Source: Allobosea sp. (GTDB taxonomy: Bacteria; Pseudomonadota; Alphaproteobacteria; Rhizobiales; Beijerinckiaceae). From it: 48,425 nt of DNA. The notes under the pieces were generated by a model that was not told the DNA's origin, did not search any database, and saw nothing but the letters and a program-made list of their open reading frames with translations. The DNA is taken from positions 1 to 48,425 of the forward strand of contig NZ_JAUXYO010000207.1 of the NCBI RefSeq assembly GCF_030694325.1, read 5' to 3'. Positions 1 to 48,425 of the stretch are shown here, piece after piece. Within the stretch, counting starts at the first letter, position 1. Each line of letters starts with the position of its first letter. The position numbers and the translations under genes are program-made.

Positions 1-2
1 TC

Positions 3-269
3 ATGGAGTTCGGCGCCTTCGTGAACTTCTTCGGCGCCAAGGACGGTCTCGTCCACATCTCCGAACTCGCCGCCGCCCGGGTCCAGAAGGTCTCGGACGT
101 CGTCAAGGAAGGCGACAAGGTCAAGGTCAAGTTCCTCGGCCAGGACGACCGCGGCAAGATCCGCCTCTCGATGAAGGTCGTCGACCAGGAGACCGGCGAG
201 GACCTGACCGAGAAGCTCAAGGCCCAGCGCGACGCCGAGAAGAGCCGCGAGAAGCAGTCGGCCGAGTAA
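3..269 (+). CDS. pnp: Polyribonucleotide nucleotidyltransferase (PNPase), C-terminal S1 domain; 5' end lies outside the window
   Basis: Translation [55 protein letters not shown] is typical of the PNPase C-terminal S1 domain. Confidence 0.93.
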
Positions 270-298
270 GTCGCCGCCTCACGCGACTCACGTAAACA

Positions 299-331
299 GA
301 AGCCCCGCATCGCGAGATGCGGGGCTTCTTT
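299..331 (+). terminator. Rho-independent terminator after pnp
   Basis: GAAGCCCCGCAT-cgcgag-ATGCGGGGCTTC (12-bp perfect stem) followed by TTT. Confidence 0.85.
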
Positions 332-442
332 CGTTTGGGCTGGCCATCAGGGCGCTGCCCGTAGGCTCCGATGACAAATCGACGTGATTGTCAGCAGGTG
401 GCTCGCGGTCTGCAGCAAATCTCGATAGTCTAGACTTATCTT

Positions 443-1096
443 GTGCTGCCTGGAGGCCCCATGCCTGCCCACACCGTGACCTCGCCAGAGCAGCTCGCAG
501 CGCTCTATCCCAACCCGGTCGCGCCAGCGTCGGTCCACAAGGAGATCGACCATGTCGACGGAAACTATGCCGCGCTGATCGCCGCCTCGCCGTTTTTCGT
601 GCTCGCGACGAACGGTCCGGAGGGGCTGGATTGTTCACCGCGCGGGGATCAGCCGGGCTTCGTCACGGTCCGGGACGCGAAAACGCTGCTGATTCCGGAT
701 CGAAAAGGCAATAACCGTCTGGATTCGTTGAAGAATATCCTGTTCGATCCGAGAATCGGAATGCTCTTCCTGATCCCCGGTTATGGGGAGACGCTGCGCG
801 TCAACGGAGTCGCGTCGCTTTCCGACGACCCTGAGTTGCGCGGGCGCTTCGAGATGGCCGGAAAGCTCCCGGCCTGCGTCATCGTGGTCGCGGTGGAGAG
901 CGTCTACTTCCAGTGCTCGCGCGCGATCGTGCGGGCCGAGCTGTGGAACGCGGAGCGGCATGTCGACCGCAGCACCGTGCCGAGCGCCGGCACGATCCTG
1001 CGCGACATCACGGCGCGCAACGCGGCGGTGGAGACCTTCGACGGCGAGGCTTACGACAGGGCGCTGCCGGAGCGGGTCAGGGCGACGCTGTATTGA
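443..1096 (+). CDS. Pyridoxamine 5'-phosphate oxidase family (FMN-binding split barrel) protein
   Basis: ORF of 217 aa with FFVLATNGPEGLDCSPRGDQPGFVTVRDAKTLLIPDRKGNNRLDSLKNIL...RVNGVA. Confidence 0.8.
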   Translation: MLPGGPMPAHTVTSPEQLAALYPNPVAPASVHKEIDHVDGNYAALIAASPFFVLATNGPEGLDCSPRGDQPGFVTVRDAKTLLIPDRKGNNRLDSLKNILFDPRIGMLFLIPGYGETLRVNGVASLSDDPELRGRFEMAGKLPACVIVVAVESVYFQCSRAIVRAELWNAERHVDRSTVPSAGTILRDITARNAAVETFDGEAYDRALPERVRATLY

Positions 1097-1107
1097 GGGG
1101 GCGTCTT

Positions 1108-1252
1108 CCTTCTCCCCTCGGGGGAGAAGGTGGCACGGCGAAGCCGTGACGGATGAGGGCAGACCCTCTCCCGAAAACAAGAAAGGGCCGCTCGCGCGAC
1201 CCTTCCCTCATCCGTCTGCTGCGCAGACACCTTCTCCCCCAAGGGGAGAAGG
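1108..1252. repeat. Composite palindromic intergenic repeat (four hairpins nested in a long imperfect inverted repeat)
   Basis: CCTTCTCCCC/GGGGAGAAGG hairpins at both ends (1108-1130, 1230-1252); inner hairpins CACGGC-gaa-GCCGTG and GTCTGC-tgc-GCAGAC; CGGATGAGGG (1150-1159) pairs with CCCTCATCCG (1205-1214). Confidence 0.85.
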
Positions 1253-1257
1253 AAAGC

Positions 1258-2256
1258 TCACAGCAGCCCTTCGTTCCCCGCGAGCACCTTCAGGTTCACG
1301 TCCGGCCGGGCGCCGACATGGCTGATGATCTCGGCTGCGGCGAGCGCGCCGAGCCGCAGCGAGTCGCGCACCTCGCGGCCCGAGGTCAGGCCGAACAGGA
1401 AGCCGGCTGCGAAGAGATCGCCCGCGCCGGTGGCATCGACCAGGCGCTCGATCGGGAATACCGGCTCCTCGATCACGCCATCGGGGGTGACCGCCAGCGC
1501 GCCCTTCTCCGAGCGGGTGACGACGGCGAGGATGTTCTCCTGGCGCAGCGCCGCCAGCGCGTCCTCGAAGGCCGAAGCCTGGTAGAGGCTCTTCAGCTCG
1601 TGCTCGTTGGCAAAGACGATGTCGACCATGCGGTTGCGGATCAGCCCGACGAACTCGTCGCGGTAGCGGTCGACGCAGAAGGAATCCGACAGGGTGATCG
1701 CGACCTTGCCGCCCGCCTTGTGGGCAATCTCGGAGGCCTTGCGGAAGGCGTCCTTGGCGGCCGGCGGATCCCAGAGATAGCCCTCGAGATAGATGATGTC
1801 GGCATTCTCGACCGCCTTGGCGTCGACATCGGCGACGCCAAGGCCCTGGCAGGCGCCGAGATAGGTGTTCATCGTGCGCTCGCCATCCGGGGTCACGATG
1901 ATGAAGGAGCGGGCGGTGGCGGGCCCTTCCGTCGCGGCGGGCGTGTCGAAGGCGACGCCGAGCGAGGTCAGATCATGCCGATAGAGCTTGCCGAGCTCGT
2001 CGGCCTTGACCTTGCCGATGAAGGCCCCCTTGCCGCCGAAGGAGGCGAGGCCGGCGATGGTGTTGGCGGCCGAGCCGCCCGAGATGACCTTGCCGGGACC
2101 CATGGCTGCGTACAGGGATTCGGCACGGGCCTCGTCGATCAGCGCCATCGCGCCCTTGGTCAGGCCGTGCTTCGCCAGAAAATCCTCTTCCGCCGCCGCG
2201 ATGACGTCGACGATGGCGTTGCCGAGGGCGAGAACGTCGGTGCGCGTGCTGGTCAT
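1258..2256 (-). CDS. Adenosine kinase / PfkB-family carbohydrate kinase
   Basis: 332 aa; GNAIVDVIA..., GGSAANTIAGLASFGGKGAFIGKV, C-terminal DATGAGDLFAAGFLFGL PfkB signature. Confidence 0.88.
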   Translation of the reverse strand: MTSTRTDVLALGNAIVDVIAAAEEDFLAKHGLTKGAMALIDEARAESLYAAMGPGKVISGGSAANTIAGLASFGGKGAFIGKVKADELGKLYRHDLTSLGVAFDTPAATEGPATARSFIIVTPDGERTMNTYLGACQGLGVADVDAKAVENADIIYLEGYLWDPPAAKDAFRKASEIAHKAGGKVAITLSDSFCVDRYRDEFVGLIRNRMVDIVFANEHELKSLYQASAFEDALAALRQENILAVVTRSEKGALAVTPDGVIEEPVFPIERLVDATGAGDLFAAGFLFGLTSGREVRDSLRLGALAAAEIISHVGARPDVNLKVLAGNEGLL

Positions 2257-2338
2257 GAGAAGCCCGTTGCTGTTCGGAAAGGGATGTCGGAAGGGAAAGC
2301 GCGTGTGGCGCGGCCTGTCGCATCCATGACGATGCGGG

Positions 2339-2725
2339 TCAAGCCGTGCCCCGGGAGCGGCTGCGCCGAAGCAGGGCGTCGTCCAGCACCGTCGAGAGGC
2401 GCGCGAGGTCGTCGCCGTCGAGTTCGCCGATGTCGCGGGCGAGCCGGTTCGCCACCAGGGTCGCCTCCGGCTCGAGGCCGGCGGTGTCGATGACGACCCG
2501 CGGATGCGACAGATCGGCGAGCCGAACCAGCTCGTCCGCCTCGTCCCAGATCACCCCGAGCACATGGATGACGCCCTGGATCAAGGTGAAGGTCGGACGG
2601 CCGCGCTTGCCGTGCTCGAGCGCCGAGAGATAGGCGGGAGTGACGCCGAGCACGCCGGCCATTTCCGCCAGGGTCATCCCGCGCTGCTCCCGCAGCGCGC
2701 GCACGCGCTGTCCGAACGGGGTCAC
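2339..2725 (-). CDS. XRE-family helix-turn-helix transcriptional regulator
   Basis: FGQRVRALREQRGMTLAEMAGVLGVTPAYLSALEHGKRGRP HTH motif. Confidence 0.88.
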   Translation of the reverse strand: MTPFGQRVRALREQRGMTLAEMAGVLGVTPAYLSALEHGKRGRPTFTLIQGVIHVLGVIWDEADELVRLADLSHPRVVIDTAGLEPEATLVANRLARDIGELDGDDLARLSTVLDDALLRRSRSRGTA

Positions 2726-3285
2726 GGCCCGGCCTCGCGGGCGCGGCGCAGCCGGACATAGAGCGCGCCCGAGCCGCCATGTCGCTGCTGCGCTTCCTCG
2801 AAACCAACGACGAGCGGGCGCAGATCAGGCAATCGCAGCCAGTGCGGCACGACACGGCGCAGCACGCCGCGCTCCTCGCCGAAGAGCGTCGTGCCGGCCG
2901 CGCCCTTTCCGGTCACCACCAATGCGAGCCGCGTGCCCCGTCCCTGTTCGCGGCGCAGGAAGGCCCTTAGCGCCAGATGCGCCTCGTCCTGCCGCATGCC
3001 ATGGAGATCGATGACCGCCTCGACGCCCTGCTGACCACGCCGGAGCTGCGTCCGCAGCCGGTTCTCCAGCGGCGCCAGTGGCGGTGGGGCGGGCTTTCCC
3101 GGGGATGGACGCCCCAGGGCGGCACCCGCCGCGGGCTGCGGCTCCTCGGGGCTGGCCTGCGGCGCTGACGGAGGAGGTTCCGGCTCGACCGGCGCCCGGC
3201 CTGGCAGCGGCGTCACCGAACGCGCGACCTGGCGCCAGAGCGCGAGATCGGCCTCCGACAATGTCCGCCCCCGCCGCGACCGCAT
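2722..3285 (-). CDS. Smr/MutS2-type domain protein
   Basis: VIDLHGMRQDEAHLALRAFL...LALVVTGKG...LRRVVPHWL typical of Smr domains. Confidence 0.88.
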   Translation of the reverse strand: MRSRRGRTLSEADLALWRQVARSVTPLPGRAPVEPEPPPSAPQASPEEPQPAAGAALGRPSPGKPAPPPLAPLENRLRTQLRRGQQGVEAVIDLHGMRQDEAHLALRAFLRREQGRGTRLALVVTGKGAAGTTLFGEERGVLRRVVPHWLRLPDLRPLVVGFEEAQQRHGGSGALYVRLRRAREAGP

Positions 3286-3287
3286 CG

Positions 3288-4466
3288 CTAAGGCCGGACG
3301 TCGCGCGGCCAGAGGACGATGAAATCGACCGGATGGCGGATCAGCCCGGCACGGTGGCCGGCCGCAGCGCCCGAGCCGACGAAGAGATCGAGCCGGGCCG
3401 GGCCCAGAATGGCTGACCCGGTGTCCTGTGCCAGCATCAGGCGCGTCAGCCGCTCCTCGCCACCCGCCTCGCCCGGCACGGTCGCATCGATCCAGACCGG
3501 CAGGCCATAGGGCCAGATGCCGCGGTCGATGGCGATGCTGCGCAGCGGCGTCAGCGGCAGGCCCGCCCCACCGATCGGCCCGCTCTCGGACGGAAGGTCG
3601 TCGCGGCGGGCGAAGAAGACGAAGGAGCGGTTGAGCCGGATCAGGTCCCGTGCGAAGTCGGTATCGGCCTTCAGCCGCGCCACGAGGACGTCCATGGTCA
3701 TCTGCGCGGGCGGGATGGCCTCGCGCTGGCTCAGGACGCGGCCGAGCGAGGTGTAGGCATGGCCGTTGCGGCCGGCATAGACCAGCCGCGTCACGCGTCC
3801 GTCGGGCAGGCGGATGCGGCCCGAGCCCTGGACCTGCAAGACGAAGCGATCGACGGGATCGCGCATCCAGAGGATCTCCAGGCCACGCCCGTCCAGCGCA
3901 CCGGTCTCGATCGCCGTGCGGTCCGGGAAGGGCTCGAGCCCGCCTTTCGTCCGGCGGGCGGCCGACAGAGCGGCATCGAGGCCGGGCCAGTCATCTCCCG
4001 GCATGCGGGTGACCAGCTCCGGGGGGCGACCGTAGAGGGGAGTCGGAAAATCGGCGCAACGGCTGAGCGCGCCCTCGAATTCGGGCTCGAAATAGCCGGT
4101 CATGAAGCCGGTCGCTTCCGGGGCCGAGCGAATCCGCCAAAAGCCGAATTTCGTTTCGAAGAACTGTCTGGCCGCCACGGCGCTCACCGGGGCGGAGGCC
4201 TGCAGGCGTTGTGCGTCGGCGCAGGCGGCCAGGAGAGCGGGCGGAACAGGAACGGCGGCGCGCAGAGGCGGCTCGGCCTGGCAGCCGGCGGCGAAAAGCG
4301 AAAGAACGATGCGGTGATCGTCACTGGCCCAGCCTTGCACCTGGGCGGGTGTCAGAGGCTCGGCGCGAGCCCCGTGAGGCAGAGGGGGAGGCGTCATCGC
4401 CATCGCGGTCAGGGATGTCGCGCAGGCCGCGAGCAGCGCCAGTGCGAGACCGGCGCCACGGATCAC
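3288..4466 (-). CDS. mltA: Membrane-bound lytic murein transglycosylase A
   Basis: 392 aa; TGYFEPEFEG, VQGSGRIRLPDG, LNRSFVFF, MLAQDTGSAILGPARLDLFVGSG. Confidence 0.92.
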   Translation of the reverse strand: MIRGAGLALALLAACATSLTAMAMTPPPLPHGARAEPLTPAQVQGWASDDHRIVLSLFAAGCQAEPPLRAAVPVPPALLAACADAQRLQASAPVSAVAARQFFETKFGFWRIRSAPEATGFMTGYFEPEFEGALSRCADFPTPLYGRPPELVTRMPGDDWPGLDAALSAARRTKGGLEPFPDRTAIETGALDGRGLEILWMRDPVDRFVLQVQGSGRIRLPDGRVTRLVYAGRNGHAYTSLGRVLSQREAIPPAQMTMDVLVARLKADTDFARDLIRLNRSFVFFARRDDLPSESGPIGGAGLPLTPLRSIAIDRGIWPYGLPVWIDATVPGEAGGEERLTRLMLAQDTGSAILGPARLDLFVGSGAAAGHRAGLIRHPVDFIVLWPRDVRP

Positions 4467-5188
4467 GCGGCGGATTCGGTCGCAACCAGGAGCCAGTTGG
4501 GATCGCGGCTGCCGAGCTGGCGCGAGAAGGTCCAGATATCGTTGACCTCGGAGACCGCCTCGGCGCTGCCGTCGACCACATTGCCCTGGGCGTCTCGCGT
4601 CACGCTGATCAGTTGCGAGACGAACGCGATGGTGACCTGGGCCGTCTTGCCCTTGACGTCGACCGCGACGATGTCGGCCTTGTCGATCGAGACAAAGCTG
4701 GACTCCGCCTTTTCGCCGCGCTTCTCGCGCTCGGTGATGGCCTGCTCGAAGCCCTCATAGACCTCCTTGGCGAGCAGGCCCTTCAGCATCTTGCGGTCGC
4801 CGCGGGCGAACGCGGTGACGATCGTCTCATAGGCGGCCTTGGCACCACCGAGGAACTCGCGCGGATCGAAGCCCGGCTCCTGCTTGATGATGGCCTCGAT
4901 GCCGGCGAGAATCGGCGAGCCTTCCGGCGCGATGTCCTTGAAGCGCTCGGCCACCGGCGCGGTCGCGGCCGGATCATTGGCGGCGCCGGGCAGACGGATG
5001 ACATTGTCGCGACGCGCATCGGCAGGCGCGGCCTGATCGGGCCGGATCGGCGTCTCGCGACGGGAAAACGGGTCGGTCGGCGGCTGCTCGCTGCCGGTCT
5101 TCTGGCCCAGGACCGAGCGCAGCTTCCAGGCGACGAAAACGGCCAGAGCCAGGAAGACCAGAGTCGTCATGTCGAAGGAATTTTGCAT
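4463..5188 (-). CDS. Tim44/TimA-domain membrane protein
   Basis: MQNSFDMTTLVFLALAVFVAWKLRSVLGQKTGSE N-terminus and Tim44-like C-terminal domain; start placed at internal Met 5188. Confidence 0.88.
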   Translation of the reverse strand: MQNSFDMTTLVFLALAVFVAWKLRSVLGQKTGSEQPPTDPFSRRETPIRPDQAAPADARRDNVIRLPGAANDPAATAPVAERFKDIAPEGSPILAGIEAIIKQEPGFDPREFLGGAKAAYETIVTAFARGDRKMLKGLLAKEVYEGFEQAITEREKRGEKAESSFVSIDKADIVAVDVKGKTAQVTIAFVSQLISVTRDAQGNVVDGSAEAVSEVNDIWTFSRQLGSRDPNWLLVATESAA

Positions 5189-5424
5189 CGAAAGCTGACC
5201 CGAGGCTCCAGTCGTATTGCAGGACCAGCATCTCCACGCGGGAGCGCCGTCACGCGTCATATGGTGACCTAGGCTCGTAACATCCACCCCCCTGCTTGTG
5301 AAGGCGAGTTCTTGTGCGGCGCTTTGGACCATGATAGCCGACGCCCGCGCCGTTGCGTGAGTGCAGAGCGCAGTCCAAGGCCTCCGGACGGGTGCGGACT
5401 TCCCGAGACAGCCAGCCAGAAGCG

Positions 5425-5931
5425 ATGGGACCGATGGCCAACGAATTTCCCAACGGCAACGGCAACGGTGCCGCAGACGCAGCGCCGAGCATGAGCGCCC
5501 TGATCCAGTACACCAAGGATTTCTCCTTCGAGAACCCGAAGGCGCCGCGCGCGCTCGGCCAGCAGCAGGCCCAGGAAGGCCCGCAGATGTCGCTGCAGGT
5601 CAACGTCTCCAGCAGCGCGCTGGGCGAGAACGACTACGAGACCGTGCTCCAGCTCGAGGGCAAGGCCGAACTCAATGGCGAGATGCTGTTCGCCTTCGAT
5701 CTCAGCTATGGCGGCGTGTTCCGACTTTTGAACATTCCGCAGGAGCACATCCATCCCGTGCTCGTGATCGACTGCGCCCGCCTGCTGTTCCCCTTCGCCC
5801 GCCAGATCATCGCGGAAGCGGTGCAGGGCGGCGGCTTCCCGCCCTTCTATGTGCCGTCGATCGACTTCGCGGCGCTGTATCAGCAGCGGCTGCAGGAGTT
5901 TCAGTCGCAGCAGGGTGCCCCGCTCGCCTGA
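5425..5931 (+). CDS. secB: Protein-export chaperone SecB
   Basis: IQYTKDFSFENPKAP...VNVSSSALGENDYETVLQLEGKAE...YGGVFRLLNIPQEHIHPVLVIDCARLLFPFARQIIAEAVQGGGFPPFYVPSIDF. Confidence 0.96.
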   Translation: MGPMANEFPNGNGNGAADAAPSMSALIQYTKDFSFENPKAPRALGQQQAQEGPQMSLQVNVSSSALGENDYETVLQLEGKAELNGEMLFAFDLSYGGVFRLLNIPQEHIHPVLVIDCARLLFPFARQIIAEAVQGGGFPPFYVPSIDFAALYQQRLQEFQSQQGAPLA

Positions 5932-5955
5932 GCCGCGAGCAACGCCGTGACGACC

Positions 5956-5978
5956 AAGGGCCCTGCGGGGCCCTTTTT
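5956..5978 (+). terminator. Rho-independent terminator after secB
   Basis: AAGGGCCC-tgcg-GGGCCCTT followed by a T run. Confidence 0.85.
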
Positions 5979-6103
5979 CGTTGCGCCCCACGCGCATTCC
6001 CGACAGGTTGCCTTGCAGGGGTCGCCATTGCTCGCCACCGACCCCTTTAATCCCGACGGATGGCCGAGCGCCGCCCGCCGGGCGTGCCATTGCCGGAGAA
6101 CCG

Positions 6104-6847
6104 ATGGACTATCTCCTGACACTCGCCGCTGATCCCGCCGTCTGGGCAGCGCTCGGCGCCCTGATCGCCATGGAGGTCGTCCTCGGCATCGACAACCTGA
6201 TCTTCATCTCGATCCTGACCAACAAGCTACCGCAGGAGCAGCGCTCGCGCGGGCGCAAGATCGGTATCGGTCTGGCGCTGTTCCTGCGGCTCGCCCTGCT
6301 CGGCACGGTCGCGATCATCGTGCAGCTGACCGCGCCGATCTTCTCGGTCTTCGGCAAGGCCTTCTCCTGGCGCGACCTGATCCTGATCGGCGGCGGGCTG
6401 TTTCTGGTCTGGAAGGCGACCGTCGAAATCCACCACAAGGTCGATCCCAATCACGGGCCGGACGTGTTCGACGGCGGCCGGGCCGCAGCGGTCACCTTCG
6501 GCGGCGTGATCTTCCAGATCCTGCTGCTCGACCTGGTCTTCTCGATCGATTCGATCATCACCGCGGTCGGCATGACCGACCATATCCCGGTCATGGTCAT
6601 CGCCGTCATCGTCGCCGTGCTGGTCATGCTGCTGGCGGCCGACCCGCTGGCGCTGTTCATCGAGCGGAACCCGACCATCGTCATGCTGGCGCTGGGCTTC
6701 CTGCTGATGATCGGCGGGATGCTGATCGCAGAAGGCTTCGGCGCGCATGTGCCCAAGGGCTACATCTATGCGGCGATGGCGTTCTCGGCGACGGTCGAGG
6801 CGCTCAATATGGCGTCACGCCGGGCTTTGCGCCGCAAAGGCGAATGA
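6104..6847 (+). CDS. TerC-family integral membrane protein
   Basis: [20 protein letters not shown]...[31 protein letters not shown] TerC signatures. Confidence 0.92.
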
Positions 6848-6853
6848 TGAGGT

Positions 6854-7561
6854 TCAGGCCTCCTCGGCGATGCCGAGATAGCCGCGCCAGAGCTGGTTCT
6901 TGCCGAGCGAGCGGATGAAGGTCTCGTGAGCGGCGATCGCCGCCTCGTCCAGCCGCGGCTGCAGCGGGCGCTGGCGCTGCGGCCGCTCGATCCGGATCGG
7001 CACATGGCCGCTGCCGCCGGCCGCCCCGGCCCCCAGCCCCAGCGACGCCTGCTTGCCGCCGATCAGCTCGATATAGACCTCGGCCAGGATCTCGGCGTCG
7101 AGCAGCGCGCCGTGGCGGGTGCGGCGGCTGTTGTCGATCCCGTAGCGCGTGCACAGCGCATCGAGGCTGTTGGAGGCGCCCGGATGCTTGCGGCGGGCCA
7201 TGGAGAGCGTGTCGACGACCAGCGATGACTCGATCGGCGGCCGGCCGATGCGCTTGAACTCCATGTTCAGGAAACCGACATCGAAGGCGGCGTTGTGGAT
7301 CACCAGACGGGCGCCATCGATGAACCCGGCGAACTCGTCGGCGATGGCCGCGAAGACCGGCTGCGGCGCGAGGAAAGCGTCCGACAGGCCGTGGACCTTG
7401 AAGGCGCCCTCGGACATCGGCCGCTCGGGATTGATGTATTTGTGGAAGCTGCGCCCGGTCGGGCAGTGGTTGACGAGCTCGACGCAGCCGATCTCGACGA
7501 CGCGGTCGCCACCTAGCGCCTCGACGCCGGTGGTCTCGGTATCGAGAACGATTTCACGCAT
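6854..7561 (-). CDS. dnaQ: DNA polymerase III subunit epsilon
   Basis: [64 protein letters not shown] exonuclease motifs. Confidence 0.95.
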
Positions 7562-8180
7562 GGTCGTCGGTCCACCCTCGCCCGCCCCGGCCCGGGCGCC
7601 CGGCCAGCGCAGCCAGGATAGACCCGACCTGCCGGCCCGCCGCCACAACGCCGCGCGACGTGTCCACAATGAAATGGGCCCGCGTGCGCTTCCGCGCATC
7701 CGGTATCTGCCGGGCCAGGATCGCATCGAGCCGCTCGGCGGTCATCCCCGGCCGGGCCAGCACGCGCGCGCGCTGCACCTCGGCCGGGGCGCTGACGACG
7801 AGGATCGCGTCGCAGCGCCCCTCTCCGCCCGTCTCCAGGAGCAGCGGCACGTCGAGCACCGCGAGGCCCTGCCCTCTCTCCCGGCAACGGCGCAGGAAGG
7901 CCTCCTCCTCCTCGCGTACCAGCGGGTGGATGATCGCCTCCAGCCGCGCCAGCGCCTCCGGCTGGCCCAGCACGGCGGCTGAGAGGCGCGGCCGATCGAC
8001 GGCGCCGTCACGGACGGCGTCGGGAAAAGCCGCCGCGATCAGGGGGACGGCCCGGCTGCGATAGAGCGCATGGACGCTGGCATCGGCATCGTGGACCGGA
8101 ATGCCGCGCGCCTGGAACAAGGCGGCAGTGGTCGACTTGCCCATGCCGATCGAGCCGGTCAGGCCGAGGATGAAGGTCAT
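7554..8180 (-). CDS. coaE: Dephospho-CoA kinase
   Basis: [37 protein letters not shown]...[25 protein letters not shown]. Confidence 0.95.
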
Positions 8181-8223
8181 GGCATGCCGCGTCCCGGAGC
8201 CCGACGAAGGCTCGCCCTGCGAA

Positions 8224-9057
8224 TCAGTGGCCGAGGATATCGGCTTCGAGCCTTGCCCGCAGCGCCGGCGTGACGGTCGGCGTGACGCCGAACCAGCGCG
8301 CGAAACCCGGCACCGCCTGGTGCAGGAGCATGCCGAGCCCATCGACGGGGATGCCGCCGCGGCGCTGCGCCTCGATCAGCAGCGGCGTCTTCAGCGGGAC
8401 ATAGACGATGTCGTCGACGATCGTACCCGGGCGCAGGCGCGCGAGGTCGATCTCCAGCGGCGGCTGGCCGTGCATGCCGAGCGCCGTGGTGTTGATCACG
8501 AGATCGGCTTCGCCGACGAGCGCGTCGCGCCGTGCCCAGTCGGCCGCTTCGACGCTGCCGCCGAGTGCGGCCGCCAGTTCATCGGCCCGCGCACGGCCGC
8601 GGTTGACGAGGATGATCCGGCCGATGCCGCGACCCTTGAGCCCGAAGGCGATGCCGCGGGCGGCGCCTCCCGCACCCAGAATCAGCGCCGTCCCGACGCG
8701 CCGGTCCCAGCCTGGAGCTGTGGCGTCGAGATGGGCGAGGAAGCCCGAGACGTCGGTGTTGTCGCCGCAGATCCGCTCGCCCTCGCGCCAGACGGTATTG
8801 ACCGCGCCGATGGCGCGCGCGGCGTCCGTGACGTGGTCCACCAGCCCGAGCATCGCCTCCTTGTGGGGGACGGTGACATTGCCGCCGGTAAATTCGCCCG
8901 CACGCAGCCTTGCGACGAAGGTCGCCAGATCGGCCGGCGCCACATCGATGCGCTCATAGCTGCCGGCGAGGCCATGTTCGGCGAGCCAGCTGCCATGGAT
9001 GAGCGGCGAGCGCGAATGGGCGACGGGATGGCCGAGGACGAAACAACGCGGTGTCAT
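8224..9057 (-). CDS. aroE: Shikimate dehydrogenase
   Basis: [19 protein letters not shown]...[13 protein letters not shown]...[11 protein letters not shown]...[16 protein letters not shown]. Confidence 0.95.
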
Positions 9058-9069
9058 GGCTCTCGATGG

Positions 9070-9696
9070 TCAGCGGGCAAGGACGGAGAGATCGCGCAGG
9101 GCTGCCAGGACGGGCAGGAGTGGCAGGCCGAGAATGGTGAAATGGTCGCCCTCGATGCGCTCGAAGAGCTGCGCGCCCAGGCCCTCGATCTGGTAGCCGC
9201 CGACGCTCGAAAGAACCGCCGCACCGACCGTGTCGAGATAGGATTCGATGAAGGCCGGCGTCAGCGGGCGCATGGTGAGCCGGGCGGTCTGGTGACCTTC
9301 GGCCAGAACCTCTCCGCCCCGCACCAGCGCGAAGGCGCTGTGCAAGTCATGTTCGTGCCCGGCCAGGGCGGCGATCTGCCGCGCCGCGGCCGCACGGTCT
9401 GCCGGCTTGTGAAAGGCCTCGCCCGCGCAGGCCAGCGTCTGGTCGGCTCCGAGCACCAGCCTGTCCGGCTGCAGCGCCGAGACGGCCGAGGCCTTGGCGA
9501 CGGCGAGAGCCCGAGCGATCCGCGCCGGCGCTTCGCCAGCGGCCAGCAAGGGCGCTTCGACCGCCCGCTCGTCGACCGACGGCTTTACCGTCTCCACGGG
9601 AATGCCGGCCGCCGACAACATGTCGCGCCGTGTGATGCTGCCGGAGGCCAGCACCAACGGTCGAGGCGAGAGCCAGAGGCCCGAGCCCGCGATCAT
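9070..9696 (-). CDS. maf: Maf-family nucleoside triphosphate pyrophosphatase
   Basis: [30 protein letters not shown]...[19 protein letters not shown]. Confidence 0.92.
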
Positions 9697-10556
9697 GTCG
9701 CGATGAACTTCATGCGGTGGTCGCGCAGCAGGTCGAGGATCGAGGCCGCCGTCTCCTCGATCGAACGCCGGGTCACGTCGATCACCGGCCAGCCCTTGCG
9801 GGCGCAGAGCCGGCGCGACTGCGCGACCTCGTCGGCGACCGAGGCCGGGTCGACATAGGGCGTCTCGTCGTCGGCGCGCAGCGAGAGCAGCCGGTTCTGA
9901 CGGATCTGGACGATCCGATCAGGGCTGGCGACGAGGCCGACGATCAGTGGCTTGCGGACATGTTCGAGTTCCGCCGGCAGCGGCACGTTCGGCACCAGCG
10001 GGATATTGGCGGTCTTGATGCCGCGATTGGCGAGATAGATCGAGGTCGGCGTCTTCGAGGTTCGGCTGATGCCGACGAGGATGATGTCGGCAGATTCGAG
10101 ATCGCCACCGAGTTGGCCGTCATCATGCAGCAGCGTGTAGTTCATCGCGTCGATGCGGCGGAAATACTCGGCATTGAGAACATGCTGTGCGCCCGGCTTC
10201 GGCGCCGAGGCCTGGCCGAGATAGGACTGGAAGAGCGCCAGCACCGGGTTGAGCACCGACAGGCAGGGGCAACCCAGTTCGCGGCAGAAGTTCTCCAGCC
10301 GCTGCGACCATTCCGGTTCGACCAGGGTGTAAAGCACGACGCCGGGCGAGGTCTCGATCTCCGCCAGGACTCGGGCGAGCTGCGCTTCGGAGCGCACCAG
10401 CGGGTAAACGTGCTCGATCGCGGACACGGTTTCGTATTGCGCCGCGGCGGCGCGGCTGACGGCGATGAGGGTTTCGCCGGTCGCGTCCGACACCAGATGG
10501 AGGTGGAAGTAATTGCGGTGCACGGGGCTCCCCGGGGCCAAGACGCGGTCAGCCAC
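9693..10556 (-). CDS. ppsR: Pyruvate, water dikinase regulatory protein (bifunctional kinase/pyrophosphorylase, DUF299; RP001 homologue)
   Basis: [28 protein letters not shown]...[39 protein letters not shown]. Confidence 0.92.
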
Positions 10557-10655
10557 CTCTAGCCCGGCGGGCCGTCAAAGCAAATCGGCCGGCGAACGTC
10601 GCTGGGATGCGCGGGCGGCGCCGAGGCGGAGGATGATGTGTGGGCTGGGGAGCGC

Positions 10656-10664
10656 TGTGGACAA
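10656..10664 (-). promoter_or_regulatory. DnaA-box-like TTGTCCACA
   Basis: TGTGGACAA on plus strand; 8/9 to TTATCCACA. Confidence 0.5.
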
Positions 10665-10688
10665 GAGAGCGCTGTCGAGGGCGTATCG

Positions 10689-10720
10689 TTAAGGTCTGTA
10701 TAACCCTAACGATCCGTTAA
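10689..10720. promoter_or_regulatory. Two tandem near-consensus CtrA-type sites
   Basis: TTAA-N7-ATAA (10689-10703) and CTAA-N7-TTAA (10706-10720). Confidence 0.5.
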
Positions 10721-10750
10721 CAGGCCAGGGGCTGTGGGGAGAGGGGGGAG

Positions 10751-10766
10751 TGTTTCACGTGAATCA
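10751..10766. promoter_or_regulatory. parS: parS-like site
   Basis: TGTTTCACGTGAATCA, 15/16 to TGTTTCACGTGAAACA. Confidence 0.7.
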
Positions 10767-10803
10767 TTTTGCCGCATCGGCCGGCGCTGCCGATTCGTAC
10801 GGG

Positions 10804-10818
10804 TTAACAAACCGTTAA
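10804..10818. promoter_or_regulatory. CtrA-type full binding site
   Basis: TTAA-CAAACCG-TTAA exact TTAA-N7-TTAA, within GTTAAC-aaacc-GTTAAC. Confidence 0.75.
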
Positions 10819-10865
10819 CGAAGGACCGGTGGACAGGACGCATCGCCTGCCTCACGCTGCCTGCC

Positions 10866-10886
10866 TGTGGACAGGTTGTGGATCGG
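10866..10886 (-). promoter_or_regulatory. Pair of DnaA-box-like sequences
   Basis: TGTGGACAG (10866-10874) and TGTGGATCG (10878-10886); complements CTGTCCACA and CGATCCACA. Confidence 0.5.
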
Positions 10887-10978
10887 ATTGCGTCGGGCTA
10901 TCTGCCCCCATCCAAGAGTCAAAAAAGAAGATTCTCTCTCTAGGAATCTATTTAAGAGAGATGGGGGATGGATCGCCG

Positions 10979-12019
10979 ATGAGCCTCACGACGCATGCCG
11001 AGCCTGCCTTCCTGCGGGCTCTTTCCGGCGAGACCCTGCCGACGCCACCCATCTGGATGATGCGCCAGGCAGGGCGGTATCTGCCCGAGTACCGGGAACT
11101 GCGCGCCAAGGCCGGCAGCTTCCTCGGCCTTTGCTACAATCCGGAATGGGCCGCGGAGGTCACGCTCCAGCCGATCCGGCGGTTCGGTTTCGATGCCGCG
11201 ATCCTGTTCTCCGACATCCTCGTCGTGCCGCAAGCGCTGGGCCAGAAGCTCTGGTTCGTCGAGGGCGAAGGTCCCCGCCTCGAGCCGGTGGCCGACCGCG
11301 AGAGGCTCGCCGAGATCGACAGGGATGCAGGGCTTTCCGTTCTCGATCCGGTCATCGAGACGGTGCGTCGCGTTCGTGCGTCGCTGCCGAAGGAGACGGC
11401 CTTCATCGGGTTCTGTGGCGCGCCCTGGACGGTGGCGACCTATATGGTCGCGGGCCGTGGTACGCCCGACCAGGGGCCGGCGAAGGAACTCTTCACCCGT
11501 GACGAAGCGCTGTTTCGCCTGATGATCGACCGGATCGTCGAGACCTCGATCGATTATCTCTGTGCGCAGATCGAGGCCGGGGTCGATGCCGTGCAGATCT
11601 TCGACAGCTGGGCGGGTTCGCTGGGTGAGGCTGATTTCCAGCGCTGGTGCATCGAGCCGACGCGGCGGATCGTCGATGGCGTGCGATCGCGGCAACCCAA
11701 GGCGAGAATCATCGGCTTCCCGCGTGGGGCGGGGCGACTGATTCCATCATACGTCCGCGGGACGGGCGTCGATGCCGTCGGGCTCGAATCCGAGATCGAT
11801 CGCGAGTTTGCGCGCGACGAGATCCAGTCGCTCGTGCCGGTACAGGGCAATCTCGACCCGCTGGTGCTGCGCGCCGGTGGGCCGGAGCTGGAACGCGAGA
11901 TCGCGGCCGTGATGGAAGCCTTCGGCAAAGGGCCCTTCGTCTTCAATCTCGGGCACGGCATCCTGCCGGACACTCCGATCGCGCATGTCGAGCGGCTGCT
12001 GGCGGCGGTGCGGGGCTGA
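10979..12019 (+). CDS. hemE: Uroporphyrinogen decarboxylase
   Basis: [66 protein letters not shown]; start at internal Met 10979. Confidence 0.96.
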
Positions 12020-12049
12020 CCGTCCGCGGGCCGATGGAGCAGGTGTGCG

Positions 12050-12472
12050 ATGTATGAATGGCTGAAGGCCTTCCACGTCCTGGCGGTGATCTCCTGGATG
12101 GCCGGGATGCTCTATCTGCCGCGGCTGATGGTCTACCATGTCGATGCCGCGCCGGGCTCGGTCCAGTCCGAGACCTTCAAGGTCATGGAGCGGCGGCTGC
12201 TCAAGGGGATCATGAACCCCGCGATGATCGTGACGTGGGTGCTCGGCCTTTATCTCGCCTGGGACGCGTTCGGCTTCAAAGGCGGCTGGCTGCACGGCAA
12301 GATCCTCCTCGTCGTGCTGCTCTCGGGCGTCCATGGCTATCTCGTCGGGCGGGTCCGGGACTTCGCCAACGACTGCAACACGAAGTCGGGCCGCTTTTAC
12401 CGCATCATCAACGAGGTGCCGGCCGTCCTGATGGTCGGCATCGTCATTCTCGTCATCGTCAAACCGTTCTGA
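12050..12472 (+). CDS. hemJ: Protoporphyrinogen oxidase HemJ
   Basis: WLKAFHVLAVISWMAGMLYLPRLMVYHVDAAPGS... HemJ family. Confidence 0.9.
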   Translation: MYEWLKAFHVLAVISWMAGMLYLPRLMVYHVDAAPGSVQSETFKVMERRLLKGIMNPAMIVTWVLGLYLAWDAFGFKGGWLHGKILLVVLLSGVHGYLVGRVRDFANDCNTKSGRFYRIINEVPAVLMVGIVILVIVKPF

Positions 12473-12690
12473 TGCGAATGCGGTTTGCCGCTTGAGCCGG
12501 ACAGCGTTTCCGGTTATCAGACGGTACGCTTCTCCAGCGTTCTCCCTGTTGTCGATGGTTCGTGAGCCGACTGCCCTGGCAGCCGCTCGTGGCGCTCAAC
12601 CCCAGCGCCGTCCGTCCGGGCCTGTCGATCATCCCATTACCGTCCTGGTCCCGGCCGCCTGAGCCGAGACATTTTCGATCCGGGTGCCCC

Positions 12691-13956
12691 ATGCGGGAAA
12701 TCAAGCTCCAAGACCTCAAGGTCAAATCGCCGACCGAACTCCTCGCCTTCTCGGAGGGGCTCGAGGTCGAGAACGCCAGCACGATGCGCAAGCAGGAGCT
12801 GATGTTCGCGATCCTCAAGCAGCTCGCCGCCAGGGAGACCGAGATTCTCGGCGAGGGCGTGGTCGAGGTTCTGCCGGACGGATTCGGCTTCCTCCGGTCG
12901 CCCGATTCGAACTATCTGCCCGGTCCCGACGACATCTATGTCTCGCCGACACAGATCCGGAAATTCGGGCTGCGCACCGGCGACACCGTCGAAGGCCCGA
13001 TCCGCAGCCCGAAGGACGGCGAACGCTACTTCGCCCTGCTCAAGGTCAATACGATCAATTTCGAGGATCCCGAGCGGATCAAGCACAAGATCAATTTCGA
13101 CAACCTGACCCCGCTCTATCCCGACGAGCGACTGAAGCTCGAGGTCGCGGAGCCCGCCAAGAAGGATTTCTCGGCCCGCGTCATCGACATCGTCGCCCCG
13201 ATCGGCAAGGGCCAGCGCGCCTTGATCGTGGCCCCGCCGCGCACCGGCAAGACCGTGCTGCTGCAGAACATCGCGCAGTCGATCACGACCAACCACCCGG
13301 AATGCTATCTCATCGTGCTGCTGATCGACGAGCGGCCGGAAGAGGTCACCGACATGCAGCGCTCGGTGAAGGGCGAGGTCGTATCCTCGACCTTCGACGA
13401 GCCGGCGACCCGCCACGTTCAGGTCGCCGAAATGGTGATCGAGAAGGCCAAGCGGCTGGTCGAGCATGGCCGCGACGTCGTGATCCTGCTGGACTCGATC
13501 ACCCGCCTCGGCCGCGCCTACAATACGGTCGTCCCCTCCTCCGGCAAGGTCCTGACCGGCGGTGTCGACGCCAACGCCCTGCAGCGCCCCAAGCGCTTCT
13601 TCGGCGCGGCCCGCAACATCGAGGAAGGCGGCTCGCTGACCATCGTTGCCACCGCGTTGATCGATACCGGCAGCCGCATGGACGAGGTCATCTTCGAGGA
13701 GTTCAAGGGCACCGGTAACTCGGAAATCGTGCTCGACCGCAAGGTCTCCGACAAGCGCATCTTCCCGGCGATCGACATCCTCAAGTCGGGCACCCGCAAG
13801 GAAGAGCTCATCACGCCGAAGGATGTGCTGGCCAAGACCTATGTGCTGCGCCGCATCCTCAACCCGATGGGTCCGCAGGACGCGATCGAGTTCCTGATGG
13901 ACAAGCTGCGCCAGACCAAGCAGAACGCCGACTTCTTCGACTCCATGAACACCTGA
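12691..13956 (+). CDS. rho: Transcription termination factor Rho
   Basis: [22 protein letters not shown]..., [44 protein letters not shown]. Confidence 0.97.
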
Positions 13957-14008
13957 TCCACAGGCGCGGATCGATTCGCTTCCGTACCGGTTTGAAGACG
14001 GGTCCGGC

Positions 14009-15322
14009 ATGAGCGCCTTCGATGATCTGCCGACGATCGCCGCGCTATCGTCGGCGGCCGGCCGGGCTGGCGTCGCCGTGGTTCGGCTCTCGGGCTCACG
14101 CGTCCGATTCGCGATCGAGACGATTGCCGGGACCCTGCCGTCGCCACGCCGAGCGTCCCTTCGCACGCTGCGAGACCCCGCCGGCGAGGCCATCGATCAG
14201 GCGCTCGTCCTGTACTTCCCCGCCCCCGCGAGCTTCACCGGTGAAGACATCGCCGAGCTGCACATCCATGGCGCGCGGGCCGTGCTGGCGCGGCTGCTGC
14301 AGGTTCTGTGCGACATCCCCGGAATCCGATTGGCCGAGCCGGGCGAGTTCACCCGCCGTGCCTTCGAGGCCGGTAAGCTCGACCTGAGCGAGGTCGAGGG
14401 TTTGGTCGATCTGATCGATTCGGAAACGGAATGGCAGCGCCGGCAGGCGCTGCGGCAGATGGACGGCGCGCTGGGCATCGCTGCCACGAACTGGCGGCGA
14501 TCGCTGATCGAAGCGATGGCGCTGCTCGAGGCCGAGATCGACTTTTCCGACGAGGCCGACGTGACGGGTCCGCTCACCGAGCGGGCGCTGGCGACGGTCG
14601 GCGACGTCTTGGTACAGCTTCGCGAGGCGTTGGGCGCGTTCGCGCGCGGTGAACGCATCCGGGAGGGCTTCGTCGTCGTGCTGGCGGGGCCGCCCAATGC
14701 CGGCAAGTCGAGCCTGCTCAACGCCCTGGCGCGCCGCGACATCGCCATCGTCTCCCCGATCGCCGGAACGACGCGCGACGCGATCGAGGTCCGCCTCGAT
14801 CTCGCCGGGCTGCCGGTTACGCTGATCGATACGGCGGGATTGCGCGACAGCACCGATCCGATCGAGACGGAGGGCGTCCGCCGGGCACGAGCCCTGGCGG
14901 AGAGGGCGGATCTTGTTCTGAGCCTTCGGGCGATCGATTCGGAACCGGACCGGCTTCACGGCGCCGACGGCGTCATCGCTCTAGCGACCAAGATCGATCT
15001 CGCCGGTGCGGCGCATCCCGGCGAAGTGCCGGTATCGGCGCGGACAGGCGAGGGGCTCGCGGAGCTCCTGAGCCTGATCATCGAGCGCCTTGCCGGCCAA
15101 GGCGCGGGCGAACCGGCCCTGCTGACGCGCGAGCGGCACCGCGTCGCGGTGACCCAGGCGATCCGTGCGCTGGAGCGGGCCGTCTCCGGGCTCCATGACC
15201 AGGTCGAACTGCTGGCCGAGGATCTGCGCCTCGCCGTGCGTGCGCTGGAGCGCCTGCTGGGGCGCGTCGACATCGAGGATGTCCTGGATCAGCTCTTCGC
15301 GGGCTTCTGCATCGGCAAATAG
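14009..15322 (+). CDS. mnmE: tRNA uridine-5-carboxymethylaminomethyl(34) synthesis GTPase MnmE (TrmE)
   Basis: GTPase motifs GPPNAGKSSLLNALARRDIAIVSPIAGTTRDAIEV; C-terminal FAGFCIGK. Confidence 0.96.
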   Translation: MSAFDDLPTIAALSSAAGRAGVAVVRLSGSRVRFAIETIAGTLPSPRRASLRTLRDPAGEAIDQALVLYFPAPASFTGEDIAELHIHGARAVLARLLQVLCDIPGIRLAEPGEFTRRAFEAGKLDLSEVEGLVDLIDSETEWQRRQALRQMDGALGIAATNWRRSLIEAMALLEAEIDFSDEADVTGPLTERALATVGDVLVQLREALGAFARGERIREGFVVVLAGPPNAGKSSLLNALARRDIAIVSPIAGTTRDAIEVRLDLAGLPVTLIDTAGLRDSTDPIETEGVRRARALAERADLVLSLRAIDSEPDRLHGADGVIALATKIDLAGAAHPGEVPVSARTGEGLAELLSLIIERLAGQGAGEPALLTRERHRVAVTQAIRALERAVSGLHDQVELLAEDLRLAVRALERLLGRVDIEDVLDQLFAGFCIGK

Positions 15323-15383
15323 GTTGGCAGCGGGATCTCCGATAGAGATTGACCCTCCGCCAGGGCTCCGATAGCGACATCCC

Positions 15384-17270
15384 ATGTCGCAGAACCCCAT
15401 CGAAAGCCGATACGACGTCATCGTCGTGGGCGGTGGCCATGCCGGCGTCGAGGCAGCCGCGGCGGCCGCCCGCTATGGCGCGCGCACGGCCTTGATCACG
15501 CATCACCTCGACACGATCGGGGTCATGTCCTGCAACCCCGCGATCGGCGGCTTGGGCAAGGGGCATCTCGTACGCGAGATCGATGCGCTGGATGGCCTCA
15601 TGGCCAAGGCAGCGGACCGCGGCGGCATCCAGTTCCGCATGCTCAACCGCCGCAAGGGTCCCGCCGTCCGTGGCCCGCGCGCCCAGGCCGATCGCAAGCT
15701 CTATCGCGCGGCGGTGCAGGGCCTCCTGACCACGCAGGCCAACCTCTCGGTCGTCGCCGGTGACGTCTTCGACCTCGAGGTCGAGCACAGCCGGGCCGTC
15801 GGCGTCATCCTCGCGGATGGTCGTCGATTCGGCTGCGGAACGGTCGTGCTGACCACCGGCACCTTCCTCCGGGGCCTGATCCATATCGGCGAGACGCGAA
15901 TTCCGGCCGGTCGGGTCGACGAGGCAGCATCCGTCGGGCTGTCAGCCACTCTCGCCCGCCATGACTTTCCACTGGGGCGGCTGAAGACCGGCACGCCCCC
16001 TCGCCTCGATGGCCGGACCATCAACTGGGCGGCGCTTGAGATGCAGGCCGGGGACGACCCGCCCGAGCCGTTCTCGGCGCTGACGAAGGCGATCACGAAT
16101 CCCCAGATCGCTTGCGGCATCACGCGCACGACGCTCGCGACGCATGAGCTAATCCGCGCCAACCTGCACCGGGCGCCGATGTTCTCCGGACAGATCGAGG
16201 GGCGCGGACCACGCTATTGCCCGTCGATCGAAGACAAGGTCGGCCGCTTCGGCGACCGGGACGGACACCAGATCTTCCTCGAGCCGGAGGGGCTGGACGA
16301 CGATACGGTCTATCCGAACGGGATTTCGACTTCGCTGCCCGAAGACGTCCAGCGTGGCTTGCTGGCGACGATCCCAGGCCTCGAGCGAACCACGATGCTG
16401 CGCCCAGGTTACGCGATCGAGTATGATTTCGTCGATCCGCGCGCGTTGCGCAACACGTTGGAGACGCGCGCGCTCGGCGGGCTGTTCCTGGCCGGCCAGA
16501 TCAACGGGACTACCGGCTATGAAGAAGCGGCAGCGCAGGGTCTGCTGGCCGGCCTGAACGCGGCGCGGATGGCGGGTGGTGCCGAGCCTGTCGTGCTGCC
16601 CCGCACCAGTTCCTATCTCGGCGTCATGGTCGACGACCTCGTCTCGCGTGGCGTTACGGAGCCGTATCGAATGTTCACCTCGCGGGCGGAGTTTCGGCTT
16701 TCGCTGCGCGTGGACAATGCCGATGAGCGGCTGACGGCGCTGGGCCAGGACCTGGGCGTGGTCGGTTCGGAGCGGTTTGGCGCCTTCACCAAACAGAGCC
16801 AGGCAATCGAGGCGTTGAGATCGCGGCTGCAGGCGCTGACGCTCACGCCGGGACAGGCCGAGGCTGTGGGGCTCGCCGTCAATCGTGACGGCATCCGCCG
16901 CAGCGCCTACCAGATCCTCTCCTATCCCGACATCGACTTCGAGCGCCTTGCTGCCGTCTGGCCGGAGCTGGGGCAATTCGCGCCCGGCGTGGTGGCGCGC
17001 GTTACGGCCGATGCGGTCTATTCGGTCTATCTCGACCGCCAGGCCGGGGAGATTGCTGCCTATCAGCGGGACCAGTCGCTGAAGGTGCCCGATGATCTCG
17101 ATCTCGATGGAATTTCCGGGCTTTCGAACGAACTGAAGGCCAAGCTGACCGCCGAACGGCCGGCGGACATCGCGCAAGCCGGCCGGATCGAGGGTATGAC
17201 TCCGGCTGCGTTGACGCTTTTGGCAGCGCATGCCCGCCGGAAGCGGGCCGCTCCCGTCACGGTCTCTTGA
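15384..17270 (+). CDS. mnmG: tRNA uridine-5-carboxymethylaminomethyl(34) synthesis enzyme MnmG (GidA)
   Basis: [64 protein letters not shown]. Confidence 0.97.
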
Positions 17271-17276
17271 CGGAAC

Positions 17277-17306
17277 TGTTGATAACCAGGCCATGGCTGT
17301 TGATAA
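17277..17306 (-). repeat. Two TGTTGATAA words (complement TTATCAACA), start-to-start 21 bp
   Basis: 17277-17285 and 17298-17306; each 8/9 to the DnaA box TTATCCACA. Confidence 0.45.
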
Positions 17307-17936
17307 TTCGGACCGCGCCCGCGCTTTGCGCTTGACGCCTGTTTCACGTGAAACAGAGGAGCGCCTGACATTGCTGGTGGCGGAGCTCGGCCGCTGGCAG
17401 GCTGCCAAGAATCTCGTGTCGAGCACGACGCTCGCCGATGTCTGGATGCGGCATATCGCCGATTCACTCCAGCTGTTCCGGCTCGCGCCCGACGCCCGGT
17501 CCTGGCTCGACCTCGGCTCCGGTGGCGGCTTCCCGGGACTGGTGATCGGCATCTGCCTCGCCGAGGTCGAGGGTGGGCGTATTCATCTGGTCGAAAGCAA
17601 CAGCCGCAAATGCGCCTTTCTGCGCCACGCCGCGCGCCTGACCGGTGCCCCGGTGACCGTGCATCCGGACCGGATCGAGGACGTCATCGGCGACTTCACC
17701 GGGCGTGTCGACGTGGTGACGGCGCGGGCGCTGGCGCCGCTGCCGCAGCTGCTCGACTGGTGCAAAGACCTGTTGAGAACAGGCGCCCTCGGTCTCTTTC
17801 CGAAGGGACAACATCTAGATGCGGAATTGACGGAGTCGTCCAGATATTGGAAGATTCAGGCCACAACGGTTTCCTCCGTGACGGATGGGGCCGCCCGGAT
17901 CCTGATGGTCCGCGCAGCCGAGAAACGGGCCGATCC

Positions 17937-17940
<4 letters not shown>
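17293..17940 (+). CDS. rsmG: 16S rRNA (guanine(527)-N(7))-methyltransferase RsmG (GidB)
   Basis: WMRHIADSLQLFRLAPDARSWLDLGSGGGFPGLVIGICLAE; start at internal Met 17293. Confidence 0.95.
17340..17355. promoter_or_regulatory. parS: parS centromere site (perfect)
   Basis: TGTTTCACGTGAAACA, exact 16-bp parS consensus, inside the 5' part of rsmG. Confidence 0.95.
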
Positions 17941-18767
<827 letters not shown>

Positions 18768-18786
18768 AGCATTGACCAGAGGTTGA

Positions 18787-19674
18787 ATGATGGCGATGGC
18801 CGAAGAACAGGGGCGCTCGCGCCTGGGCCGGGGTCTGGCAGCGCTGATCGGCGATGTCGGCGAGGAGATCGGCGCGCTGGAGCGGGCTCGCGGCCAGCGT
18901 CGCGTTCCGGTCGAGTTTCTGCGGCCGAGCGCGCGCAATCCGCGTCGGAGTTTCGCGGAGGAGGATCTCGAGGAGCTGACGGCGTCCGTGCGTGAGCGCG
19001 GCATCCTGCAACCGATCATCGTGCGGGCCATCGTCGGTATGCTCGATGCCTATGAGATCATTGCCGGCGAGCGCCGCTGGCGGGCGGCGCAGCGGGCCGG
19101 CCTGCACGACGTGCCGGTCATTCTCGTCGAGGCCGATGATCGCGAGGCGCTCGAAATCGCCATCGTCGAGAACGTGCAGCGCACCGACCTCAACGCGATC
19201 GAGGAAGCGGCCGGCTATGAGCAGCTGATCGCCGAATTCAACTACACCCAGAACGATCTGGCGCGGGTGATCGGCAAGAGCCGCAGCCATGTCGCCAACA
19301 CGTTGCGTCTGTCGAAGCTGCCGCCCTCCGTCCGGCAGATGGTCAGCGACGGCGCGGTCTCGGCAGGCCACGCCCGTGCGCTGCTGTCTGTTTCGGACCC
19401 GGAACTGATGGCGCGCAAGATCGTCGACGAGGGTCTGAGCGTGCGCGACATCGAGCGCATCGTTCAGGAGGAATCGCGCGGCGAAACCAAGAGTATCGCG
19501 ACCAAGCCCAGGGTCGAGAAGGACCCGGACACACGCGCGGTCGAAAAGGCGCTGGAGGAGGCGCTCGGCCTCTCCATCTCGATCAGCCACCGTGCCAATG
19601 GCAGCGGCGAGGTCAGGATCAGCTACAAGACGCTCGAGCAGCTCGACGCGCTCTGCCGCCGCCTGAAGGACTGA
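18787..19674 (+). CDS. parB: Chromosome partitioning protein ParB
   Basis: RSRLGRGLAALIGD...SARNPRRSFAEEDLEELTASVRERGILQPIIVR...YEIIAGERRWRAAQ...RSHVANTLRL. Confidence 0.97.
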   Translation: MMAMAEEQGRSRLGRGLAALIGDVGEEIGALERARGQRRVPVEFLRPSARNPRRSFAEEDLEELTASVRERGILQPIIVRAIVGMLDAYEIIAGERRWRAAQRAGLHDVPVILVEADDREALEIAIVENVQRTDLNAIEEAAGYEQLIAEFNYTQNDLARVIGKSRSHVANTLRLSKLPPSVRQMVSDGAVSAGHARALLSVSDPELMARKIVDEGLSVRDIERIVQEESRGETKSIATKPRVEKDPDTRAVEKALEEALGLSISISHRANGSGEVRISYKTLEQLDALCRRLKD

Positions 19675-19678
19675 GCGG

Positions 19679-20710
19679 CTACTCCCCGCGGCCGGCCACC
19701 CGGCCAAGGCGCGCCAGTGCCCACAGCGCCCGCGTCGCGCCGGCCCGGCCGAGATCGCCGTCGCGGCGGGCGGCGAGCGTGGCATTGCCGAGCAGGGTCA
19801 CCGCCTCCATCAGCTTCGCCGTGCTCCAGGCCGACAGCGCCGCCTCCGTAGTGGCAATGCGCGGATAGGGCAGGCGCATCGCCGCGACCATGTCGCGGGC
19901 GCTGCGGCCGGCATCGACCCCCTGGCGGGCCTTCAGCAGAGCGAGGGCGTGCCGCAGCACGGCGCCGAGCATGACGCCGGCGTCCAGCCCCTCGCTGGCG
20001 AGCTTGGCCTGGGCTAGGTCGATCACCGGCAGTTTCCCGGCGAAGACGGCATCGACCAGCATCGCCTGCTCGCGCTGGGCCGTGTCGCCGACGACGGCCT
20101 CGATATGGGCCGGGGTGATCGCGGGATCGTCGCCGACATAGAGCAACAGCTTCTCGATTTCCCGGCGCGAGGTCTGGCGGTCGCCGCCTAGCAGGCCGGC
20201 AAGCAGGTCGCGGCTGGTGCGGTCGATCGTCTTTCCGGCGGTGCGCACCATCTCGTCGATGATCGTGCCGAGATCGCGGGCGGCATCGCCATAGCAGGGC
20301 ACGGCAAGTGCTGTCCGTGCGCGTTCGCAGGCGGTCCGCAGAGGATTGCTGCGCTGGAGATCGCCGGCCTCGATGATGACGATGGCGTCCTGCGAGGGGG
20401 TTGCCAGCAGCGGCTCGACGGCGGCGAGCAGCATCTTGGCGGTGGGCGAGACGCGGATCGCCCGCCGGCCGCCGAACATCCCGATGGTGTTGGCTTCATC
20501 GACGAGCTTGAGCGGGTCGCCGGCAATCTCGTCGCCGCTCATCCGGATGAGCTGGAAGGCGTCGTCGGGATCATCGACATGGGCCCGGGCGAGGGCCTTC
20601 GCGCGCTCCGAGACGAGGCCTGCGTCAGGGCCGTAGATCAGCACCAGGCGATAGGCCGGGTCCAGCCGGGTGAGCGCGCGGTCCGCCTCATGCGCCTTGA
20701 TCGAGGCCAT
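19679..20710 (-). CDS. holA: DNA polymerase III subunit delta
   Basis: RLVLIYGPDAGLVSERAKALA...GEIAGDPLKLVDEANTIGMFGGRRAIRV-type HolA sequence, position next to parB. Confidence 0.9.
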   Translation of the reverse strand: MASIKAHEADRALTRLDPAYRLVLIYGPDAGLVSERAKALARAHVDDPDDAFQLIRMSGDEIAGDPLKLVDEANTIGMFGGRRAIRVSPTAKMLLAAVEPLLATPSQDAIVIIEAGDLQRSNPLRTACERARTALAVPCYGDAARDLGTIIDEMVRTAGKTIDRTSRDLLAGLLGGDRQTSRREIEKLLLYVGDDPAITPAHIEAVVGDTAQREQAMLVDAVFAGKLPVIDLAQAKLASEGLDAGVMLGAVLRHALALLKARQGVDAGRSARDMVAAMRLPYPRIATTEAALSAWSTAKLMEAVTLLGNATLAARRDGDLGRAGATRALWALARLGRVAGRGE

Positions 20711-20727
20711 CAGGCGTCCTGATCCGT

Positions 20728-21279
20728 TCAGCCGGCGACGAGGTCGGCGGCGATCTGCCCGCGAATCAGCGTGGCGAGGTTCTTCGCCGCCCGGATCTGG
20801 GCGTCGCGCGCGGCCCGGACCGTGGCGAAACGCTGCGAGGAGCGTTCATAGGGAGCCCGGACAACGTTGCTGCCCTTGGAGACGACCTTCCCGGAGACGG
20901 TGTCGGTCAGCGTCCAGTTCGCTGTCGCAACGAGGATGGCCGAATCGGCCCGGCCATTGGCGTAGTCCACGGTCACGACCTCGATCGCCTCGGAAATCTG
21001 GCTCTGGAAGGTCAGTCGCTTGGCGCGGTCGGGCTCGTTGCCGCCGTCGAGTTCGAAGACGAGTTCGTTGCGGAGGTAATGGCCGATCAATCCCTTGATC
21101 TCGGGGACCTCGATCTCCTTGAAGGTCCCCTTGACGCTGCCGCCGGTGATGGAGCGCGTGTTCTCGGCGTAGAGCGGCTGGAAGCAGCCCCCGGCGGCGG
21201 CGGCGGCCGAGAGGGCCATCGCGAGCATGAGCCGGCGTCCGAGCAAGGCGTGGCGCTGGCCGGTTTCAGAGGACGACAT
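20728..21279 (-). CDS. lptE: LPS assembly lipoprotein LptE-like
   Basis: [14 protein letters not shown] lipobox; position between holA and leuS. Confidence 0.82.
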
Positions 21280-23890
21280 TCACGATTCTCCCGGGCACCA
21301 CGATGATCTTGCGGATCGCACGGCCGTCAAGCGCCTTCGTCACGACATCGGATGCGCGCACCAGCGCCTCAACGGCGATGATATCCGCATCGGCCGGCAC
21401 GGTCACCTCGGCGCGCTTCTTGCCGTTGACCTGCACGGGCAGGACGATGCTGTCGTCCTTGAGCAGGGAGGCATTCGCGGCCGGCCAGGCCGCCTCGCCA
21501 ACGAGCCCGGGCTGGCCCAGCACCCGCCAGCATTCCTCCGCCAGATGCGGCATCATCGGCGCGACGAGCTGCGTTACCACGACGCCGGCCTCGTGCAGCG
21601 CGAACGCCATGTCGGCCGGCAGGGCCGCGGCCTCGGCGGCCGCGTCCAGCGCCTTCCCGATCGCGTTGGTCAGCGTGTAGACATGGGCGATGCAGCGGTT
21701 GAAGGCGAGCCGCTCGATATCGTTGCCGACGGCGTCCAGCGCCCTGTGGGTGGCCTTCCGCAGCGTCTGGGCCGCTTCCCCGACCGCGGCCGGGGTCGTT
21801 GCGGCGTTTCCGGTCCGCTCGCCAATTTCGTTCAGGAGCCGCCACAGGCGCTGCACGAAGCGCGCAGCGCCCTGCACGCCCTCGTCGGTCCAGATCACGT
21901 CGCGATCGGGGGGCGAATCCGACAGCATGAACCAGCGCGCTGTGTCGGCTCCGTAGGAGGCGATGATGTCGTCGGGATCGACGACATTCTTCTTGGACTT
22001 CGACATCTTCTCGATGGCACCGATTTCAATCGGCGCGCCGGTGTCGACATGGAAGCCGCGGCGCTCGCTGCCCTCGGTCTCGATGCGCACATCGCCCGGC
22101 TCGACCCAGTTGCCGTCCGCGTCGCGATAGGTCTCGTGGACCACCATGCCCTGCGTGAACATGCCGTCGAAGGGCTCGTCGAGCCCGGCATGGCCGGTGG
22201 CCTTCATCGCGCGGGTGAAGAAGCGCGAATAGAGCAGGTGCAGGATCGCGTGCTCGACGCCGCCGATATACTGGTCGACCGGCAGGAAGCGGTCGACGAC
22301 GGCGCGGTCGGTCGGACTCTCCGTCCGCCACGGGTCCGTGAAGCGGGCGAAGTACCAGGACGAATCGACGAAGGTGTCCATCGTGTCGGTTTCGCGCCGG
22401 GCGGCCGCGCCGCATTGCGGGCAGGCGACGTGTTTCCAGCTCGGGTGATGGTCGAGCGGGTTGCCCGGCCGGTCGAAGGAGACGTCGTCGGGCAGCTGCA
22501 CCGGCAGGTCGGCATCGGGAACCGGCACCGTTCCGCAAGCGGAACAATGAATGACAGGGATCGGGCAGCCCCAGTAGCGCTGGCGCGAGATGCCCCAGTC
22601 ACGCAGGCGGAAATTGACCTTTCGGGCGGCCACGGGACGGTTGCCGCGGGTCTCGCTCTCCAGACGCCTGGCGACCTCCTCCTTCGCCTGCGCGATCGTC
22701 AGGCCATCGAGGAAGCGCGAATTGATCATCCGGCCGTCGTCGACATAGGCCGTGTCGGTGATGATGAAGTTAGCCGGATCGACGCCTTCCGGCGCGACCA
22801 CCGGGGTGTTGCCGAGGCCGTACTTGTTGACGAAGTCGAGGTCGCGCTGGTCATGCGCCGGGCAGCCGAAGATGGCGCCCGTGCCGTACTCCATCAGGAT
22901 GAAGTTCGCGACATAGACCGGCAGCGTCCAGGACGGATCGAAGGGGTGCGCGACCCGCAGGCCGGTATCGAAGCCGAGCTTCTCGGCCTTGTCGATGTTC
23001 TCCTGGGCCGTGCCGGTGCGCTTGCACTCCTCGATGAAGGCCTGCAGGGCAGGGCTCTTGGCGGCGACCATCCTGGCGATGGGATGGTCCGGGGCGATGC
23101 CGAGAAATTTCGCGCCGAAGAGCGTGTCGGGCCGGGTCGTGTAGACCTCGATTTCGTCGGCCTCGACGGCTTTCGATTCGAGCGCGAAACGAACCAGCAG
23201 CCCTTCCGACCGGCCGATCCAGTTCTTCTGCATCAGCCGTACCTTGTCGGGCCAGCGGGTCAGACCCTCCAGCGCGTCATGCAGCTCCTGGCCGAAGGCG
23301 GTGATCCTGAAGAACCACTGCGTCAGCTCGCGGATCTCGACCGGCGCGCCCGAGCGCCAGCCCTTGCCGTCGATGACCTGCTCATTGGCGAGCACGGTCT
23401 CGTCGACCGGGTCCCAATTGACCTTGGCGGTCTTGCGGTCGACGAGCCCGGCTTTCAGGAAGTCCAGGAACATCTTCTGCTGGTGGCGATAATAGGACGG
23501 GTCGCAGGTCGCGAGCTCGCGGCTCCAGTCGAGCGAGAGGCCCATGGACTGAAGCTGCGTGCGCATCGCCGCGATGTTGGCATAGGTCCATTCGCGCGGA
23601 TGCACCTTCTTCTGCTTGGCGGCGTTCTCCGCCGGCAGGCCGAAGGCGTCCCACCCCATCGGGTGCAGCACGGCGAAGCCCTTGGCGCGCTTGTAGCGCG
23701 CCACCACGTCGCCCATCGCATAGTTGCGGACATGGCCCATATGGATTCGGCCCGACGGGTAGGGGAACATCTCGAGCACGTAGTAGCCCGGCCGCGGGTC
23801 GTCGTTGCGCGTCTCGAAGAGCCTGCGCTCCTGCCAGACGGCGCGCCATTTCGGCTCGGATTCCTTGGGATTGTAGCGTTCGACGGCCAT
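21266..23890 (-). CDS. leuS: Leucyl-tRNA synthetase
   Basis: [30 protein letters not shown] (HIGH) and [16 protein letters not shown] (KMSKS); 874 aa. Confidence 0.98.
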
Positions 23891-23985
23891 GGCAGCGGGC
23901 TATTCTTGCATCATCGGAGGTGCCGGGACTAGGACACCATTGAGGCGGCGCGGTCAACGCCGCGCCGGGCATACGAGGGCACGCG

Positions 23986-24651
23986 ATGAGCGATACGGTG
24001 AAGCGATGGAGGGAAACCCGGGCGGCGATCGCGCGGGCGGCGCGCGATGTCGAGCGCGATCCCGATTCGGTTGAACTGATCGCGGTGTCCAAGACGATGC
24101 CGGCCGAGGCGATTCTCCCGGTGCTCGAGGCCGGCCAGCGCGTCTTCGGCGAGAACTATGTCCAGGAGGCGAAGGCGAAGTGGCCGGCGCTGAAGGAGCG
24201 CTTCCCCGATGCGCAGGTCCATATGATCGGGCCGCTGCAGTCGAACAAGGCGCGGGAGGCGGTCGAGCTCTTCGACGCGATCCACTCGCTCGATCGCGAA
24301 AGCCTGGCCAAGGAGTTGTCCCGCGAGATCGCGCGCAGCGGCCGGGCGCCGACGCTCTATGTGCAGGTCAACACCGGCGACGAGCCGCAGAAGGGCGGCG
24401 TCAGCCCGGCTGAGATCGATGCGTTCCTCGAGAGCTGCCGTGTCCATCACGGTCTGGTGATCGAGGGGCTGATGTGCATCCCGCCCGCGGAGGATCCGCC
24501 CTCGCCGCATTTCGCGCTGCTGGCGAAGATCGCGGCGCGCCACGGCCTGCGCGGCCTGTCGATGGGCATGAGCGCCGATTACGAGGCGGCGATTCAGCTC
24601 GGCGCGACGCATGTCCGCGTCGGCAGCGCGATCTTCGGCGCGCGGGGCTAG
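23986..24651 (+). CDS. YggS-family PLP homeostasis protein
   Basis: ELIAVSKTMPAEAILPVLEAGQRVFGENYVQEAKAKWPALKERFPDAQVHMIGPLQSNK. Confidence 0.93.
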   Translation: MSDTVKRWRETRAAIARAARDVERDPDSVELIAVSKTMPAEAILPVLEAGQRVFGENYVQEAKAKWPALKERFPDAQVHMIGPLQSNKAREAVELFDAIHSLDRESLAKELSREIARSGRAPTLYVQVNTGDEPQKGGVSPAEIDAFLESCRVHHGLVIEGLMCIPPAEDPPSPHFALLAKIAARHGLRGLSMGMSADYEAAIQLGATHVRVGSAIFGARG

Positions 24652-25031
24652 CGCTTCAGCGGTTCCCCGACATCGATGCGGTTGCCGTCTGGATCCTCGA
24701 AGACGAAGGCGCGAAGGCCGTAATCCTTGGCGCGAAGGCCTTTGACGATCCGCAGACCGCGCTCCCGGATGATCGCATGCAGGGCGTCGATGTCCTCGAC
24801 CAGCATGTGGGCCACGGCAAAGGGCGCCGGCCTGTGGTCGCGCTGCAGCGTCAGATGCAATTCAGCGGCATCGCGCTTCAGGATGACGAAACCGACCGGT
24901 TGGCCATTCTCAAAGGCTTTGCTGAAGCCCATCGCGCCGACATAGAAATCACAGGCACGCGCCATGTCGGCAACGGCGATGGTGGGGGCGATTCGGCCGA
25001 AACGGAGGGTGTCAGGGGCGAAATTGGTCAT
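24648..25031 (-). CDS. VOC-family (glyoxalase/bleomycin resistance-like) protein
   Basis: IAPTIAVADMARACDFYVGAMGFSKAFENGQPVGFVILKRDAAELHL...FVFEDPDGNRIDVGEPL. Confidence 0.85.
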   Translation of the reverse strand: MTNFAPDTLRFGRIAPTIAVADMARACDFYVGAMGFSKAFENGQPVGFVILKRDAAELHLTLQRDHRPAPFAVAHMLVEDIDALHAIIRERGLRIVKGLRAKDYGLRAFVFEDPDGNRIDVGEPLKR

Positions 25032-25144
25032 GATAGTCTCGAGCTTGGAAACCGTAGCGGGTGCGGGACGGTGCCCGCGTGGCCGCCGGAGGGTTCCCGG
25101 AGAGGGTCGAGACGGTGCTCGCAGCCTCCATAATTCGGCTTGAT

Positions 25145-25774
25145 CTATCTGACCAGCATTATGCAGCGCTGCGCCAGCCTTGGCAGCACCTTCGCGAAGA
25201 CATGACGCTCGACCGCGACGCAGCCCGCCGTCGGGGTGAAGCCGGGGCGGGCGAGGTGCCAGAAGATCGCGCTGCCGCGCCCCCGCACGACCGGGGCGTC
25301 GTTCCAGCCGAGTTCGACGATGACGTCGTAGAGATGGTCCTCGCGGGTCAGCCGCTCCTCGGCCTCGCCCGGCGGGCGGTCGATCAGGCGGTTGTAGCGG
25401 CGATCCGCCATGTCGTCGCACCAGGCGTCGCGCGGGGCGATGATGCGCAGCGGCAGCAGGCTGTGGGGCCTGATAATGCGGTCGGCGCGGTAGAGCACGC
25501 GGCGCAGCGGTAGATTCGCGCGGGGCGTCCGGCCGTCGCCCTCGCGCTTCAGCGTGCCGATCCCGGAGCGGCCGAGCGCGCAGGGAAAGACCGCGCCACC
25601 GGCGACTAGAAACCCCTTCCTGCGGTCGCGGACCGAGGCGAAGACGCGCAGGGCGGTGAGCAGACGGGGGCGCTGAGGGAGGGGGCGAAAGCCGGCCCGA
25701 TCACGGTTTCTCACGGGAATTCCATAGCGCGTGACTTGCGGTCGCGATTCCGCGGGCTCATGGTGACGGCTCAT
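25145..25774 (-). CDS. L,D-transpeptidase (YkuD) family protein
   Basis: GRSGIGTLKREGDGRTPRANLPLRRVLYRAD...IFWHLARPGFTPTAGCVAVERHVFAKVLPRL catalytic His/Cys region; 5' end uncertain. Confidence 0.8.
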   Translation of the reverse strand: MSRHHEPAESRPQVTRYGIPVRNRDRAGFRPLPQRPRLLTALRVFASVRDRRKGFLVAGGAVFPCALGRSGIGTLKREGDGRTPRANLPLRRVLYRADRIIRPHSLLPLRIIAPRDAWCDDMADRRYNRLIDRPPGEAEERLTREDHLYDVIVELGWNDAPVVRGRGSAIFWHLARPGFTPTAGCVAVERHVFAKVLPRLAQRCIMLVR

Positions 25775-25779
25775 TTCTC

Positions 25780-26481
25780 GTGCGAACGATCCCCATGCCC
25801 GCCGTGCATCATATCCTGCTGGTCGACGACGACCAGACCCTCCGAGACGCGCTCGCCGAGCAGCTCGCCCTCTATGACGAGTTCAAGCTCTCGACCGCCG
25901 GGACGGCCACGGGCGCCGTCAAGGCGGTGCAGGCGGAGCGCATCGACCTCGCCATCATGGATGTCGGCCTGCCCGACATGGATGGGCGCGAGGCCGTGAA
26001 GCTGATGCGCAAGAACGGCTTCAAGAGCCCGGTGATCATGCTGACAGGCCAAGGCTCGGATGCCGACACGGTGCTCGGGCTGGAAGCGGGTGCCAACGAC
26101 TATGTCGTCAAGCCGTTCAAGTTCGCCGTGCTTCTGGCGCGCATCCGCGCCCATCTGCGCCAATACGAGGCGAGCGAGGACGCGGTTTTCCAGGTCGGCC
26201 CCTACACCTTCCACCCGGGCTCCAAGCTGCTGGTCAGCGAGAAGGGCTCGAAGACCAAGCTGACCGAGAAGGAAACCGCGATCCTGCGCTTCCTCTACCG
26301 GGCCGGGCGCAAGCCGATCGCGCGCGAGGTGCTGCTGCAGGAGGTCTGGGGCTACAACAGCCAGGTCACCACCCACACGCTCGAGACGCATATCTACCGG
26401 CTGCGCCAGAAGATCGAGCCCGATCCGGGCAATGCCCGCCTGCTGGTGACGGATGCCGGCGGCTACCGGCTCAACCCCTAG
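25780..26481 (+). CDS. OmpR-family response regulator (CenR/OtpR-like)
   Basis: HHILLVDDDQTLRDALAEQLALYDEFKL..., IMDVGLPDMDGREAVK, winged-helix TLETHIYRLRQKIEPDPGNARLLVTDAGGYRLNP; start may be Met 25795. Confidence 0.88.
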   Translation: MRTIPMPAVHHILLVDDDQTLRDALAEQLALYDEFKLSTAGTATGAVKAVQAERIDLAIMDVGLPDMDGREAVKLMRKNGFKSPVIMLTGQGSDADTVLGLEAGANDYVVKPFKFAVLLARIRAHLRQYEASEDAVFQVGPYTFHPGSKLLVSEKGSKTKLTEKETAILRFLYRAGRKPIAREVLLQEVWGYNSQVTTHTLETHIYRLRQKIEPDPGNARLLVTDAGGYRLNP

Positions 26482-26484
26482 GAC

Positions 26485-26949
26485 ATGGCCCTCGACGACG
26501 ACATTGCCCTGCTGGCCCGGCAGCCGCTGCTGGGCCTGATGGAACGCGATGCACTGAGGCTGGTCGCTTTCGCGGCGGAGAGCCGCATCCTGAGGGCGGG
26601 TGACGTGCTGTTTCGCGTCGGCGAGCCGTCGGACGGCGCCGTGCTGGTCATTTCGGGGGCGGTCGCGCTCGACAGCCGCGAGGACGGGCAGCCGGCGCAG
26701 GAGATCGTCGGTCCCGGCGCCCTGATCGGCGAGATGGCCCTGTTCACGGCGGTCGCGCGTCCGGTCACGGCGATCGCGCGCGAGCCGACGCAGGTGATGC
26801 GCCTGTCGCGCAGCGTGATGCGCCGCGTCCTGGCCGAATCGCCTGCCTCGGCGGAGGCCGTCGCGGCGGCGATCAGCGACAGGCTGCGTGGCTTCGTCGA
26901 GCAGCTCTCGGCCGTGCAGGAGGCCCTGATCGCGATCGACCGGCGCTGA
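26485..26949 (+). CDS. Stand-alone cyclic nucleotide-binding domain protein
   Basis: RAGDVLFRVGEPSDGAVLVISGAVALDS...VGPGALIGEMALFTAVARPVTAIAREPTQVMRLSR; no HTH follows the domain. Confidence 0.85.
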   Translation: MALDDDIALLARQPLLGLMERDALRLVAFAAESRILRAGDVLFRVGEPSDGAVLVISGAVALDSREDGQPAQEIVGPGALIGEMALFTAVARPVTAIAREPTQVMRLSRSVMRRVLAESPASAEAVAAAISDRLRGFVEQLSAVQEALIAIDRR

Positions 26950-26956
26950 GCTTTCC

Positions 26957-27772
26957 TCAGAGCTGCAGCGTCGCCGTCACCGGGACATGGTCGGAGGGCC
27001 GTTCCCAGCCCCTCGCCTCGCGCAGGAAGGTCACGTCGCGCAGCGTCGGCTGCAGCGCGTCCGACAGCCAGATATGGTCGAGCCGGCGGCCGCGATTCGA
27101 CGCTTCCCAGTCGGCGGCGCGGTAGCTCCACCAGCTGTAGAGCTTCTCGGGTTCCGGGCGCAGCAGGCGCGCCGCATCGGTCCAGCCGCCTTCGGAGCGC
27201 AGCCTCTCCAGCGTCGTGGTCTCGATCGGCGTGTGGCTGACCACGTCGAGGAGCTGCTTGTGGCTCCAGACATCGTGCTCATAGGGCGCGATGTTGAGGT
27301 CACCGACGAGGATCGCCGGACGGTCGGTGGGGCGCTTCGTCACGTTCCAAGCTCCGATCTCGTCGAGGAAGGCGAGCTTGTGGGCGAATTTCTCGTTCTT
27401 CGCGGGGTCGGGGATGTCGCCGCCGGCGGGGATGTAGAAATTGTGGATGGCGATGCCTGCGGCGGCACCGGCGGCGGCATCGAGCACGACGGTCATGTGC
27501 CTGGCGTCGTTGCGACCGCACATCGCCATCGCGTCGCGTTCGCTGAAGGGCAGCTTCGAGACGATGGCAACGCCGTTATAGCCCTTCTGCCCGATGAAGG
27601 CCTGGTGGACATAGCCCGCTTTCTCGAAGGCCTTGGCCGGAAACTGCTCGTCCGGCGTCTTGGTCTCCTGCAGGCAGAGGATATCAGGCGCATGGCGGCC
27701 GAGAAAATCGGTGACCATGCCGATGCGCAGCCTGACCGAGTTGATGTTCCAGCTTGTGACGGTGAGTTGCAC
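26957..27772 (-). CDS. xth: Exodeoxyribonuclease III
   Basis: LTVTSWNINSVRLRI...PDILCLQETKTPDEQFP...LVGDLNIAP...RRLDHIWLS; likely GTG start near 27772. Confidence 0.92.
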   Translation of the reverse strand: MQLTVTSWNINSVRLRIGMVTDFLGRHAPDILCLQETKTPDEQFPAKAFEKAGYVHQAFIGQKGYNGVAIVSKLPFSERDAMAMCGRNDARHMTVVLDAAAGAAAGIAIHNFYIPAGGDIPDPAKNEKFAHKLAFLDEIGAWNVTKRPTDRPAILVGDLNIAPYEHDVWSHKQLLDVVSHTPIETTTLERLRSEGGWTDAARLLRPEPEKLYSWWSYRAADWEASNRGRRLDHIWLSDALQPTLRDVTFLREARGWERPSDHVPVTATLQL

Positions 27773-27856
27773 TGAGGTCGTCCGGCGAGAAGGGTGCCGG
27801 AAACTCATCCGCTGGCACGCAAAAGGCAAGATGCCTGATTAGGCGCCGGCCAACCC

Positions 27857-28714
27857 TCAGAGCTTGCGCTGGTAGTCGATCACGAAATTCTTGGCGTCGG
27901 GCCGCCGCTGCGTGTCGAGATTGTAGAGCGACACGGTGGTCTCGTAGCCCTGCGGATCGACGACGACCCATTGCCGCAGCACATTCGCCGCGAGGTCGAA
28001 CTTCAGTGCGATCTTGGAGGTTCCGCCAAGCGTCGAGCGATCCTCCAGCCGCAGCGTCAGGACGTCGCCATCGACGGCGGCACCCGTGATCGTGCCCTCG
28101 CGGGCCAGATCCATGCGCTCGCGCACCAGGAACTTCAGCGGAGTCTGGCCGAGGGAATAGATATCCTGCGTCGCGAGGCGCTTGTCACGCACGGCCACGG
28201 ACGTCCCATCCGCGATCACCTCGATCGTGGCGGGCGGCTCGTACTCGAAGCGCATCTTGCCGGGCCGCTGGATGTAGATGCGGCCCTCGAGACGGCGGCC
28301 GTCGGCGGCATGCTGGATGAAGTTGCCCTGCAGGGTGGTGAAACTGTTGAGATAGGCGTTCAGCCGCTCGATCGCCTCCTCGCGGGTGGCGGGGGCGGCT
28401 GTGCGAGCGCGCGTCACGGGCGCAGTCGGGGCCGTGCGTGTGGCCTCCATGACGGTGGGGGCCGCGGCCCCGACGGAGGCCGCCTGCACCGTTGCCGCCT
28501 CCGCGACGCGCGGCAGGCCGAGTCCCGGCGGCCGCATCGGCGGTAGCGGGAGGGCACGGGGAGCGGCAGGCTTTGCAGCAGCGGGCTTGGGCGGCAGGAT
28601 CTGGAGCGGCTGGGCGGCGAGCGGGCTGGACAGGGCCAGGCCGGCGAGGCATGCCAGCACCGTGACGCGGCTGTTGAGCGCAGCCCTGGTCCGTCGCGTC
28701 GATGTCGGTGCCAT
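27857..28714 (-). CDS. LolA-like outer-membrane lipoprotein carrier protein
   Basis: Signal peptide, then LNAYLNSFTTLQGNFIQHAADGRRLEGRIYIQRPGKMRFEYEPP. Confidence 0.88.
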   Translation of the reverse strand: MAPTSTRRTRAALNSRVTVLACLAGLALSSPLAAQPLQILPPKPAAAKPAAPRALPLPPMRPPGLGLPRVAEAATVQAASVGAAAPTVMEATRTAPTAPVTRARTAAPATREEAIERLNAYLNSFTTLQGNFIQHAADGRRLEGRIYIQRPGKMRFEYEPPATIEVIADGTSVAVRDKRLATQDIYSLGQTPLKFLVRERMDLAREGTITGAAVDGDVLTLRLEDRSTLGGTSKIALKFDLAANVLRQWVVVDPQGYETTVSLYNLDTQRRPDAKNFVIDYQRKL

Positions 28715-28889
28715 GGGCCGGCCTTTCTCCTTGGTCGTGTGCCGTTCCCGGTCGGGTCGGCGGATCCGTGCATTCCGAAGGGGCGCACGGCTTCGTGACC
28801 TGAACGCGTCGGCTGCCGTGCAGGTTGCAGCGCGCTGATGGCAATTTGAGGACCGCAGGCGCTCCGGACAAGGCCTGCGCCGCTTGGCC

Positions 28890-31541
28890 TCAGTCCTCGT
28901 CTTCCCTCGCCCTGCCGGTTTCGACGAGGATTTCGCGTTTGCCGGCGTGGTTGGCGGGGCCGACGATGCCTTCGTTCTCCATCCGCTCCATGATCGAGGC
29001 GGCGCGGTTGTAGCCGATCTGGAGACGGCGCTGGATGTAGGAGGTCGAGGCCTTCTTGTCGCGCAGCACCACCGCCACCGCTTGCTCGTAAGGATCCTCG
29101 CTCTCGGACTGGCCCATGCCGGTCTTGTCGAAGACCGCGCCGTCCTCGGCTTCGGGGCCGGGCTCGTCCTCTTCCGAGGTGACGGCGTCGAGATATTGCG
29201 GCCGGCCTTGCGTCTTGAGATGGGCGACGACCTTCTCGACCTCGGCATCCGAGACGAAGGGGCCGTGCACGCGGGTGATCCGGCCGCCGCCAGCCATGTA
29301 GAGCATGTCGCCCTGGCCCAGCAGCTGCTCGGCGCCCATCTCGCCCAGGATGGTGCGTGAGTCGATCTTGCTGGTGACCTGGAAGGAGATCCGCGTCGGG
29401 AAATTCGCCTTGATCGTGCCGGTGATGACGTCGACGGACGGACGCTGCGTCGCCAGCACCACATGGATGCCGGCCGCGCGCGCCATCTGGGCCAGACGCT
29501 GGATCGTGCCCTCGATCTCCTTGCCGGCGACCATCATCAGATCGGCCATCTCGTCGACGATCACGACGATATAGGGCAAGGGCTCGAGGTCCATGACCTC
29601 GTCCTCGTAGATCGCCTCGCCGGAATGGCGGTCGAAGCCGGTCTGGACCGTGCGGGTGATGACCTCGCCGGCCGCGGCCGCCTCCTGCACCCGGGCATTG
29701 AACCCGTCGATGTTGCGCACCGAGAGCTTCGACATCTTCTTGTAGCGCTCCTCCATCTCGCGCACCGCCCATTTCAGGGCGACGACCGCCTTCTTGGGGT
29801 CGGTGACGACAGGGGTGAGCAGATGCGGGATGCCGTCATAGACCGACAGTTCCAGCATCTTGGGATCGACCATGATCAGCCGGCACTGCTCGGGCTTGAG
29901 CCGGTAGAGCAGCGACAGGATCATCGTGTTGATCGCCACCGACTTGCCCGAGCCGGTGGTGCCGGCCACCAGGAGATGCGGCATCTTGGCGAGATCGACG
30001 ATCACCGGCTCGCCGCCGATGGTCTTGCCGAGCCCCAGCGCCAGCTTGTGCTTGGAGCTCTCGAAATCCTGGCTCGCCAGCAATTCGCGCAGATAGACCG
30101 TCTCGCGCTTGGCGTTGGGCAGTTCGATGCCGATCGCGTTCTTGCCGGGAATCACCGCCACGCGCGCCGAGATCGCGCTCATCGAACGCGCGATGTCGTC
30201 GGCCAGCGAAATCACACGCGAGGATTTGGTGCCCGGAGCGGGTTCGAGTTCGTAGAGCGTGACCACCGGGCCGGGGCGCACCTGCGTGATCTCGCCGCGC
30301 ACGCCGAAATCCTCGAGGACGCCTTCGAGCAGCGTGGCATTCTGTTCGAGCGCATCCGTCGAGACAGCGCTGGCCGGCAGCTTCTTGGGCTCGCCGAGAT
30401 AAGTCAGCGGCGGCAGTTCGAATTCGTCGCGGTCGAGCAGCGAGGGCTGGGCCTCGCGCTGGATGCGCTTGCCGGGCTTGGGTCCGGGGGCCGGCGCGCT
30501 GACGCGCGGCGCATTGAGGTCGCGCAGGTCGAGCGGCTCGTCGTCGTCGAGGTCGAAGGGAGCGTCGTCGGCCGGCGCGGCGCGCGGTCCGCGCAATGGC
30601 GGCAGGGGAGCCGGGTCGAAGGGGGTCTCGGGACGCGGGCCGGCCTTCCGCCCCGTGCCGTCGTCGAACTGCGGCTCGCGGCGCACGCGGCCTGCGGCGG
30701 CCACGGGCTCCAGTCCGCTGCGGCCGGTGCCGGATGAGCCGGCGCCCTGCGTCGCGACGCGTGGCGCTTGCGGCAGGCGGCGCAGGATCATGCCGCGCAG
30801 GGCCATGGCGCCATGGGCGAGCCAGCCGACGAGGATCACGGCGATGCCGGGCTCGTCGTCGCGGCGGTCCTCGCTTTCCGACCAGGATTCGTCGGCCTCG
30901 TCCTCGTCGAGGGCCGGGTCCTCGTCGCCGACGAAGCCGAAGCCGGCGGCCGCGGTGACGGCGAGAATCGCGATGCCGGCATAGAGGAAGCCGACCAGTC
31001 CGCCGACCGCATTGCCGGCGATGCCGGCGAGGTTGCGCGTGCCGAAGAGGAGGCCGTCGCCGATGACGCCGCCCATGCCGGTCGGCAGGGGCCAGCGCGG
31101 CGTGGCGGGAAGGGCGCTGCCGACGGCCGCCGTGGCGGCGACGGCGACGATCCAGAGGCCGAGCTTGAGGGCGCCACGGTCGAAGATGTGGAAGCGGACG
31201 AGCCTGAGCGACCAGACGAGCGGCGGAAACAGCAGGGCGATGACGCCGAGCCCGATGAGCTGCATCAGCAGGTCGGCGACCATCGCGCCCGGCCGGCCGA
31301 GCCAGTTGGCGACGGCGCCGCTGGTGGCGTTGTTGAGGCTGGGGTCGTCGACCGACCAGGTCGCCAGCGACAGGGCGACGGCCGCCATCAGCGCGAGCAG
31401 CGCGAGGCCGACCATCTCGCTGGCGCGGCGCGACAGGAAGTCCCGCACCGGATCGGGCAGGCGGTCCATCAGCGAGGAGGAGCGTCGGATCGTGCGCATG
31501 CGGGGTTGGGCCGTCATCCAGGACTGCGGGCCGCGTCGCAT
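28890..31541 (-). CDS. ftsK: DNA translocase FtsK
   Basis: N-terminal TM segments; [89 protein letters not shown]; gamma domain at C-terminus. Confidence 0.97.
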
Positions 31542-31572
31542 CGGCCGGTCCGATCACGTTAGGAAGCCGAGG

Positions 31573-31587
31573 TTAAGACACGCTTAA
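31573..31587. promoter_or_regulatory. CtrA-type full binding site upstream of ftsK
   Basis: TTAA-GACACGC-TTAA exact TTAA-N7-TTAA inside palindrome GGTTAAG-acacg-CTTAACC (31571-31589). Confidence 0.65.
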
Positions 31588-31623
31588 CCTTGGCGGCATC
31601 CCCCGCCTGCGACCCACTCCGCA

Positions 31624-31655
31624 TGAAAAATCCCCGGCGGTCGCCCGCCGGGGAT
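31624..31655 (-). terminator. Rho-independent terminator of glnK-amtB
   Basis: Minus strand ATCCCCGGCGG-gcga-CCGCCGGGGAT followed by TTTT. Confidence 0.85.
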
Positions 31656-31696
31656 GAGGTCGTGGCGGCCGGTCAGCCCCGGCCGGGCGCCTGTCC

Positions 31697-33043
31697 TCAG
31701 GCGTGGTAGGCGCGCTCGCCGTGCTCGGCGATGTCGAGGCCCTCGCGCTCCGCATCGGGAGCGACGCGCAGGCCGACGACCACGTCGACGATCTTGAACA
31801 GGATCAGCGAGCCGACGCCGCACCAGACGATGGCGATGACGACCGCGACGAACTGCTTCCAGACCTGCGCGCCCATGGCGTAGTCGGCGACGCCGACGCC
31901 ACCGAGCGCCGGAGCGACGAAGATGCCGGTGCCGATCGAGCCGATGATGCCGCCGACGCCATGGATGCCGAAGACGTCGAGCGAGTCGTCATAGCCCAGG
32001 GCGTTCTTGATCGAGGTGCAGAAGAAGAAGCAGACCACGCCGGAGATGGCGCCCAGCACGATCGCACCCATCGGACCGATCAGTCCGGCGGCCGGCGTCA
32101 CGGCAACGAGGCCGGCGATGATGCCCGACAGCATGCCCAGCAGCGAAGGCTTGCCCTTGACCATCCATTCGATGAAGAGCCAGCCGAGCGCGGCACCTGC
32201 GGTCGCGGTGAAGGTGTTGATCATGGCCAGAGCGGCCGTTCCGGTCGCTTCCAGGTTGGAGCCGGCGTTGAAGCCGAACCAGCCGACCCAGAGCAGGGCG
32301 GTGCCGATATAGGTCATGGTCAGCGAATGCGGCGACATCAGTTCCTTGCCATAGCCGATGCGCTTGCCGATCAGCAGGCAGCCGACCAGCGCCGCGATAC
32401 CGGCATTGATGTGAACGACCGTGCCGCCGGCGAAGTCGAGCGCGCCGAGGGTGAAGAGATAGCCCTCGCTGTGCCAGACCATGTGCGCGATCGGGAAATA
32501 GACGAACGTGCTCCAGAGGAGGACGAACAGCAGCATCGCGGAGAACTTCATGCGCTCGACGAAGCCGCCGATGATCAGCGCCGGAGTGATCATCGCGAAG
32601 GTCATCTGGAAGCAGATGAAGACGTATTCGGGAATGACGACGCCCTTGGTGAAGGTGTCAGAGGTCGATTCGGGGCCGACACCTGCCAGGAAGCTCTTCG
32701 AGAAGCCGCCGATGAAGCTCGTCATCGAACCACCGCTCGTGAAGGCGAGGCTGTAGCCGTAGACGACCCAGACGATGCACATCAGGGCCACAGTGGCCGT
32801 GACCTGGCTCAGCACGGAGAGCATGTTCTTGCTGCGCGTCAGGCCGCCATAGAACAGCGCCAGGCCGGGCATGACCATGAGCAGGACCAGGATCGTCGAC
32901 AGCAGCATCCAGGTCGTGTCGCCCTTGTTGGGCACGGCCGCTGCGGGCGCCTCGGCCGTCGCCTGCGCGAAGGCGAGCCCGGCGCTGGTCGCGGCCAATG
33001 CCACGCCAGCCAGCCCGGATCGGAAAGAGGTCTTCAACGTCAT
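31697..33043 (-). CDS. amtB: Ammonium transporter
   Basis: GDTTWMLLSTILVLLMVMPGLALFYGGLTRSKNMLSVLSQ...DFAGGTVVHINAGIAALVGCLLIGKR. Confidence 0.97.
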   Translation of the reverse strand: MTLKTSFRSGLAGVALAATSAGLAFAQATAEAPAAAVPNKGDTTWMLLSTILVLLMVMPGLALFYGGLTRSKNMLSVLSQVTATVALMCIVWVVYGYSLAFTSGGSMTSFIGGFSKSFLAGVGPESTSDTFTKGVVIPEYVFICFQMTFAMITPALIIGGFVERMKFSAMLLFVLLWSTFVYFPIAHMVWHSEGYLFTLGALDFAGGTVVHINAGIAALVGCLLIGKRIGYGKELMSPHSLTMTYIGTALLWVGWFGFNAGSNLEATGTAALAMINTFTATAGAALGWLFIEWMVKGKPSLLGMLSGIIAGLVAVTPAAGLIGPMGAIVLGAISGVVCFFFCTSIKNALGYDDSLDVFGIHGVGGIIGSIGTGIFVAPALGGVGVADYAMGAQVWKQFVAVVIAIVWCGVGSLILFKIVDVVVGLRVAPDAEREGLDIAEHGERAYHA

Positions 33044-33072
33044 CGGGAAACTCCTTGAAGGATCGCGTGTGA

Positions 33073-33597
<525 letters not shown>

Positions 33598-33646
33598 TCA
33601 GAAATCGAGCGATTGAGTAATTGGCAGGCGATTGACTATAAAATAG

Positions 33647-34516
33647 TCAGGCGCGGTCGGGCCGTGGCCGGACGAGCCCCTCCTGCGCCACAGAGGCGAC
33701 GAGCCGGCCTGCCCGGTCGAAGACCAGACCGCGCGAGAAACCGCGCGCACCCGACGCCGAGGGGCTGTCCTGCGCATAGAGCAGCCAGTCGTCGGCCCGG
33801 AAGGGACGGTGGAACCAGAGCGCGTGGTCGAGGCTGGCAGCCTGAATCTGCGGGTCGAAGACGGAGGTGCCGTGGGCGATCAGGCTCGAATCGAGGAGCA
33901 TCAGGTCGGAGGCATAGGCGAGGACGGCCTGGTGGATCGCGGGATCGTCGGGAAGCGGCTGCATCGCCCGGATCCAGACATGGAAGCGCGGTTCCATCGC
34001 CTCGCCCGTGCCGGCATAGCGGCGCAACTCGACCGGGCGGATCTCGATCGGTCGCTCGCGCTGGTAATAGGCGCGCACCGCCTTGGGCATGTTGGGCAGA
34101 ATGTCGCGGCTCATCGCGTCGCGATCGGGGAGGTCCTCGGGCGGCGGCACGTCTGGCATCGGCATCTGGTGCTCGTAGCCGGGCTCCTCGACCTGGAAGG
34201 AGGCGGACATGGCGAAGATCGCCTCGCCCTTCTGGATCGCGAGCACGCGCCGCGTGGTGAAGGAGCGGCCGTCGCGCAGCCGGTCGACCTCGTAGAGGAT
34301 CGGGATTTCGGGATCGCCGCCGAGCAGGAAATAGGCGTGCAGGGAATGGGGCTGGCGGCCCTCCACCGTCTTGCAGGCGGCGTAGAGCGACTGCGCGATG
34401 ACCTGCCCGCCGAAGACGCGCGGCCAGCCGACGCGGGGGCTGCGACCCCGGAACAGATTGCGCTCGAGCGGCTCGAGGTCGAGGATCGACATCAGGGAGT
34501 CGCTGATCTGGGACAT
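33647..34516 (-). CDS. tesB: Acyl-CoA thioesterase II
   Basis: LEPLERNLFRGRSPRVGWPRVFGGQVIAQSLYAACKTVEGRQPHSLHAYFLLGGDPEIPI. Confidence 0.93.
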   Translation of the reverse strand: MSQISDSLMSILDLEPLERNLFRGRSPRVGWPRVFGGQVIAQSLYAACKTVEGRQPHSLHAYFLLGGDPEIPILYEVDRLRDGRSFTTRRVLAIQKGEAIFAMSASFQVEEPGYEHQMPMPDVPPPEDLPDRDAMSRDILPNMPKAVRAYYQRERPIEIRPVELRRYAGTGEAMEPRFHVWIRAMQPLPDDPAIHQAVLAYASDLMLLDSSLIAHGTSVFDPQIQAASLDHALWFHRPFRADDWLLYAQDSPSASGARGFSRGLVFDRAGRLVASVAQEGLVRPRPDRA

Positions 34517-34664
34517 GGTCGAACAGGCTCTGGCGGCAGGCGGGTTGACGGTGCGGCCGGCTTGCGCGCACAGCAGCCGCCGGTTCCGCCGCATCAGCAC
34601 CGAGCCGTCCCGGATCGTCAAGGCGGGAGGTGGCGTGCTCCCGCGGCGACGAGGAGGATGGCGC

Positions 34665-35915
34665 ATGAGCGAGCAGATGGGGCCGCGTGAGTCGATTTTG
34701 ATCGCCGGCGGCGGCATCGCCGGCCTGACGCTGGCGCTCGCCCTGAAGCGGGCGCTCGGCGCGGGCTTCAGCGTGATCGTCGCCGACCCCGCTTTCGTCG
34801 CACGACAGGCCCGCCCCGATACGCGCGCCTATGCGGTCGCCGCCGCGGCGCAGGCGATGCTCCAGGCGCTCGGCATCTGGGACAAGATCGCGGATGGCGC
34901 GCAGGCCATGACCGAGATGGTCGTCTCCGACAGCCGCAGCGGCGATGCCATCCGCCCGGTCTTCCTGACCTTCGACGGCGAGGTCGAGCCGGGCCAGCCC
35001 TTCGCCCATATGGTCGGCAGCGGGGCGCTGATCGAGGCGCTGACCGCAGCCTGCCGCGAGGCGGGCGTCGACTTGCGGGGCGAGGGCGTCGCGCGCTTCG
35101 ACAGTGGCGAGAGCGGCGTCAGTGTCGTGCTCGGAGGCGGCGAGGTCCTGCGGGCCCGGCTGCTCGTCGCGGCTGATGGGGCGCGGTCGAAACTGCGCGA
35201 GCAGGCCGGCATCGGCTGGGTCGGCTGGGGCTACGGCCAGTCGGGGCTGGTGGCGACGATCGGCCATGAGCGGCCGCATGGCGGGCGGGCGGTCGAGCAT
35301 TTCCTGCCGTCGGGGCCCTTCGCGATCCTGCCGCTCAGCGATGGCGGGCGGCTCGGCCATCGCTCCTCGATGGTCTGGACCGAGCGCAGCGAGAACGTGC
35401 CGGCGCTGCTCTCGCTCGACGAGGAGGGCATGCTGGCCGAGATCGAGCGGCGCTTTGGGCTCGAACTCGGCGAGATCGCGCTGGAGAGCCCGGTGAGCGC
35501 GCATCCCCTCGGCTTCGGCGTGGCGCGCCGCTTCGTCGGCGAGCGCCTGGCCCTGCTGGGCGATGCCGCCCATCTGATCCACCCGATCGCCGGCCAGGGG
35601 CTCAATCTCGGTCTCAAGGATGTCGCGGCGCTGGCCGAGGTCATCGTCGATGCCGCCCGCCTCGGGCTCGATCCGGGCGCGGCCGACGTTCTGGAGGGCT
35701 ATGAGCGGGCCCGGCGCTTCGACACGGTGGCGATGGGCGCGGTCACGGATGGGCTGAACCGCCTGTTCTCCAACGACGCGACGCCGCTACGGCTGGCGCG
35801 CGATCTGGGCCTGGGGCTCGTGGACCGTCTGCCGGGGCTGAAGCGTTTCTTCATCCGCGAGGCGGCGGGTGTCGCCGGCGCGCCGCCGCGGCTGCTGCGC
35901 GGCGAGGCGCTCTGA
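34665..35915 (+). CDS. UbiH/UbiF-family FAD-dependent hydroxylase
   Basis: ILIAGGGIAGLTLALALKRALG...LLVAADGARSKLREQAGI...LALLGDAAHLIHPIAGQGLNLGLKDVAAL. Confidence 0.92.
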   Translation: MSEQMGPRESILIAGGGIAGLTLALALKRALGAGFSVIVADPAFVARQARPDTRAYAVAAAAQAMLQALGIWDKIADGAQAMTEMVVSDSRSGDAIRPVFLTFDGEVEPGQPFAHMVGSGALIEALTAACREAGVDLRGEGVARFDSGESGVSVVLGGGEVLRARLLVAADGARSKLREQAGIGWVGWGYGQSGLVATIGHERPHGGRAVEHFLPSGPFAILPLSDGGRLGHRSSMVWTERSENVPALLSLDEEGMLAEIERRFGLELGEIALESPVSAHPLGFGVARRFVGERLALLGDAAHLIHPIAGQGLNLGLKDVAALAEVIVDAARLGLDPGAADVLEGYERARRFDTVAMGAVTDGLNRLFSNDATPLRLARDLGLGLVDRLPGLKRFFIREAAGVAGAPPRLLRGEAL

Positions 35916-35928
35916 CGGGGGTACGTCG

Positions 35929-36046
35929 TGGTCGGGCTCGACCCGACCATCTCTCTCCGGACGAGATCGGCAGGAGATTCTCGGGTCTCCGCGGCGTTTA
36001 TCCTTGGGCCGATCGAAGATCGGACCCGAGGGCTTCGCCCGAGAAT
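35929..36046. repeat. Second composite palindromic intergenic repeat
   Basis: TGGTCGGG-ctcga-CCCGACCA (35929-35949); ATTCTCGGG (35977-35985) pairs with CCCGAGAAT (36038-36046); inner CCGATC-gaa-GATCGG (36009-36023). Confidence 0.8.
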
Positions 36047-36057
36047 GACGCCATCTC

Positions 36058-36258
36058 TCAGTCCTCCAGCGGACGCGCTTCCTCCGGCAGCATGATCGGG
36101 ATGCCGTCGCGGATCGGATAGGCCAGCCTGGCTGCGCGGCTGATCAGCTCCTGCTTCGCCGCGTCATATTCCAGCGTCGCCTTGGTCAGCGGGCAGACGA
36201 GGATTTCGAGCAGCTTCGGGTCGATCCGGGTGGCGGTTTCGGTAACGGACTCGGTCAT
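36058..36258 (-). CDS. Trm112-family zinc-ribbon-like protein (UPF0434)
   Basis: [50 protein letters not shown]. Confidence 0.95.
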
Positions 36259-36284
36259 CGCTCAGCTTTCGGTTGGGCGGGCGC

Positions 36285-39200
36285 TCAGGCGCCCTTGCGG
36301 GGCAGGTCGGCCAGCATGCCGGCGGCGACCATCAGTTTCGGCAGGGACAGGCCGGAGGCGGCGATGGCCTGGACGGTGGTGCGGGTGCGGTCGACGTCGA
36401 CCCGGCGCGCCTCCTGCCAGGCGTCGAGGCCCGAACCGCCGGCCGCGATCTCGCGGGTCAGGCCGGCCTGGGCGTCGAACAGCGTCTCGACGGCACGCTC
36501 GCGGGCGAGGCGCTCGTAATCATCGGTCGCCGGCACCGCCGCGGCCGCGGCCGCGAGAGCCGACAGGCCGAAGATCGAATCGACTCCGAAATGGATCGCG
36601 GCGACGGAGGCGATGTCGCCGCCGCTCTGCCCGGCGATGTCGACGATTTCCGTCGCCTGAGCCAGGGTCGGCAGGCTGGCGATGCGCGCGGCGAGGTCGG
36701 CCGGCACGCCTTCCGCCGTCAGGACGGCGATGCGGGCCTGGCGCGCATGGGCCTGGACCTCCGGCAGCAGCGTCTCGAGCGTCTCGGCCAGGGCCGTGAC
36801 GCCGGCCCGGTAATGCGAGACCGTCGCCTCGATGGTGCCGGGCGTGGCCGCGCCGCGGCGCAGGAGCCAGCCCATGCGATCGCGCAGCAGATCCTGGACG
36901 GCGCCGTAGAGCCCGAGTTGGACCTTGCCGGGGAGCTTCGCGTCGAGCGAGTCGATCGCGCCATTGAGGGAGATCAGGTCGAAGGCGTCGCGCGTAATCG
37001 CATAAGCGGCGGCGATGGCCGGCACCTCGGCATGGGTCAGCGCCGAGAGCACCGGGACCAGCGTCGGCCCGCCGCGGTTGACGATGGCGTTGGCGAGCTG
37101 CGTCGCGACGATCTCGCGGCGCAGCTTGTGGCCCGCGATATCGCCGGCATAGCGCTCGCGCAGCGCCTGCGGGAAGTACCGCACCAGTTCGCTGTTGAGA
37201 TAGAGGTCGTCGGGAACGTCGGATTCCAGCAGCGCGTCGTGCAAGGCGAGCTTGGCATAGGCGAGCAGCACGGCGAGTTCGGGCCGCGTCAGCGCCTCGC
37301 CGCGCTTCTCGCGCTCGGCCAGCACCGCGTCGCTCGGCAGGTACTCGACGGTGCGGTCGAGTCTCCCTTGCGTCTCCAGCGTCTGCATCAGGTAGCGCAG
37401 GCCCGGCGTCGCGCCGACCCCGCGGGCCTCCGTGAGGGAGAGTGCCAGCGTCTGCAGGTAGTTGTTGCGCAGGACGAGCTGGCCGACCTCGTCGGTCATC
37501 TCCGCCAGCAACGCGTTGCGGGCCTCTTCCGCCAGACGGCCATCCTTCACGGGTGCGGCGAGCGCGATCTTGATGTTGACCTCGACGTCGGAGGTGTTGA
37601 CGCCAGCGGAATTGTCGATCGCGTCGGTGTTGAGGCGGATGCCGGCGCGGGCGGCCTCGATGCGGCCACGCTGGGTCACGCCGAGATTGGCCCCTTCGCC
37701 GATCACACGGGCGCCGACCTCGCTGCCCGTGATGCGAATCGGATCGTTGGCGCGGTCGCCGACCTGCGCGTCGCTCTCGTCGGAGGCGCGGATATAGGTG
37801 CCGATGCCGCCGAACCAGAGCAGGTCGACGCGCGCCTTCAGGATCGCGGTCATCAGCTCCGGCGGAGAGACCTCCGCTTTGGACAGGCCGAGCAGGGCCT
37901 GCACCGCCGGCGAGAGCGGGATGCTCTTGGCCTGGCGCGAGAAAACCCCGCCGCCGGCCGAGATCAGGCTCTTGTCGTAGTCCTGCCAGGAGGAGCGCGG
38001 CAGGTCGAACAGGCGCTGGCGCTCGGCCAGCGACGCCGCCGGGTCGGGATCGGGATCGAGGAAGATGTCGCGGTGGTCGAAGGCCGCGACCAGCCTGATG
38101 GCGGGCGAAAGGAGCATGCCGTTGCCGAAGACGTCGCCCGACATGTCGCCGACGCCCGCCACGGTGAAGGGCGTGGTCTGGATGTCGATGTCGACCTCGC
38201 GGAAATGCCGCTTCACCGCTTCCCAGGCGCCCCGCGCCGTGATGCCCATCTTCTTGTGGTCGTAGCCCTGCGAGCCGCCGGAGGCGAAGGCGTCGCCGAG
38301 CCAGTGATGCTTCTCCAGCGAGAGCGCGTTGGCGGTGTCGGAGAAGGTCGCCGTGCCCTTGTCGGCGGCGACGACGAGATAGGGGTCGTCGCCGTCATGG
38401 CGCACAGTGTCGGCGGGCGGGATCACGGTCTCGCCGTCGAGATTGTCGGTCAGCTCGAGCAGGGTGCGCACGAAGATGCTGTAGCTCTCGGTGCCCTCGG
38501 CGAACCAGGCCGCGCGGTCGGAGGCCGGCGGCAGGTGCTTGGGCACGAAGCCGCCCTTGGCGCCCACCGGCACGATCACCGCATTCTTCACCTGCTGCGC
38601 CTTCACGAGGCCGAGCACCTCGGTGCGGAAATCCTGCGGCCGGTCGGACCAGCGCAGGCCGCCGCGGGCGACCTTGCCGAAGCGCAGATGGATGCCCTCG
38701 ACGCGCGGCGAATAGACGAAGATCTCGTAGAGCGGGCGCGGCAGCGGCAGCGAATCGACCTTGGCGCAGTCGTATTTGATCGAGATCGTGCCCCGCGGCT
38801 GCCCGTCGGGGCCGATCTGGAAGAAGTTGGTGCGCAGGCCTGCGTCGATCAGGTTGACGAGGCGGCGCAGGATGCGGTCCTCGTCGAGGCTGGTGACCGC
38901 GTCGAGCGCGGTCTCGATCGCCTGGCGCTCGGTCTCCATCTTCTCGGCGCGCTCGCCATCGCCGAGGCGGGGATCGAATTTCGCGATGAAGAGCGCGACC
39001 AGTCCGGCGGCGATGGGGGGATGGCGTGCCAGCGCATCGGCGATGTAGCCCTGCGCATAGGGCGCCCCGACCTGACGGAGGTAGCGCCCGAGGGCCCGCA
39101 GCAGCGAGGCCTCGCGCCAGGCGAGCCCGGCTGCCAGGACGAGCTGGTCGAAGCGGTCCGATTCAGCCAAGCCCCGGAACTGCGCCATCATCGCCGCTTC

Positions 39201-41123
39201 GAGCGCGGGCCCGAGGCGGGATACGTCGATCTCGCCGTCGTCGGCCCGCTCCAGCGTCATGTCGTGGAGCCAGACACGCGTCGTGTCGGCGGCCTCGCCG
39301 GCGGCCGGCTGCGGCGTGATGTTGTAGGTCCGCTCGTTGACGACGCGGAAGCCCATGTTCTCCAGAACCGGCACGCGCGCCGACAGTGAAATCGCGGTGC
39401 CGCGCGAGAAGACCTTGAGGTTGGCCCGCGTCGGCGCATCGCCCTCGCGGCGGTAGAGGTCGACGGCACGCGGGCGATCGGCCGAGAGTTTCTGCAGGAG
39501 ATCGATGTCGGCCAGCGTTTCGGCGGGCGAGAAGCGATCGCGATAGGCGGCCCCGAAGGCTTCGGCATAGCGCTCGGCCAGCGCCCGGGCGGCGGGGCCG
39601 GAGCGCTCGGAATCGAGCACGTCCTTGAGCCCGTCGCTCCAGGTCCGCACGATCGCGGTGATGCCGGCTTCCAGCGTGGCCCGGTCGATCTTCGGGGTTT
39701 TCCCCTCGTCGCGGCCGATGATGTAGTGGGTGCGGGCGAGCGGCCCTTCCGGATAGGCCGGGTAGGCGGCCGAGATCCGGCCCTGATAGATGCGCGCCAG
39801 GAACTCGCCGACGCGGCGGCGCACGCGGGTGTCGTAGCGGTCCTTGGGGATGAAGACGAGGATCGAGACGAAGCGGTCGAATTCGTCGACGCGCGCCAGC
39901 GCGCGGATTCGTGGCCGCTCGGTCAATTGCAGGATCGACAGCGCGAAGCTCTCCAGCGTCGCAGCGTCGATCTGGAAGAGTTCGTCGCGCGGATAGGCGT
40001 CGAGCACGTTGTAGAGCGCGCGGCCGGAATAGCTCGCCGGATCGAAGCCGATGGTGCGGGCGACGCGAGCGACCTTGAGCCGCAGATAGGGAATGGCAAG
40101 CGCGCTGCCGGTATAGGCATTCGAGGTGAGCAGGCCGACGATGCGCAATTCGCCATCGAGCCGCCCGTCCGGCGTGAACAGCTTGACGCCGACATAGTCG
40201 AGATGGACGCGGCGGTGGACCCGGCTCTTGACGTTGGCCTTGGTGATGATCAGCGCCTGCGGCTTGGCCAGGAAGGCGCGGATCTCCGGCGTGACGGTGA
40301 CCATCTCGCGGTTCTTGCGCAGCACCTTGACGGCGGGATCGCGCAGGATGCCGAGGCCGGAGCCCTCGATCGGGTCGGCGGCCGCATCGCCATTGGGAAA
40401 ACGGTAGGCGCGAATGCCGAGCAGGGTGAAATTGTCGCCGGCGATCCATTCGAGGAACTGCAGCGCCTCGGTGACCTCGTCCTCCGGCAGCGGCGGGGGA
40501 TTGGCGCGATAGGCCTGGATCACCTCGGTGATTCGTCCGCGCATCGCGGCCCAGTCTTCGACGGCGAGCCCGACATCGGCATAGACGCGCTCCAGCCCCG
40601 TGCAGAGGCGGTCGCGCGCCTCGGGCGAATCGATCCGCTCGATGACGATCTGGATCAGGCTTTCGCGGCGGGTGCCTTCGGGGGCCCGGCCCGCCGCCTC
40701 GCCGGCGAGCGAGATGAAGGTGCCGTCGGCTGTGCGGGCGACCGCCAGGATCGGGTGCGAGACGAGGCGCGGCTCGTAGCCCTGCTCGGCGAGTTCGGCC
40801 AGCGTCGAATCGAGCAGGAAGGGCTTGTTCTCGTTGACGACCTCCAGAATGGTGACCTGGCGCTCCCGGCCTTCGCTGTCGAAAGCGTCGTCGCGAAAAC
40901 GCAAATTGATCGCCTGCGGTGGGCGGGGCGCGAGCAGATGCGCGTAGGCCGAGGCCGCGGCGCGGGCCAAGAGGTCCGCCGGCAGGGCTTCGAGATCCTC
41001 CGCGACGTCACGGCCGAAGAGCAGGCGCGGAAACTCGGGCGGCATCGTTCCCGGAAGACCAATGGCTGCGGCCTCGATTGCGGAAACGGCGGCAGCCGTC
41101 GCATTGGTCACGCGTTTGCCCAT
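36285..41123 (-). CDS. Large NAD-specific glutamate dehydrogenase
   Basis: 1612-aa ORF with REVDIDIQTTPFTVAGVGDMSGDVFGNGMLLSPAIRLVAAFDHRDIFLDPDPDP and RSGLRWSDR-type motif GGLRWSDRPQDFRTEVLGLVKAQQVKNAVIVPVGAKGGF. Confidence 0.96.
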   Translation of the reverse strand: MGKRVTNATAAAVSAIEAAAIGLPGTMPPEFPRLLFGRDVAEDLEALPADLLARAAASAYAHLLAPRPPQAINLRFRDDAFDSEGRERQVTILEVVNENKPFLLDSTLAELAEQGYEPRLVSHPILAVARTADGTFISLAGEAAGRAPEGTRRESLIQIVIERIDSPEARDRLCTGLERVYADVGLAVEDWAAMRGRITEVIQAYRANPPPLPEDEVTEALQFLEWIAGDNFTLLGIRAYRFPNGDAAADPIEGSGLGILRDPAVKVLRKNREMVTVTPEIRAFLAKPQALIITKANVKSRVHRRVHLDYVGVKLFTPDGRLDGELRIVGLLTSNAYTGSALAIPYLRLKVARVARTIGFDPASYSGRALYNVLDAYPRDELFQIDAATLESFALSILQLTERPRIRALARVDEFDRFVSILVFIPKDRYDTRVRRRVGEFLARIYQGRISAAYPAYPEGPLARTHYIIGRDEGKTPKIDRATLEAGITAIVRTWSDGLKDVLDSERSGPAARALAERYAEAFGAAYRDRFSPAETLADIDLLQKLSADRPRAVDLYRREGDAPTRANLKVFSRGTAISLSARVPVLENMGFRVVNERTYNITPQPAAGEAADTTRVWLHDMTLERADDGEIDVSRLGPALEAAMMAQFRGLAESDRFDQLVLAAGLAWREASLLRALGRYLRQVGAPYAQGYIADALARHPPIAAGLVALFIAKFDPRLGDGERAEKMETERQAIETALDAVTSLDEDRILRRLVNLIDAGLRTNFFQIGPDGQPRGTISIKYDCAKVDSLPLPRPLYEIFVYSPRVEGIHLRFGKVARGGLRWSDRPQDFRTEVLGLVKAQQVKNAVIVPVGAKGGFVPKHLPPASDRAAWFAEGTESYSIFVRTLLELTDNLDGETVIPPADTVRHDGDDPYLVVAADKGTATFSDTANALSLEKHHWLGDAFASGGSQGYDHKKMGITARGAWEAVKRHFREVDIDIQTTPFTVAGVGDMSGDVFGNGMLLSPAIRLVAAFDHRDIFLDPDPDPAASLAERQRLFDLPRSSWQDYDKSLISAGGGVFSRQAKSIPLSPAVQALLGLSKAEVSPPELMTAILKARVDLLWFGGIGTYIRASDESDAQVGDRANDPIRITGSEVGARVIGEGANLGVTQRGRIEAARAGIRLNTDAIDNSAGVNTSDVEVNIKIALAAPVKDGRLAEEARNALLAEMTDEVGQLVLRNNYLQTLALSLTEARGVGATPGLRYLMQTLETQGRLDRTVEYLPSDAVLAEREKRGEALTRPELAVLLAYAKLALHDALLESDVPDDLYLNSELVRYFPQALRERYAGDIAGHKLRREIVATQLANAIVNRGGPTLVPVLSALTHAEVPAIAAAYAITRDAFDLISLNGAIDSLDAKLPGKVQLGLYGAVQDLLRDRMGWLLRRGAATPGTIEATVSHYRAGVTALAETLETLLPEVQAHARQARIAVLTAEGVPADLAARIASLPTLAQATEIVDIAGQSGGDIASVAAIHFGVDSIFGLSALAAAAAAVPATDDYERLARERAVETLFDAQAGLTREIAAGGSGLDAWQEARRVDVDRTRTTVQAIAASGLSLPKLMVAAGMLADLPRKGA

Positions 41124-41226
41124 GGTCCACCCCTGTTATTTTGCCCCAGCGATGACATAGGCTGGGACGCCTTTCAATTGTGGTGCAGCGCTGGGCGACG
41201 ACCCGGGCGACATGACAGGACGAACC

Positions 41227-41844
41227 ATGACGGCCAATCATGACAAACCGAAGCCCGGGGAGAAACCGGCGCCACAGGATCTCGCCCCGCCTGCGATGGC
41301 ACTCGACTTGCCGCCGGGGCCTCTCTGCGCGGAGAATCAGGCCTATTTCGACAAATGCCTGGAAAAGCTCGGCTTCGTGCCGAACGTGCTGGTGGCCTAC
41401 GCCCATGACGACGCCAAGCTCTCGGCCTTCGCCGCCTTCTACAATGACCTGATGCTGGCCCCCTCCGGGCTGTCGAAACTCGAGCGCGAGATGATCGCGG
41501 TCGCCGTGTCGAGCGTGAACCGCTGCTACTACTGCCTCACGGCCCATGGCGCCGCGGTGCGGCAGCTGTCGCAGGATCCGGTGCTGGGCGAGCTGATGGC
41601 GATGAATTACCGCGCCGCCGATCTGTCGTCGCGTCACCGCGCCATGCTCGACTTCGCGGTCAAGCTCACGGAGACACCGCAGCTCGTCGGCGAGACTGAT
41701 CGGGATGGATTAAGGGCGGTCGGGTTCGGCGAGCGGGACATCTGGGACGTCTCGGCGGTGGCCGCCTTCTACAACATGTCGAACCGCATGGCCTCGGCGG
41801 TCGATATGCGCCCCAACGCGGAATACCACCGGCAAGCTCGGTGA
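41227..41844 (+). CDS. Peroxidase-related (AhpD-like / carboxymuconolactone decarboxylase family) protein
   Basis: LSKLEREMIAVAVSSVNRCYYCLTAHGAAVRQLSQDP CxxC motif. Confidence 0.88.
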   Translation: MTANHDKPKPGEKPAPQDLAPPAMALDLPPGPLCAENQAYFDKCLEKLGFVPNVLVAYAHDDAKLSAFAAFYNDLMLAPSGLSKLEREMIAVAVSSVNRCYYCLTAHGAAVRQLSQDPVLGELMAMNYRAADLSSRHRAMLDFAVKLTETPQLVGETDRDGLRAVGFGERDIWDVSAVAAFYNMSNRMASAVDMRPNAEYHRQAR

Positions 41845-41860
41845 GTCGGGTTGTTCGACA

Positions 41861-41892
41861 AAGAAAAACGGCCGGCGCAGAACGCCAGCCGC
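41861..41892 (-). terminator. Orphan minus-strand Rho-independent terminator
   Basis: Minus strand GCGGCTGGCG-ttctg-CGCCGGCCGT (10-bp stem with two G-U pairs) followed by TTTTCTT; no annotated minus-strand gene directly upstream. Confidence 0.6.
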
Positions 41893-42204
41893 TGAGTTGG
41901 CCCCGATCGAACTGGCCCGGCCCCGCCCGATCCGCGGGGGGCTGGGGGGCTGACAAACCGAAGATCGGCGAAGCCGGGCCGTCGAGGCAACACGGTCATT
42001 CCAACCAAGCAACAGGGCGCGGACTTGGCCCGAACGCGGCGAAAATGCGGCGCCGCTGACGAAGCCGTGAGAGCCCCATCACCGGTTCTGGCGCGGTCCG
42101 CCGCCGCAACAGGGGCGCGCCGATTGCTTGCCAGCGCAGCATCGCGCGGGCATCATCGGGTGCGAGGCATCGAGGCCGCCATGGCGCGGCCGTCGGGAGG
42201 CGCA

Positions 42205-42573
42205 ATGAGCGAAAGCGAGACGCCGCAATCGCAGGCGGCCAACGGGGTGATTCCCTTCCCCGTCGCAGCCAGACCCGCGACGGTGACCTTCGACCGCAAG
42301 GAACTGTCCGAGCTACTCAACCTCTATGGTCGGATGGTCGCAGCCGGGGAATGGCGCGACTACGCGATCGATTTTCTGAAAGACCAGGCGCAGTTCTCGG
42401 TCTACCGGCGCTCCTCGGAGGTGCCGCTCTACCGCATCGTCAAGGATCCCGCGCTGGCGAAGCGGCAGGGCGCCTATTCGGTCGTCGCAGCGACGGGGCT
42501 GGTGCTGAAGCGCGGCGCGGAATTGTCGCGCGTGCTGCGGGTTCTCGACCGGAAGCTCAGCGTCGTCGGCTGA
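42205..42573 (+). CDS. DUF2794 domain-containing protein
   Basis: VTFDRKELSELLNLYGRMVAAGEWRDYAIDFLKDQAQFSVYRRSSEVPLYRIVKDPALAKRQGAYSVVAATGLVLKRG. Confidence 0.85.
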   Translation: MSESETPQSQAANGVIPFPVAARPATVTFDRKELSELLNLYGRMVAAGEWRDYAIDFLKDQAQFSVYRRSSEVPLYRIVKDPALAKRQGAYSVVAATGLVLKRGAELSRVLRVLDRKLSVVG

Positions 42574-42588
42574 TTCGAGGCTCGGCCT

Positions 42589-43122
42589 TCAGGCCGGCGG
42601 CGTGCGGTCGCCCTCGCCGAGTTCCTTCTGCATCAGCATCTGGTCGAGCCAGCGGCCGTGCTTGAAACCGACCTTCTCGGCCACCCCGATCAGGCGGAAG
42701 CGGGCGCGCTCGTGCAGCCGCCGCGAGCCGATCGATCCGCCCGTGCCGTCGCCGATGACGGCGATCATCTGGCGGAAGCCGCGGTTCGCGCAGGCCTCCA
42801 TCAAGGCGGCGAGAAGCGCGCTGCCGGAGCCGGCGCCCTGGGCGTCGGGCGCGATGTAGATCGAGTTCTCGACGGTGGTGCGGTAGGCGGGGCGGGGCCG
42901 GTAGGCGCTGGCATAGGCATAGCCCAGAAGGCGTCCGTCGCGCTCCGCCACGAGATAGGGGTAGCCGCCTGCGGTGACGGCTTCGAAGCGGCGCTGCATC
43001 TCCGCCGCGTCGGGCGGCTCCAGTTCCCACGAGGCCGTCCCGTGACGCACCGCGTGCGCGTAGATCGCGGTGATGTCTCGAATGTCGGCGGGCGTGGCAT
43101 GACGGATCGCAGGTGCTGTCAT
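42589..43122 (-). CDS. GNAT-family N-acetyltransferase (phosphinothricin acetyltransferase-like)
   Basis: IRHATPADIRDITAIYAHAVRHGTASWELEPPDAAEM...NSIYIAPDAQGAGSGSALLAALMEAC. Confidence 0.9.
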   Translation of the reverse strand: MTAPAIRHATPADIRDITAIYAHAVRHGTASWELEPPDAAEMQRRFEAVTAGGYPYLVAERDGRLLGYAYASAYRPRPAYRTTVENSIYIAPDAQGAGSGSALLAALMEACANRGFRQMIAVIGDGTGGSIGSRRLHERARFRLIGVAEKVGFKHGRWLDQMLMQKELGEGDRTPPA

Positions 43123-43150
43123 GCACCGATCTTCCTGCGGCACCGTCAAA

Positions 43151-43180
43151 AGAAAAGCCCCGGCCGCGAGGCCGGGGCTC
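43151..43180 (-). terminator. Rho-independent terminator of the BI-1 family gene
   Basis: AGCCCCGGCC-gcga-GGCCGGGGCT, followed on minus strand by TTTCTTTT. Confidence 0.8.
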
Positions 43181-43223
43181 GTTGTTTTCGCATGCCTGCC
43201 CCGAATGAGGGGCGGGTGGCGGA

Positions 43224-44000
43224 TCACTCCTGCTTGCTGCCGAACAGCGAGAGCAGCATCTGGAACATGTTGATGAAGTTCAGATAGAGCGACAGCGCGC
43301 CGTTCACCGAGAGCTTCGCGGCCTCCTCCGGATTCATGTCGGAGTAGAGGTACATTTCCTTGAGACGCTGGGTATCCCAGGCGGTCAGGCCGGCGAAGAC
43401 CAGCACGCCGATCGCCGAGACGGCGAAAGACAGGGCGCTGGACTGCAGGAAGATGTTGACTACCGAGGCGATCACCAGGCCGATCAGGCCCATGATCAGG
43501 AAGGAGCCCATCGCCGAGAGCGACTTCTTGGTGGTGTAGCCGTAGAGGCTCAGTGCACCGAAGGTCGCGGCGGTGATGAAGAACACCTTGGTGATCGATT
43601 CACCCGTGTAGACCACGAAGATCGACGACAGCGAAACGCCCATCACCGCCGCGAAGGCGAAGAACATGGCTCGCGCGGCCGAGGAGCTCATGCTCTCCGC
43701 CTTGAACGAGAAGAACAGGATGAAGGCGAGCGGCGCCAGCATCACGACCCATTTCAGCGGGCTGAGATAGAGCGCCTGGCCGAGCGGGGTCAGCGCCGTG
43801 ACCTTGCCGGTCGGCGAGACGCCGGCGATCGCCAGCATGGAGATGCCGATCGCGGCGAGGCCGGTGATGGCCAGGCCGATCGACATGTTGTTGTAGACGC
43901 CGAGCATGAACGAGCGCAGGCCCTGATCCATCTCGACGGCGCTGGTCTGCTGTGCGCGGCCGGCACCCCAGACTGGAGCATTGCGGTCGAAGTTGCTCAT
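43224..44000 (-). CDS. Bax inhibitor-1/YccA family membrane protein
   Basis: GLRSFMLGVYNNMSIGLAITGLAAIGI...LTAWDTQRLKEMYLYSDMNPEEAAKLSVNGALSLYLNFINMFQMLLSLFG. Confidence 0.94.
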   Translation of the reverse strand: MSNFDRNAPVWGAGRAQQTSAVEMDQGLRSFMLGVYNNMSIGLAITGLAAIGISMLAIAGVSPTGKVTALTPLGQALYLSPLKWVVMLAPLAFILFFSFKAESMSSSAARAMFFAFAAVMGVSLSSIFVVYTGESITKVFFITAATFGALSLYGYTTKKSLSAMGSFLIMGLIGLVIASVVNIFLQSSALSFAVSAIGVLVFAGLTAWDTQRLKEMYLYSDMNPEEAAKLSVNGALSLYLNFINMFQMLLSLFGSKQE

Positions 44001-44216
44001 CGAGCGAGTTTCCCCTGACGTTGAATCCGGACCGGCGCCGCCTGAGCGGGAGCCGGTCGTCGCGCACAACGGTGGCGATATCGGGAATATGAGCGGCTTC
44101 CCCGGTTCTTACAAGGGGCACCATGATTAAACGGCGGCATCCATAGAAACGCGCCGCGCCCTGCATGCAAAATGATAGGGATGTAATGTTTATCGAGAGT
44201 CTTTCTCAGCTAGTCA

Positions 44217-46808
44217 TCATAAATTGCGCAGGTGAGAAGCCGGCGCTTTGGACAGTATTTTCAGCGTGCCAGCAAGCCCGAACAGGACCGTGACGCCCAC
44301 AGCGGCAGTCGCGGCCAGTAAAGCGCCGGTCGGGTCACTCACGAATTCGATCTTCATCACTTGCGTGACGACGCCCCAGCCGGCGAGAGCGCCCGCGACA
44401 ACGCCGAAGAGCGCCGAGACGAGGCCGATGGCCGCGTATTCAAGGGCGTACGACGAAAGTATGAAACGCCGCGTGGCGCCCAGCGTCTTCAGGATCATGG
44501 CGTCGTAAAGTCGCGCCCTCTGGCCGGCCGCCAGCGCGCCGCCCATGACCAGCAGGCTGGCGGCGATGGCGAGCCCGGAGGCGCCGCGAATCGCGGTGGC
44601 GAGCTGGGCGACGATGGCGTTGACCGCCTCCAATGCGTCCTTGACCCGCACGGCCGTCACGGTCGGGAACTCGACGGCCAGACGGCGCAGGAGGGTGGCG
44701 TCGGTTCCGGCGGCGGCGGCGCGGTCGGCCGCGGGCGTGATCGTGGCGAGGTTGGTGTGCGGCGCCCCGGCAAAGGTGTTTGGCGAGAACAGCATCACGA
44801 AATTGATGCCGAGCGAGCGCCATTCGACCGTGCGCAGATTGGCGACGCGGGCCGTGATGTTGCGGCCGAGCACGTTGACGGTGAGGCTGTCGCCGATCTT
44901 GAGGCCGATGCCGGAGGCGATCTGGGCGTCGAAGGACACGAGCGGCTCGCCGCGATAATCGGCCGGCCACCATTCCCCCTGTGCGACACGCGAGCCCTCG
45001 GGGATGGCCTGGGCGTAGGTGATGCCGCGGTCGCCATCGAGTATCCAGGCCGCCTGCTCGGTGGCCTTGATGTCCTCGGCACGGACGCCGTTGATGGAGA
45101 CGATGCGACCGCGCATCATCGGCACGCGGTCCAGCGCAGCGCCCGGCCGCTCCTCGCGCAGCATCGCGTCGAACCGGGCCGATTCGGCGTTGGGGATGTC
45201 GAGGAAGAAGAAGCTCGGCGCCTTCTGGGGCAGGGCCTGCGTCAATTGCCGAGTCAGGCTGGTGTCGATGAAGGCGAGCGCCGAGAGCAGGGCGACGCCG
45301 AGCCCGAGCGAGAGCACGAGCGAGGGCGTCAGCGCGCCGGGGCGGTGGCTGTTGGCCAGCGCCATGCGCAGCGAGGGGTTCTTCGGCCGCGGCAGCCTGC
45401 GCGCCAGGGCCATCAGCCCCCAGGAGACGCCGCGCAGCAGCAGGAAGATGCCGGCCATCACCGCGATGTAGATCATGGCGATGCGCCGATCATAGGCGAA
45501 GAGCAGCGCCACGCCGACGAGACCGGCCGCTGCCGCCAGGCAGAGCGCGAGATAGATCGCACGGGGCCGGCGGGCATCGGGCGCGATCTGGTCCCGGAAG
45601 AGAGCCGAGACCGGGACGTCGTGGGCGCGGCCGAGCGGCAGGATGGCGAAGACCAGCGCGGTGAGCAGGCCGTAGAGCGCGGCGACGCCGAGTTCGCCGG
45701 GCGCCAGCGTCGGCTCGAAGGGAACCGGCAGGACGGAGGTCAGCGCGGCGCCGAGCGCGAAGGGCGCGGCGGCGCCGAGCGCAAGGCCGATCGCGGTGCC
45801 GAGCGCCGCGACCAGCATCACCTCGGTCAGGTGAATGGCGACGACGCGTCCGCCGGTGGCGCCGACCGCCTTCATCGTCGCGAAATCGAGTTTCTTGGCC
45901 TCGACGAAACGGCGCACCGCATTGGCGACGCCGACGCCGCCGACCAGCAGGGCGGTCAGGCCGACGAGCGTCAGGAACTGGGTGAAGCGTTCGAGATTGC
46001 GCTGGAAGCCCGGATTGGCGTTGGCGCGGGAGCGGATCTCCCAGCCGGCATCGCGCTGTTGCGTGCCGGCATCGGCGATCAGGGCTGCGAGATCGGCATC
46101 GCTCGAGGCTTGAGGTGGCAGGGCGACGCGGTAGGTCCAGCGCACCAGGCTGCCGGGCTGGAGCAGGCCGGTGGCGCGCAGGGCCTCCTGCGAGATCAGC
46201 AGTCGCGGGCCGAAGCCGACGCCGGCGGCGATCTTGTCGGGCTCTGAGACGAGATTGGCGCGCAGTTGGACGCGGGCCGAGCCGACGAGGACGATGTCGC
46301 CGGGTTTCAGGTCGAGACGGCCGAACAGGACGGGATCGGCGACGGCGCCATAGACGCCCTCTCGCGCCGCGAGCAGATCGGCGACGGGAGCCTTCGGCTC
46401 GGTGACCAGCTCGCCGATGCCGGGATAGCCGGCATCCACCGCCTTGATCTCGACGAGCGCCGCGCCCTTGTCGCCGGCATTGGCCATGCCGCGCATGGTG
46501 GCGATGGTCGAGACCGTGCCCCGGCCGGTGAGGAAGGCCAGTTCCTGCGGCGTCGCCTCGCGGTGGATCAGCCCGAAGGCGGCGTCGCCGCCGAGGATGC
46601 GCCGGCCCTCGCGGGAAAGACCCTCGGTCAGGCCGCGCGAGGCCGAGGCGACGGCGGCGATCGTCATGACGCCCAGCGCGAGACAGGCGATGAAGACGCC
46701 GAAGCCGCGAAAGCCGCCGCGCAGATCGCGCCAGGCGAGGCGCAGCGCCAGCGCAGCCAGCGGGGCGCCGGCCGGGGAGGTCGGGAGAGGCTTGACGGTC
46801 CCGTGCAT
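44217..46808 (-). CDS. ABC transporter permease, FtsX-like (YbbP-type)
   Basis: 863 aa; LALRLAWRDLRGGFRGFGVFIACLALGVMTIAAVASASRGL; FtsX-like repeats. Confidence 0.92.
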   Translation of the reverse strand: MHGTVKPLPTSPAGAPLAALALRLAWRDLRGGFRGFGVFIACLALGVMTIAAVASASRGLTEGLSREGRRILGGDAAFGLIHREATPQELAFLTGRGTVSTIATMRGMANAGDKGAALVEIKAVDAGYPGIGELVTEPKAPVADLLAAREGVYGAVADPVLFGRLDLKPGDIVLVGSARVQLRANLVSEPDKIAAGVGFGPRLLISQEALRATGLLQPGSLVRWTYRVALPPQASSDADLAALIADAGTQQRDAGWEIRSRANANPGFQRNLERFTQFLTLVGLTALLVGGVGVANAVRRFVEAKKLDFATMKAVGATGGRVVAIHLTEVMLVAALGTAIGLALGAAAPFALGAALTSVLPVPFEPTLAPGELGVAALYGLLTALVFAILPLGRAHDVPVSALFRDQIAPDARRPRAIYLALCLAAAAGLVGVALLFAYDRRIAMIYIAVMAGIFLLLRGVSWGLMALARRLPRPKNPSLRMALANSHRPGALTPSLVLSLGLGVALLSALAFIDTSLTRQLTQALPQKAPSFFFLDIPNAESARFDAMLREERPGAALDRVPMMRGRIVSINGVRAEDIKATEQAAWILDGDRGITYAQAIPEGSRVAQGEWWPADYRGEPLVSFDAQIASGIGLKIGDSLTVNVLGRNITARVANLRTVEWRSLGINFVMLFSPNTFAGAPHTNLATITPAADRAAAAGTDATLLRRLAVEFPTVTAVRVKDALEAVNAIVAQLATAIRGASGLAIAASLLVMGGALAAGQRARLYDAMILKTLGATRRFILSSYALEYAAIGLVSALFGVVAGALAGWGVVTQVMKIEFVSDPTGALLAATAAVGVTVLFGLAGTLKILSKAPASHLRNL

Positions 46809-46809
46809 C

Positions 46810-47547
46810 TCAGAGCGCCGCCATGTCCGCGGCGGCCGGGGTGGGGCCGGCAGTCTCTATCCTGCCGGCGCGTAGGCGCACGGTGCGGTCGCACAGGGCC
46901 GCCAGCGAGAGGTCATGCGTGACGAGCACCAGCGTCGCGCCGCGCTCGCGCCGCAGCGCAAAGATCAGATCGACGATCGAGCGCCCGGTGCTCTCGTCGA
47001 GATTGCCCGTCGGCTCGTCGGCGACGAGGATGGCCGGGTCGGGCGCGACGGCCCGCGCGATGGCGACGCGCTGCTGCTCGCCGCCCGAGAGCTGGGCCGG
47101 GTAATGGTCCATGCGGGCGCCCAGCCCGACATTGCGCAACTCGGCTTCGGCCCTGGCGAAGGCGTCGCCTGCGCCGGCGAGTTCGAGCGGAAGGGCGACG
47201 TTCTCGCGCGCCGTCATGGTCGGGACGAGGTGGAAGGACTGGAAGACGATGCCGATATGGCGGCCGCGGAAGACGGCCAGCCCGTCCTCGTCGAGCGCGC
47301 CGAGATCCTGGCCGGCGACCTTGACCATGCCGCTGTCGGGCCGCTCCAGGCCGGCCATCGTCATCAGCAGGGTCGACTTGCCGGAGCCGGAGGGACCGAC
47401 GAGGCCGGTGGCCTGCCCCGCCGCCAGCGACAAAGAAACACCCCTGAGGATATGGACGCGGGCGGCGGCACGCCCCAAACTAAGCTCGACATCCCGCAAT
47501 TCGATCGCCGGCTGATCCGTCGGCGGGACGCGCGTATCGCTCATCAT
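46810..47547 (-). CDS. ABC transporter ATP-binding protein (YbbA-type)
   Basis: [26 protein letters not shown] (Walker A), [36 protein letters not shown]. Confidence 0.95.
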
Positions 47548-47550
47548 CCA

Positions 47551-48330
47551 ATGATCCTGACTTCGAAATCCACCAGCGACCCTGCTCGCAGCCGAACGCG
47601 GCCCGAGCAGGGCAAGCCGAAATGTCGTGCCCCAGAGCCGCGATATGGGCGCGGGAGAGCGCTTGTCCAATCTCTCTGCGCCGCTTTTCTGCTCTGTCTC
47701 TGCCTGCTGCCGGTCGCGACCATGGCCCAGACACCGCCCCTCAGCCCCGCATCCGCGCCGGCGCGCACGCTCAAACTCGTCGCTCTCGGCGACAGTCTGA
47801 CCGCCGGCTACAATCTTCCGGCCAGCGCCGCCTTCCCGCCCGTGCTGGAGCAGGCGCTGCGCGCCAAGGGCCATGCTGTCGAGATCGTGAACGCCGGCGT
47901 CTCCGGCGACACCGTCCAGGGCGGGCTGGAGCGGCTCGACTGGTCGGTGCCGGACGGTACCGACGGCGTCATCCTCGAACTCGGCGCCAACGACGCCCTG
48001 CGCGGGCTCGATCCGGCGGCGACGCGCAAGGGGCTGGAGGCCATCATCACCCGGCTGAAGGCGCGCGGCATCCCTGTGCTGCTGGCCGGCATGTACGCCC
48101 CGCGCAATCTCGGCACGGAGTATGCTACGCGCTTCGACAGCATCTATCCCGAGCTTGCGAAGGCTCACGACCTGGTGCTCTACCCCTTCTTCCTGGAGGG
48201 CATCGCGGGCGACCGGGTGCTCAACCAGCCCGATCTGCTCCACCCCACGGCCGAGGGCGTCCGCGTCATCGTCCGCAACATCCTGCCCACGGTCGAGCGC
48301 TTCCTCGCGACGCTGCCGGCCAAGGGCTGA
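47551..48330 (+). CDS. Arylesterase / SGNH-family lysophospholipase (TesA-like)
   Basis: LKLVALGDSLTAGYNLPASAAFPPVLEQALRAKGHAVEIVNAGVSGDTVQGG...ILELGANDALRG; 5' end uncertain. Confidence 0.9.
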   Translation: MILTSKSTSDPARSRTRPEQGKPKCRAPEPRYGRGRALVQSLCAAFLLCLCLLPVATMAQTPPLSPASAPARTLKLVALGDSLTAGYNLPASAAFPPVLEQALRAKGHAVEIVNAGVSGDTVQGGLERLDWSVPDGTDGVILELGANDALRGLDPAATRKGLEAIITRLKARGIPVLLAGMYAPRNLGTEYATRFDSIYPELAKAHDLVLYPFFLEGIAGDRVLNQPDLLHPTAEGVRVIVRNILPTVERFLATLPAKG

Positions 48331-48425
48331 AATTACTCCTTCCTGTCCCTCCGGCCGGCGCCCTGCCACCCGGAGGGGCCCGATCCCGTCTTCGGCGCGC
48401 CCTTCGCCCGCTCTTTCCGGAGTTG

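Follow-up and report, generated by a model that had tools for sequence, protein, structure and literature searches.

The chromosomal replication origin of Caulobacter crescentus, Cori, was mapped experimentally and is bounded by the hemE/COG1806 gene pair (PMC1914354). It contains five DnaA boxes, five CtrA sites of the TTAAN7TTAA type, one IHF site, and an AT-rich segment; in some genomes, origin elements may be missing (PMC1914354). Bacterial chromosomal parS sites are 16-bp palindromes (TGTTTCACGTGAAACA) located near the parAB operon and the origin, and in Caulobacter they cluster ~8 kb from the origin (PMC5815017). CcrM sites (GANTC) are found near origins and parS in repABC origin-partition regions, where cell-cycle control has been proposed (PMC9040568, PMC11514494). 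In these secondary replicons, GANTC is located beside parS or in promoters. CcrM itself is present in most Alphaproteobacteria (PMC11514494). For the GANTCs of the Caulobacter parS locus, methylation was measured and was unchanged by constitutive methylases; the text of that paper neither states an overlap of GANTC with the parS word nor claims its conservation (PMC5172544).

The window analyzed here is one whole contig of 48,425 bp from an assembly of 357 contigs (4.63 Mb, 99.5% complete). It contains coaE, aroE, maf, and ppsR on the minus strand, then an intergenic gap, and then hemE, rho, mnmE, mnmG, rsmG, parA, and parB on the plus strand. A preliminary description of this DNA had proposed a Caulobacter-like origin between ppsR and hemE, and the setting was confirmed, as ppsR (COG1806) and hemE are the flanks of Cori. 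For comparison within the genus, hemE was searched in 61 genomes, and 30 genus loci (the window's own and 29 others) were oriented and their gaps aligned. The following features were annotated:

9693-10556, minus strand: ppsR, COG1806 kinase-pyrophosphorylase (PF03618, E = 3e-91), left flank of the predicted origin
10557-10978, no strand: predicted chromosomal replication origin, intergenic, 422 bp (synteny, motifs, skew, conservation)
10656-10664, minus strand: DnaA-type box TGTGGACAA, equal to TTGTCCACA on the minus strand (sequence and genus alignment)
10689-10703, no strand: degenerate CtrA-like site TTAAGGTCTGTATAA (sequence), overlapping the conserved TGTATAACC at 10697-10705
10706-10720, no strand: degenerate CtrA-like site CTAACGATCCGTTAA (sequence)
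10751-10766, plus strand: parS variant TGTTTCACGTGAATCA, 15/16, with one mismatch to TGTTTCACGTGAAACA
10761-10765, no strand: GAATC, a GANTC (CcrM) site in the right half of the parS variant, kept in 30/30 genus loci
10804-10818, no strand: perfect CtrA site TTAACAAACCGTTAA, TTAAN7TTAA in 30/30 genus loci
10866-10874, minus strand: DnaA-type box TGTGGACAG, TGTGGA in 30/30 genus loci
10877-10885, minus strand: DnaA-type box TGTGGATCG, 11 bp from the box at 10866 in 30/30 loci
10914-10957, no strand: AT-rich candidate unwinding element, the lowest-GC 44-mer (29.5% GC) of the whole window
10979-12019, plus strand: hemE (PF01208, E = 5e-113), right flank of the predicted origin
17340-17355, no strand: perfect parS TGTTTCACGTGAAACA, lying in rsmG at 6.6 kb from the parS of the origin gap
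17610-18767, plus strand: parA, longest ORF (PF13614, E = 1e-55, domain at residues 123-302)
18787-19674, plus strand: parB (PF02195, PF17762, PF23552; Caulobacter ParB 6t1f, E = 5e-66)

The start of hemE is either ATG 10979 or the in-frame ATG 10961, located 18 bp further upstream; the latter would place the hemE coding sequence immediately next to the AT-rich element. The true start of parA is probably further in, after rsmG. No Rfam families were matched in the 48-kb window, and counts of the KOPS-like word GGGNAGGG were too sparse for use.

The words expected of an origin are concentrated in the gap. Thus, TGTGGAY was found three times against 0.07 expected from Markov-1 shuffles, and the constant 11-bp spacing of the boxes at 10866 and 10877 corresponds to about one helical turn. 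The box at 10656 has the form TGTGGACAA in 22 of the 30 genus loci and the form TGTGGATAA, i.e., perfect TTATCCACA, in four. The earlier statement that no DnaA-like box is perfect therefore holds for the window, in whose gap no TTATCCACA was found. This absence is not a problem, since TGTGGACAA is equal to TTGTCCACA, a DnaA box form of high-GC genomes, and the perfect word occupies the same position in the four loci mentioned. One perfect TTAAN7TTAA was found against 0.002 expected. Together with the two degenerate CtrA-like sites, this is fewer than the five sites of Cori, and, unlike in Cori, no IHF consensus was found: neither WATCAN5WTR nor WATCAAN4TTR, both forms of a loose consensus, had a match in the gap. 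The DnaA-box-like words, the CtrA-type sites, and the A/T-rich stretch named in the preliminary description are thus all present. GANTC occurs five times in the gap against 2.0 expected; this excess is marginal (p = 0.05), and GANTC density by itself was therefore dropped as evidence. Three of these sites are located inside the AT-rich element, at 10916 (kept in 27/30 genus loci), 10930 (30/30), and 10944 (2/30).

Mean column conservation of the aligned gap across the 30 loci is 68%. The blocks standing out are TGTGGA at 10656, TGTATAACC, TCAACAG, CTGTG, TGTTTCACGTGAATCATTT, the CtrA-box words GTTAA and TTAAC, then CTGTGGA, GGTTGTGGA, and CCAAGAGTCAAA, and, within the AT-rich element, AAGA and TCTCTC. 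The 18-column block TGTTTCACGTGAATCATT, which spans parS, is invariant in all 30 loci.

Because the genome of the window is a draft of 357 contigs, GC skew was sampled in 20-kb stretches of four congeners with long contigs. Mean skew was -0.007, 0.003, 0.016, and -0.001 on the ppsR side of the gap and 0.036, 0.041, 0.036, and 0.028 on the hemE side. The difference between 22 stretches to the left and 22 to the right (Mann-Whitney p = 2.5e-6) corresponds to an upward step at the gap, placed to tens of kb rather than to the gap itself, since sampling was sparse and the left arms were noisy. Within these limits, the skew check proposed for the origin came out in its favor. Synteny, motif density, the AT-rich element, conservation, and skew agree, and 10557-10978 is very probably the DnaA-dependent chromosome origin of this Hyphomicrobiales species. 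The alternative of an ordinary divergent ppsR/hemE promoter region with regulatory sites, the origin being located elsewhere, draws on the fact that both genes diverge from the gap and that CtrA, CcrM, and TGTGGA words are not exclusive to origins and may also be held by promoters. Nevertheless, the layout of the gap matches Cori, the congener skew step falls at the gap, the lowest-GC 44-mer of the window sits in it, and both parAB and a perfect parS lie less than 9 kb away, which makes a promoter-only region highly improbable. The assignment of the origin alone would be routine annotation.

The parS-like palindrome of the preliminary description proved to match the consensus at 15 of 16 positions; the GANTC created by its mismatch had been overlooked. 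This mismatch is A to T at position 14, changing GTGAAAC to GTGAATC, and so yields GAATC, a CcrM site. With position 14 left open, parS is TGTTTCACGTGAA(A/T/G/C)CA, where A gives canonical parS, T gives GANTC, and G breaks GANTC. In the whole 4.63-Mb assembly, no more than three places are within two mismatches of the parS consensus, and the reversed-pattern control had no match there. In addition to the two sites of the window, the third and only other one is TGATTCACGTGAAACC (L004:997-1012, G000:C345), with two mismatches and also with GANTC (GATTC). The word TGATTCACGTGAAACC was also found in the closest long-contig congener (L137:4359, G009:C2), ~72 kb from hemE. The proteins that would read the composite word are both encoded: the HTH motif GKSRSHVANT of the window ParB is identical in Caulobacter ParB, and CcrM was found in the same genome (6pbd, E = 2e-159), so that the GANTC is a predicted CcrM target. 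In comparison with other chromosomal parS sites, which it resembles in its palindrome and in its nearness to parAB and the origin, this one is located inside the origin gap rather than at a distance as in Caulobacter, is invariant, and carries a GANTC-creating substitution. In comparison with repABC replicons, GANTC is here within parS and on the main chromosome, and in comparison with the Caulobacter report the overlap of both words is invariant in 30/30 loci. No report of GANTC within parS was found in the open-access papers searched. The origin is a known type of site; the fixed parS-CcrM composite inside it is the part unreported in the open-access literature searched.

The same variant was found widely in Hyphomicrobiales, whose members include Rhizobium, Brucella, and Agrobacterium. 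Among 298 genomes of this order, 149 carry the GANTC-forming variant and 20 carry the G/C alternatives. This comparison is by genomes; by sites, T at position 14 was found at least 150 times against 20 for G/C, so that the site ratio is a lower bound, and the site counts are not phylogenetically independent. In parS sites with non-A at position 13, the free N of GANTC, T was found at position 14 in 22 of 25, so that GANTC is kept; counted by genus, this retention is roughly 8 to 3. Thus, the two-mismatch word GAGTC was seen 21 times and the one-mismatch word GAGAC once. In 80 named alphaproteobacterial loci, all 20 single-mismatch parS sites altered at half-site position 3 have A there (C 0, G 0), which is the GANTC-forming change. 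Outside Hyphomicrobiales, no bias was found in the phylum sample (5 T against 8 G/C sites), which rules out T at position 14 as a general drift of ParB sites. Other alphaproteobacterial genomes contain GANTC-parS in only 6 of 285 cases, which rules out a bias arising in any CcrM-bearing lineage. Given that most Alphaproteobacteria have CcrM (PMC11514494), this confinement of the bias to Hyphomicrobiales is a point against a composite site kept for both readings.

The location of the variant differs between lineages. In Rhizobium, Pararhizobium, Shinella, and R. rhizogenes, TGTTTCACGTGAATCA is found ~1.9 kb upstream of hemE. In one family (G270, G173, G197, G325), GANTC-parS sites form clusters of three, ~39-60 bp apart, as a centromere array. 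An alphaproteobacterial MAG (L109) has the GANTC-parS TGTTTCACGTGAGTCA in the gap upstream of hemE, at offset -128; this may be an independent instance of an origin that contains parS. In loci of Afipia, Bradyrhizobium, and Nitrobacter (L056, L058-L061, L075, L076) and of Rhodobacterales (L115, L121, L124, L126, L134), the 1.5 kb upstream of hemE yielded no PpsR motif, and origin words were few or absent there. For these reasons, hemE and the origin have probably become separated in these lineages.

Two other explanations of the T at position 14 have to be weighed against a site kept for both of its readings. The main rival is a relaxed specificity of ParB: a permissive Lys184, carried by Hyphomicrobiales ParB, would let one half-site drift, A to T would be the best tolerated change, and GANTC would be a by-product. 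The window ParB has Lys where Caulobacter ParB has A184, and in Caulobacter ParB promiscuous binding becomes possible with a lysine at position 179 or 184 (PMC7383237); among the parS sites of Caulobacter, conservation is confined to the GTGAAA half (PMC5815017). Among named loci (L055-L134), GANTC-parS was found in 15 of 19 with K/R184 and in 0 of 5 with another resolved residue, a correlation confounded with phylogeny. Relaxation should, however, also admit G and C at position 14, where T leads by at least 150 to 20, and it predicts GAGAC to be more frequent than GAGTC, the reverse of the 21 to 1 found. Lys184 could thus explain why one half-site varies, but not why T is chosen and GANTC kept. 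We consider relaxation alone a real possibility, although not the expected outcome. The variant TGTTTCACGTGAATCA could also be bound by another factor instead of ParB, e.g., a Noc-type ParB paralogue; the half-sites of Noc and parS are distinguished by just two positions (PMC7383237), so that shifts of specificity are possible. In several families, however, TGTTTCACGTGAATCA is found a few kb from canonical parS and parAB, and binding by such a factor is improbable.

Taken as a whole, the account of an oriC at 10557-10978 carrying a ParB nucleation site that doubles as a CcrM site is likely on the basis of the sequence data. That selection has acted on both readings, ParB and CcrM, of the composite parS, here placed inside the origin, seems to us slightly favored. 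By analogy with Cori, DnaA would load on the 11-bp-spaced pair of boxes and open the AT-rich stretch next to hemE, a process that phosphorylated CtrA would block. ParB may have a loading site inside oriC in addition to the perfect parS at a distance of 6.6 kb. After passage of the fork, the GANTC of parS would remain hemimethylated until late in the cycle, when CcrM acts, and either the methylation state could tune ParB loading or ParB could shield this GANTC from CcrM. A wider and more speculative proposal, which we regard as rather doubtful, is that composite parS-CcrM sites arose in Hyphomicrobiales as timers of ParB loading, each passing fork resetting their methylation state, and that in this genus one of them is fixed in oriC. 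With the composite site fixed inside oriC, replication initiation and centromere assembly would be coupled via one 16-bp element. If this is true, one word inside the origin would link the start of replication, ParB-driven segregation, and CcrM methylation, and would offer a route by which replication reports the duplication of the origin to the segregation machinery.
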